A DNA stretch of 43,173 nt from Klebsiella pneumoniae (GCA_945876945.1 CAMCQE010000019.1:1-43173), one strand, 5' to 3'. Positions 1-43,173 are shown, counted from the stretch's first letter. Notes: generated from the letters alone by a model not told the origin. A program made the numbers and translations.

Positions 1-154
1 AGCCTCCCTTTGGGGTCGTTCGTGACTAAAGAGTCCGTTTAACGCCAACGCTGAACTGCCGCTGCCGCGTATTTGCGGGAGCCTGCGGAGTTCGCGAGGG
101 CCGGTCTCACCCCGATGAGGATGGCCAGGCGCCGAAGTCTGAGCATACGGGCGA
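1..154. other. No gene recognised
   Basis: I see no convincing coding region, RNA gene or repeat here. The short open frame that begins at 73 runs straight through the terminator and the tRNA, so it is not a gene. The stretch may hold the end of a feature lying outside the window. Confidence 0.4.
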
Positions 155-192
155 TTTCAAAACCCCAACGGAGACCCGTTGGGGTTTTGAAA
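155..192 (-). terminator. Intrinsic terminator after tRNA-Ala
   Basis: A perfect 17-bp inverted repeat (155-171 with 176-192) encloses a 4-nt loop. The stem has a GC core (CCCCAACGG) and A/T-rich ends, so it works as a terminator in either direction. It begins 2 nt beyond the CCA end of the tRNA on the minus strand. Confidence 0.85.
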
Positions 193-193
193 T

Positions 194-269
194 TGGTGGA
201 GCTGAGGGGGATCGAACCCCTGGCCTCTGCATTGCGAACGCAGCGCTCTCCCAGCTGAGCTACAGCCCC
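194..269 (-). tRNA. tRNA-Ala (anticodon CGC)
   Basis: Read on the minus strand, this 76-nt segment folds as a standard cloverleaf. The acceptor stem is GGGGCTG/CAGCTCC, the D arm is GCTC...GAGC, and the anticodon stem CTGCG/TGCAG carries the loop TTCGCAA. The T arm has GTTCGATC, and CCA is encoded. The anticodon at loop positions 34-36 is CGC, which reads the alanine codon GCG. A perfect hairpin terminator follows directly, so it appears to be a single-tRNA transcription unit. Confidence 0.95.
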
Positions 270-387
270 AAGGTGAGGGCGAGGAGTTTAGCGGGCGCAT
301 CCGCCTAGCGCCAGCCCGCTGGGCAAATTCGTTGCGTCAGGTAAACCGGGCTGCAATCATCGGCCGCATGCTTTAGGAGTTACCGCA

Positions 388-1356
388 ATGAACGCTTCGC
401 CCCAGCCCGGTTCCCAAACGGTTCCGCCATTTCCCGCGCTAACTCGCGGCAGGCTTGAGACCCTGCAGCTCAATCTGGGGTATCGCTGCAATCAGGCCTG
501 CGCGCACTGCCACGTGGAAGCGGGTCCGCTACGCACTGAAGCCATGTCCGCCGAAGTCGCCGACTTGGCGCTGCAATTTGCCATCGCGTCGTCGGTTAAA
601 ACGCTCGATCTCACGGGCGGCGCGCCTGAGTTGAACCCCGTGTTCCGGCAGTTGGTGCGCGGCGCGAGACGGGCCGGTATCGCGGCTATCGATCGCTGCA
701 ACCTCACGATTCTCGAAGAGCCGGGACAAGCCGACCTCGCGCAGTTTCTCGCCGCAGAGGGCTGTCGGGTGGTGGCCTCTTTGCCGTGCTACGGGCCGGA
801 GAACGTAGAGCAACAGCGCGGCAAGGGCGTGTTTGACGCGAGCATTCGAGGCATCAAAGCGCTTAACGCGCTGGGCTACGCGGCCGAGGGCAGCGGCTTG
901 GTCCTCGATCTGGTCTACAACCCGGTCGGCGCACATTTGCCGCCCGCGCAGGCGGCGTTGGAAGCGACTTATCGCGAACGCCTGTTCGCAGACTACGGGA
1001 TTCGTTTCAACCACCTGCTGACGCTCGCCAATATGCCGATTGCGCGCTTCCGGCACGCGCTCGAGCGCGACGGGCGCTATGTCGACTATCTCAATCTGCT
1101 GGTGGACAACCATCGGGCGGAAAACCTGTCGGCCGTGATGTGCCGCAGCCTCATGAGCGTTGATTGGCAGGGTTACGCGTACGACTGCGACTTCAACCAG
1201 ATGCTGGGTCTGCCGCTGGGCGGGGAGGCTCGGGTGCATTTGTCGGAGCTGCTGGCGAAGGCCAGCGTGGGGCGCCCCATCGCAGTCGATAGCCACTGCT
1301 ACGGCTGCACCGCCGGCAACGGCAGTAGCTGCGGGGGCGCGCTATCCGCCGCATGA
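388..1356 (+). CDS. arsS: Arsenosugar biosynthesis radical SAM protein ArsS
   Basis: The 322-residue protein is a radical SAM enzyme of the ArsS family, which acts after arsenic methylation to join a 5'-deoxyadenosyl group to methylated arsenic on the way to arsenosugars. The 4Fe-4S motif CxxxCxxC is seen as C34, C38, C41 (CNQACAHC). The family features IDRCNLTIL near residue 106 and the cysteine-rich tail HCYGCTAGNGSSCGG (residues 303-317) are present, the latter probably holding a second cluster. The ATG at 388 has a good ribosome site (TAGGAG). The stop overlaps the start of the next gene by 4 nt (ATGA), so the cassette is translationally coupled. No arsM methyltransferase is visible in the window. 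Family assignment is strong; the reaction is taken from the family. Confidence 0.9.
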   Translation: MNASPQPGSQTVPPFPALTRGRLETLQLNLGYRCNQACAHCHVEAGPLRTEAMSAEVADLALQFAIASSVKTLDLTGGAPELNPVFRQLVRGARRAGIAAIDRCNLTILEEPGQADLAQFLAAEGCRVVASLPCYGPENVEQQRGKGVFDASIRGIKALNALGYAAEGSGLVLDLVYNPVGAHLPPAQAALEATYRERLFADYGIRFNHLLTLANMPIARFRHALERDGRYVDYLNLLVDNHRAENLSAVMCRSLMSVDWQGYAYDCDFNQMLGLPLGGEARVHLSELLAKASVGRPIAVDSHCYGCTAGNGSSCGGALSAA

Positions 1357-2057
1357 GCCTGGACTCTCACGCGCCCTGGCTCAGCATTATCGTCCCCGTG
1401 TTAAACGAGGCGAATGGCATCCAGCAGTTTCTTGCTCACCTGCAGCCCTGGCGAGAGGCCGGATGCGAGCTGGTGGTGATCGATGGCGGCAGCGTCGACC
1501 AGAGCGCGGCACTAGCGCAGCGCTTGTGTGATCGCGTCGTGAACTCTTCAAGCGGCAGAGCGCGGCAGATGAATGCCGGTGCGCGCGAAAGTCTGGCGCC
1601 GCTACTGCTGTTCCTGCATGCCGATACGGCACTGCCAAGCGCCGCGCTGAATACGCTGCGTGAGCTGTCGCAAGGTCGGCAGCGCTTCTGGGGGCGATTC
1701 GACGTCAGGCTTGGTGGCCCAGCGCCCTTGCTGAGAGTGGTTGAGCGCATGATGAACTGTCGCTCTCGAATTACCGGCATTGCGACCGGCGACCAAGCCA
1801 TTTTCGTCTCTCGCGCCTTATTCGACGACGTCGGTGCCTATCCCGATATCGAGCTAATGGAGGACGTCGCCTTGTCGGCCCGTCTGCGTCGTCGCGTCTG
1901 GCCGGACTGCCTTCCACTGCGCGTAGAAACCTCCGCGAGACGCTGGGAGCAGAACGGCATTGTTGCCACCATCCTCACAATGTGGGGCCTGCGATTGGCG
2001 TACGCGCTCGGCGTTTCACCGCGCCGGCTTGCTGCCTGGTACCGGCAGATCCGATGA
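1353..2057 (+). CDS. Arsenosugar-associated family 2 glycosyltransferase (TIGR04283 type)
   Basis: A 234-residue GT-A glycosyltransferase of the family 2 fold. The N-terminal strand SIIVPVLNEA, the VVIDGGSVD segment near residues 41-49 and the FLHADT metal/nucleotide-binding segment near residue 88 are visible. Its position directly after arsS, with a 4-nt ATGA overlap, and its sequence fit the TIGR04283 group found in arsenosugar clusters. By inference it transfers a sugar or related group to the arsenic-containing intermediate; the donor and acceptor are not shown by the sequence. It overlaps the next gene by another ATGA, so the three genes form one tightly coupled unit. The protein has no signal peptide or clear membrane segment and should be cytoplasmic. 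Confidence 0.85.
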   Translation: MSLDSHAPWLSIIVPVLNEANGIQQFLAHLQPWREAGCELVVIDGGSVDQSAALAQRLCDRVVNSSSGRARQMNAGARESLAPLLLFLHADTALPSAALNTLRELSQGRQRFWGRFDVRLGGPAPLLRVVERMMNCRSRITGIATGDQAIFVSRALFDDVGAYPDIELMEDVALSARLRRRVWPDCLPLRVETSARRWEQNGIVATILTMWGLRLAYALGVSPRRLAAWYRQIR

Positions 2058-2710
2058 GTCTGGTGCAGGAGACGGCGTTGATTGTTTTCGCGCGGGCGCC
2101 GCAGCCCGGTCGAGTGAAATCGCGTCTGGCGACATCCATTGGAGACCACGCTGCGGCCGAGATTTATGCGCGACTGTTGGGGCGTGCGATTGCGCTGGCT
2201 GCGGACTGGACGGGACCGAAATTTATCGCGGCCGCAGACACGGCTGCGATGACGTACTTTGAGCGTTTGCCGGAGGCCGCTGGGTTTCTCGTGGTTCCCC
2301 AAATAGGCGATGAACTCGGCGCGCGCATGCTGGCAGCATTTGAGCGCGCGCTGTCTGATGCACCCGCAGCGATATTGATGGGCAGCGATATCGTCGATGC
2401 AGAAACCAGTGATTTGCTCGACGCGGCGACTTGTCTGGTCGCGCGAGACGAGATCGTCATTGGTCCAGCGGCCGACGGAGGATATTGGTTGCTGGGGATG
2501 AAATCGGCTCAGCCCCAGCTGTTTAATGCGATGGTCTGGGGCTGCGCTGAAGTAGCCAGGCTCACTGAAGCGCGGGCCATGGGGGCAGGCCTTCGTGTTC
2601 ATCAACTGCCGACGCGCCACGACATTGATAGCGAACGCGATTACAACAATTTTTCTTCAAGGATTGCGCGACTCTCGCCACTGCCCTTGATGAGCGCGAA
2701 CGAAACTTAG
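2054..2710 (+). CDS. Arsenosugar-associated DUF2064 glycosyltransferase-like protein (TIGR04282 type)
   Basis: A 218-residue protein of the DUF2064 family, a nucleotidyltransferase-like GT-A fold. Visible motifs are VFARAPQPGRVKSRLA near residues 11-26, MGSDIVD in the middle (a DxD-like metal site) and GPAADGGYWLLGM toward the C-terminus. I place the start at the ATG that overlaps the previous stop (ATGA at 2054-2057); the upstream in-frame start at 1982 lies inside the preceding gene and would add unconserved sequence. The family is usually the third member of arsS cassettes. Its stop overlaps that of the convergent PilZ gene by 3 nt, so the arsenosugar and flagellar blocks meet with no spacer. 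The substrate is unknown. Confidence 0.85.
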   Translation: MSLVQETALIVFARAPQPGRVKSRLATSIGDHAAAEIYARLLGRAIALAADWTGPKFIAAADTAAMTYFERLPEAAGFLVVPQIGDELGARMLAAFERALSDAPAAILMGSDIVDAETSDLLDAATCLVARDEIVIGPAADGGYWLLGMKSAQPQLFNAMVWGCAEVARLTEARAMGAGLRVHQLPTRHDIDSERDYNNFSSRIARLSPLPLMSANET

Positions 2711-3495
2711 CGAAATTGTCTTTGCATGCGCTCAATTTCTGCGCACAGCTGCGCGACTCGCCGCGCTGCAGTCGGCGAAATATCGACAAATCGGGCACGC
2801 AGTCGCGGCACGCGAGGCCGTTCAGGGGCATCAAAATCAAGCAGCTCGACATCCGTGACGATGGATTGCTGGTTCGGTAACAGCACGCGGCAGCTGGCGA
2901 GGTGATGCGAATCAAGCGCGGGTTCCAGACGACCCTCACGAATTCGGGCGCACAGCCCACCGACGGAAAGATCTTTCAAGTCTCCAGCCAGAAAACGGTC
3001 ATCGGGCAGGACAAAATGGACTTCGATGGCCTGAGTCAGTGGCACAGCCACCCGATATTGCCGCCGCCTCTGTTCGTAGCTGACATAAGTGGGGAATTCC
3101 ACGCTGTAGCACCGCAGGCCTTTTTGCGCGCCGATCTGGGTGACCTTAGTCGAGAAGCGAAGCTCTACGCCTTCGACAATCGCTCGTATGTTCAGCGAGA
3201 GGCCGAGCGCAAGTTCGGCAGGTGCAGTGTTTGGGGTGAGGTCGTCGATGACGAGCAGACGCTGTTCAGCCGAGATTTCCAGAATTGCGCTGGTATAGGG
3301 TTCCGGACGGTTCGCGAGATGAATCGTAAGCGGGCAGTGGTATTGCAATGCCTTCTTCAACACCACATAAATTTCCGGCTCAACAGAGCCTAGACCCGCG
3401 GTGGCGGCTACGGTGTGGACGGACGCAGCTTCTTGATGAGGCGATGATTCGGCTTTGTCGACAGGACGTCGACCGAAAAGATTGAAGAAAGACAT
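2707..3495 (-). CDS. ycgR: PilZ-domain c-di-GMP effector, YcgR/FlgZ-like flagellar brake
   Basis: The 262-residue protein has a YcgR-type N-terminal domain (about 40-138) followed by a PilZ domain (about 140-255). Both c-di-GMP-binding motifs are intact: RxxxR at R144-R148 and DLSVGG at 175-180 (the D/NxSxxG motif). In this family c-di-GMP binding lets the protein engage the motor and slow or bias rotation. It lies 23 nt downstream of flgN on the same strand and is probably the last gene of a flgM-flgN-ycgR unit, the order known for flgZ in Pseudomonas. That would place the brake under the sigma-28-type promoter in front of flgM. Its stop overlaps the convergent arsenosugar gene. Confidence 0.9.
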   Translation of the reverse strand: MSFFNLFGRRPVDKAESSPHQEAASVHTVAATAGLGSVEPEIYVVLKKALQYHCPLTIHLANRPEPYTSAILEISAEQRLLVIDDLTPNTAPAELALGLSLNIRAIVEGVELRFSTKVTQIGAQKGLRCYSVEFPTYVSYEQRRRQYRVAVPLTQAIEVHFVLPDDRFLAGDLKDLSVGGLCARIREGRLEPALDSHHLASCRVLLPNQQSIVTDVELLDFDAPERPRVPRLRARFVDISPTAARRVAQLCAEIERMQRQFR

Positions 3496-3518
3496 GGGAC
3501 CGACGCCGTCTGGTTGAC

Positions 3519-3935
3519 TCAGACTCGCTCCCGGGGACGTGAAGAGGACCCACCGCCTCCCGTTAGGCCGCGAGCATCATAGAGCCGCTCGCGTGGCGGT
3601 CGGCCACTGAGCACGTCAAGTAGAGAAGAAACGAGGTTTTTGCTGGATTTTACGGCGGCGCCGTTCTTTCGGTTGGCCAGTTCGCAGCGTTGCAGCAAGG
3701 TCTCAATTTGCCGCCATTGCGACTGCGCGTCGCCACTGGCCGCTCGTGCTTCCGAGGAGAGGTCGCAATCGCGCGAGGCGTCATTAATGAGCGTGGTCAA
3801 CCGTTCCTTTTCAGCGACGCTACGCTCGAGAAGCTCCGCATCCTTGTGCAGTAGCGCGCTGTATTCTTCACTCAGAACGCGCTCAAAGTCGGTGAGTGCG
3901 GAGATCAGCGTCTGGCGAGCCTCGGCCTCGGTCAT
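3519..3935 (-). CDS. flgN: FlgN, export chaperone for hook-associated proteins
   Basis: A 138-residue, mostly helical, charged protein matching FlgN in size, composition and position. FlgN binds the C-termini of FlgK and FlgL in the cytoplasm and delivers them to the flagellar export gate. Two long amphipathic helices (about 5-50 and 65-110) are evident, followed by a Gly/Ser/Arg-rich tail. It starts 10 nt after the flgM stop and precedes ycgR by 23 nt, so it is in the flgM operon. There is no signal peptide or membrane segment. The call rests on context as well as sequence, since FlgN proteins diverge widely. Confidence 0.85.
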   Translation of the reverse strand: MTEAEARQTLISALTDFERVLSEEYSALLHKDAELLERSVAEKERLTTLINDASRDCDLSSEARAASGDAQSQWRQIETLLQRCELANRKNGAAVKSSKNLVSSLLDVLSGRPPRERLYDARGLTGGGGSSSRPRERV

Positions 3936-3945
3936 TGAGGGAGCT

Positions 3946-4266
3946 TCAGGAACGACCGGGTGCGCCGGTCATCATGGACTCAAAGCCATAGAGCTTTTCG
4001 GCAACCTGCTTGGCATCAACGCGGTAGCTACCGTCATTAACGGCCTGTTGAAACTGGTCAACCCGTTGCTTATCAACCATCGGCACGTCGGCGACGGACT
4101 GCGTCAGGTCGCGCAAGCGAGAGGCCAGATCGGTCAATTTCAAGGTCTCACCGGTGCCGCCCTGTTCGGTGGCGCTAACGGCGGGTGATTTCTCCAGCTT
4201 GACCATGCGCTGGTCCATCGCCGTGATGATTGAGGAGGATGTGCTGTTCTTTACGTCTGAAACCAT
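3946..4266 (-). CDS. flgM: FlgM, anti-sigma-28 factor
   Basis: The 106-residue protein is the flagellar anti-sigma factor that holds FliA inactive until it is exported through the finished hook-basal body. The C-terminal half carries the FlgM signature around VDKQRVDQFQQAVNDG and VDAKQVAEKL (about residues 67-95); the N-terminal half is polar and probably disordered, as usual. I chose the ATG at 4266 because it follows a strong GGAAGGAG site at proper distance; a longer frame from 4305 has no such site and would run upstream of the probable transcription start. A sigma-28-like promoter lies at 4296-4323. It leads the flgM-flgN-ycgR unit. Confidence 0.92.
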   Translation of the reverse strand: MVSDVKNSTSSSIITAMDQRMVKLEKSPAVSATEQGGTGETLKLTDLASRLRDLTQSVADVPMVDKQRVDQFQQAVNDGSYRVDAKQVAEKLYGFESMMTGAPGRS

Positions 4267-4295
4267 GGCGGTGTTCTCCTTCCGGGATGGCCTGC

Positions 4296-4323
4296 TTAGC
4301 GGCAAGCCCTTGCTTCCACTTTA
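4296..4323 (-). promoter_or_regulatory. Sigma-28 (FliA) type promoter of flgM
   Basis: On the minus strand TAAA is followed after 16 nt by GCCGCTAA, which is 7 of 8 to the GCCGATAA consensus. The spacing is one base longer than the usual 15. The predicted start of transcription is about 23 nt before the flgM ATG. Confidence 0.6.
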
Positions 4324-4384
4324 AGCACTTATCGCGAAACATGACAGCAGTCTCAGAACTGCGGTCACATCGCTGTAGCCTGCG

Positions 4385-5107
4385 TCATTCGCCGCTGTAT
4401 CCGCCGTCGACAACGACGACCCCTGAGTCCTGAATAACGCCCTCTACAACCCGCTTCGAATTGTTGTTACGAACGGAAATGCGCTCACCCACCGCGCCCC
4501 CTTGCAATGCGGTGCCGCTCACCGCGATCGCGATAGGACCTGAATCCAGCGACAGCGTCACTGTCTGGCCGCGCCGCACAGTTTCGCGCGCCTTCAGAGC
4601 GCTCTGGTTAACGGGTGCACCCGCCGATATCGCCCGTAATACAACCTGTCCGACTGCGGAAGAAACCTCAGCAATCGCGCCCGGCGGCATATTGGTGAGC
4701 ACTTGCACTTCCAGTTTGAGATCTGATTCCGTCAGGATTTTGCCGCGAGGAATGTTTTGCTTCGCCACCAGAACGCCAAACTCCCGGCGAATAGTCGCCG
4801 GAACGAACAAGCTCCACGGGCTTGGGGCTTCGCATTTGACCGACACAGACGTCATCCCTTGCAAGCGCGCGCCGGGCGGCAAAGTAAGCGAAAGCGGTTG
4901 AACGCAAGGTGCAAGACGCAGGCGGGCATCCAGTTGCCCCACTTCAATTTGGACTTTCTGAGCCGAGTTTTGAGTTTGGCTTTGCAGAAAATCTGCCACA
5001 GCAACGCGAATGTCGGCGAGCGGATAGAAGGCGGCGGCGGTGCAGGGCGCGGTAAGTGCACAGCTCAAAACTCCAAGACCAACAAGCCGCGTAAAGGCGT
5101 ACGACAT
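4385..5107 (-). CDS. flgA: FlgA, periplasmic chaperone for P-ring assembly
   Basis: A 240-residue exported protein with a signal peptide (about 1-25, ending CTAAA before FYPLADIR) and a C-terminal SAF domain seen in ILTESDLKLEVQ and the closing RVVEGVIQDSGVVVV. FlgA helps FlgI assemble into the P ring in the periplasm. The ATG at 5107 has the ribosome site CAGGAG. The frame stays open to 5353, but a perfect sigma-54 promoter at 5139-5154 with predicted start near 5128 lies inside that extension and rules it out. The gene faces flgM in the same direction with a 118-nt gap and is divergent from cheV. Confidence 0.92.
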   Translation of the reverse strand: MSYAFTRLVGLGVLSCALTAPCTAAAFYPLADIRVAVADFLQSQTQNSAQKVQIEVGQLDARLRLAPCVQPLSLTLPPGARLQGMTSVSVKCEAPSPWSLFVPATIRREFGVLVAKQNIPRGKILTESDLKLEVQVLTNMPPGAIAEVSSAVGQVVLRAISAGAPVNQSALKARETVRRGQTVTLSLDSGPIAIAVSGTALQGGAVGERISVRNNNSKRVVEGVIQDSGVVVVDGGYSGE

Positions 5108-5138
5108 AAGACGCTCCTGCAACAGATAGAACCACCTG

Positions 5139-5154
5139 AGCAATCGTTGTGCCA
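5139..5154 (-). promoter_or_regulatory. Sigma-54 promoter of flgA
   Basis: TGGCACAACGATTGCT on the minus strand is a perfect match to TGGCAC-N5-TTGCW. The predicted +1 is near 5128, giving a leader of about 20 nt before the flgA ATG at 5107. Confidence 0.85.
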
Positions 5155-5222
5155 TGAGCTCTCTCAAGGTTTCCATCCGAGTGGCGATATGACTTGGCAC
5201 TGAATGCAACGCGGAGAGCGTG

Positions 5223-6134
5223 ATGTCGATTATCGATAGGGTCGATCGCCTGACCCGGTTGGCCGGCCGTAACCGGCTTGAACTGCTGCTTTTCAAATTG
5301 CAAAGCGAGCAAGTCTTCGGCATCAACGTATTCAAGGTGCGTGAAGTTCTCAAATGCCCGGTTTTGCGCCCAATTCCACATTCTCATTTTCAAATGCGCG
5401 GCGTTTTTCACGCGCGCGGTCAAACTATCACCGTTATCGATTTGGCGGCGGTGCTAGGCCATGGCGCCAGCAAGGGCTCTCCTGACGAATTCGTCATCGT
5501 GACCGAATACTCGGGACATGTTCAGGGCTATCTGGTGCAGCAGGTAGTCAGAATCGTCAACCTCCGCTGGGATGACATCAAGCCACCGCCGCCCGGCATC
5601 GGGAGTGCGAACTACCTGACCGCGGTGACCACGCTGGATAACCAGTTAGTCGAAATTCTGGATGTAGAGCGGGTGCTGGCGGAAATCGTGGGCATGGATT
5701 TTGAAGTATCCGACGAAACGCTCGCCCTGAATGTCCCCAATCCTGATGTGCCGCGCCGAATCTTTATTGCCGATGACTCCGCGGTGGCGCGTAAGTCTAT
5801 GACGCGAGTGATGGACCAGCTCGGTATCGAATATGAACTTGCTGAAAACGGCTTGGAAGCGCTTGAAAAGCTCCGCGGTTATGCCGAGCAAGGCCCGATA
5901 ACAAAACGCTTCGCCATGCTTTTGTCAGATATCGAGATGCCGCAGATGGACGGTTATACGCTCACCAAGACGCTCAAGGCAGATCCCAATCTGAAAGAGC
6001 TCTATGTGTGCTTGCATACCTCCTTGAGCGGCAGCTTCAACGACTCGATGGCGAACTCGGTCGGCGCCAACAAGCTGGTAGCGAAGTTTGACCCCGATGA
6101 CTTGGCCGCACTTGTAATGTCTGTGGTCAACTAA
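5223..6134 (+). CDS. cheV: CheV, CheW-response regulator chemotaxis coupling protein
   Basis: The 303-residue protein joins an N-terminal CheW domain (about 15-165) to a receiver domain (about 177-300). CheV couples receptors to CheA, and phosphorylation of its receiver domain adjusts that coupling. The acidic pocket is present (IADDSAVAR, D184/D185), the phosphoacceptor is D236 in LLSDIEMPQMDG, and the conserved lysine is in LVAKFDPDD near residue 288. The ATG at 5223 follows GGAGAGCG; a GTG immediately before it (5220) is an alternative. It precedes cheR by about 105 nt with only a weak 5-bp hairpin (6155-6170) between. The cheV-cheR pair between flgA and flgB is the arrangement known from Pseudomonas and Vibrio. 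Confidence 0.93.
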   Translation: MSIIDRVDRLTRLAGRNRLELLLFKLQSEQVFGINVFKVREVLKCPVLRPIPHSHFQMRGVFHARGQTITVIDLAAVLGHGASKGSPDEFVIVTEYSGHVQGYLVQQVVRIVNLRWDDIKPPPPGIGSANYLTAVTTLDNQLVEILDVERVLAEIVGMDFEVSDETLALNVPNPDVPRRIFIADDSAVARKSMTRVMDQLGIEYELAENGLEALEKLRGYAEQGPITKRFAMLLSDIEMPQMDGYTLTKTLKADPNLKELYVCLHTSLSGSFNDSMANSVGANKLVAKFDPDDLAALVMSVVN

Positions 6135-6239
6135 AAATTCCCTGACGGACTCGCCCCGCATGTTCGGGGTAAATGTCATGGATGACTGACACCTGATCAG
6201 ACATCGGTCCAGTGCCTGTCTGCCTTGTCGGAAGAATGG

Positions 6240-7052
6240 ATGCATAAGGCTTACCCTTTGCTCTGCGCCTGGCTTGAGTCCCGCATCGGACTAACGCTGG
6301 GGCCTGACAGGGCCTATCTGGTACAGGCGCGTCTGACCCCCGTGCTGGTTGAATTCGATTTGCCCGACCTTCAGACGCTGGTGCAGCGTTTATCGCGTGC
6401 CCCGGATGAGGCACTCGAAGCAGCCGTCATTGAGGCAATGTCGACCCACGAAACGCTGTGGTTTCGCGACGGCTATCCCTTCGAGCTGCTGGCTCGCCAT
6501 TTGATCCCCACCTTGATTGAAAGTCGGCAACGCCTCCGGTTCTGGTCTGCTGCCTGTTCGACCGGACAGGAGGCCTACTCCATGGCCATGGTGGTGGCAG
6601 AGTTCAGAGCCCGCCATCCGACGCTGGCATCCGTGCAAGACGAAATCGTCGGGACAGATGTCGCCGCGCTTTCTATCGATGCGGCAAGGCGGGCCAGATT
6701 TGTCGCGCCTGGTGGCCTGAGGGGACTCGCGCAACGACATCGGCAACAATTCTTCCATCAGGTCCCGGCTGGCTTCGAGTTGGACCAGGCAGTGCGCAGC
6801 CGGACCCGCTTTCTCGTCCACAACCTGCTGGACAGGCCTGAAGCACTCGGCACGTTCGATGTGATCTTCCTGCGCAATGTGCTGATTTACATGAACGAGG
6901 ACGTTCAGCGTGTGGTGCTGGAGCGCGTCCTCTCAGCTTTGGCACCGGGCGGCTATTTGCTGCTGGGGGCTGTTGAGCGTCTGCCCCGGAGTTTTCCCGA
7001 ACTCTCTCCGCTGGTTATCGAAGACCACGTCGTTTACCGGGCGGCAAACTAG
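6240..7052 (+). CDS. cheR: CheR, chemoreceptor glutamate methyltransferase
   Basis: A 270-residue SAM-dependent methyltransferase that methylates glutamates on chemoreceptors for adaptation. The N-terminal helical CheR domain (1-75) is followed by the SAM-binding domain with FWSAACSTGQEAYS (101-114), the THETLWFRD segment near 69-77, and DVIFLRNVLIYMN further on. I start at the ATG at 6240, which has GGAAGA just upstream; a TTG at 6225 would add five residues but lacks a ribosome site. The last codons read R-A-A-N and contain the word GGCGGCAA, the first of a cluster of such words running into the space before flgB. Confidence 0.92.
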   Translation: MHKAYPLLCAWLESRIGLTLGPDRAYLVQARLTPVLVEFDLPDLQTLVQRLSRAPDEALEAAVIEAMSTHETLWFRDGYPFELLARHLIPTLIESRQRLRFWSAACSTGQEAYSMAMVVAEFRARHPTLASVQDEIVGTDVAALSIDAARRARFVAPGGLRGLAQRHRQQFFHQVPAGFELDQAVRSRTRFLVHNLLDRPEALGTFDVIFLRNVLIYMNEDVQRVVLERVLSALAPGGYLLLGAVERLPRSFPELSPLVIEDHVVYRAAN

Positions 7053-7118
7053 GCGGCGCTTGCCGCGTGCCCGTTGCCGCGCTTGCCGCTCGATCGGCAG
7101 TCGCTTGCCGCTTGCCGC
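7040..7118. repeat. Cluster of TTGCCGC / GCGGCAA words
   Basis: From the end of cheR into the spacer there is one GGCGGCAA (7040-7047) and five TTGCCGC words at 7060, 7074, 7083, 7105 and 7112, four of them within the nonamer GCTTGCCGC. Spacing is irregular. The same word recurs between flgI and flgJ and forms the core of the fliK repeat. Confidence 0.7.
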
Positions 7119-7184
7119 CGCCAAGCAGGCGGAGATCGATAAAAAAACTTCAATAAAACAATATTTTATGAACTATCCGCTGGT

Positions 7185-7200
7185 TGGCACGGCGTTCGCA
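7185..7200 (+). promoter_or_regulatory. Sigma-54 promoter of the flgB operon
   Basis: TGGCACGGCGTTCGCA matches TGGCACG-N4-TTGCW with one mismatch and the exact GG-N10-GC spacing. The predicted +1 is about 7211. A run of A/T-rich sequence (about 7139-7169) upstream could bend DNA or bind IHF. Confidence 0.8.
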
Positions 7201-7234
7201 TTAGAGCGACCAACTGTCCATGGAATTGCTTCCG

Positions 7235-7636
7235 ATGATCAACTTCGACACCGCGCTAGGCATTCATCCCCAAGCCGCCATCCTGCGCGCACGCCGGGCT
7301 GAGCTGATCTCCAGCAATTTGGCCAACGCTGAAACCCCGGGCTTTCAGGCTCGCGATTTCGACTTCAATGCCGCGCTCGAAAGCGCCATGAACGCTAAAG
7401 GCGACGGCATGGCGCTGGCGCAGACCGCAAGCGGGCACATGCCGCTGGGTGAGCCTTCGCTGGGTGGTGCGGCCCTTGAATATCGCACACCAACCCAGGC
7501 GTCTCTGGACCAGAACTCAGTCGACGTGCAGGGCGAGCGTTCGCGTTTCGTTGATAACGCCCTGCATTACCAAGCCACCATGCGCTTTATCGACGGTAGC
7601 TTGAGCGGCTTGCTCCGCGCCGTGAGAGGAGATTAA
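7235..7636 (+). CDS. flgB: FlgB, proximal rod protein
   Basis: A 133-residue rod protein with the flagellar axial N-terminal motif (ISSNLANAETPGFQARDFDF, about 31-50), opening as MINFDTALGIHPQA like other FlgB proteins. It forms the cell-proximal rod with FlgC and FlgF. I favour the ATG at 7235: with transcription predicted to start near 7211, the ATG at 7220 would leave only about nine nucleotides of leader and has no ribosome site, while 7235 follows GGA at 7222. The alternative would add MELLP. It heads the flgBCDEFGHI operon and sits 2 nt before flgC. Confidence 0.92.
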   Translation: MINFDTALGIHPQAAILRARRAELISSNLANAETPGFQARDFDFNAALESAMNAKGDGMALAQTASGHMPLGEPSLGGAALEYRTPTQASLDQNSVDVQGERSRFVDNALHYQATMRFIDGSLSGLLRAVRGD

Positions 7637-7638
7637 TC

Positions 7639-8061
7639 ATGTCGCTCTTTTCTGTGATGAACGTCGCCGGATCTGCGCTCGCTGCGCAAACCCTGCGTCT
7701 CAACACCACCGCCAGCAATCTGGCGAACGCTAACAGCTCCGCGAGCAGCCTTGAAAAAACCTACCGTGCGCGCCAGCCGGTGTTCGAACCCATGCTGGAT
7801 GGCTTCGCGGACGACGCGAGCGAGTCTGCGGTGGGGGTGCAAGTGTCCGGTATTGTCGAAAGTCAGGCGCCGCTGCAGCGGGACTATGAGCCGGGCAATC
7901 CGATGGCCGACGAACAGGGCTACGTCTTCAAGCCCAACGTGAACACCGTTGAAGAGATGGCGAACATGATTGCCGCTTCGCGTAGCTATCAGACCAACGT
8001 TGAAATTATGGAAGCTTCCAAGCAGATGCTGACGCGCACGCTCGCGATCGGCCAGCAGTAA
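7639..8061 (+). CDS. flgC: FlgC, proximal rod protein
   Basis: A 140-residue rod component. The N-terminal axial motif TTASNLANANSS (about 24-35) and the C-terminal coil PNVNTVEEMANMIAASRSYQ followed by VEIMEASKQM, which packs against the N-terminal helix, are typical. The segment FKPNVNTVEEM is a strong FlgC marker. The protein is exported by the type III apparatus, so there is no cleavable signal. It starts 2 nt after the flgB stop behind GAGAGGAG and precedes flgD by 11 nt. Confidence 0.96.
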   Translation: MSLFSVMNVAGSALAAQTLRLNTTASNLANANSSASSLEKTYRARQPVFEPMLDGFADDASESAVGVQVSGIVESQAPLQRDYEPGNPMADEQGYVFKPNVNTVEEMANMIAASRSYQTNVEIMEASKQMLTRTLAIGQQ

Positions 8062-8072
8062 GGGGAATAGCG

Positions 8073-8756
8073 ATGTCGAACACAATTAAAGGATCTTCGC
8101 CGGGCATTGATGCGCTGAGCAGCGCTCGTTTACAGGCAGATGCCAAAAAAGACGCCAAGGCGCTCGGTCAGGATGACTTTCTGAAACTGATGATCACGCA
8201 GATGAAAAATCAGGATCCGAGCAAACCGATGGATTCCTCGCAGATGCTGACCCAGATGGCGCAGTTCGGCACGGTCAGCGGCATTGGCGACCTGCAGAAA
8301 TCCTTCGCCTCGTTGGCAACGTCCCTGCAGTCCAATCAGGCCTTGCAGGCTTCCACGATGGTGGGCCGCGACGTGCTGATGGAAAACAACAAACTCAAAT
8401 TGTCTGACGGCGCCAACGCGGCGTTTGGCGTTGAACTCACCAAGCCCGCCAGTCAGGTCAAAGTCTCGATTGCCGACGCCACTGGCCAGGTCGTGCGCAC
8501 GCTGTCGCTCGGTAAGACCGATGCCGGCATCCACGAAATGGGTTGGGATGGCCTTGATGCGCAGGGCGCGCGGCTTCCGGCGGGCAAGTACAGCCTGAAG
8601 GTCGACGCCATGGTGGATAACAAGTTGGAGGCCGCGACCGCGCTGGTTCGCGTGCCTGTGGAAAGCGTGTCTTTGGCGAGGAACGGTGGCAGCCCCACCC
8701 TGAATCTCGCCGATTACGGTTCGTTGAGTATGGATGCCGTTCGTCGCGTGTTTTAA
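8073..8756 (+). CDS. flgD: FlgD, hook cap / hook assembly protein
   Basis: The 227-residue FlgD scaffolds polymerisation of the FlgE hook and is later discarded. The conserved N-terminal region LGQDDFLKLMITQMKNQDP (about 32-50) and SQMLTQMAQFGTVSGI are present. The C-terminal part contains the FlgD Ig-like domain, with MGWDGLDAQGARLPAGKYSL toward the end. It starts 11 nt after flgC with GGGGAAT upstream and is followed 35 nt later by flgE. Length is normal for the family. Confidence 0.96.
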   Translation: MSNTIKGSSPGIDALSSARLQADAKKDAKALGQDDFLKLMITQMKNQDPSKPMDSSQMLTQMAQFGTVSGIGDLQKSFASLATSLQSNQALQASTMVGRDVLMENNKLKLSDGANAAFGVELTKPASQVKVSIADATGQVVRTLSLGKTDAGIHEMGWDGLDAQGARLPAGKYSLKVDAMVDNKLEAATALVRVPVESVSLARNGGSPTLNLADYGSLSMDAVRRVF

Positions 8757-8791
8757 GCGACCTTCATCCCACTAATTCAGGAGCAAGAAAA

Positions 8792-10036
8792 ATGTCATTC
8801 CGTACAGCCATCAGCGGTATCCGCAGCGCCACTGCCGACCTCTCCACCATTGGCAACAACGTCGCCAACGCCAATACCACGGGTTTCAAGCAGTCCCGCA
8901 CCGAGTTCTCCGACGTGTTCGCCAGTTCCAGCACCGGCGTGTCGAGCAACGCGACGGGGCAGGGCGTAAACACCTCCCGGGTAGCGCAGCAGTTCACGCA
9001 GGGCAACATCACCTTCACCGACAATAATCTCGACCTCGCTATCAGCGGCAACGGCTTTTTTGTCGTCGACGACAACGGCTCGCAGCTGTACTCCCGCGAC
9101 GGCGCTTTCGGCATTGACCGGGACGGCTTCGTTGTTAATTCCAATAGTCAGAAGCTGAAAGCTTTTGGAGCGGATAGCACCGGGGCGATTAACGGAACAC
9201 TGGGGTCGTTGCGGATCTCCACCGCGAACACGTCGCCCAAGGCAACGTCCCTGGTCAACTTCGGCGCCAACCTGGATTCGCAGGAGACGGTGCCGACGAT
9301 CGGGGTGTTTGACCCTGCGAATAATTCAAGCTTCAACAGCACCACCGCGACCACCGTGTACGACTCGCTGGGTGGCTCGCATTTGCTGCAGCTCTATTTT
9401 GTGAAAACCGGCGACGGCGCCTGGAATCTTCATTCCTACGTGGACGGCACCTCGGTAGGTGGCACCGTCGACGCCACCGGCGCCCCGCTCACCGTTTCCA
9501 ATCCGTTGACCTTCAACAGCGCCGGCGCGCTGGCGTCGCCCGCAACCGGGCTTGTCACCATTCCGGATTTCACGCCTGCCGGCGGTGGCTCGCCGATCAC
9601 GCTCAGTCTCAACGTGACCGAGATGACGCAGTACGGTGCCCCTTTCGGCGTCAACCGGGTGACCCAGGACGGCTATACCACCGGCCGACTGGCCTCCGTC
9701 GACATTGATGCTACCGGCACGGTGTTCGCGCGTTACACCAACGGGCAGTCGTCGGTTCAGGGCCAGGTGGCGCTCGCTAACTTTCCCAATCCTCAGGGCC
9801 TGCGCTCTCTGGGCAGAAACAACTGGGCAGAAACGTTTGAGGCCGGCGCGGTATTGGTGGGCGCCCCCAGCACCGCCAGCCTCGGCACTATTCAGTCCGG
9901 GGCGCTGGAAGATTCCAACATTGACCTTTCCGAACAGCTCGTAAAGCTCATCGTGGCGCAGCGGAATTTCCAGGCCAATACGCAGGTGATTCAGGCGGAA
10001 GATCAGGCCAATCAGGCCATTATCAACATCCGTTAA
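8792..10036 (+). CDS. flgE: FlgE, flagellar hook protein
   Basis: A 414-residue hook subunit, close to the usual length. It begins MSFRTAISGIRSATADL, followed by the axial motif IGNNVANANTTGFKQSRTEF (about 21-40). The middle holds the hook domains, and the C-terminus carries QRNFQANTQVIQAEDQ, the coil that pairs with the N-terminus. Ser/Thr/Gly-rich surface domains fill residues 120-330. A clear ribosome site (CAGGAG) precedes the ATG. FlgE is exported by the flagellar type III system and its length is set by FliK, whose gene begins at the far end of this window. Confidence 0.97.
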   Translation: MSFRTAISGIRSATADLSTIGNNVANANTTGFKQSRTEFSDVFASSSTGVSSNATGQGVNTSRVAQQFTQGNITFTDNNLDLAISGNGFFVVDDNGSQLYSRDGAFGIDRDGFVVNSNSQKLKAFGADSTGAINGTLGSLRISTANTSPKATSLVNFGANLDSQETVPTIGVFDPANNSSFNSTTATTVYDSLGGSHLLQLYFVKTGDGAWNLHSYVDGTSVGGTVDATGAPLTVSNPLTFNSAGALASPATGLVTIPDFTPAGGGSPITLSLNVTEMTQYGAPFGVNRVTQDGYTTGRLASVDIDATGTVFARYTNGQSSVQGQVALANFPNPQGLRSLGRNNWAETFEAGAVLVGAPSTASLGTIQSGALEDSNIDLSEQLVKLIVAQRNFQANTQVIQAEDQANQAIINIR

Positions 10037-10073
10037 TACGCTGAAATCTAGCCACTAAGCCGGAGTATTTGCC

Positions 10074-10811
10074 ATGGACCGCATGATTTTTCTCGCCATG
10101 AACGCCGCCCGTCAGACGCTGAACGGGCAGGCGCAGGCCGCGAACAATCTGGCGAACGCCAACACCACCGGCTTCAAGGCTGACTTTGAAGCCTTCCGGG
10201 CCATGCCCTTGTTCGGGGAAGGCGAGCCGACGCGGGTGTTTTCCATGGCGGAGCGGCCCGGTGTCAATTTCCAGGCGGGCGCCATTCAGCAGACCGGTAA
10301 TGAGCTCGACGTTGCGATTAACGGCGAAGGGTTCTTCGCCGTTCAAACCCCCGATGGCAAAGAGGCCTACACCCGAGCGGGCGAACTCCATATTGATGCC
10401 GCGGGCCAGTTGCTTACCGCGCATGGTGACCCGGTGCTGGGCAACGGTGGTCCCATCGTCCTGCCGCCGGCGAGCACGGTGTTGTTTGGCAAGGACGGCA
10501 CCATTTCCATCCGGCCGATTGGGCAGGAAGCCAACACGCTTGCGCAGGTTGATCGACTCAAGCTCGTCAAACCCGCGGTCAGCGATTTAATCAAAGGTAC
10601 CGACGGCCTGTTCAGACAGAAGAGCGGCTTGCCACTCGAGTCCGACGCCAGCGTCGGTGTGCTTAACGGTGCGCTGGAAGGCAGCAACGTGAATCCCGTC
10701 GCCGAAATGATGAACATGATTGAAAACTCCCGTCAGTACGAACTGGCGGTGAAAGCCATGAATACCGCTCAGACCACCGACGCCGATGGCGCACGTCTGC
10801 TGCGACTTTAA
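10074..10811 (+). CDS. flgF: FlgF, proximal rod protein
   Basis: The 245-residue rod protein begins MDRMIFLAMNAARQTLNGQAQAANNLANANTTGFKAD in substance (axial motif about 21-36). The segment DVAINGEGFFAVQTPDG near 80-96 and the C-terminal NMIENSRQYELAVKAM coil are characteristic of the FlgF/FlgG group. The ATG at 10074 follows CCGGAG. It lies 37 nt after flgE and 36 nt before flgG within the flgB operon. The separation from FlgG is by its shorter length and its M-D-R-x-I/F N-terminus. Confidence 0.95.
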   Translation: MDRMIFLAMNAARQTLNGQAQAANNLANANTTGFKADFEAFRAMPLFGEGEPTRVFSMAERPGVNFQAGAIQQTGNELDVAINGEGFFAVQTPDGKEAYTRAGELHIDAAGQLLTAHGDPVLGNGGPIVLPPASTVLFGKDGTISIRPIGQEANTLAQVDRLKLVKPAVSDLIKGTDGLFRQKSGLPLESDASVGVLNGALEGSNVNPVAEMMNMIENSRQYELAVKAMNTAQTTDADGARLLRL

Positions 10812-10847
10812 TCGCTGCCCTGATATAGCGAACTCCGGAGAGCCCTG

Positions 10848-11633
10848 ATGCCTACTGCCCTTCACATTGCTCGTAGTGGTCTTGATGCCCAACAGACCCG
10901 TCTGTCGGTGGTCTCGAACAATCTGGCCAACGTCAGTACGACCGCCTTCAAGAAGGGGCGTCCGGCCTTCGAAGATCTGCTTTATCAAACGGTGAATCAG
11001 CCTGGCGCCAATTCGTCGCAGAGCACCGAACTGCCGTCCGGCCTCATGCTCGGTCTGGGCGTTCGCACCGTTGCGACGGGCAAGATTTTCACGCAGGGAA
11101 CGCTTCAACAGACCGACAACAATCTGGATATGGCGATTCAGGGCCGCGGGTTTTTCTCGGTGCTGATGCCCGATGGATCTACCTCTTACACCCGCGACGG
11201 CACGCTTTCGCTGAACTCGCAGGGCCAGATGGTGACGTCGTCCGGCTACACGCTAGACCCCTCGATCACAATCCCGGCGGGCACCCAGAGTGTGACCATT
11301 GGCTCAGATGGCACGGTATCTGCTCTCGCTGCTGGTGCCGCGGCGCCGACGCAGATTGGTTCGGTGCTGATTTCGGATTTCATCAATCCGCAGGGCCTGC
11401 AGCCCATTGGTGAAAACCTCTACAAGGAAACGGTTTCCAGCGGCAGCCCCACGCAGGGCACGCCTGGTCTTAACGGATTGGGGACACTCGTGCAGGGCAG
11501 TATCGAGGGTTCTAACGTGAATCCAGTGGAAGAACTGGTGAATCTGATTGAAACGCAGCGCTCTTACGAAATGAATTCGAAGGCGATTAAGACGGTCGAC
11601 GAAATGATGCAGTTCGTCACCCAGACGCTCTAA
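10848..11633 (+). CDS. flgG: FlgG, distal rod protein
   Basis: A 261-residue distal rod subunit, the standard FlgG length. The N-terminus MPTALHIARSGLDAQQ is followed by VSNNLANVSTTAFKKGRPAF (about 22-41), DLLYQT, and the FlgG-specific LPSGLMLGLGVRTVATGKIFTQG stretch in two parts around 64-86. The C-terminus has NLIETQRSYEMNSKAI. It forms the distal rod that the L and P rings surround. The ribosome site is CCGGAGAG. The gene is followed 27 nt later by flgH. Confidence 0.97.
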   Translation: MPTALHIARSGLDAQQTRLSVVSNNLANVSTTAFKKGRPAFEDLLYQTVNQPGANSSQSTELPSGLMLGLGVRTVATGKIFTQGTLQQTDNNLDMAIQGRGFFSVLMPDGSTSYTRDGTLSLNSQGQMVTSSGYTLDPSITIPAGTQSVTIGSDGTVSALAAGAAAPTQIGSVLISDFINPQGLQPIGENLYKETVSSGSPTQGTPGLNGLGTLVQGSIEGSNVNPVEELVNLIETQRSYEMNSKAIKTVDEMMQFVTQTL

Positions 11634-11660
11634 CCGTAACTGAAGCGAGAGACACGCCCG

Positions 11661-12428
11661 ATGAATGGACGTCAGGAACACGACACACAGCGCAAATCCG
11701 CCGGCGTTCGCGACAGGATTCCGCACATGGCGTCGCTGTTGCTGGTCGCGGTCAGCCTCGCTGGCTGCAAGTCCGATCCCGTCCGCGACCCTTCCTTCGC
11801 GGCGAGTATGCCCGCCCCGCTCGAAGTGCCACACGCCAGACAGGCAGCCACCGGGGCGATTTATCAGGCCGGTTATGACGTGGTGTTGTTTGAAGACAGC
11901 CGCGCCAGACGCATCGGCGACATTTTGACCATCCGCCTGACGGAGTCGACCAACGCATCGAAGTCGCAGAGCAACGACATCAGCAAGAACAACGCAACCG
12001 ATATCACCAACCCGACCATTCTGGGTGCCAACCCTGCGTTTGCATTGCCCGGCCTCTTGCCTTTGGCTGAAGTGGCCACCGGCAACACGCTGGCGACCTC
12101 ACTGGCCTCGAACACCGCCTTCAAAGGCAAAAGCGGCACCGCCCAAACCAACAGCCTGAGCGGCGACATCTCGGTGACGATTGCCGACGTCCTTCCCAAC
12201 GGCAACCTGCTGGTGCGCGGCGAGAAGCGACTGAATCTGAACAGCGGCAATGAATACGTGAAGATTTCCGGCATCGTCCGGCCGCTGGATGTGGCGGCCA
12301 ATAACGTGGTGCCGTCGAGCAAGGTGGCCGACGCCACCATTATTTATAACGGTGATGGCGCTGAGTCCGATGCCAATAAAATGGGCTGGCTCTCACGCTT
12401 CTTCATTAGCCCCATCTTTCCTTTCTAG
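11661..12428 (+). CDS. flgH: FlgH, L-ring lipoprotein
   Basis: FlgH forms the outer-membrane L ring around the rod. The protein has a lipobox, VSLAGC, with the acylated cysteine at residue 36 of the long form, then the conserved region around [18 protein letters not shown] and the C-terminal beta domains ([35 protein letters not shown]). The start is uncertain. The ATG at 11661 gives 255 residues and a positively charged n-region; the ATG at 11727 has AGGA upstream and gives 233 residues, nearer the family norm, but its signal peptide would have no positive charge. I keep the longer form. It is followed by flgI after 20 nt. Confidence 0.93.
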
Positions 12429-12448
12429 GCGAGAGGCGGAGTACGCAT

Positions 12449-13558
12449 ATGTCCAGATTCGCAGCTGTTTGTCTGACCTTTCTCGTCTCTTTGCTCGCGA
12501 CCAGCGTCGCGCAGGCTGAGCGCATCAAGGACCTCGCGGCCATCGCCGGCATCCGCGATAACCAACTTGTGGGCTATGGCCTCGTCGTGGGCTTGGATGG
12601 CACCGGTGACCAGACCTCGCAAACGCCTTTCACCATTCAGACCGTGCGCAACATGCTGCTGCAGATGGGCGTTACCACGCCTGAAACCGGTAATCCGCAG
12701 CTTAAAAACGTCGCAGCCGTGATGGTTCACGCGACCTTGCCGCCGTTTTCCAAAACTGGCGCGACCATCGACGTGACCGTGTCATCGATGGGTAACGCCA
12801 AGAGCCTGCGCGGTGGCAGCTTGATCATGACGCCTCTGAAGGGCGCCGACGGCAGCGTCTACGCGATGGCGCAGGGCAATCTGGTGGTAGGTGGTTTTGG
12901 CGCGCAGACCAAAGATGGCTCGAGCATCACGGTTAACGTGCCTAGCGTTGGGCGAATTCCTAACGGCGCCACGGTGGAACGCGAAGTGGTTACGCCATTC
13001 CTGACTGATGCGGCCTTGACGCTTAATCTGCGTAGTCCGGATTTCACGACTGCAACGCGCATGGCGCGCGCCATCGACGGCGTGCTGGGCGCAGGTTCGG
13101 CCCAGGCCTTGGACGGTGCGTCCATTCGCGTGGTGTCGCCCGCCAACGTTGAACAGCGGGCGTCGTTTATGTCGCTGGTGGAAAACATCGAAATGGCCCC
13201 GGGTGAGGCACCCGCTAAAGTCATCGTGAATTCGCGCACCGGCACCGTGGTGATTGGCCAGAAGGTCCAGGTGAGCGCTGCAGCCGTGACGCACGGCAGC
13301 CTTACGGTTTCTATTTCGAATCAGCCGATCGTGAGTCAGCCAGGTGCGCTGTCTGGCGGAACGACGGCGGTCGTGCCCAACTCGAGTATCGATGTGAAGC
13401 AAGAAAAGAACCGCATGTTCCTGTTTAACCCCGGCGTGTCACTCAACGACATCGTGCAGGCGGTGAATAAGGTCGGGGCGGCGCCCGGTGACCTTGTGGC
13501 GATTCTCGAAGCCTTGAAGCAGGCCGGAGCCCTGCGCGCGGAACTCATCATTATCTGA
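12449..13558 (+). CDS. flgI: FlgI, P-ring protein
   Basis: A 369-residue periplasmic protein that assembles into the P ring with the help of FlgA. A Sec signal peptide is clear (residues 1-23, ending SVAQA before ERIKDLA). The mature N-terminus [19 protein letters not shown] is the family hallmark, followed by [12 protein letters not shown]. It ends with the conserved ALRAELIII tail. It is the last gene of the flgB operon, followed by a GC-repeat patch and then a strong intrinsic terminator at 13648-13680. Confidence 0.96.
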
Positions 13559-13563
13559 ATCCT

Positions 13564-13635
13564 GGCGGCAAGGCTCTCCGCCTGGCGGCAACAAAAGCGG
13601 CAGGCGGCAAATGTTGCCGCCCGGATGTTTGCCGC
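13564..13635. repeat. GGCGGCAA direct and inverted copies after flgI
   Basis: GGCGGCAA occurs at 13564, 13584 and 13603 and in reverse orientation at 13614 (TTGCCGCC) and 13629 (TTGCCGC). The third and fourth form a perfect 8-bp palindrome around ATG (13603-13621). The same word clusters after cheR and inside fliK. Confidence 0.75.
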
Positions 13636-13647
13636 GCACCCGTCTCG

Positions 13648-13680
13648 GCCGCCTAAAACCTCTGTTTTTAGCGGCGTTTT
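13648..13680 (+). terminator. Intrinsic terminator after flgI
   Basis: GCCGCCTAAAA (13648-13658) pairs with TTTTAGCGGC (13666-13675), leaving one bulged C, around a 7-nt loop, and is followed by GTTTTAA. It separates the flgB operon from flgJKL. Confidence 0.75.
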
Positions 13681-13694
13681 AACCGTCCTCTCTT

Positions 13695-13710
13695 TGGCAC
13701 TGGTCGTGCA
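13695..13710 (+). promoter_or_regulatory. Sigma-54 promoter of flgJKL
   Basis: TGGCACTGGTCGTGCA has a perfect -24 box, TGC in the -12 box and exact GG-N10-GC spacing. The predicted +1 is near 13721, 22 nt before the flgJ ATG. Confidence 0.8.
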
Positions 13711-13742
13711 TTGTCTGTCTCGAACAAGCAGTCGAGCGCACC

Positions 13743-14702
13743 ATGACCACCGCCACTTCCAATCTTAGTCAATCCGACCTCAGCCGCTTCGGCGCGTTGC
13801 GGCTTGATGCCAAGCAGGATCCGGACGCCGCCATGAAGAAGGTGGCCCGAGAGTTTGAAGCGCTATTTATCCAGATGATGCTCAAGGCTGCGCGCGAAGC
13901 CGGTGGTCAGGACGGCATGTTCGATAACAACGAAAGCCGCATGTATCACGAGATGTTTGACGATCAGGTGGCCTTGTCCATGGCAGACAAGGGCAGCCTG
14001 GGCATGGAAGCGATGCTGCGGCGGCAGTTTGCCGGCCAGCTACCCAACACCAGCGACGGCGACACCGCGTCAAGCGCGCCACAGTTGCCTGCTCGCCGCA
14101 GCTTTGCGATCGAAAGCCTGCCGGTCGCTGGCGCTGCGGCGGCGGCCAATCTGCCGGAACTCACCAAGTGGCCGACCGCTAATGCGAGTGACGTTGGCGA
14201 CAGTTCTACCGTTGATGCCATGGATGGGGCGCGCCAGCGCTTTGCCGACAGCATCCGTGAGCCCGCGGCGCGGGCAGCGGCAAAGCTGGGAACGACGCCA
14301 GATATTCTCATTGCCCAAGCCGCGCTCGAAACCGGCTGGGGCAAGCATGTGATGACGGGCCCCAATGGCCAGTCCTCGCACAATCTTTTCTCGATCAAAG
14401 CGGACCCGTCCTGGGAGGGCGATACGGTGACGCGCCGGACGCTGGAGTACATGCAGGGTCGTCAAGTGAAGATCAGCGCGGGCTTCCGTGCTTATAACGG
14501 CGTCGGTCAGGCCTTCGACGATTACGTCGACTTCATCGCGCAGAACCCGCGCTACCAGCGCGCCTTGGAAAAAGCCGCAGATCCCCGCGCTTATGTGCAG
14601 GAACTGCAGCGTGCGGGCTACGCCACCGACCCGCAGTACGCACAAAAAATTCTTCAGATTCATAACCAGGTTGCTGCCGCCGGCAGTGACTCTCGCGGCT
14701 AA
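13743..14702 (+). CDS. flgJ: FlgJ, rod cap and peptidoglycan hydrolase
   Basis: The 319-residue dual-domain FlgJ has an N-terminal rod-cap domain (about 15-100, with VAREFEALFIQMMLKAAR) and a C-terminal glucosaminidase-type domain of family GH73 (about 160-310). The catalytic glutamate is E196 in AALETGWGKH, and SHNLFSIK (212-219) follows as expected. It opens a hole in the peptidoglycan for the growing rod in the periplasm. A linker rich in Ala and Pro joins the domains (about 105-155). It has its own sigma-54 promoter and is followed 13 nt later by flgK. Confidence 0.95.
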   Translation: MTTATSNLSQSDLSRFGALRLDAKQDPDAAMKKVAREFEALFIQMMLKAAREAGGQDGMFDNNESRMYHEMFDDQVALSMADKGSLGMEAMLRRQFAGQLPNTSDGDTASSAPQLPARRSFAIESLPVAGAAAAANLPELTKWPTANASDVGDSSTVDAMDGARQRFADSIREPAARAAAKLGTTPDILIAQAALETGWGKHVMTGPNGQSSHNLFSIKADPSWEGDTVTRRTLEYMQGRQVKISAGFRAYNGVGQAFDDYVDFIAQNPRYQRALEKAADPRAYVQELQRAGYATDPQYAQKILQIHNQVAAAGSDSRG

Positions 14703-14715
14703 GGAGTAGAGCGCC

Positions 14716-16596
14716 ATGTCCGAGCTTTTTTCGATAGGCACTTCGGCACTGATCGCCAACCAGCGCCTGCTATCTACCGCCGGCCACAACATCGCGAACG
14801 CCAATACCGATGGCTACAGCCGCCAACGGGTAACACTCTCCCAGCGCCCGCCGCAATACATCGGCGTTGGCTTTGTGGGCAAGGGAGTAGACATTGCGAG
14901 CATTACGCGTAACGCCAGCGATTTCCTTACCGACAACGTCCGCTTCAGCGCTTCGGGTCAGGCCCGCGCTGCTACGTATGCGGACTTATCAACGCAGGTG
15001 GATGGCTTGTTGAGCGACGGCACGTTCTCTCCCGCCGTACAGAAATTTTTCAACTCACTGCAGGATGCGGCGAACGATCCTTCGTCCACCGCCGCCAGAC
15101 AGGTCTTGTTGAACTCGGCCAATAACCTCACCGATCGTTTTCAGGACCTGCACAACCGCTTTAACGCCATCGCCAAGAACGTTAACGACGAGCTGGCGTC
15201 GAAGGTCGACAAGCTCAATACGCTAGCCACCGCAGTGGCGGGCCTGAACAAGCAAATTGTGCAGTCTTACGGCATTGCTTCAGGCGGCGCGCCCAACGAC
15301 CTGCTCGACCAGCGTGATGTGCTGCTGAAAAATATTTCTGAGCTGGTGAATATCAACGTCGCGCCGCAAGGGGATGGCGGGGTAAACGTGTTCATTGGCA
15401 ATGGCCAATTGTTGGTGGCTAGCGAACAGACGAATCAAATCAAGGTAACGCCCAACGTGCTGGATGGCACGCGCAAAGAGATCTCGGTCATTAAAGCGAA
15501 TGGTAGCGGCGTGATTACAGACTCCATCTCGGGTGGTGAACTCGCCGGGGTGCTGCAGTTTCGGGATCAGGTGCTGGAGCCAGCACGCAACGCGATAGGG
15601 CGCTTGGCGGTAGTGCTCTCGGAAAGCTATAACGCGCAACATCAAACGGGCGTCGACTTGAGCGGCACCCGTGGCGCCGCGATGTTTAACTATGGCAGCC
15701 CGATAGTGAACGCCGGCGCGACGAACAGCGGCGCGATGGCAGTGGCCATCGACACCGCCAACTTGCCGAATTTAACCACCTCTGACTACTCGCTGAGTTA
15801 CGACGGGACTAACTACACCCTGGAGCGCCTGGATACCGGTGCGACCCGGACTTTCCCCGGTGGCGCAGCGTTTACGGCAGACGGCTTAAGCTTCACGCCC
15901 TCGGGCACAGCGGCGGCAGGCGACAGCTACCGCATCATGCCGACCAAATACGCCGGGCGGAGCATTGATGTACGGGTCACCGATCCCACGCGACTTGCCT
16001 TGGCCGGTCCAGTCCGGGCAACGACTACGCTGGCCAATATCGGCAACGCCAAGATCTCGGCCCCCACAATCCTTGATTCCACTGATGCCGCGTTGCAGAC
16101 ATCGGTGCAGCTAGTCTTCAACACGCCGCCGACGACCTATCAGGTTAACGGTACCGGCGCGCTGATTCCGTTCAACAACGGCGGCAATATCGATATCAAC
16201 GGGTGGCGCGTGCAGATTAGCGGCACGCCCGCGGCCGGAGATACCTTTCAGGTGACGTCTAACACCAATGCCAAGGGTGACAACACGAATGCATTGGCCC
16301 TGCTGAATTTGCGCCTGAAGGGCATTATGGATGGCAGCACGGCGACCTATCAGGACGCCTACAACCAGACGCTGGGGCAAGTGGGATCGCTGACGCAGCA
16401 GGCGGAAATCAGCCGCGATTCGCTAAAGGTCACTTTGTCTAATGCCGAGGCCGCCCGCGATCAGGTCGCCGGGGTAAATCTCGATGAGGAAGCTGCCGAT
16501 TTAGTTCGCTACCAGCAAGCCTATCAAGGCGCTGCCCAAATCGTGTCTGCGGCAAACCAGGCGTTTCAAGCCTTGCTTGATGCGCTACGGAGATAA
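14716..16596 (+). CDS. flgK: FlgK, hook-filament junction protein (HAP1)
   Basis: A 626-residue hook-associated protein. The N-terminus has the axial motif STAGHNIANANTDGYSRQRVTLSQRP in two overlapping parts (about 21-46), and FVGKGVDIASITR follows. The C-terminus carries GVNLDEEAADLVRYQQAYQGAAQ, the standard FlgK ending, and closes FQALLDALRR. The variable centre (about 300-510) is rich in Ser, Thr and Gly. It is exported with FlgN. It begins behind AAGGAG and is separated from flgL by only 3 nt. Confidence 0.96.
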   Translation: MSELFSIGTSALIANQRLLSTAGHNIANANTDGYSRQRVTLSQRPPQYIGVGFVGKGVDIASITRNASDFLTDNVRFSASGQARAATYADLSTQVDGLLSDGTFSPAVQKFFNSLQDAANDPSSTAARQVLLNSANNLTDRFQDLHNRFNAIAKNVNDELASKVDKLNTLATAVAGLNKQIVQSYGIASGGAPNDLLDQRDVLLKNISELVNINVAPQGDGGVNVFIGNGQLLVASEQTNQIKVTPNVLDGTRKEISVIKANGSGVITDSISGGELAGVLQFRDQVLEPARNAIGRLAVVLSESYNAQHQTGVDLSGTRGAAMFNYGSPIVNAGATNSGAMAVAIDTANLPNLTTSDYSLSYDGTNYTLERLDTGATRTFPGGAAFTADGLSFTPSGTAAAGDSYRIMPTKYAGRSIDVRVTDPTRLALAGPVRATTTLANIGNAKISAPTILDSTDAALQTSVQLVFNTPPTTYQVNGTGALIPFNNGGNIDINGWRVQISGTPAAGDTFQVTSNTNAKGDNTNALALLNLRLKGIMDGSTATYQDAYNQTLGQVGSLTQQAEISRDSLKVTLSNAEAARDQVAGVNLDEEAADLVRYQQAYQGAAQIVSAANQAFQALLDALRR

Positions 16597-16599
16597 GCC

Positions 16600-17805
16600 A
16601 TGAGAGTTCCGACTTCACTCGAATTTGCCCGCTCGCTCACTGGCATGACCAACCTGCGCGCTGATGTGAATAAATATCAGCAGCAGGTGGCGTCCGGTAA
16701 ACGATTGTTCACCGCAGCCGAAGACCCGGTGGCCGCCTCGCAAGTCCTCAGCATCGGAGAGCGAATTTCGTCGCTGGATCAATTTGATCGAAACGCCAAT
16801 CTCGCAAGTTTGCGTTTGTCCGATCAGGAGACGGCCATCGACAGCGCCAGCAGCTCCTTACAACGCGTGCGGGAATTGGTGCTCCAGGGGCGAAATCGTG
16901 CGCTCAGCGCGGACGACCGCCGGTTTGTAAACGCAGAGGTCCGGCAGCGCCTGCAGGAAATGGTGGGTCTCGCCAACACCCGCAACGCCAGCGGGGAGTA
17001 CATTTTTGCGGGCTCCGCCGTTAGCACCATTCCGTTCTCTGCGAATGGCGCGGGTGGCGTGACTTACAACGGCGACCAAACCTCGCGCGAGTTGCCGATC
17101 GCCGAAGGACGCACCATGCCCGAAGGGTTTACCGGATCGGAAGCCTTTATGGGCATCCGCAACGGGAATGGCAGCTTCGTTGCGGCCCTGGCCAACGCGA
17201 ACACCGGCACCGGGCGGGTAATCAACGATACGGTGCTCGACCCGTCTTCATTCACCACCGACAGTTTCTCCATTGTGTTCACGGCCGCCAATACCTTTGA
17301 TGTGACGAACACCACCTCGGGCGCAACGATCTTGTCTGGGCAAACCTACACCGATGGTGCAGCGATTAACTTCAACGGCTCGAGCGTCGCTATTACGGGC
17401 AAGCCGGCCGTAGGCGATGCCTTTTTGATCTCGCCTAGTCAGAATCAGTCGGTGTTCACCACCATCAGCAACATCATCACCGCGCTCGACACCACCGCCA
17501 GCACCTCTGCGCAGAGCGCGGCGCTTAGCTTTTCGCTGGACCGCGGCTTGTCCGATATCGATCAGGCGCTCAACAAGTTCGCCGAACTTAAATCGATCAT
17601 TGGTGGTCGGCAGAACACCCTCGATTCGCAACTGCAAAGCAATGGCAGTCTGACGGAGCAACTGACCAAAGCCCGTTCGACGCTGGAAGATGCGGATCCG
17701 GTGGAGGCGATTAGTAATCTGGCCCGCTACAGCCAGGTGCTGGAAGCCGCGCAACAGGCCTTTGTAAAAGTACAGGGCCTGAGTCTGTTTAACTATCTGC
17801 GATAG
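16600..17805 (+). CDS. flgL: FlgL, hook-filament junction protein (HAP3)
   Basis: A 401-residue flagellin-like junction protein. The N-terminus resembles flagellin D0/D1, with QQQVASGKRLFTAAEDPVAASQ (about 26-47); the C-terminus has VEAISNLARYSQVLEAAQQAF followed by LSLFNYLR, both typical of FlgL. A middle insertion (about 150-300) makes it longer than the E. coli protein (about 317), which is common in gammaproteobacteria. It closes the flgJKL operon; a hairpin with AGGCCCC/GGGGCCT arms lies 39 nt downstream. Confidence 0.95.
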   Translation: MRVPTSLEFARSLTGMTNLRADVNKYQQQVASGKRLFTAAEDPVAASQVLSIGERISSLDQFDRNANLASLRLSDQETAIDSASSSLQRVRELVLQGRNRALSADDRRFVNAEVRQRLQEMVGLANTRNASGEYIFAGSAVSTIPFSANGAGGVTYNGDQTSRELPIAEGRTMPEGFTGSEAFMGIRNGNGSFVAALANANTGTGRVINDTVLDPSSFTTDSFSIVFTAANTFDVTNTTSGATILSGQTYTDGAAINFNGSSVAITGKPAVGDAFLISPSQNQSVFTTISNIITALDTTASTSAQSAALSFSLDRGLSDIDQALNKFAELKSIIGGRQNTLDSQLQSNGSLTEQLTKARSTLEDADPVEAISNLARYSQVLEAAQQAFVKVQGLSLFNYLR

Positions 17806-17844
17806 ACGGTCAAGGCAGAAGCGGGCTCAATCAGCCCAAGGACC

Positions 17845-17867
17845 AGGCCCCGATGGGGCCTATTTCC
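17845..17867 (+). terminator. Hairpin between flgL and fliD
   Basis: AGGCCCC (17845-17851) pairs with GGGGCCT (17855-17861) around a 3-nt loop, followed by ATTTCC. The hairpin overlaps the fliD stop codon on the other strand and may serve both convergent units. The U tract is poor. Confidence 0.55.
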
Positions 17868-19209
17868 TTTGCGCGGCGGTGAGGGTGTCGAGTTGTTGCG
17901 TGACCAGATTACCGGTCCGCTGCAGGCCGGATACCAGAGAATCCAGCGAGTTGTACTGCTTGGTCAGGCGGGCCTTAACCACCGTAAGGCGTTGCGTTAA
18001 ACGCTCTTTCTGCGCAGTGGCACTCTGAATCGCGCTATCCAAACCCTGCGACCGACCATCCAGCACGCCGTTGGTGGCAAGAAATCGGTCGGCGAGTTGG
18101 GTGAGGCGAACAGCCAGCCCATTCGTGGTGTTGCTAAACAGGCTCGCGAAACCTTCCGGGTCATTGGTGATCGCGTTGTTCAGGATGGTGCTATCGAGCG
18201 CCAAGGTGCCGGTTTTTTGAGTGCTGATGCCAATCTGGAAAGCGTTGGAGAATGAGCCGCCAACCGACACATCGCTGCCCAGGACGTTGCGGAGTTGGTC
18301 CGCCATATTGCTGACTGCGCTGGTGTCGGTCTTCAGCACATCGCCCTTCATTTTGGCCATCGTTGAGATGAGCGAAGAATAGGCTTTGGTCATCGCCTGA
18401 ACGGAGCTTTGAATGCCCGCCGTGTTGCGATCAACCTTGACCGTGGTCGTGCCCACCGCGACCAGATTCAGCGTCACGCCTTCTACGGAATCCGATAGCG
18501 TGTTCGAGCTGCTGGTCACGGTGAAGGTGTTCTCAAGTTTCACCGAGGCGTCGAGGTCGGCAGCGGTAAAGCTGCCGCTGGTGTTGCGGTCGGTATTGAG
18601 CGTGTTCAGGGCGAAGGGGTCGGTGCCGGAGTAGCTCACCGTCATGGCATGCGAACTCCCCGTGTCATTCGCCGACAAGGACAGGTGATAACCGCTGTCG
18701 ACCTTAAGGATCGAAGCCGTCACGCCTTTGTTGTCGCTTGCGGTGTTGATGGCGTCGCGCACGGCCGCCAGCGTTTTGCCGCCAATACCCACGGTAAACG
18801 TGTTACTCCCAACCGTCAGCGTCATGCTGTCGCCGGAAGCGCCAACTGTCGCGCTTGAGGTGTCCGCGTAAGTGGTGGAGGCCGCCATGCGGTGGTTCTC
18901 GGCGAGGCGCACCACTTCCACGTTATAAACACCCTTGCCGGCGGCGCTGCTGGCTGATGCTGTTAACTTGGTGACGTCGGAGGAGGTGGCGCTGAAGACT
19001 TTGAATTTGGAAGCGTCCGCCAGTGCGCTGACCGCATCCCGAAAGGACGACACCGCGCTTTTGAGCGAACCGTAGGCACTGACCTGTGCCTGTAGGCCAA
19101 CAAGTTTGGTGTTGATTTTGGAGAGCGGCGCCTGCTCAATTGCCATGAGCTTGTCGACGATGCCGCCGATGTCGAGACCGGAGCCTATGCCTGGGGTACT
19201 GAGCGCCAT
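17860..19209 (-). CDS. fliD: FliD, filament cap protein (HAP2)
   Basis: A 449-residue filament cap. The N-terminus MALSTPGIGSGLDIGGIVDKLMAIEQAP, read in its parts, is the FliD hallmark (GIGSGLD at 7-13). The C-terminal region has a coiled coil (about 395-445) with QYNSLDSLVSGLQRTGNLVTQQL. The ATG at 19209 has a very good GGAGGAT site; the open frame upstream to 19275 lacks one. It is the last gene of fliC-flaG-fliD, 84 nt after flaG. The cap sits at the filament tip and folds incoming flagellin. Confidence 0.95.
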   Translation of the reverse strand: MALSTPGIGSGLDIGGIVDKLMAIEQAPLSKINTKLVGLQAQVSAYGSLKSAVSSFRDAVSALADASKFKVFSATSSDVTKLTASASSAAGKGVYNVEVVRLAENHRMAASTTYADTSSATVGASGDSMTLTVGSNTFTVGIGGKTLAAVRDAINTASDNKGVTASILKVDSGYHLSLSANDTGSSHAMTVSYSGTDPFALNTLNTDRNTSGSFTAADLDASVKLENTFTVTSSSNTLSDSVEGVTLNLVAVGTTTVKVDRNTAGIQSSVQAMTKAYSSLISTMAKMKGDVLKTDTSAVSNMADQLRNVLGSDVSVGGSFSNAFQIGISTQKTGTLALDSTILNNAITNDPEGFASLFSNTTNGLAVRLTQLADRFLATNGVLDGRSQGLDSAIQSATAQKERLTQRLTVVKARLTKQYNSLDSLVSGLQRTGNLVTQQLDTLTAAQRK

Positions 19210-19293
19210 GTTCTTATCCTCCGGTTCTGCTTGGCCGGATCGCGCGCGCCCCGCAGGGCGGGGCTGGCAGCGCAATCGCGATCACAATGCGGT

Positions 19294-19731
19294 CTAGACA
19301 CTTTCCTGAATGAGCATCCCTGGTGTGCTGGCCTCGCGTGCGGTCGTTGCGGCCCGCATGCGGTTGGCAATGAGCAATACTTCTTCGTTGGGAATCTGGC
19401 GAATCACTTCGTCTGTTTTCGGATCAACTACCCGAACCACCGTTTCCCCGGAATCCTTGTCGACGCGGAACTGCAATGATCGCTGCAGGTTTTGCGCGTA
19501 GGTGTTCATCTGACTGACGGCTTGTTCAAGTGCCTTGTTGTTGGCCTCATCCTGAGCGCGCTGTTGCTCAGCGCTTTGTGGCGCTTGCGCTAACTGCTCG
19601 GTGGCGCTTGCTGGAGCATTTTCGGCGGTGGCCGTTACTGCCTGCCCCCCGCCAACCGCGGCTTGCTGTCGCACAGGCCGCGAGACCAATTTTGCTTCCG
19701 AGACGCGCGGAAGGGGTTCTCGTTCGTACAT
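19294..19731 (-). CDS. flaG: FlaG family protein
   Basis: A 145-residue protein with a variable Ala/Gln-rich N-terminal half and a conserved C-terminal FlaG domain (about 75-130), seen in LQFRVDKDSGETVVRVVDPKTDEVIRQIPNEE in overlapping parts. FlaG affects filament length or stability in several polar flagellates; its exact mechanism is not settled. The ATG at 19731 lies 6 nt beyond GGAGGAG. It sits between fliC and fliD on the same strand, the usual place, and follows the fliC terminator, so it depends on readthrough or a promoter I cannot see. Confidence 0.9.
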   Translation of the reverse strand: MYEREPLPRVSEAKLVSRPVRQQAAVGGGQAVTATAENAPASATEQLAQAPQSAEQQRAQDEANNKALEQAVSQMNTYAQNLQRSLQFRVDKDSGETVVRVVDPKTDEVIRQIPNEEVLLIANRMRAATTAREASTPGMLIQESV

Positions 19732-19750
19732 CACCCGCTCCTCCTAAGTC

Positions 19751-19792
19751 TAAAAACAGCGGCGCGCCTGGCTCTTGCGAGACAGGCGCGCC
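19751..19792 (-). terminator. Intrinsic terminator after fliC
   Basis: On the minus strand GGCGCGCCTG pairs perfectly with CAGGCGCGCC (10 bp; 19783-19792 with 19761-19770) around a 12-nt loop, followed shortly by TGTTTTTAGA. Confidence 0.85.
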
Positions 19793-19816
19793 ACCTTCAT
19801 GCCGGAGTGTTAACGA

Positions 19817-21319
19817 TTAACGACCCAGGAGGGACAGCACGCCCTGCGGCAACTGGTTCGCCTGCGCCACCATCGCCGTACCCGCCTGCTGCAGAATCTG
19901 CGAGCGGGTGAGCTTGGCCGTTTCCGAGGCAAAGTCGGTGTCCTGAATCCGGCCGCGGGCGGCGGAAATGTTCTCCACCACGTTGGACAGATTGCGGGTC
20001 ACGCCTTCCAGGCGGTTCAACTTCGCACCAAGCGTGCCGCGTTCGCTGTTGATGGTGTCGAGCGAGCGCTCGAAGACCAGCATGGCGAGGTTGGCGCCGG
20101 CAGCGGTGGTGACCGACTGCGAGTTCAGGGTGGCGTTGGTCAGCGTGGTCGTGGCCGAGGAAACCCCGGTGAGGGCAGCGCCGGTCACGGTGCTGTTGAA
20201 GGAGGTCGTGAGGTCGTTGAGGTCGTCGTTCAGCACAATCGCGCCGTTCTCACCCGCGGCAACCGAACTGGTGCCGGAGGCGAAGAAGGACGTCACGCCC
20301 GCATCGTTAGACGAGTTAGTGGTCACAGAGATGGCGGCACCGCTGGTGTTGGTCAGCACGATCGACTCGTTGGTGGCGGTACCGTCGGCGGCGGTGACAA
20401 TGGAGGCCGTGATGCCGGTGCCCGCTGCCGTCATGGCGGAGTTAATGGCCGCGACGAGGTTGGTAGCAACCGCGCCATCGCTGGCGGCAGAGGCCACCGC
20501 ACCGATCGCTACGCCGTTGATGGAGAGCGAACCGGCGGCGATACCGTCGGTCACGCCGGCGCTGGTGCCAGCCGATGCATAGTTGGTACCCACCAGGCCG
20601 TTGCCGAAGCTGAAGGCCGACACGCCGGTGGAGGACGTCAGCGCGTTGATGTCGGCGACCTTGGTGGTGGTGGTGGTGCCAGAGGCGCGCGCGGTAGTGA
20701 AGTTCGTGCCTTCAATCGTGCTCGCGGTGGTGATGGCGTTGTTGTAGGCAAAGGCGACGCGGCTCGCGAGACCACCGGCGGAAAGACCGGCGACGGTGGA
20801 GTATTCGCTCGCCACGCCCAGAGAGCTGGGGGAAAGGTTGCCGACGGCCACGTTAATGGTTTCGTTCACCTGCGCGCCCACCTGAAAGTCACCGCTGAAG
20901 GAACCGGTGAGAATCTTCTCGCCGTTGTAGCGGGTCTGGTTAACGATGCGGGACATTTCGTCCAGAATCTGGCTCACTTCCTTGTTGATGGAAGCGCGGT
21001 CGGTGGAGTTGTTGTAGCTGGCCGCCTGCACCGCGAGGTCGTGCGCGCGGTTCATGTTGTTGGACATTTCTTCCATCGCGCCTTCCGCGGTCTGCGCGAC
21101 GGAAATGCCGTCGTTCGCGTTGCGGATGGCGACCGTGAGGCCACCGATTTGGGTGGTCATACGGTTGGCGATGGCGCTGCCGGCAGCGTCGTCTTTGGCG
21201 CTATTGATACGCAGGCCGGAAGACAAACGTTGGATGGCGGTGTTGAGGTCGGCTTGCGAGCGGGACAGATTCCGCTGCGCGTTCATAGAGGCAACATTGG
21301 TATTGATGGACGAAGCCAT
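19817..21319 (-). CDS. fliC: Flagellin
   Basis: A 500-residue flagellin. The N-terminal D0/D1 region includes NTNVASMNAQRNL, LSSGLRINSAKDDAAGSAI (about 32-50) and the C-terminal region ends with MVAQANQLPQGVLSLLGR. The central part (about 180-395) is low in charge and very rich in Ser, Thr, Ala and Gly, giving many possible O-glycosylation sites. The ribosome site is AGGAG. It has a long leader (about 138 nt) below a GCCGATAA sigma-28 box. Two GT41-type glycosyltransferases are divergent from it, and a nucleotide-sugar operon is near, so I infer the filament is O-glycosylated. Confidence 0.97.
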   Translation of the reverse strand: MASSINTNVASMNAQRNLSRSQADLNTAIQRLSSGLRINSAKDDAAGSAIANRMTTQIGGLTVAIRNANDGISVAQTAEGAMEEMSNNMNRAHDLAVQAASYNNSTDRASINKEVSQILDEMSRIVNQTRYNGEKILTGSFSGDFQVGAQVNETINVAVGNLSPSSLGVASEYSTVAGLSAGGLASRVAFAYNNAITTASTIEGTNFTTARASGTTTTTKVADINALTSSTGVSAFSFGNGLVGTNYASAGTSAGVTDGIAAGSLSINGVAIGAVASAASDGAVATNLVAAINSAMTAAGTGITASIVTAADGTATNESIVLTNTSGAAISVTTNSSNDAGVTSFFASGTSSVAAGENGAIVLNDDLNDLTTSFNSTVTGAALTGVSSATTTLTNATLNSQSVTTAAGANLAMLVFERSLDTINSERGTLGAKLNRLEGVTRNLSNVVENISAARGRIQDTDFASETAKLTRSQILQQAGTAMVAQANQLPQGVLSLLGR

Positions 21320-21463
21320 TGCAGATCTCCTGGCCGCTCCATGTGGGAGTCATGTCGCGAGCCCAGATTGTATTGGCGGACATGCTTGAAATAAGCATTC
21401 ACCGCCTCCCACAGTCCGTATCGGGTGAGGGCCGGGATTCCTTTAGCACTTTTTTCAAAAACT

Positions 21464-21490
21464 TTATCGGCCACCTTCAGGGACACAGGG
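21464..21490 (-). promoter_or_regulatory. Candidate sigma-28 promoter of fliC
   Basis: The minus strand has a perfect GCCGATAA box at 21464-21471. At the expected -35 distance the sequence CCCTGTGT is a poor match to TAAAGTTT. The predicted start lies about 138 nt before the fliC ATG, so the leader would be long and includes a small hairpin (21382-21398). Confidence 0.55.
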
Positions 21491-21531
21491 CAAACCTTGT
21501 GGCCTTGGGTATTACAACCATCGCTCAGTAC

Positions 21532-21547
21532 TGGCCCGCATATTGCT
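21532..21547 (+). promoter_or_regulatory. Candidate sigma-54 promoter of the TPR glycosyltransferase pair
   Basis: TGGCCCGCATATTGCT keeps TGGC and a perfect TTGCT with exact GG-N10-GC spacing. The predicted +1 falls on or next to the ATG at 21558, which would give a leaderless message. That makes the call tentative. Confidence 0.45.
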
Positions 21548-21557
21548 TTCGCCGGAC

Positions 21558-23720
21558 ATGACACCCAAATCGCAAGCCCCGGCCCGCAACAACCGCTGCC
21601 CCTGCGGTAGCGGCCGCAAGTTCAAGCACTGCTGTCTATTAAGAGAAAAATCGCTCGATTCAGCCGCCAGATTCACCCAGGCGCTGGCGCACGAGCAGCG
21701 AGGTGAGGGCGTCAAGGCGCAGGCGCTCTACGTCGAAATTCTGACGGCGGATCCCGATTTCAGTCCGGCCCTGCAAGCACTTGGGATCATTCAGTACCGC
21801 CAGGGCGACCGCGCAACCGGTCTCAAGTTTTTGACCCGGGCACGTGAACTGACCCCGGACGATCCCGAAATGCTCAATACCCTTGGTGTGATGCTGACGG
21901 ATGAAGGGCAAATCCCGGAGGCCATCGTGTGCCTGCATCGCGCGGTGCAACTGCTGCCTGACTATGCCTTCGCCCATAACAGCCTCGGCAATGCGCTGAG
22001 GGCTTACGGGAAACTCGCTGAGGCAGAGTTCTGTTACCGCGAGACCCTCCGTCTTAAACCCGACTTTGCCGCCGCCATTGGCAATCTGAGCATCGTGCTC
22101 AAAGAAACCGGACGCGTTGCGGAGGCGGCCGCTTGCATGGAGCAAGCCCTGAATCTTGACCCTTCAAGCAGCGACCTCTGGAACAATCTCGGGTCGCTCA
22201 AGCAGCAACTCCGTTTACCGATTGAGGCACTGGCCTGCTATGAGCGCTCGATTGCGCTGGATCCCAATCTCGCTATCGCGCGCTACAACATCGGCACTGT
22301 TTTCTTTGATTTGGGAGACCGCGAGAGTGCTGCACAACATCTCGAAGCCGCGTTGGCGTTAAACCCGTCGCTGGCACAGGCGCATCTCAATCTGGGCAAT
22401 GTGAGAAAAGATCAGGGGCGTTTGGCGGAAGCGATGGCGTGCTACAGCCGCGCGCTCTTGATTAAGCCGGACTATCACGCGGCACACAGCAATCTGCTGT
22501 TTGCCACCGCCTTCATGGACGATATGCAGCCCGCGGAAATCTACGATTTGCACTGTGGGTGGGCGCGCATGCAGTCGAGCGCAGCGACTGGGGCGACTCA
22601 CACAAACACACGAGACCCGCATAAGCGCCTGAAAATTGCCTATGTGTCGCCCGACTTCCGCACCCATGCGTGCGCGTTTTTTCTCGAGCCGCTGCTGCGC
22701 GCCCACCATGTTACAGAAGTGATGGTGCATGCCTACGCGCAGGTGGCCGAGCCCGACGACGTGACCCGCCGCCTGCAAGCGCACGTTGAGGTGTGGCGCT
22801 CGACGGTGGGGTTGTCTGACACCGAAATGGCTGCGCTGATTCGGGAAGACGGCATTGACGTCTTAATCGATCTCGCCGGCCATACGGCGAATAACCGTTT
22901 ACGCGCGCTGGCCTTGAAGCCGGCGCCGGTGCAGGCCACCTACCTGGGTTATCCCGCCACCACCGGGCTGCCGGCGATGGACTGGCGCCTGACCGACGCC
23001 GTCACCGAGCCAGAGGGCATGAGCGAGCAGTTCTACACCGAGCGCCTCTATCGCCTGCCGAACAGCCTGTGGTGCTACCAGCCCTTCGCCGACATGGGCG
23101 AAGTCAGTGTCTTGCCTGCGCTGGCCAACGGCTACGTGACGTTTGGCTCGTTCAATAATTTCTCGAAAATCGGACCGCGCGTGGTCGACCTGTGGGCCAG
23201 AGTCCTCAGCGCGGTGCCCCACTCTCGACTACTGATGCTGACCGTGCCTTCCGGCACCACGCAAAACGCGCTGCTGGAGCGCTTTGAAAGTGTGGGCATT
23301 GCCCGCGGGCGGATTGAACTGCACGACAAGCTGCCGCGACCCACCTACAACGCCATGTTCGCCCGCGCCGACATCGCACTCGATCCGTTTCCCTGCAACG
23401 GCGGCACCACCACCTGCGATGCGCTGTGGATGGGCTTGCCGGTGGTGGCGCTTATCGGCGAACGCTTTCTCTCCCGCGCCGCGTTCAGCGTGCTCAACGC
23501 CGCCGGGTTTGGTGAGCTCGGCGCTCGCGACGAGCTTGCCTACGTTGAGCGCTGCGCGGCGCTCGCTGCAGATCTCCCGGCGCTCGCCGAGCGCCGCAGG
23601 GCGATGCGCGGAAGAATGTCCGCGTCACCTTTAATGGATGCCGAGCAGTTTGCGAGCGATATTGAAGCCGCCTACCGCGCGATGTGGACGGCCTGGTGTC
23701 AGGCAGAATCCAACACATGA
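21558..23720 (+). CDS. SEC-C / TPR / GT41 (SPINDLY/OGT-like) glycosyltransferase
   Basis: A 720-residue protein with three parts. Residues 10-26 form a SEC-C metal-binding motif (NNRCPCGSGRKFKHCC; C14, C16, C25, C26 likely bind zinc). About nine TPR repeats follow (40-335), with the usual LNTLG, AHNSLGNAL and AHLNLGN turns. The C-terminal half (about 355-715) is a GT41 catalytic domain of the O-GlcNAc transferase superfamily, with LAGHTANNRLRALALKPAPVQ, YLGYPATTGL and CNGGTTTCDALWMGLPVV. It should transfer a sugar to Ser/Thr of a protein, by inference flagellin, since it is divergent from fliC. The start is fixed by the SEC-C motif; the ribosome site is weak. The stop overlaps the next gene by 4 nt. 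Donor and target are not proven. Confidence 0.85.
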   Translation: MTPKSQAPARNNRCPCGSGRKFKHCCLLREKSLDSAARFTQALAHEQRGEGVKAQALYVEILTADPDFSPALQALGIIQYRQGDRATGLKFLTRARELTPDDPEMLNTLGVMLTDEGQIPEAIVCLHRAVQLLPDYAFAHNSLGNALRAYGKLAEAEFCYRETLRLKPDFAAAIGNLSIVLKETGRVAEAAACMEQALNLDPSSSDLWNNLGSLKQQLRLPIEALACYERSIALDPNLAIARYNIGTVFFDLGDRESAAQHLEAALALNPSLAQAHLNLGNVRKDQGRLAEAMACYSRALLIKPDYHAAHSNLLFATAFMDDMQPAEIYDLHCGWARMQSSAATGATHTNTRDPHKRLKIAYVSPDFRTHACAFFLEPLLRAHHVTEVMVHAYAQVAEPDDVTRRLQAHVEVWRSTVGLSDTEMAALIREDGIDVLIDLAGHTANNRLRALALKPAPVQATYLGYPATTGLPAMDWRLTDAVTEPEGMSEQFYTERLYRLPNSLWCYQPFADMGEVSVLPALANGYVTFGSFNNFSKIGPRVVDLWARVLSAVPHSRLLMLTVPSGTTQNALLERFESVGIARGRIELHDKLPRPTYNAMFARADIALDPFPCNGGTTTCDALWMGLPVVALIGERFLSRAAFSVLNAAGFGELGARDELAYVERCAALAADLPALAERRRAMRGRMSASPLMDAEQFASDIEAAYRAMWTAWCQAESNT

Positions 23721-26083
23721 GCGTGCAGCAACAGCTAGAGCAAGCCTTGGCGCTACATCAGACGGGAAAATTTTCGGAGGCCGCGGCGGGCTATCGGAAA
23801 ATCCTGCGCAAACAACCCGCGCATATCGATGCACTGCATTGTCTGGGACTCGCCGAGCGCGCACTCGGGGAACTCGACAGTGCGCGAGCACGGCTGGAGC
23901 GCGTGGTAGCGATCCGTCCCGGCTTTGCCGAGGCGCGCGGCAACCTGGGGCTGGTTTACAGCGAACTCGGGGAATTAGCGCTGGCCGAACAGGCCGCGCG
24001 CGCCGCGCTCGAGCTCAAACACGGCATGCCCGAGGTGTGGCTCAATCTCGGGCACGTTCTACGCCGTCAGGGGCGGATAGCGGATGCGCTTGGTTGCTAC
24101 GAGCAGGCTTTGACTTTGAGGCCGCAGTCGCTCACCCATCAAGCCATTGGTGAGGTGCTGCTGGAATCCGGCGCGCCCGAAGCTGCGCGCCAGCATTTTG
24201 AGAGCGCTGCTTTGCTGGAAGGCGAGAAGGCCTTGCTCCACTACCAGATCGGTACGTCCTACGCGCAACAGTCCAATATCGAAGCGGCGATAGCGGCTTT
24301 TTATCGCGCCACCCAACTGCAGCCCGACTTCGCCGAGGCGCATAACGAATTGGGCAACGCGCTCGCCAAATACGCCCGTACCGATGAAGCGATCGTCTGT
24401 TTCGAGCGCGCGCTGGCGCTAAAGCCCGATCTGGTTGAAGCGCTGAATAATCTGGGCAACGCGCTCTCGCATCTCGGACGACCGCGCGATGCGGTGAGCT
24501 GTTTTGTGCGCGCTCTCGAATTGCGCCCCGACACGGCCGAGCTCCATCAGAATTTTGGCATCGTGCTCTACAACGGGCGGCGCTATCAGGAGGCGCTTGA
24601 GTGCTTCGAACAAGCGCTGAAACTCAAGCCCAATCTGGCGACGGCGCTGAACAATGCGGGGCTAGTGCTCAAAGAACTTGGCCGGCATGCCGAAGCCATC
24701 AGCAGATTTGAATCGGCTTTGCTGCTAGAACCGGCGTTTCCTGAGGCCTGCAATAACCTCGGCAACGTGTACAAGGGGCTGGGTAATCTCCAGCTCGCGC
24801 TGGAGTATTTCGCCCGGGCCGTTGAGCTTAAACCCGACTACAGCAGCGCCCACAGCAATTTTCTGTTCACGCTCAATTTTGCCGATGGTGTCACGCCGGC
24901 TGATATCGCGACCGCTCACCGCGACTGGGGTGTTCGCCATGCCGGCGCGCTACCGGTCTACGCTGACTACGCGAATACTCGCGATCCCGCCCGGCGCCTT
25001 CGGATCGGCTATGTCTCCACCGATTTTTGTGCGCACGCCTGTGCGTTTTTCATGGAGCCGCTGCTGCGGCATCACGATCGGGCGAATGTTGAAGTGCACG
25101 CTTTCGCGGAACTGGTGCAGGCCGACGTGGTGACCGGGAAGCTCCAGGCGCTAGTCGACCGTTGGCACCTGATCACCGGATTACGTGACGAAGAAGTGGC
25201 CGCCCGCATTCACGCGGCGGAGATCGATATCCTCATTGATCTGAACGGTCACACGGCCAACCATCGCCTGCTGAGTCTGGCGCGTAGGCCAGCGCCCGTG
25301 CAGGTGACCTATCTCGGCTATCCGGCAACAACCGGTTTGGACGCCGTGAGCTGGCGTTTGACGGATGGGGTGACCGAGCCAACGGGCGAGAGCGACCAGT
25401 TCTACACCGAGCGACTTTACCGGCTGCCCAACAGCCTGTGGTGTTATCAGGCCCCGATAGACATGCGCGCCATAACGCCGCTGCCAGCGCTGGAAAACAC
25501 GTTCGTCACCTTTGGCTCGTTCAACAGTTACTCCAAGGTCGGCCCGCGCGTGGTGGCGCTCTGGGCTGATGTTCTGCAAGCGGTTCCGGATTCAAAAATT
25601 ATCCTGATCACGGTGCCTTCGGGCGCCGCGCAGGAAGATCTCTGGCAGCACTTCGAAAGCTTCGGCGTTGCGCGCTCGCGTGTTCTGCTGCGCGACCGGC
25701 TGGCTCGCGCGGATTACATACAGACGTTTTCCGAGGTCGACATCGCACTGGACCCTTTCCCCTGCAACGGTGGCACCACCACCTGCGATTCCCTGTGGAT
25801 GGGCCTGCCGGTGGTGGCGTTGAAGGGCAATACCTTCCTCTCCCGCGCCAGCCTCAGTGTGCTGACTGCGGCCGGATATCCAGAGTTTGCCGCCGACAAC
25901 GAGGACGATTACATCGCCCGCTGCGTGTCTTTGGCGAGCGACTTGCCTGCGCTGGAACGCGTTCGACGGGGCATGCGCGAGCAAGTGGCGCAATCGGCAT
26001 TGACTGATGCGACAGGTTTCGCACGCGATGTGGAAGCGGCTTATCGCGCGATGTGGCGAGAATGGTGCGCCCACAACGCCTGA
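23717..26083 (+). CDS. TPR / GT41 (SPINDLY/OGT-like) glycosyltransferase, second copy
   Basis: A 788-residue paralogue of the preceding protein. It lacks the SEC-C motif but has a longer TPR array (about 5-395) and the same GT41 domain (about 415-785), with LNGHTANHRLLSLARRPAPVQ, YLGYPATTGL, QFYTERLYRLPNSLWCYQ and CNGGTTTCDSLWMGLPVV. Start is the ATG in the ATGA overlap at 23717; upstream in-frame codons lie inside the first gene. Long stretches of the two catalytic domains are nearly identical, which points to a tandem duplication with later divergence of the TPR targeting region. The gene ends 10 nt before the convergent GNAT gene. A role in flagellin O-glycosylation is inferred from position. 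Confidence 0.85.
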   Translation: MSVQQQLEQALALHQTGKFSEAAAGYRKILRKQPAHIDALHCLGLAERALGELDSARARLERVVAIRPGFAEARGNLGLVYSELGELALAEQAARAALELKHGMPEVWLNLGHVLRRQGRIADALGCYEQALTLRPQSLTHQAIGEVLLESGAPEAARQHFESAALLEGEKALLHYQIGTSYAQQSNIEAAIAAFYRATQLQPDFAEAHNELGNALAKYARTDEAIVCFERALALKPDLVEALNNLGNALSHLGRPRDAVSCFVRALELRPDTAELHQNFGIVLYNGRRYQEALECFEQALKLKPNLATALNNAGLVLKELGRHAEAISRFESALLLEPAFPEACNNLGNVYKGLGNLQLALEYFARAVELKPDYSSAHSNFLFTLNFADGVTPADIATAHRDWGVRHAGALPVYADYANTRDPARRLRIGYVSTDFCAHACAFFMEPLLRHHDRANVEVHAFAELVQADVVTGKLQALVDRWHLITGLRDEEVAARIHAAEIDILIDLNGHTANHRLLSLARRPAPVQVTYLGYPATTGLDAVSWRLTDGVTEPTGESDQFYTERLYRLPNSLWCYQAPIDMRAITPLPALENTFVTFGSFNSYSKVGPRVVALWADVLQAVPDSKIILITVPSGAAQEDLWQHFESFGVARSRVLLRDRLARADYIQTFSEVDIALDPFPCNGGTTTCDSLWMGLPVVALKGNTFLSRASLSVLTAAGYPEFAADNEDDYIARCVSLASDLPALERVRRGMREQVAQSALTDATGFARDVEAAYRAMWREWCAHNA

Positions 26084-26093
26084 GGGGCTAAAG

Positions 26094-26972
26094 CTAGATT
26101 CGATCGAACCAGGGAATGTGCCATCCGCGCCATCGCGCCTGATGAGCGCGAGGCGACAGCAAGCGCCAATGCGCGAGCGCCTGATCTTTGAACTGCATCG
26201 CGGTGTTGGCAATCAACCAACGATGCCAGGCACTACCGACGACATCGTTCACGTACACCTGACGAGCCCCGGCGGAAATCTGATGCCATAGCATTGGGAA
26301 GCTCTCGGGTTTACCGACAACTTCATACACGTAGCGGGTCTCGCCGTTGAGGCCGAACAGGGCATAAGCGTCTTCGTTTGCCATTGCCCATGCGGTTTCA
26401 GTGGTGTGGGCCGGCAAGGGCGTTACCGTCCAGTCCGCTGCGTCGCGTTGAACGCGTTGCGTCTGGTGTTCACGTTGTAGATGGTTGAGTTGAGCGACTG
26501 TGGGCAGCGGGTGGCGGGACAGGGCAGGGGCCGATGCGACATTGAGTACGCCGATGATCCCGCGGTCGTGGCGCATCCAGCCCAGGTTTTCATAGTAATG
26601 GTCGAGACCGCTCCAGAGCACGGCGAAGTCGACGCGTTTGGCGTGCAATTGCGTGATGGCGTGGCTTAAGACCTGCGCGGCATAGCCACGGCCGCGTGTT
26701 GCTGCTCGCGTGTACACCATGCCAATCATCGCCCCGCGCCACTGCGCGTCCGGCGTTATCCAGTCGAATTCGCGCATCACGCAGCAACTGGAGATTTCCT
26801 CGCCCGTTCGCAGCACTACCGTGTTGGAGAACGCCGTTTGGCCCATCGCATTGGGAAAGCGAGAGGCTAAGGATCCGGTTCGACCGCGCTCGGTCACGAA
26901 GGTCGCATCCAGCGCCGCGAGCAGCGCAGGCCACTCGGCTTCGGTACAGCAGTCGATGATGGGAGAGGCCAT
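26094..26972 (-). CDS. GNAT acetyltransferase, probably for an amino sugar or flagellin glycan
   Basis: A 292-residue protein with an N-terminal GNAT domain (about 1-150): the acetyl-CoA loop is R-G-R-G-Y-A at 93-98, preceded by GMVYTRAATRG and followed by WSGLDHYYENLGW. A second domain of about 140 residues follows, ending in an aromatic-rich tail; I do not recognise it. It is the last gene of the sugar operon and its ATG overlaps the previous stop by one base (TGATG), so it is coupled to the DegT-like gene. By analogy with pseudaminate and bacillosamine pathways it would N-acylate the amino group made by the aminotransferase. The substrate is unproven. Confidence 0.7.
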   Translation of the reverse strand: MASPIIDCCTEAEWPALLAALDATFVTERGRTGSLASRFPNAMGQTAFSNTVVLRTGEEISSCCVMREFDWITPDAQWRGAMIGMVYTRAATRGRGYAAQVLSHAITQLHAKRVDFAVLWSGLDHYYENLGWMRHDRGIIGVLNVASAPALSRHPLPTVAQLNHLQREHQTQRVQRDAADWTVTPLPAHTTETAWAMANEDAYALFGLNGETRYVYEVVGKPESFPMLWHQISAGARQVYVNDVVGSAWHRWLIANTAMQFKDQALAHWRLLSPRAHQARWRGWHIPWFDRI

Positions 26973-28108
26973 CAGTCGGTCTGCTGGAGGCATTCGAGAA
27001 TTCGCGCCAGAGCTGCCTCGTCCACCCACCACCCGCAGGGCACGCAAAGATTTTCGCGGTCAAAAATCTCAACGCCGGGGAGCTCGTCAGCGCTGCTGCG
27101 CCGAAAGCAGGAATAGCGATCGTTACGTACATGAAGACGTTGCGCGCCGATGCCTGCGGCCTGAAGTCTCGCGATAAGCCGCTCCCGGTGCGCGGCGCGA
27201 AAGGCGAACACCCAGTAAGCGGAGCGCTGCTCATCACCGCGTGAGAGGGGTGTGATGCAAGACAGATGCTGCGTGCTTATCGCGAGCACGCGCCCGTTGG
27301 CCCGATGTCTGGCGAGCGTATGCTCGACTTCATTGAACTGCTCCAGCGCCAGTGCCGCGGTTAAATCGGTCATCGCCATGCTGTAGCCGGCGATGGGGAT
27401 GTCGCTTTGTGGATTGAGGTCCCCGTTAGGCAGCCGAAAGGTTTTGTGGTCGATGCCGAATCGCCGCAGCTGGCGCGCGCGCTCGGCGTGTTCGGCCGAG
27501 CGGCAGAAGAGCGCACCGCCATCACCCGCCGGCAGATGGCTTACGGCGTAAAAGGAGTAAATGGTGAAGTCACTGCCGGTGGCGCCAAGCTTTTGCCCTT
27601 GGAGTTCGGCGCCAAACGCGCCCGACGCATCTGCAATGAGTGGGATCCCCAGTTGGACTGCGACCTGCTGAAGTTCACCCAGCGGGCCCACATCGCCGCC
27701 CCAATGGTAGTGAATGATGGCTTTGGTACGCGCCGTGCGGCGGGCCGCCAGCAATGCAGGGTTAAGCATGCCGGTGTCAGGATCGACGTCGCACCACACG
27801 GGCTTTGCGCCCAAATTGGCAATGGGCATGGTGGTGGCGAGACAAGCCAGCGGGGAGAGCATGACGTCGTCACCGGGCGTGACCCCGCAGAGTCGAAGGG
27901 CGATGGTGAGCGCGCCGGCGCGATCGCTGGTGGCCACGCAGTGGGGATTACCGACGAACTGGCCGAGCTTGTCTTCGAAGGCTTTTACTTTGGGGCCGGT
28001 GGCGAGTTGTCCTGAGGAGAGCGTTTCGGCCAATGCCGCCGCGGCACCGGGCGCGATGCGACCTTTGAACAGGGGGATGAAAGGCTCACCAGCCACGGCG
28101 GAGCACAT
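26972..28108 (-). CDS. DegT/DnrJ/EryC1/StrS-fold protein lacking the PLP lysine
   Basis: A 378-residue protein of the sugar aminotransferase fold (type I PLP enzymes) whose active site is altered. The usual lysine in the S-F-x-x-x-K motif is serine (S190 in YSFYAVSHLPAGDGG). The phosphate-binding SGTAAL loop reads DRAGAL (62-67), and the His/Gln that follows the PLP aspartate (DAAH in its neighbour, H168) is glycine (DASG, 160-163). The aspartate D160 is kept. The frame is intact and overlaps the upstream DegT gene by 23 nt if it starts at 28108; a GTG 12 nt inside is an alternative start. Both tandem proteins end with a PCGWWVD motif. It may be a non-catalytic partner or do different chemistry such as dehydration. 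Confidence 0.8.
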   Translation of the reverse strand: MCSAVAGEPFIPLFKGRIAPGAAAALAETLSSGQLATGPKVKAFEDKLGQFVGNPHCVATSDRAGALTIALRLCGVTPGDDVMLSPLACLATTMPIANLGAKPVWCDVDPDTGMLNPALLAARRTARTKAIIHYHWGGDVGPLGELQQVAVQLGIPLIADASGAFGAELQGQKLGATGSDFTIYSFYAVSHLPAGDGGALFCRSAEHAERARQLRRFGIDHKTFRLPNGDLNPQSDIPIAGYSMAMTDLTAALALEQFNEVEHTLARHRANGRVLAISTQHLSCITPLSRGDEQRSAYWVFAFRAAHRERLIARLQAAGIGAQRLHVRNDRYSCFRRSSADELPGVEIFDRENLCVPCGWWVDEAALARILECLQQTD

Positions 28109-29210
28109 CCACCATGTAGTCTCGCGCTTCGTCGTCAACCCACCAGCCGCAGGGGATGTGCAGCATGCGGGGATAAAAGCGATCGAGACCCGGTAACTCG
28201 CAACGGCTGGCGGCAAAGACGCTGTGGAGGTCGTTGCGTTTATGCGCCTTCGAGTTGCCAATGCCGTTAGCTGTGAGGTGATCGGACAGCCCTGCGGCGT
28301 CGTCGCACATCACCGTATAGAACCAGTAGGAGGGCGCCGCCCGCGCCTCGAATCGACACAGTTCCAGACCGCCGATGCCCTGCAGGGCGCTGTCGAGATA
28401 GCGGCCGTTCTCAATGTGCCGCGCAAGCAGCGGCGCGATGCAATCGAGTTGGGCCAGCCCAATCGTCGCGTTCACATTATTCATGTGGTACTTGAAACCC
28501 ACTTCAGCGACGTCGACCTCGGTGCGCGAGGCCTGGCGGTCGATGCCAAACCAGCGCAGGCGTCGGCCCATCGGCAGCAGTGCGGCATCGGCGCAGGCCA
28601 GCATGCCACCGTCTACCGTCGTCATATGTTTGATCGCCTGCAGGGAAAACATCACGAACGCCGAGTGGCTGCCCAGCACTTGCCCGTTATAGCTGGCGCC
28701 GAGGGCGTGGGCGGCGTCTTCAATCACGGGGATCCCATGGCGCGCGGCGACCTCATTAATCTCTGCGATGGGTACCGGAATACCGCCGTAATGCACCACC
28801 AGAATGGCGCGGGTGCGAGGCGTGATCGCGGCCGCCACGCTGGCCGCTGTGACGTTGCCATTTGCGGGATCAACATCGGCCCACCGCGGAATGGCGCCGG
28901 CGTGCAGGATGGCGAGATTGGTCGGCTCGGCGGTCATGGCCGTGCTCACCACATCGTCGCCAGGTTTCACACCAGCAAGCAGCAGCGCCACATGCAGGGC
29001 CGCAGTGCCGGAATAGAACGACAGGCAGCGCGGGTTGCCTACCCATTCGCCGAAGCGCTGTTCAAACTCTGCAACCGGCGCGCCTTCGCTGATCTGCCCG
29101 CTGTAGAGCACCTCCTGCAAGCGAGGCATGAGGGTTTCCGGTGGCGGCAGTCCAACCTTGAAGAGCGGGATCTCCCGGCGCTGTGCGCTAGAACTTGGCA
29201 AATTCGCCAT
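28086..29210 (-). CDS. DegT/DnrJ/EryC1/StrS sugar aminotransferase
   Basis: A 374-residue PLP-dependent aminotransferase with all expected motifs: SGTAAL phosphate loop (67-72), PLP aspartate D165 and H168 in IEDAAHALGA, and the Schiff-base lysine K194 in FSLQAIKHMTTVDGG. Enzymes of this family put an amino group on the 4-keto sugar made by a 4,6-dehydratase, and such a gene lies directly upstream with a 23-nt overlap. It should therefore make a 4-amino-4,6-dideoxy NDP-sugar. The C-terminus carries IPCGWWVDDEA, shared with the downstream lysine-less paralogue. The start at 29210 has a weak GGAAATG site, consistent with translational coupling. The exact sugar is not determined. Confidence 0.88.
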   Translation of the reverse strand: MANLPSSSAQRREIPLFKVGLPPPETLMPRLQEVLYSGQISEGAPVAEFEQRFGEWVGNPRCLSFYSGTAALHVALLLAGVKPGDDVVSTAMTAEPTNLAILHAGAIPRWADVDPANGNVTAASVAAAITPRTRAILVVHYGGIPVPIAEINEVAARHGIPVIEDAAHALGASYNGQVLGSHSAFVMFSLQAIKHMTTVDGGMLACADAALLPMGRRLRWFGIDRQASRTEVDVAEVGFKYHMNNVNATIGLAQLDCIAPLLARHIENGRYLDSALQGIGGLELCRFEARAAPSYWFYTVMCDDAAGLSDHLTANGIGNSKAHKRNDLHSVFAASRCELPGLDRFYPRMLHIPCGWWVDDEARDYMVDVLRRGW

Positions 29211-30195
29211 CGGCCATTTCCATGATTTCGAATTCCTGATCCGCCAGCTCGATCATGCGTTTCACTTCATCCAGATCGGCCAGATAGTCGTTTGACGCAA
29301 ACTCACCGCTGATTTCTTGATAACGCGCCTTGTTCCACCAGGGCTGGATGGCGTAGTAGTCGCCGAAATCCCGGCCGCGCACGAGCTCCTCTTCGGAGAC
29401 CAGAATTTCGTGGAGCTTCTCGCCCGGAATGATACCGATGATCTTGTAGTCGAACGGCTTGCCCGCTTCCTCGGACAACACGCGACCGATATCCGGGATT
29501 GTCGCGGCTTTGGCCTTCCGCACAAAAATCTCGCCGCCCTGAGTGTTCTCTGCCGCATACAGCACGAGATCGATAGCCTGATTGAGTGTGAGCAGAAAGC
29601 GCGTCATGCGCTCGTCGGTGATGGTGATGGTTTGGCCGAGCGCCAGTTGGCGACGGAAGAAGGGCACCACCGACCCTCTCGAACGCAACACGTTGCCATA
29701 GCGAACACAGCAGAATTTGCTGCCTTTGTTAGCGCGCGACAGGTTGCCCTGTAGCACCAGACGCTCCTGCAAGGCTTTCGTCATGCCCATCACGTTGACG
29801 GGCTTTACCGCTTTGTCCGTACTGATCATCACAAATTTTTCGACCGCGTGGCGAAGCGCGCAATCGACCAGATTCTCCGCGCCCAGCACATTCGTGCGCA
29901 CCGCTTCCATCGGATGTTGTTCGCAGGTCGGCACCTGCTTCAGGGCGGCGGCGTGGAAGACGATGTCGATGCCGTGCATCGCTTCATCGACTGAATCGCG
30001 GTTACGGATGTCGCCGATGACGAAAGTGAGGTCCTTGCGACCTTGATAGAACACTTTCATGTCGTACTGTTTTTTCTCATCACGGGAGAACACGCGGACT
30101 TCGCGCACCCCGGCGTTCAGCAGGCGGCGGACCACAAAGTTGCCGAATGATCCGGTGCCTCCCGTGACCAGCACGGATTTATTCTGATAGTCCAT
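29188..30195 (-). CDS. NDP-N-acetylhexosamine 4,6-dehydratase (FlaA1/PseB/CapE group)
   Basis: A 335-residue extended short-chain dehydrogenase/reductase. The Rossmann motif is TGGTGSFG (11-18). The catalytic region reads ISTDKAVKPVNVMGMTK, so the triad is S125, M136, K140: methionine replaces the usual tyrosine, a variant known in the WbpM/CapE side of the family. Further markers are VRYGNVLRSRGSVVPFF, DERMTRFLLTL and GEKLHEILVSEEE. It converts UDP-HexNAc to a 4-keto-6-deoxy sugar, with or without C5 inversion; the sequence does not tell which. It has the ribosome site GGAG and leads the sugar operon behind a sigma-54-like promoter at 30257-30272. Confidence 0.88.
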   Translation of the reverse strand: MDYQNKSVLVTGGTGSFGNFVVRRLLNAGVREVRVFSRDEKKQYDMKVFYQGRKDLTFVIGDIRNRDSVDEAMHGIDIVFHAAALKQVPTCEQHPMEAVRTNVLGAENLVDCALRHAVEKFVMISTDKAVKPVNVMGMTKALQERLVLQGNLSRANKGSKFCCVRYGNVLRSRGSVVPFFRRQLALGQTITITDERMTRFLLTLNQAIDLVLYAAENTQGGEIFVRKAKAATIPDIGRVLSEEAGKPFDYKIIGIIPGEKLHEILVSEEELVRGRDFGDYYAIQPWWNKARYQEISGEFASNDYLADLDEVKRMIELADQEFEIMEMADGEFAKF

Positions 30196-30256
30196 CGGTT
30201 ACTCCTGTTCGGATTTCTGGCGCTTTCGGGGCGAAACGCTATCTGGCGCCTTGCTG

Positions 30257-30272
30257 TGCAAGCATTACGCCA
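30257..30272 (-). promoter_or_regulatory. Sigma-54-type promoter of the sugar operon
   Basis: TGGCGTAATGCTTGCA on the minus strand keeps TGGC, a perfect TTGCA and exact GG-N10-GC spacing; the -24 box differs at two bases (GT for AC). The predicted +1 is near 30246, 51 nt before the dehydratase ATG. Confidence 0.65.
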
Positions 30273-30346
30273 TTTCAGCTCATCGGCCTGTGGCCAGACC
30301 CGAGAGGCGCTCGAGGACAAATTTCGCCCCGGGACGCGATCGGACC

Positions 30347-30373
30347 TGTAGTTCCCGCAGGCCTTGCCGATAA
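30347..30373 (+). promoter_or_regulatory. Sigma-28 promoter of fliS
   Basis: A perfect GCCGATAA box (30366-30373) lies 15 nt after TGTA, which with the following GTTC matches 5 of 8 of TAAAGTTT. The fliS ATG is 73 nt further on. Confidence 0.6.
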
Positions 30374-30445
30374 GCCTTTCGTCCAGCGCCACGGTTCACG
30401 CGCGGACACAGCTTGTCGCGAACACATAACGAATGGGGTCAATTC

Positions 30446-30847
30446 ATGAAACCAATGCCGCGTGCGCCTTTTGGCGGAATCTCCGAGTATCGCAAGGTCG
30501 GGATTCAGTCCAGCGTCGAATCGGCGACCCCGCACAGACTCATTGAAATGCTGATGGATGGCGTGCTGGAAAAGATCCAACTCGCCCGCGGCTGCATGGA
30601 GCGCAAGGAAATTGCCCGCAAGTGTGAGGCAATCGACTGGTCGCTCAATATTCTGGGTGGCCTGTACGGCAGTCTGGATATGGAGAAGGGCGGCGACGTC
30701 GCGCGTAATCTGGCCAATCTCTACGATTACATGATGCGTCGACTGGTTGACGCGAATATCGAAAACGACACCGCGATTCTGGACGAAGTCACCCGCTTGA
30801 TGGGCGAAATCCGGGAAGCTTGGGTGGCGATCCGAAACCACGGCTAA
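30446..30847 (+). CDS. fliS: FliS, flagellin export chaperone
   Basis: A 133-residue cytoplasmic chaperone that binds the C-terminus of flagellin and stops it polymerising before export. The family features are visible: SEYRKVGIQSSVESATPHRLIEMLMDGVLEKI (about 13-44, read in parts) and the AIDWSLNILGGLYGSLD segment, then LYDYMMRRLVDAN. I start at the ATG at 30446 (GGGG upstream); an earlier GTG at 30413 adds residues with no family match. It is unusual only in being separated from fliD by the glycosylation block. A fliT-like gene follows after 63 nt. Confidence 0.94.
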   Translation: MKPMPRAPFGGISEYRKVGIQSSVESATPHRLIEMLMDGVLEKIQLARGCMERKEIARKCEAIDWSLNILGGLYGSLDMEKGGDVARNLANLYDYMMRRLVDANIENDTAILDEVTRLMGEIREAWVAIRNHG

Positions 30848-30910
30848 GTGCTTCACTGTCAACAGCCGGGGCGCTAGCCCGCTAGTCCGCTCTGCACCAG
30901 AGGAGTCCTG

Positions 30911-31210
30911 TTGGAAGCGTTGGCACAAATTCCCGTCCTCGGCGAAGCCATGTTGCTAGCGGCACAAAACGCCGACTGGGAAGAGGTTCAGCGTCTGGAT
31001 GACGAACGCTACGCGCTGCTGGCCACGCTTGACCTCGACACGCTGGTGAAAGGCGGAGAGACCGCGCGGACGGTGCTCGAGGAGGCCCTTCAGATCACGG
31101 AAATTCTGCTGAAGCTCGCCCGCGAAGTCCGCGCCGACCATTCCGATGAACTCGGTGCCGTGCAACGCGGCCAGCGCGGCGCACGGGCCTATCTCTCCTC
31201 CGAAGGTTAG
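30911..31210 (+). CDS. fliT: FliT-like export chaperone
   Basis: A 99-residue, largely helical, acidic protein directly after fliS, the usual place of fliT. It appears to start at TTG (30911): a very good AGAGGAG site lies 5 nt before it, whereas the first ATG (30950) has none and would remove the first helix. FliT proteins escort FliD to the export gate and in some species act on regulators. Sequence conservation in this family is low, so the assignment rests mainly on size, helix content and position. It is followed by a short terminator hairpin. Confidence 0.65.
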   Translation: MEALAQIPVLGEAMLLAAQNADWEEVQRLDDERYALLATLDLDTLVKGGETARTVLEEALQITEILLKLAREVRADHSDELGAVQRGQRGARAYLSSEG

Positions 31211-31242
31211 CCCGCATCCCGCACAGGGCTTTTGTCTGTCTA

Positions 31243-31266
31243 AGGCCCGCCGGGTCTTTTCTATTA
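31243..31266 (+). terminator. Intrinsic terminator after fliT
   Basis: AGGCCC (31243-31248) pairs with GGGTCT (31252-31257), one G-U included, around a 3-nt loop; TTTTCTATT follows. Confidence 0.55.
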
Positions 31267-31337
31267 ACTCCATGTGACAGAAAACGCGCACGTCGCCGCA
31301 GTAGCGCGGCAGGCCGCGGCGATTTCGCAATTTTGTC

Positions 31338-31365
31338 TTGCCAAAACAGCGAAGGCGGCTAGACT
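31338..31365 (+). promoter_or_regulatory. Possible sigma-70 promoter of fleQ
   Basis: TTGCCA and TAGACT are separated by 16 nt, 5 of 6 and 4 of 6 to consensus. The start would be near 31372, about 100 nt before fleQ. A perfect TTGACA at about 31389 has no -10 partner that I can see. Confidence 0.35.
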
Positions 31366-31473
31366 GCAACGCGAGTGCGCTGCGTCAGCATTTTGACAAA
31401 ATAAAAAGCTAACCACGGGGCCTGCGCAGGTGCCAGTTGAAACGACACCCCAACACTCAAGAAGCAGCCCTAT

Positions 31474-32925
31474 ATGCCCATGTCGGAAACCCCGGTGCTC
31501 GTTGTTGAGCACGACGCGGAAATTGCTCGGCACCTGATAGAGGTGCTGGCCTACCTTGATCTCGTCGGAGAACAGCTTGCCGACACTGGCGACTGGTCGT
31601 CTTTCGCGGACCCGGCCAAAGCCCCCTACGTTGCTTTGCTTGGCAACATTCCGGCTGAAGACCAAAAGCTTGTCGTCAAACAGTTGCGGGCTCTGGAAGG
31701 CGCCACGCCGGTGGTGCTTGTAGACCAAACCGACTTCGAACCGGCACTTCTGGCCGAAATCGACGACCTGGTGCTGGGCCGCATTCGTCTTCCCTTGCGG
31801 CACATGCATTTCGATAAAATTCTCCAGAAAATAGAGTCTTATCGCGAAGCCAGGACCCCTGGCGGACTCCCGCGCAACCCGGAACTGTTCCGCAATCTGG
31901 TCGGCGGCAGCAAAGGGATTCAGCGCGTTCGAAACATGATTGAGATGGTGGCCAAGAGCGACGCCAACGTGCTGGTGACCGGGGAGTCCGGCACCGGTAA
32001 AGAAGTGATCGCGCGCCATATTCATCATCACTCAGTTCGCCGTACTAAACCCTTCGTGCCGCTTAACTGTGGCGCAATCCCACCCGATCTGCTTGAAAGC
32101 GAACTCTTTGGCCATGAGAAGGGCGCGTTCACCGGTGCCATTACCTCGCGGCAGGGGCGCTTTGAAATGGCCGACGGCGGCACGCTGTTTCTGGATGAAA
32201 TCGGTGACATGAGCTTGCCGATGCAGGTGAAGTTGCTCCGTGTATTGCAGGAGCGAAGCTTTGAGCGCGTCGGCAGCAACAAAAGCATTTCGGTGAACGT
32301 CCGCATCATCGCGGCGACCCACGTGAATCTGGAGCAGGCGATCGAAGACGGGCGATTCCGGGAAGACCTCTACTATCGCCTCAACGTTTTCCCGATCGAA
32401 ACGCCGCCGCTGCGGGCCCGCTCGGAAGATCTGCCTTTGCTGGTCACCGATCTGGTCGAACGCCTTGGCCATGAGGGCCGGGGGAATATTCGGCTGACGC
32501 CAACCGCGGTTCAATGTCTATCGGCGTATGGCTGGCCGGGGAACGTGCGCGAGCTGGCGAATCTGGTGGAGCGCTTGGCGATTCTGTACCCCGAAGGCAC
32601 GGTCGACGTGCACGATTTGCCAGAAAAATATCGCCGTGATGGCTACGCCATGCCGGCCGCGCCCGTGAGAGAGACAGTCTCCCAGAGCGCCGTCGCGAGC
32701 GAGCCGGCGGTAGCGGCAATGTCCGGGGCCCTGCTCCCGCAGTCTGGCATCGACCTCAAAGAACATCTCACCCAAATTGAGTCCAGCCTGATTATTCAGG
32801 CGCTGGAAGCAGAAAGCTGGGTGGTGGCACACGCAGCAAAGCGTTTGCAAATGGGGCGCACGACGCTCGTCGAGAAAATGCGCAAGCTTGGCCTAGGTCG
32901 CCAGGACGAGGTGACTGAGACTTGA
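31474..32925 (+). CDS. fleQ: FleQ, sigma-54-dependent master flagellar activator
   Basis: A 483-residue enhancer-binding protein with a FleQ-type receiver-like domain (about 5-125), AAA+ domain (about 140-385) and Fis-type HTH (about 440-475). The receiver-like part has no phosphoacceptor aspartate (ALLGN at its place). The c-di-GMP-binding segment of FleQ is conserved as LFRNLVGGS (138-146). Walker A is GESGTGKE (170-177), the sigma-54 contact loop is GAFTGA (217-222), and Walker B is GTLFLDE (236-242). It should open the sigma-54 promoters listed here. An ATG two codons later is an equally good start. The gene stands alone between two terminators. Confidence 0.94.
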   Translation: MPMSETPVLVVEHDAEIARHLIEVLAYLDLVGEQLADTGDWSSFADPAKAPYVALLGNIPAEDQKLVVKQLRALEGATPVVLVDQTDFEPALLAEIDDLVLGRIRLPLRHMHFDKILQKIESYREARTPGGLPRNPELFRNLVGGSKGIQRVRNMIEMVAKSDANVLVTGESGTGKEVIARHIHHHSVRRTKPFVPLNCGAIPPDLLESELFGHEKGAFTGAITSRQGRFEMADGGTLFLDEIGDMSLPMQVKLLRVLQERSFERVGSNKSISVNVRIIAATHVNLEQAIEDGRFREDLYYRLNVFPIETPPLRARSEDLPLLVTDLVERLGHEGRGNIRLTPTAVQCLSAYGWPGNVRELANLVERLAILYPEGTVDVHDLPEKYRRDGYAMPAAPVRETVSQSAVASEPAVAAMSGALLPQSGIDLKEHLTQIESSLIIQALEAESWVVAHAAKRLQMGRTTLVEKMRKLGLGRQDEVTET

Positions 32926-32932
32926 CGCGGAA

Positions 32933-32960
32933 GCCCGGATTCACCGTCATGAATCCGGGC
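32933..32960 (+). terminator. Intrinsic terminator after fleQ
   Basis: GCCCGGATTCA (32933-32943) and TGAATCCGGGC (32950-32960) form a perfect 11-bp stem with a 6-nt loop, 8 nt after the fleQ stop, followed by ATCTTCTGCT. Confidence 0.7.
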
Positions 32961-33035
32961 ATCTTCTGCTCCTCGCACCGTGGAGCGCAGCCAATGCTTC
33001 GCTGATTCTTCGCTAAAACGCAGCATTCCTCCCCC

Positions 33036-33051
33036 GGGCACAGTCCTTGCT
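33036..33051 (+). promoter_or_regulatory. Sigma-54 promoter of fleSR
   Basis: GGGCACAGTCCTTGCT differs from TGGCAC-N5-TTGCW only at the first base. The predicted +1 is near 33062, 31 nt before the fleS ATG. Confidence 0.8.
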
Positions 33052-33092
33052 AAATCGCTCCCGCGACCATTGTCACAGGAGCAACGCCCGCC

Positions 33093-34271
33093 ATGGGCCC
33101 GCAAGTCACCGCTGAATTCACCACGAGCCTGACCGAACTGCACGCCGCCAGCGATCTGGCGTCGGCCCGTGCCGTGGGGACTCTTGCCACCGAACAGCCG
33201 CTGGTGACGCTCTCAACCGAACTCGCGCAGATGCGTCTCCATCTCGAACGAGAGTTGGCAGCGCGGGAAAGTCTCGAGCAGCGTCTGGCCACCTTGCTGG
33301 GTGCGTTGCCCGCGGGGGTCGTGGTGCTGGACGGGCAAGGGCGAGTGACTCAGGTCAATAGCGCCGCGCTCGAGCTCCTCGGCCCCGTCTATGCGGGCGA
33401 GCGATGGTTTGAAATTGTGGGGCGCGCTTTCGCGCCTCGCTGGGATGACGGCCATGATGTGTCCCTGAGCGACGGCCGGCGCGTGAACGTCGCCACGCAA
33501 GCCCTGCCGGATGAGCCCGGCCAGATTCTCCTGATTAAAGACGTGACTGAGACCCGCCGGTTGCAGGAACAACTCGCGCATCACCGTCGCCTTTCCGCCA
33601 AGACCGAAATGGCCGCGGCGCTGGCGCATCAGATTCGCACCCCTCTGGCTGCAGCGCTGCTCGGCATGGGGCCGCTGGCCCGTGCGCGGGGTCTCGAACC
33701 TGCGCAGACCAAGGCCGCAGAACGGACCTTGGAGTCGCTGCGCCAGCTTGAGCGCCTCGTCGAGAACATGCTGAGCTTTGCGCGCGGTGCGGTGGTTGAT
33801 GCGCAGCCGCTGCCCTTGCTCGATCTGCTGTCCCGTCTAGATAAAGAAGCCTCGGCGGTGCTCGGCGATGGACACTTCCACCTCGACCTGCCGCCGTCGG
33901 CCAGTCCTTTGGTGCTCCACGGGAATCTCGATTCACTGCTCAGCATCATGCTCAATCTGGTCAACAACAGCCGCCAGATCGTGGGCCCTGAGTGCGAGAT
34001 GTGGGTCAGCCTGAAACTGCTGCTGGGCTTTGTGAGCCTGCGCTTTATCGACAATGGACCCGGAGTGCCGGTCGCCGAACAGGCGCTGGTATTCGAGCCT
34101 TTCCACACCACCCGCCGTGGTGGCACCGGGCTTGGGCTGTCTGTGGCCCAAGCCATCGCGCGTGCCCACGGGGGGGAACTGGTTTTGGACACTGAGTTCA
34201 CGCCCGGCGCCTGTTTCGAACTTTCATTACCACTGAGTGCGGCCACAGTGGCGGCAGGGGAACCCGCATGA
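33093..34271 (+). CDS. fleS: FleS (FlrB), flagellar sensor histidine kinase
   Basis: A 392-residue soluble histidine kinase with no membrane segment. A short coiled region (about 40-68) precedes a PAS domain (about 68-155), then the phosphoacceptor domain with H179 in ALAHQIRTPLAAALL and the ATPase domain (about 270-385) with NLVNNSRQ (N box), DNGPGVP (G1) and GGTGLGLS (G2). It should phosphorylate FleR once early basal-body parts are built; the signal is probably internal. It starts behind CAGGAG and overlaps fleR by 4 nt (ATGA). It has its own sigma-54 promoter, so it sits one tier below FleQ. Confidence 0.93.
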   Translation: MGPQVTAEFTTSLTELHAASDLASARAVGTLATEQPLVTLSTELAQMRLHLERELAARESLEQRLATLLGALPAGVVVLDGQGRVTQVNSAALELLGPVYAGERWFEIVGRAFAPRWDDGHDVSLSDGRRVNVATQALPDEPGQILLIKDVTETRRLQEQLAHHRRLSAKTEMAAALAHQIRTPLAAALLGMGPLARARGLEPAQTKAAERTLESLRQLERLVENMLSFARGAVVDAQPLPLLDLLSRLDKEASAVLGDGHFHLDLPPSASPLVLHGNLDSLLSIMLNLVNNSRQIVGPECEMWVSLKLLLGFVSLRFIDNGPGVPVAEQALVFEPFHTTRRGGTGLGLSVAQAIARAHGGELVLDTEFTPGACFELSLPLSAATVAAGEPA

Positions 34272-35653
34272 AAAATCGCGCCGTGATTGCCATTGTGGAA
34301 GACGACGACGCGCTGCGTGAGGTGCTCTGCGAGACCGCCGAACTGGCGGGTTATCGCGTGCTGTCGTTTGTGGACGGCAGCGACTGCTTGCAGGGTTTGC
34401 AGTCTGCTGCGGTCGACCTGGTGATTTCCGACCTGCAGATGGCACCGATGGATGGGCTTGAACTGTTGCGCGAACTCCGCCGTCGTCACCGCGACGTGCC
34501 GTTTGTGCTGATGACCGCCCACGGCACCATCCAGAGCGCGATCGACGCGATGCGTCTGGGAGCGACCGACTATCTGGTGAAGCCGTTTGAGGCCGAGGTG
34601 CTGGTCGCCGGGCTTGACCAGTGGCTGCCGGCCAAACTCGAAGCGCAGGGCGAGCGCGACATGATTGCCGAAGATGCCGCGACGCGCCGCGTCATCGAGT
34701 TGGCGCGCCGGGTGGCGGCGACCGACGCCACCGTGTTCATCACCGGCGAATCCGGCGTGGGCAAAGAAGTCTTCTTCCGCTTCGTGCACGAACATTCGTC
34801 CCGCGCCAGCAAGGAACCGGTGGCGATTAACTGCGCCGCCATTCCCGAGAACATGCTGGAAGCCATCCTGTTCGGGCACGAGAAAGGGGCCTTCACCGGC
34901 GCCCATAAATCCTATCCGGGGAAATTCGAGCAGGCGCAGGGCAGCAGCCTGCTGCTCGACGAAGTGTCCGAGATGAGTCTGCCCCTGCAGGCCAAGTTAC
35001 TGCGCGTGCTGCAGGAGCGGGTGGTGGAGCGTTTGGGTAGCCACGAAACCATCAAGCTGGATGTGCGCGTGATGGCCACCTCCAACCGGGACCTCGCAAG
35101 CGAAGTCCGCGCCGGTCGCTTCCGCGAAGACCTCTACTACCGCCTTAACGTCTTTCCCCTGGCCGTACCGCCCTTGCGCGAGCGGCCGGCGGACATCGTC
35201 CCCTTGGCGCGCTTCCTGTTGGCGCGTGCGGCCGGCAAAACCGCTGCGGCACTGCCGGTGTTGAACGCGGCGGCGGCGGCGGCGCTGGTCGCCTGGCGCT
35301 GGCCGGGCAACGTGCGGGAACTGGACAACGTCATGCAGCGCGCCCTCGTGATCCATAACGGCGGCACGGTCACCGCCGACGATCTGATGTTTGAGCCGGC
35401 CATGAAAGCGCCTGTCGCCAGCGTGACCGCTCCTCGGGAGTCTTTTATCGCCGAATCAGAGGACGATGAGGATGCGCAGGATTCGCTGGGCGATGGCCTG
35501 CGTGACCATGAGCGTCGCCTGATTCTCGATGCGCTGGCTGAAGGTAACGGCAGCCGCAAATTTGCGGCTGAAAAGCTGGGGATTAGCCCGCGCACGCTGC
35601 GCTACAAGCTCGCCAAACTGCGTGAGCTTGGCATCGATGTGCCGGGCCAATAG
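34268..35653 (+). CDS. fleR: FleR (FlrC), sigma-54-dependent response regulator
   Basis: A 461-residue NtrC-type regulator. The receiver domain (1-115) has the acidic pair E11/D12, phosphoacceptor D55 in ISDLQMAPMDG and K105 in LVKPFEAE. The AAA+ domain (about 135-365) has Walker A GESGVGKE (160-167) and GAFTGA (207-212). The C-terminal Fis-type HTH includes SRKFAAEKLGISPRTLRYKL. It is expected to activate the sigma-54 genes for hook and rod. It overlaps fleS by ATGA and is followed 21 nt later by fliE, so fliE and the basal-body genes may be partly cotranscribed with it. Confidence 0.94.
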   Translation: MKNRAVIAIVEDDDALREVLCETAELAGYRVLSFVDGSDCLQGLQSAAVDLVISDLQMAPMDGLELLRELRRRHRDVPFVLMTAHGTIQSAIDAMRLGATDYLVKPFEAEVLVAGLDQWLPAKLEAQGERDMIAEDAATRRVIELARRVAATDATVFITGESGVGKEVFFRFVHEHSSRASKEPVAINCAAIPENMLEAILFGHEKGAFTGAHKSYPGKFEQAQGSSLLLDEVSEMSLPLQAKLLRVLQERVVERLGSHETIKLDVRVMATSNRDLASEVRAGRFREDLYYRLNVFPLAVPPLRERPADIVPLARFLLARAAGKTAAALPVLNAAAAAALVAWRWPGNVRELDNVMQRALVIHNGGTVTADDLMFEPAMKAPVASVTAPRESFIAESEDDEDAQDSLGDGLRDHERRLILDALAEGNGSRKFAAEKLGISPRTLRYKLAKLRELGIDVPGQ

Positions 35654-35674
35654 GCGACGTAAGGAGATCACCCC

Positions 35675-36004
35675 ATGAACACCATTGATAGCAACGGGCT
35701 TCTGCTGCAAATGCGCGCGCTGGCCGCCCGGGCTCAGGGCGGCGTTATTGAAACCGCCAAAGCGCCAGGCGCGACCAATGGCGTCGATTTCAGCCGCGTG
35801 TTGCGCAACGCCCTCGACAGCGTCAACGAAACCCAGCAGACGGCGAAATCAATGGCCACCCGCTTTGAAATGGGCGATCCGAAAGTGGAACTCTCGCAGG
35901 TCATGATCTCCCAGCAGAAGGCCAACATCTCGTTTCAGGCAGTGTCGCAAGTGCGCAACAAGCTCGTCAGTGCCTATCAGGAAATCATGAATATGCCGAT
36001 CTGA
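35675..36004 (+). CDS. fliE: FliE, MS ring-rod junction protein
   Basis: The 109-residue FliE links the MS ring to the rod and is the first rod protein exported. The conserved C-terminal half is clear: DPKVELSQVMISQQKANISFQAVSQVRNKLVSAYQEIMNM in overlapping segments (about 68-107). The N-terminal half, with VDFSRVLRNALDSVNETQQ, is also typical. The start has a strong AAGGAGA site. It begins 21 nt after fleR and lies 40 nt before fliF, heading the fliEFGHIJ set. Confidence 0.95.
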   Translation: MNTIDSNGLLLQMRALAARAQGGVIETAKAPGATNGVDFSRVLRNALDSVNETQQTAKSMATRFEMGDPKVELSQVMISQQKANISFQAVSQVRNKLVSAYQEIMNMPI

Positions 36005-36044
36005 GCGCGTTGGCGTTCCAGACGGATGACTGAGGAATAAAGCG

Positions 36045-37748
36045 ATGGCCGAAGCAACAATCTACGTTCAACAGAATTCTCCGATGGCACTCCTGCGTCA
36101 GGCGGGCGTTCTGGTGGGCATCGCCGCGGCAGTCGCCTTGGGCGTTTATGTGGTGATGTGGTCGCGCACGCCGCACTTCACCATGCTGTATTCCGACCTC
36201 TCGGATCGCGATCTCACGCAGATCGTTGAGATCCTGAAAGCAGGTCAAATGGCCTACCGCGTAGAGCCGGGTGCTGGCTCGGTGCTGGTCGACGCCAACA
36301 AGGCCGACGAGGCGCGCCTGCAGTTGGCGGCAGCGGGCCTGCCCAAAGGCAACTCGCGTGGCTTTGAAACCTTGAACGAAGAGCAGGCTTTCGGCACCAG
36401 TCAGTTCATGGAGAAGGCGCGCTATCAACACGCTATCGAGGGCGAGCTGTCGCGCTCAATCGGACGCATCGATAACGTGCGTGGCGCGCGGGTGCACTTG
36501 GCGCTGCCGGCGGAGTCGGTGTTCAGTCGCGTGAAGCGCGAGCCCAGCGCATCGGTGATCGTTGACCTGTTCGGTTCGCGCCCGCTCGACCCCACCCAGG
36601 TGGCGGCGATCCAGCATCTGGTGTCTGCCAGCGTGCCCAGCCTGCCGTCCTCGCGCGTGACCGTCATCGATAGCCGCGGCAACTTGCTTACCGATGAGCA
36701 GCGTGATGAAGGCATGGCCCTGACGACTCGTCGGTTCGACTACACGCAGAAACTGGAGCAGACCTACGCCGACCGCATTCAGGCCATTCTCACGCCTTTC
36801 GTCGGGCCTGATGGCGTGCGTGCTCAGGTCACTGCCGACCTTGATTTCACCTCGACGGAGCAAACCCGCGAAAGCTTCAACCCCGATCTCCCGGCCATGC
36901 GGAGCGAACGCTCGCTGGAAGAAGAGCGCATTGGCGGCGGTCCTGGTGGGGTGCCCGGCGCGCTCTCCAATTCCCCGCCGGGAGAGGCCTCGGCGCCCGA
37001 GCAGGCCACGCCTCCGGCGACCGGGGCACAACCCGGTGCGACGCCGGCCCCCGGAGCGCCTGCGCAGGCTCAGGCGAAAACGGTAACGCCAACCACCAAG
37101 CGCAACGAAACCACGCGCAACTATGAAGTCGACCGCACGATTAGCCACACCAGACACCAGCTCGGCACGATTCAGCGCCTCTCCGTGGCGGTGGTCTTGC
37201 GTTTGCCTGCACCGCCGCCGGCTGATCCGAACAAGACCGCCGATGAAAAAGCCGCCGCGCCGGCTGCTGAGCCAGCGCCAGTGGATGTCGCCCGGATGAC
37301 CCAGCTGGTCAAGGACGCCATTGGCTATGACGCCACCCGTGGCGACATCGTCAGCGTGACAACGACGACCTTTGTGGATCCCGCACTGCCGGAGCCGCTG
37401 CCGCCGCTGCCGATTTGGCAGCAGCCCTGGATGTGGGATGTGGGCAAGCAGGTGGCCGGCGGACTGTTTGTATTGATCCTGTTCTTTGGCCTGCTGCGCC
37501 CGGCGGTGAAATCCCTGATGGCCAAACCGACGGTGGCCAGCGCACCCGCCTCGGCCGACGCGGCTGCGGGCAATCCGGCGCTGCCGGGACCAGGCGGTGA
37601 AGCCATGGCGGCGCTGCCCGCGCCCAAGCGAGACGACTTACAGACGCCTGGTGCGCTGCATGAGAACATCGAGCAGTTGCAGCAGTTTGTAGCACAGGAC
37701 CCGCGCGTCGCAGCGCAGGTCATCAAGGAATGGGTGGGGTCCGAATAA
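36045..37748 (+). CDS. fliF: FliF, MS-ring protein
   Basis: A 567-residue inner-membrane ring protein. Transmembrane segments are evident near residues 20-40 (VLVGIAAAVALGVYVVMW) and near 468-485 (VAGGLFVLILFFGLL). Between them are the ring-building domains with MLYSDLSDRDLTQIVEIL, RGFETLNEEQAFGTSQF and VRGARVHLALP. A Pro/Ala-rich, Gln-rich insertion lies at about 300-350. The C-terminal cytoplasmic tail (ending FVAQDPRVAAQVIKEWV) is the FliG-binding region. It begins behind GAGGAAT and is followed after 3 nt by fliG. Confidence 0.96.
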   Translation: MAEATIYVQQNSPMALLRQAGVLVGIAAAVALGVYVVMWSRTPHFTMLYSDLSDRDLTQIVEILKAGQMAYRVEPGAGSVLVDANKADEARLQLAAAGLPKGNSRGFETLNEEQAFGTSQFMEKARYQHAIEGELSRSIGRIDNVRGARVHLALPAESVFSRVKREPSASVIVDLFGSRPLDPTQVAAIQHLVSASVPSLPSSRVTVIDSRGNLLTDEQRDEGMALTTRRFDYTQKLEQTYADRIQAILTPFVGPDGVRAQVTADLDFTSTEQTRESFNPDLPAMRSERSLEEERIGGGPGGVPGALSNSPPGEASAPEQATPPATGAQPGATPAPGAPAQAQAKTVTPTTKRNETTRNYEVDRTISHTRHQLGTIQRLSVAVVLRLPAPPPADPNKTADEKAAAPAAEPAPVDVARMTQLVKDAIGYDATRGDIVSVTTTTFVDPALPEPLPPLPIWQQPWMWDVGKQVAGGLFVLILFFGLLRPAVKSLMAKPTVASAPASADAAAGNPALPGPGGEAMAALPAPKRDDLQTPGALHENIEQLQQFVAQDPRVAAQVIKEWVGSE

Positions 37749-37751
37749 GCC

Positions 37752-38756
37752 ATGCCGGATGAAAAACTCAGCGGCGTCGATAAGGCAGCCATCTTCCTGA
37801 TGACTCTGGGAGAAGCGACTGCCGCGCAAGTCATCAAATATCTCGGGCCCCGTGAAGTGCAGAAAATTGGCACGGCGATGGCCACCTTGCAAAACGTCTC
37901 CCGCGAGATGGTCAAGGTCTCCGTCGACGAATTTGTGGTCGACATGCAGAAGCAGACGCCGCTAGGCATCGGCAATGACGACTACATCCGCAAGGTGCTG
38001 ACCGATGCGCTGGGCGAGGAAAAGGCCAAGAGCATGATCGACCGCATCCTCATTGGCGGTTCGACGAAAGGTCTGGAATCGCTGAAGTGGATGGACCCCC
38101 GGAGCGTGGCCGAACTCATCCGCTTCGAGCATCCACAAATCATTGCCATTGTGTTGTCTTACCTTGATGCCGATCAGTCGGCGCAGGTGCTGTCGATACT
38201 GCCGGAGAACATGCGCGGCGACCTGATGATGCGGGTGGCCACCATGGATGGGGTGCAGCCCGCGGCCATGAAGGAGCTTAACGATATGCTGGAAATTCAG
38301 CTGCGAGGTGGGGCGCAGGGGCAGAATTCCGGGATGGGCGGGCTGAAGTGTGCGGCCAACATTCTGAACTTTGTCGACCGCGGCGCCGAAGCGAAAATCT
38401 CCGAAGTGATCTCCGAGCACGATCCGGAGCTCGCGGGTCGCATTCAGGACCTCATGTTCACCTTCGATAATTTGAGCGAAGTCGACGACCGGGGCATTCA
38501 GACCCTGTTGCGGGAAGTGTCCTCAGACAATCTGGTGCTGGCGCTGAAAGGCGCCGACGAAAACATCAAAGGAAAGATTTTCAAAAACATGTCGCAGCGC
38601 GCCGGCGACATGCTCAAGGAAGATCTGGAGACTCGCGGTCCCGTCAAACTGTCGGATGTGGAAGCGGCGCAGAAAGAAATCATCACCATCGCCCGCCGTC
38701 TGGCCGAAGAGGGGCAGATTAGCCTGGGTGGTGCTGGCGGCGAGGCGATGGTCTAA
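37752..38756 (+). CDS. fliG: FliG, motor switch protein
   Basis: A 334-residue switch protein that sits on the cytoplasmic face of the MS ring and takes torque from the stator. The EHPQ motif (RFEHPQIIAIVLSYL, about 124-138) and the C-terminal charged helix LMFTFDNLSEVDDRGIQTLLREV, carrying torque-related charges, are present. N-terminal residues match the FliF-binding domain (KLSGVDKAAIFLMTLGE). The start ATG follows the fliF stop by 3 nt, and the stop is directly followed by the fliH ATG, so all three are probably cotranslated. Confidence 0.97.
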   Translation: MPDEKLSGVDKAAIFLMTLGEATAAQVIKYLGPREVQKIGTAMATLQNVSREMVKVSVDEFVVDMQKQTPLGIGNDDYIRKVLTDALGEEKAKSMIDRILIGGSTKGLESLKWMDPRSVAELIRFEHPQIIAIVLSYLDADQSAQVLSILPENMRGDLMMRVATMDGVQPAAMKELNDMLEIQLRGGAQGQNSGMGGLKCAANILNFVDRGAEAKISEVISEHDPELAGRIQDLMFTFDNLSEVDDRGIQTLLREVSSDNLVLALKGADENIKGKIFKNMSQRAGDMLKEDLETRGPVKLSDVEAAQKEIITIARRLAEEGQISLGGAGGEAMV

Positions 38757-39416
38757 ATGGCTACCACACGGATCACGCCCGCAGAGATGGCCCTTGGCGC
38801 GGTACGCTTTGCGCCACCGAATGTGCAGGGCCCAATCGCCGGCATCGAGAAAACGCCCAATGAGCCGCCGCCGCCGCCAAGCCGGGAGGAAGTGGCCGCC
38901 GAACTGGCGCAGCTGCGCAAGGAAGCCTACGCGACGGCTTTCCATCAGGGCTACGAAGAGGGCCAGACTCGCGGCATTGAGGAGGCGCGCGCGGTCGCGA
39001 GTCGGCTCGCCGGCATCATGGACCATCTCGCGCAGCCGCTGGCCGAACTGGATGCTGGCGTGGTGGATGCCGTATCAGAACTCGCCGTGCTCATTGCTCG
39101 GCACCTTGTGCGCCGCGAACTGCGCTTGAATCCGGGCGAAGTGATTGGCGTGGTGCGGGAAACGATGCGCCATCTGCCGGTTGCCCCACGCGCGGCGCGG
39201 ATTCGTTTGCATCCGGAAGATGCGGAACTCGTCCAGCAAGCGTTTGCACTGGGCGATGACACCCGGAGCTGGCGGCTGGAGCCTGACCCTTTGATGACGC
39301 GCGGTGGCTGTATTGTCGAAACCGATGTCTCGCGCATCGATGCGTCGGTGGAGTCCCGCTTGGCCGCGATCGCCTCGCGGATGTTGGGTGGCGACCGGGA
39401 GTCTGACCATGCTTGA
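38757..39416 (+). CDS. fliH: FliH, regulator of the export ATPase
   Basis: The 219-residue protein has a Pro-rich N-terminal part, a central coil with glycine-spaced repeats (AFHQGYEEGQTRGIEEARA, about 60-80), and a C-terminal domain like the peripheral stalk delta subunit (about 110-210). This is the FliH layout; it forms a dimer that holds FliI and links it to FliN and the export gate. The ATG abuts the fliG stop (TAAATG). Its last 8 nt overlap the fliI start. Low identity is normal in this family, so position adds weight. Confidence 0.92.
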   Translation: MATTRITPAEMALGAVRFAPPNVQGPIAGIEKTPNEPPPPPSREEVAAELAQLRKEAYATAFHQGYEEGQTRGIEEARAVASRLAGIMDHLAQPLAELDAGVVDAVSELAVLIARHLVRRELRLNPGEVIGVVRETMRHLPVAPRAARIRLHPEDAELVQQAFALGDDTRSWRLEPDPLMTRGGCIVETDVSRIDASVESRLAAIASRMLGGDRESDHA

Positions 39417-40758
39417 CGAGCGCACACCCGCCGAGCGGTGGTTGCCCGGCCTCAAGGCGCGCGCGGAGCGTCTGGCCGAGCCGCCGCGCTTGATGGTAGA
39501 GGGCAAACTCACGCGCATGGTGGGCCTGACGCTCGAAGCCGTGGGTTGCGAGGCTGCGATTGGCGACCGTTGCGTGGTGATGAATCGTCTCGGCGGTCAG
39601 GTGGATACCGAAGTGGTGGGTTTTGACGGCGAAAGCCTGTTCCTGATGCCGACCGGTAACACGCAGGGCCTGGCGCCGAACGCGCGAGTGATTCCCTATG
39701 GCGGCGCCGGCGAAATCGCGGTGGGTCCCGAACTGCTCGGACGGGTGATCGACGGTGGAGGCAACCCCATCGACGGCAAAGGCCCGCTCAATCTCACCGA
39801 ACGCCAGTCTTTGGCCGGCAAGCCGCTCAATCCCCTGCAGCGGGGCACCATTCGCGAACCGATGGACGTTGGCGTGCGCTCCATCAACGCCTTGCTGACC
39901 GTGGGGCGCGGGCAACGTATCGGCTTGTTTGCCGGCAGCGGTGTGGGCAAGAGCGTGTTGCTGGGGATGATGACGCGCTACGCCAAAGCGGACGTGATCG
40001 TGGTGGGGCTGGTGGGCGAACGCGGCCGCGAAGTGAAAGAATTCATCGACGATATTCTGGGCCCCGAAGGTCTGGCGCGCGCGGTGGTCGTCGCCACGCC
40101 TGCCGATAATCCGCCGCTGATGCGGATGCACGGCGCAACGATCTCGACCGCCATTGCCGAATACTTCCGCGATCAGGGTATGCATGTGTTGCTCCTGATG
40201 GATTCACTCACGCGCTACGCACAGGCCCAGCGCGAAATCGCGCTGACGATTGGCGAACCGCCGGCCACGCGCGGTTACCCGCCGTCGGTATTTGCCCGCT
40301 TACCGCAGCTGGTGGAACGCGCCGGCATGGGCGTTGGGGGGCGTGGCTCAATCACCGCCTTCTACACCGTGCTGGCGGAAGGGGATGACACCAACGACCC
40401 CGTGTCCGACAACGCGCGGGCGATTCTCGATGGACATATCGTGCTGTCGCGTCGTTTGGCGGAGCGCGGCCAATATCCGGCCATCGACATTGAAGCCTCG
40501 ATCAGCCGCGTGATGCATATGGTGACCACACCCGAACATCTGGCGCTGGCCAAGCAGTTCCGGCACTACTATTCGCTCTACGAGCAGAATCAGGATCTCT
40601 TCAACGTGGGCGCCTATCAGGCCGGCACCAATCCCGAACTCGACCGGGCGATCTCGATGCGCAATCTGCTCACCGCCTATATGCGTCAGGATCCCAAGCA
40701 AGCCATCAATAGCCAGACCTCGATTGACATGCTGGCGCAGATTTTCCCTAACGGCTGA
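39409..40758 (+). CDS. fliI: FliI, flagellar export ATPase
   Basis: A 449-residue ATPase related to the F1 beta subunit. Walker A is AGSGVGKS (175-182), Walker B is in HVLLLMDSLTRYAQAQRE, and GERGREVKEF and PPSVFARLPQLVERAG are typical of FliI. It energises and times protein export at the base of the flagellum. I start at ATG 39409, inside the end of fliH, because it has GGGAG upstream and gives the normal length; an upstream start at 39304 would add unconserved residues in another frame of fliH. It is followed by fliJ after 17 nt. Confidence 0.96.
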   Translation: MLDERTPAERWLPGLKARAERLAEPPRLMVEGKLTRMVGLTLEAVGCEAAIGDRCVVMNRLGGQVDTEVVGFDGESLFLMPTGNTQGLAPNARVIPYGGAGEIAVGPELLGRVIDGGGNPIDGKGPLNLTERQSLAGKPLNPLQRGTIREPMDVGVRSINALLTVGRGQRIGLFAGSGVGKSVLLGMMTRYAKADVIVVGLVGERGREVKEFIDDILGPEGLARAVVVATPADNPPLMRMHGATISTAIAEYFRDQGMHVLLLMDSLTRYAQAQREIALTIGEPPATRGYPPSVFARLPQLVERAGMGVGGRGSITAFYTVLAEGDDTNDPVSDNARAILDGHIVLSRRLAERGQYPAIDIEASISRVMHMVTTPEHLALAKQFRHYYSLYEQNQDLFNVGAYQAGTNPELDRAISMRNLLTAYMRQDPKQAINSQTSIDMLAQIFPNG

Positions 40759-40775
40759 TACGCGGTCGCGCCTGG

Positions 40776-41201
40776 GTGAAGAAATCCAACCGTCTGCAAC
40801 GAATTGCCGACCTCTCAGAAACCGCTGAGCAACTCGCCGCTCAGGCGCTGGCCCGGGCCAGCGAAGAAGTCGAGCGGATCGAGCGGCAGTTGCAGGATCT
40901 GGAAAGCTACCGCGACGAATACCTGCGCCCGCTACGGGAACCCGGTGGCGGTGGTCTGGGCGCCTATCAGGCGCAGAAACTCCGGTTGTTTGTGGGAAAA
41001 ATTGAAGAAGCGCTCGCCCTGATCCGCAAGAAGCGGGCGCTGGCCGAGAAGCAACGCGACCACGAGCGCCAGCAGTGGATGGAACAGAAACGTCGCGCGC
41101 TCATCACCAACAAGGTTGCCCAGCGCGCGCGTGTCGAGGAAGAGGCGATGGCCGAGCGCGCCTTGCAGCGCGAGATCGACGATCGCCCGCGACGCGTTTA
41201 G
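40776..41201 (+). CDS. fliJ: FliJ, export apparatus coiled-coil protein
   Basis: A 141-residue highly charged coiled coil, the FliJ pattern: two long helices (about 5-60 and 75-130) rich in Glu, Arg and Gln with no proline except at the turn (RPLREPGGGG). It resembles the F1 gamma subunit stalk and connects FliI to FlhA. It starts at GTG (40776), since no ATG occurs in frame until late in the gene; the ribosome site is weak. Its stop overlaps the end of the convergent cupin gene by 4 nt. FliK, normally next, is displaced by two genes on the other strand. Confidence 0.9.
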   Translation: MKKSNRLQRIADLSETAEQLAAQALARASEEVERIERQLQDLESYRDEYLRPLREPGGGGLGAYQAQKLRLFVGKIEEALALIRKKRALAEKQRDHERQQWMEQKRRALITNKVAQRARVEEEAMAERALQREIDDRPRRV

Positions 41202-41557
41202 GCGGCGGCCCGCGCCGGGCGCTTTTTCTCCACCAGAATTTCGCGATAAACCCCGGTGCCGGCATTGCGAGCGCTGTGCGTGGCGGGTGCGCGCAGACCT
41301 TTATCATCCGCCGACACCAGATCATTGCCCTCTAGCCGGAGCGCGAAGGTGGCGCCGGTATAGGCATCGATGGTGCCCAGCGGTTGGTCGTTGGCATCAA
41401 AGACTTCCAGCGGCGTGCCTTCCAGCACATACCAGACATAGTCGTGCTCGTGGGTATGGCAGGGCGTGGTTTCCCCCGGGCCGAGCTCAAATTCCCAAAC
41501 GATCACGTCGTCGTCTTCAAAAATTTTTCGTGAACCAACGTCCCCTTTTGCGCTCAT
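41198..41557 (-). CDS. Small cupin-domain protein
   Basis: A 119-residue single-domain cupin. The first cupin motif is seen in [20 protein letters not shown] (about 28-47), with H34, H36 and E37 or H38 as metal ligands. The second is less clear. It is coupled to the upstream UDP-glucuronate decarboxylase gene by a 4-nt ATGA overlap and converges on fliJ. Small cupins near sugar genes can be isomerases or sensors, but I do not recognise a specific function. A role in pentose or glycan metabolism is only suggested by context. Confidence 0.7.
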
Positions 41558-42570
41558 GCAGAGTCTCCCGTGTTGCCGATCCGCGCCCAGCCTCCCTTGC
41601 CGAGCATCGTGTCGAAATATTTTATGGTTTGCGCGAGTCCTTCGCGCAGCGGAATCGATGGTGCCCAGCCCATGGCTTCGCGGGCGAGTGAAATATCCGG
41701 GCAGCGCTGGCGTGGGTCGTCGCTGGGTAAGGGCAGGTAAGTGAGCGTAGAACGCGAGCCAGTCATTTCGATCACCATTTCCGCCAGTTCCTTGATGGTG
41801 AACTCCCCGGGATTACCCAGATTGACCGGGCCGATGAATTCCCGCGGCGTTTCCATCAACGCCATCAGGCCGCCGATCAGATCATCCACGAAACAGAACG
41901 AACGGGTTTGCTGACCATCGCCGTAGAGCGTAATGGGTTCGCTGCGCAGCGCCTGCATGATGAAATTCGAGACCACCCGGCCGTCATTCGGATGCATGCG
42001 CGGGCCGTAAGTATTGAAGATGCGTGCGACCTTGATGCTCACCCGATGTTGGCGGTGGTAGTCAAAGAACAGGGTCTCGGCGCAGCGCTTGCCTTCGTCG
42101 TAGCAGGAGCGCAGGCCGATGGGATTGGTATGACCCCAGTAGTCTTCCCGCTGTGGATGCACTTCCGGATCGCCGTAGACCTCGCTGGTCGAGGCTTGCA
42201 GGATGCGGGCGCCTACCCGTTTGGCCAGCCCCAGCATGTTAATCGCGCCGTGCACGCTGGTTTTGACGGTCTGGACCGGATTGTGCTGGTAATGCACCGG
42301 TGACGCTGGGCAGGCCAGATTGAAGATGTCGTCCACTTCCACGTACAGCGGAAACGTCACGTCGTGCCGGATCAGTTCAAAGAAGGGTTGGCCGATAAGC
42401 CCGGCGATATTGTCTTTGGAGCCGGTGTAGAAGTTGTCGGCACAGAGCACATCGTGGCCGGCTTCGATCAGGCGTTCGCAGAGATGCGAGCCCAAAAAGC
42501 CTGCCCCGCCGGTCACCAACACGCGCCGGCGAGTTTTAACGAGATTGTCGCGGCTGGGGGAGTGTTGCAT
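41554..42570 (-). CDS. UDP-glucuronate decarboxylase (UDP-xylose synthase)
   Basis: A 338-residue extended SDR of the UXS family, which converts UDP-glucuronate to UDP-xylose in the cytoplasm. The NAD site is GGAGFLGSH (21-29). The catalytic set is T/S in QASTSEVYG (about 126-134), Y157 and K161 in [11 protein letters not shown]. Other UXS features are [18 protein letters not shown] and [23 protein letters not shown] start at ATG 42570; the open frame continues upstream to 42825 but crosses the fliK promoter and gene. It is divergent from fliK with a 69-nt spacer and coupled to the cupin gene. A link to flagellin glycosylation is inferred. Confidence 0.9.
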
Positions 42571-42586
42571 TGACGGACTTCGCTGA

Positions 42587-42602
42587 TGGCACAGGGGTTG
42601 CA
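42587..42602 (+). promoter_or_regulatory. Sigma-54 promoter of fliK
   Basis: TGGCACAGGGGTTGCA is a perfect match to TGGCAC-N5-TTGCW. The predicted +1 is near 42613, 27 nt before the fliK ATG. Confidence 0.85.
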
Positions 42603-42606
42603 ATTT

Positions 42607-42622
42607 AGCAGTCACGAACCCA
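42607..42622 (-). promoter_or_regulatory. Weak sigma-54-like site facing UDP-xylose synthase
   Basis: TGGGTTCGTGACTGCT on the minus strand keeps GG-N10-GC spacing and TGCT but has a poor -24 box. The predicted +1 near 42597 lies 27 nt before the UXS ATG. It may be chance. Confidence 0.3.
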
Positions 42623-42639
42623 AGCCGGAACCCACGACC

Positions 42640-43173
42640 ATGCCCGACGCCATCGCCGCCAGTCCTCAAACGTCCTCGCCCGTGATGGACAAAACAGCGT
42701 CTATGAAGCGAGAAAGCGCAGATTCGGCCGGTTCTGGCGGCAAAGACTTTGCGGCGACGCTGGATTCTGTGCGCGAACAGAAGCGTGCCGAGGCGGCAAA
42801 TAAAGACGCTCAGGCGGCAAACCAAGACCCCCAGGCGGCAAACAAAGAGCCTCAGGCGGCAGATCAGGACGCTCAGGCGGCAAACAACGACCTCCAGCCA
42901 ACAGCGCCCGACCCCCTGGTGGCAGAACTGGCTGCGACCATGATGCCCATCGTTGCGCCCGAGGCGGCCGTGACGCCGAAGTCGATGGCAGACACCGCGC
43001 CGGACGGCACGGACGACCCCGCGACGGTGGCCGTCGCGCTGGCAGCGCTCGGTTCGACGATGACGGGTGGCACCACGCCAGCCCCGACCCCTTCAGCGAA
43101 GGCGGGCGAACTCGCAATGGCTCGGTTGCGTCCCGAATCCCGCGCTGCAGCCCAGTGGCCGGCCGTTGCCGCC
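42640..43173 (+). CDS. fliK: FliK, hook-length control protein (5' part, runs off the window)
   Basis: An open frame of 178 codons from ATG 42640 to the window edge, with no stop. The visible part is a low-complexity N-terminal region rich in Ala, Asp, Gln and Pro, as expected for FliK, whose conserved export-switch domain is at the C-terminus beyond this window. Residues about 51-85 form five 7-residue repeats of the pattern AANKDAQ, encoded by 21-bp repeats. Support comes from context: it follows fliJ (after an inserted two-gene block) and has a perfect sigma-54 promoter 27 nt before its ATG with predicted +1 near 42613. The ribosome site is weak (GGAA). Confidence 0.75.
42791..42895 (+). 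repeat. Five 21-bp in-frame tandem repeats in fliK
   Basis: Five units start at 42791, 42812, 42833, 42854 and 42875. Each begins AGGCGGCA and encodes a seven-residue unit of the AANKDAQ type. The core GGCGGCAA equals the word that clusters after cheR and flgI; a further copy at 42737 is in another phase (coding G-G-K). Confidence 0.9.

Follow-up and report, generated by a model that had tools for sequence, protein, structure and literature searches.

Two adjacent genes of the window (the whole 43,173-nt stretch of DNA that was analyzed) encode DegT-family proteins that probably act as the catalytic and the non-catalytic, co-evolved subunits of one sugar aminotransferase; we put the probability of this reading at roughly 60%. 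An earlier note on this DNA had listed a heteromer partner among the possible roles of the second protein. This is the best reading, with a catalytic partner in cis at every locus found, although the association of the two proteins is itself something that we infer.

Organization of the locus

The features of the locus are the following:

29188..30195, minus strand: NAD-dependent nucleotide-sugar 4,6-dehydratase of the PseB/FnlA (Polysacc_synt_2) type, from profile matches
28086..29210, minus strand: catalytic DegT/DnrJ/EryC1/StrS aminotransferase, 374 aa, with SGTAAL, D165, H168, S189, and K194 intact
26972..28096, minus strand: second DegT paralogue, predicted to be non-catalytic (a pseudoenzyme), with DRAGAL, D157, G160, S187, and PCGWWVD
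28086..28096, minus strand: overlap of both DegT reading frames, 11 nt, from start conservation
26094..26972, minus strand: GNAT N-acyltransferase (Acetyltransf_9; PF13527, 1.1e-14)
23684..26083, plus strand: TPR and glycosyltransferase family 41 (GT41) protein, candidate flagellin glycosyltransferase, from a profile match
21543..23720, plus strand: second TPR and GT41 protein with an N-terminal SEC-C motif, candidate flagellin glycosyltransferase, from a profile match
19817..21319, minus strand: flagellin, the presumed acceptor protein, from a profile match

The minus-strand genes are transcribed in the order 4,6-dehydratase, catalytic DegT, second DegT, and GNAT acyltransferase, and past both GT41 genes (21543–26083) lie flagellin, FliD, and other flagellar genes. 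The dehydratase scores below the curated cut-offs for both PseB and FnlA. The catalytic and second DegT proteins share 37% identity over 368 aa (E = 4e-74). For the second gene, the start was placed at GTG 28096 because this position is common to all window-lineage loci, which gives an 11-nt overlap of the two frames. The 23-nt overlap that had been proposed before depends on ATG 28108, which is found otherwise only in the nearest relative among the window-lineage loci, and it was therefore abandoned. Translational coupling of the two frames across the shorter overlap is likely, as judged from their arrangement.

The cofactor site of the two DegT proteins

The complete PLP set that had been recognized in the upstream copy is indeed present (SGTAAL at positions 67–72, D165, H168, and K194, to which S189 can be added), and with its lysine, aspartate, histidine, and SGT loop this protein qualifies as a PLP-dependent sugar aminotransferase. 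When the second copy is aligned to it, S187 corresponds to K194, DRAGAL to SGTAAL, G160 to H168, and D157 to D165, in agreement with the earlier description of a serine at the lysine column, an altered loop, and a glycine in place of the histidine (the serine was then numbered S190, as the count began three codons further upstream). The alignment and the AlphaFold model also agree that the second copy retains the fold, the aspartate, and the C-terminal PCGWWVD motif that is common to both copies; S182 is kept as well. The aspartate of the cofactor site is found in 41 of 45 second copies, with Glu in 4/45.

H168 had been described as the residue that stacks on PLP, and here the description had to be corrected, as the equivalent His173 of Spr1654 hydrogen-bonds PLP O3′ (PMC5936713). 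The aromatic residue stacking on the PLP ring is Tyr84 in Spr1654 and Trp in ArnB (PMC5936713). By alignment to ArnB, the stacking position is occupied by A94 in the catalytic copy and C86 in the second copy; it is Ala in 37/37 active partners and Cys in 45/45 second copies, Cys also in the solo relatives nearest the second copies, and Phe in AtmS13, CalS13, and more distant relatives. On this alignment, the catalytic copy is itself unusual, with Ala where a stacking aromatic would be expected.

Both proteins belong to PF01041 (267 bits for the catalytic copy and 236 bits for the second copy, with a cut-off of 19.8). Their AlphaFold (AF2) models have mean pLDDT values of 95.0 and 95.2, the secondary-structure elements of the two models correspond one to one in the same order, and in both models the strand preceding the Lys/Ser stops five residues before that residue. 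The best Foldseek folds for both copies were TlmJ, AtmS13, CalS13, and ArnB, so that by AF2 and Foldseek each has the structure of a fold-type I sugar aminotransferase. A PLP lysine aligned at another position of the second copy, a finding that was recognized beforehand as contrary to a lost active site, was ruled out by the alignment and the matching secondary structure.

The residue at the lysine column varies among second copies. Over the 46 loci that were collected (described below), it is Arg in 31, Ser in 6, Asn in 4, Thr in 1, and Lys in 4, and the tree requires at least five changes. The second copy thus lacks the PLP Schiff-base lysine in the window (Ser) and in 42/46 loci (Arg, Ser, Asn, or Thr), and the S/CGT phosphate loop and the O3′ His/Gln are absent from every second copy. 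Ser, Asn, and Thr are variants of the window lineage. The four Lys-bearing copies belong to the beta lineage, and the phosphate loop and His are still absent there; the lysines of these copies were counted against the heteromer reading. Serine had also been put forward as a case distinct from the histidine of the ColD/E1 enzymes, and this holds for the window, where the residue is Ser and not His, but serine is not the defining state of the family, in which Arg is the commonest residue (31/46). In the 11 loci with Arg as the second loop residue (DRxGAL), the lysine column is Ser, Asn, or Thr in 11/11, and in the remaining 35 loci, with no Arg at the second loop position, it is Arg or Lys. This correlation is a hint that one basic residue may be retained in the old pocket, either in the loop or at the lysine column, and it is taken as a hint only because it may stem from a single event on the window-lineage stem. 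By subclade, the old PLP pocket consists of DRxGAL with G/A and S/N/T, DxxxAL with E/N and R/K, or SYNxAM with E and R.

Lysine-less DegT enzymes that work with bound PMP exist, and the second copy could be an enzyme of this kind, similar to ColD and the E1 3-dehydrases, which share the DegT fold without the PLP lysine. Its D157 and S182 would fit such a role, as their counterparts in relatives make contact with the ring nitrogen and the phosphate of the cofactor. However, ColD and E1 have His at the lysine column and an intact cofactor site, whereas the second copies have Ser, Asn, Thr, or Arg at this column (Lys in four), the phosphate loop and O3′ His are gone in every copy, Asp is often found at the phosphate site, and the pathway neighbors are typical of an aminotransferase. 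We therefore regard a PMP-dependent second copy as very unlikely. E1 H220K mutants were among the PDB entry names in the structure matches.

Distribution and evolutionary history of the pair

A search for the same gene pair elsewhere, which the earlier note had recommended, was carried out with a profile of second copies against genome contigs. It returned 48 loci outside the window, 46 of which contain such a second copy; the other two (L058 and L059) hold a solo relative with Lys. The 46 loci are spread across phyla and come from Pseudomonadota, Bacteroidota, Selenomonadales, and one cyanobacterial single-cell genome. In 45 of them, the active partner is located directly upstream of the second copy. 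In the remaining one (L082, Bacteroides faecichinchillae), it is located ∼3 kb upstream, and its frame is broken once in the draft record, with the tail still recognizable in another frame. All eight further genomes searched within the genus contain the pair, and so do three genomes from other genera of the family. Among 369 genomes sampled from the class, 149 from Acinetobacter, and 249 from the Flavobacterium psychrophilum family, the frequency of the pair is about 1–2%, and the partner is present in every genome that contains a second copy; neither these samples nor the 46 loci contained a second copy without a partner. The presence of the same two-gene pair in very different bacteria suggests that the second copy functions as a partner and is not a decaying gene.

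The evolutionary relationships were analyzed with a careful tree of 92 proteins, including 45 second copies and 37 active copies (support given as bootstrap/SH-aLRT). The second copies form a single clade (99/95) and the active copies form another (98/96). In a quick tree, both clades split in the same manner into window/beta, Acinetobacter-Bacteroidota, and Sphingomonas-Shewanella groups, the solo Lys-bearing relatives (L022, L058, and L059) are placed nearest the second copies, and AtmS13 and CalS13 lie outside. Two clades with parallel subclades indicate one old duplication followed by long joint inheritance. The PLP-site residues were lost on the stem of the second-copy clade, and the lysine of the four beta-lineage copies may be either retained or regained.

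The branches of the second copies are longer than those of the active copies, indicating faster evolution, which together with the missing PLP residues would fit a decaying duplicate or an assembly artifact. This explanation is hardly credible. In ten close locus pairs, dN/dS is 0.085–0.21 for the second copy (0.05–0.24 for the active copy), the second-copy frames are intact in 46 loci from independent genomes, 15 columns are invariant across 45 second copies, and these sequences make up one old clade that spans phyla. Pseudogene decay was ruled out by dN/dS and conservation: the relatives, in which decay would have spoken against a functional protein, show purifying selection and intact frames. 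The earlier note suggested that selection maintains the second copy as a pseudoenzyme, and this is strongly supported by dN/dS, by the pair in all eight genomes of the genus, and by the ancient Lys-poor clade with partners.

UDP-side residues and the predicted roles of the two subunits

The active family contains 61 invariant sites, of which 16 are kept in ≥95% of the second copies and 20 in ≤10%. Those kept comprise G38, G43, and R229 (G30, G35, and R222 of the second copy), H323, S189, G201, and others, including P, G, and W of the PCGWW motif, the C and first W of which (nearly invariant in the active copy) are kept as well; N326 is also retained as a UDP-side residue. Those lost comprise the phosphate loop with G68, T93–P96, H168, I193–K194, and K240–Y241. 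As read from these alignments, the second copy is a protein with its UDP-side residues kept and its cofactor and amino-donor residues gone.

In the Spr1654 homodimer, Gly28 and Ile30 of the SGxI loop and Gln234 of a flexible loop bind UDP from the other subunit (PMC5936713), and Lys215 and Tyr229 do so in Pcryo_0638 (PMC8040287). Both Pcryo_0638 residues fall within the flexible loop, which follows the ‘GID’ segment and, together with the SGxI loop, contacts the UDP uracil and phosphates in homodimers. The second copy retains the SGxI and flexible-loop elements, and its flexible loop is about seven residues longer than that of its partner and contains a conserved FRxxxG[DE][LI]xxxxD[IV] motif (R222, G226, and D233) without a counterpart in the active copy. 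These retained elements and the longer conserved loop fit a subunit that helps hold the UDP-sugar, although loop length alone is weak evidence because the loops of AtmS13 and CalS13 are short too. The active copy also retains its own cross-dimer elements G38, G43, and R229, a point that was counted against the heteromer reading. Nothing further on cross-subunit residues was found in the literature.

In the proposed heteromeric enzyme, the two proteins would associate as a heterodimer or as a tetramer of both kinds. The catalytic subunit would bind PLP and transaminate a UDP-4-keto-6-deoxy-(N-acetyl)hexose from the adjacent 4,6-dehydratase, and the second subunit, without working PLP, would contribute elements on the UDP side together with an extended loop resembling the one that enters the site of the partner in homodimeric relatives; alternatively, it would stabilize or regulate the catalytic subunit. 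The newly made amine would then be acylated by the adjacent N-acyltransferase, and in the window lineage the adjacent GT41 proteins would attach the sugar to flagellin.

Sugar aminotransferases are described as homodimers, and the K240–Y241 segment presumably reaches across the dimer in the DegT family. If it does, a segment that is invariant in the active copy but missing from the second copy means that the catalytic unit may be an active–active homodimer, with the second copy attached, regulatory, or separate. K240 aligns with Lys241 of ArnB and Lys257 of Spr1654, which are amino-donor lysines (PMC5936713). The loss of K240 and Y241 in the second copy was also counted against the heteromer reading. 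One arrangement of this kind is a regulatory second copy, in which a UDP-sugar (substrate or end product) bound in the dead site would tune an active–active homodimer. It agrees with a second copy that retains its UDP-side residues while those for the cofactor and the amino donor are gone, and with an active copy that retains everything needed for a self-contained homodimer, including K240 and Y241, but we consider it unlikely.

The second copy could also be a separate enzyme that does not form a complex and has its own PLP-independent UDP-sugar chemistry, for example as an epimerase or isomerase of the 4-keto sugar, ahead of the transamination step. An epimerase step is required in many nucleotide-sugar pathways, the second copy retains UDP-side residues (H323, N326, R222, G30, and G35), D157, S182, and G194 give it a polar pocket, and C86 (45/45) and Y329 (44/45) are fixed residues peculiar to it. 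However, the residues of the old PLP pocket differ among the three subclades, which would be odd for a conserved new active site, and we know of no DegT-fold enzyme that functions without PLP or PMP; such a separate activity is rather improbable. A broader idea, possible though doubtful, is that the second copies constitute a widespread ancient DegT pseudoenzyme family in which the PLP site was converted into a UDP-sugar site that works without a cofactor, either for new chemistry or for sensing the sugar on behalf of the catalytic twin.

Predicted pathway and product

The neighbors of the pair recur. Counting the window and the solo loci, a dehydratase relative is found near the pair in 41/49 loci and GNAT relatives of the window type in 17/49, with other acyltransferases, of the GNAT or hexapeptide type, in many remaining loci; the window-type GNAT adjoins the pair in the whole window/beta lineage save one locus. 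These recurring neighbors suggest a pathway that leads from a UDP-sugar through 4-keto and 4-amino intermediates to a 4-N-acyl sugar. GT41 proteins occur in the window/beta lineage (12 loci) and Wzx flippases in the other lineages (17 loci). Flagellin is the probable target of the sugar in the window lineage, and in the other lineages the evidence points to an entry of the sugar into O-antigen or capsule. The published O-antigen loci of Flavobacterium psychrophilum do not settle which sugar is made by the type-strain pair.

NeuB was found neither in the window genome (97% complete) nor in 7/8 other pair genomes examined, and the product is therefore probably used as such and not turned into nonulosonic acid. 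A pseudaminic acid pathway was rejected, as the PseC and PseB cut-offs were not reached and NeuB was not found in the genome. The NCBIfam PseC model (TIGR03588) is the best match of both copies, yet they score 189.5 and 191 bits versus a cut-off of 423.5. PseC also follows a PseB-type dehydratase in flagellin sugar synthesis, but it is encoded by one gene.

Comparison with known systems

The solved structures closest to both copies by sequence are those of AtmS13 (4xau/4zwv) and CalS13 (4zas), with TM values of 0.91–0.94 and with the RND...H and GWW motifs partly in common. They differ from the pair in that they keep the Lys, the SGT/CGT loop, and the His/Gln, are single genes in the set that was compared, and lie outside the clade of both copies. 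No precedent for a Lys-less DegT partner subunit, pseudoenzyme, or heteromer was found in the full-text literature searched, largely that of open-access journals.

To our knowledge, few heteromeric PLP enzymes contain a dead subunit, and none are known among sugar aminotransferases. Pseudoenzyme subunits of PLP enzymes are thus already known, and the complex that we infer would be the first such case known to us in the DegT family. The nearest working parallel, by analogy, is serine palmitoyltransferase. Its LCB1 and LCB2 are homologous fold-type I PLP subunits with the PLP lysine in one only; LCB1 lacks the PLP residues of LCB2 and is thought to aid catalysis and regulation (PMC3794620). As in that enzyme, paralogous subunits, one of them Lys-less, are always found together here, the four Lys-bearing copies being exceptions. 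Serine palmitoyltransferase differs in its PLP subfamily and reaction and in being eukaryotic and membrane-bound; the association of the DegT proteins is predicted.

If the complex forms, dozens of bacterial pathways for surface or flagellar sugars that are credited with two aminotransferases would actually have one two-subunit enzyme, and attempts to rebuild these pathways from a single aminotransferase gene might be unsuccessful. With five residues at the lysine column (Arg, Ser, Asn, Thr, and Lys) and three subclades across phyla, the natural variation offers material for studying how such proteins lose a cofactor site without giving up their fold or their partner. Public records and profile libraries label both proteins DegT aminotransferases, and the PHROGs match for the pair is a generic aminotransferase. 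Among plasmid records, one Sphingomonadaceae pair was found, also annotated as DegT aminotransferase.

Active-site composition of the DegT pair

In sugar aminotransferases, an aromatic residue packs on the PLP cofactor, whereas all catalytic partners of the DegT pair (37/37) have alanine at this position, which corresponds to A94 in the active copy of the window (28086-29210, minus strand), with the remainder of the site intact. The same position is occupied by cysteine in the second copies, the downstream paralogues, and in their nearest solo relatives. In the beta lineage, the second copies of four loci (L051-L054) have a lysine at the PLP column, retain the altered loop and carry glutamate in place of histidine.

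Glycosyltransferases adjacent to flagellin

21543-26083 (+): two tandem TPR-containing GT41 glycosyltransferases, facing the sugar operon and next to flagellin

Because no NeuB is found in the window genome, these tandem proteins may transfer a UDP-diamino sugar directly onto flagellin. This would set them apart from the known flagellin glycosyltransferases that use pseudaminic acid.

Occurrence of the pair in other genomes

On two MAG contigs titled Klebsiella pneumoniae (L047 and L085), genes of the window lineage (57-65% identity) occupy the flagellar context seen in the window; these titles are surely misnomers. An almost identical DegT pair is present in a Prochlorococcus single-cell genome (L064) and a marine Flavobacteriales MAG (L070). 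Their second copies share 88% identity, a similarity that points to a recent transfer or to a contaminant in one of the records. In a draft record of Bacteroides faecichinchillae, the active partner (L082:5989-7073) is in two pieces in different frames, and ∼3 kb lies between it and the second copy.
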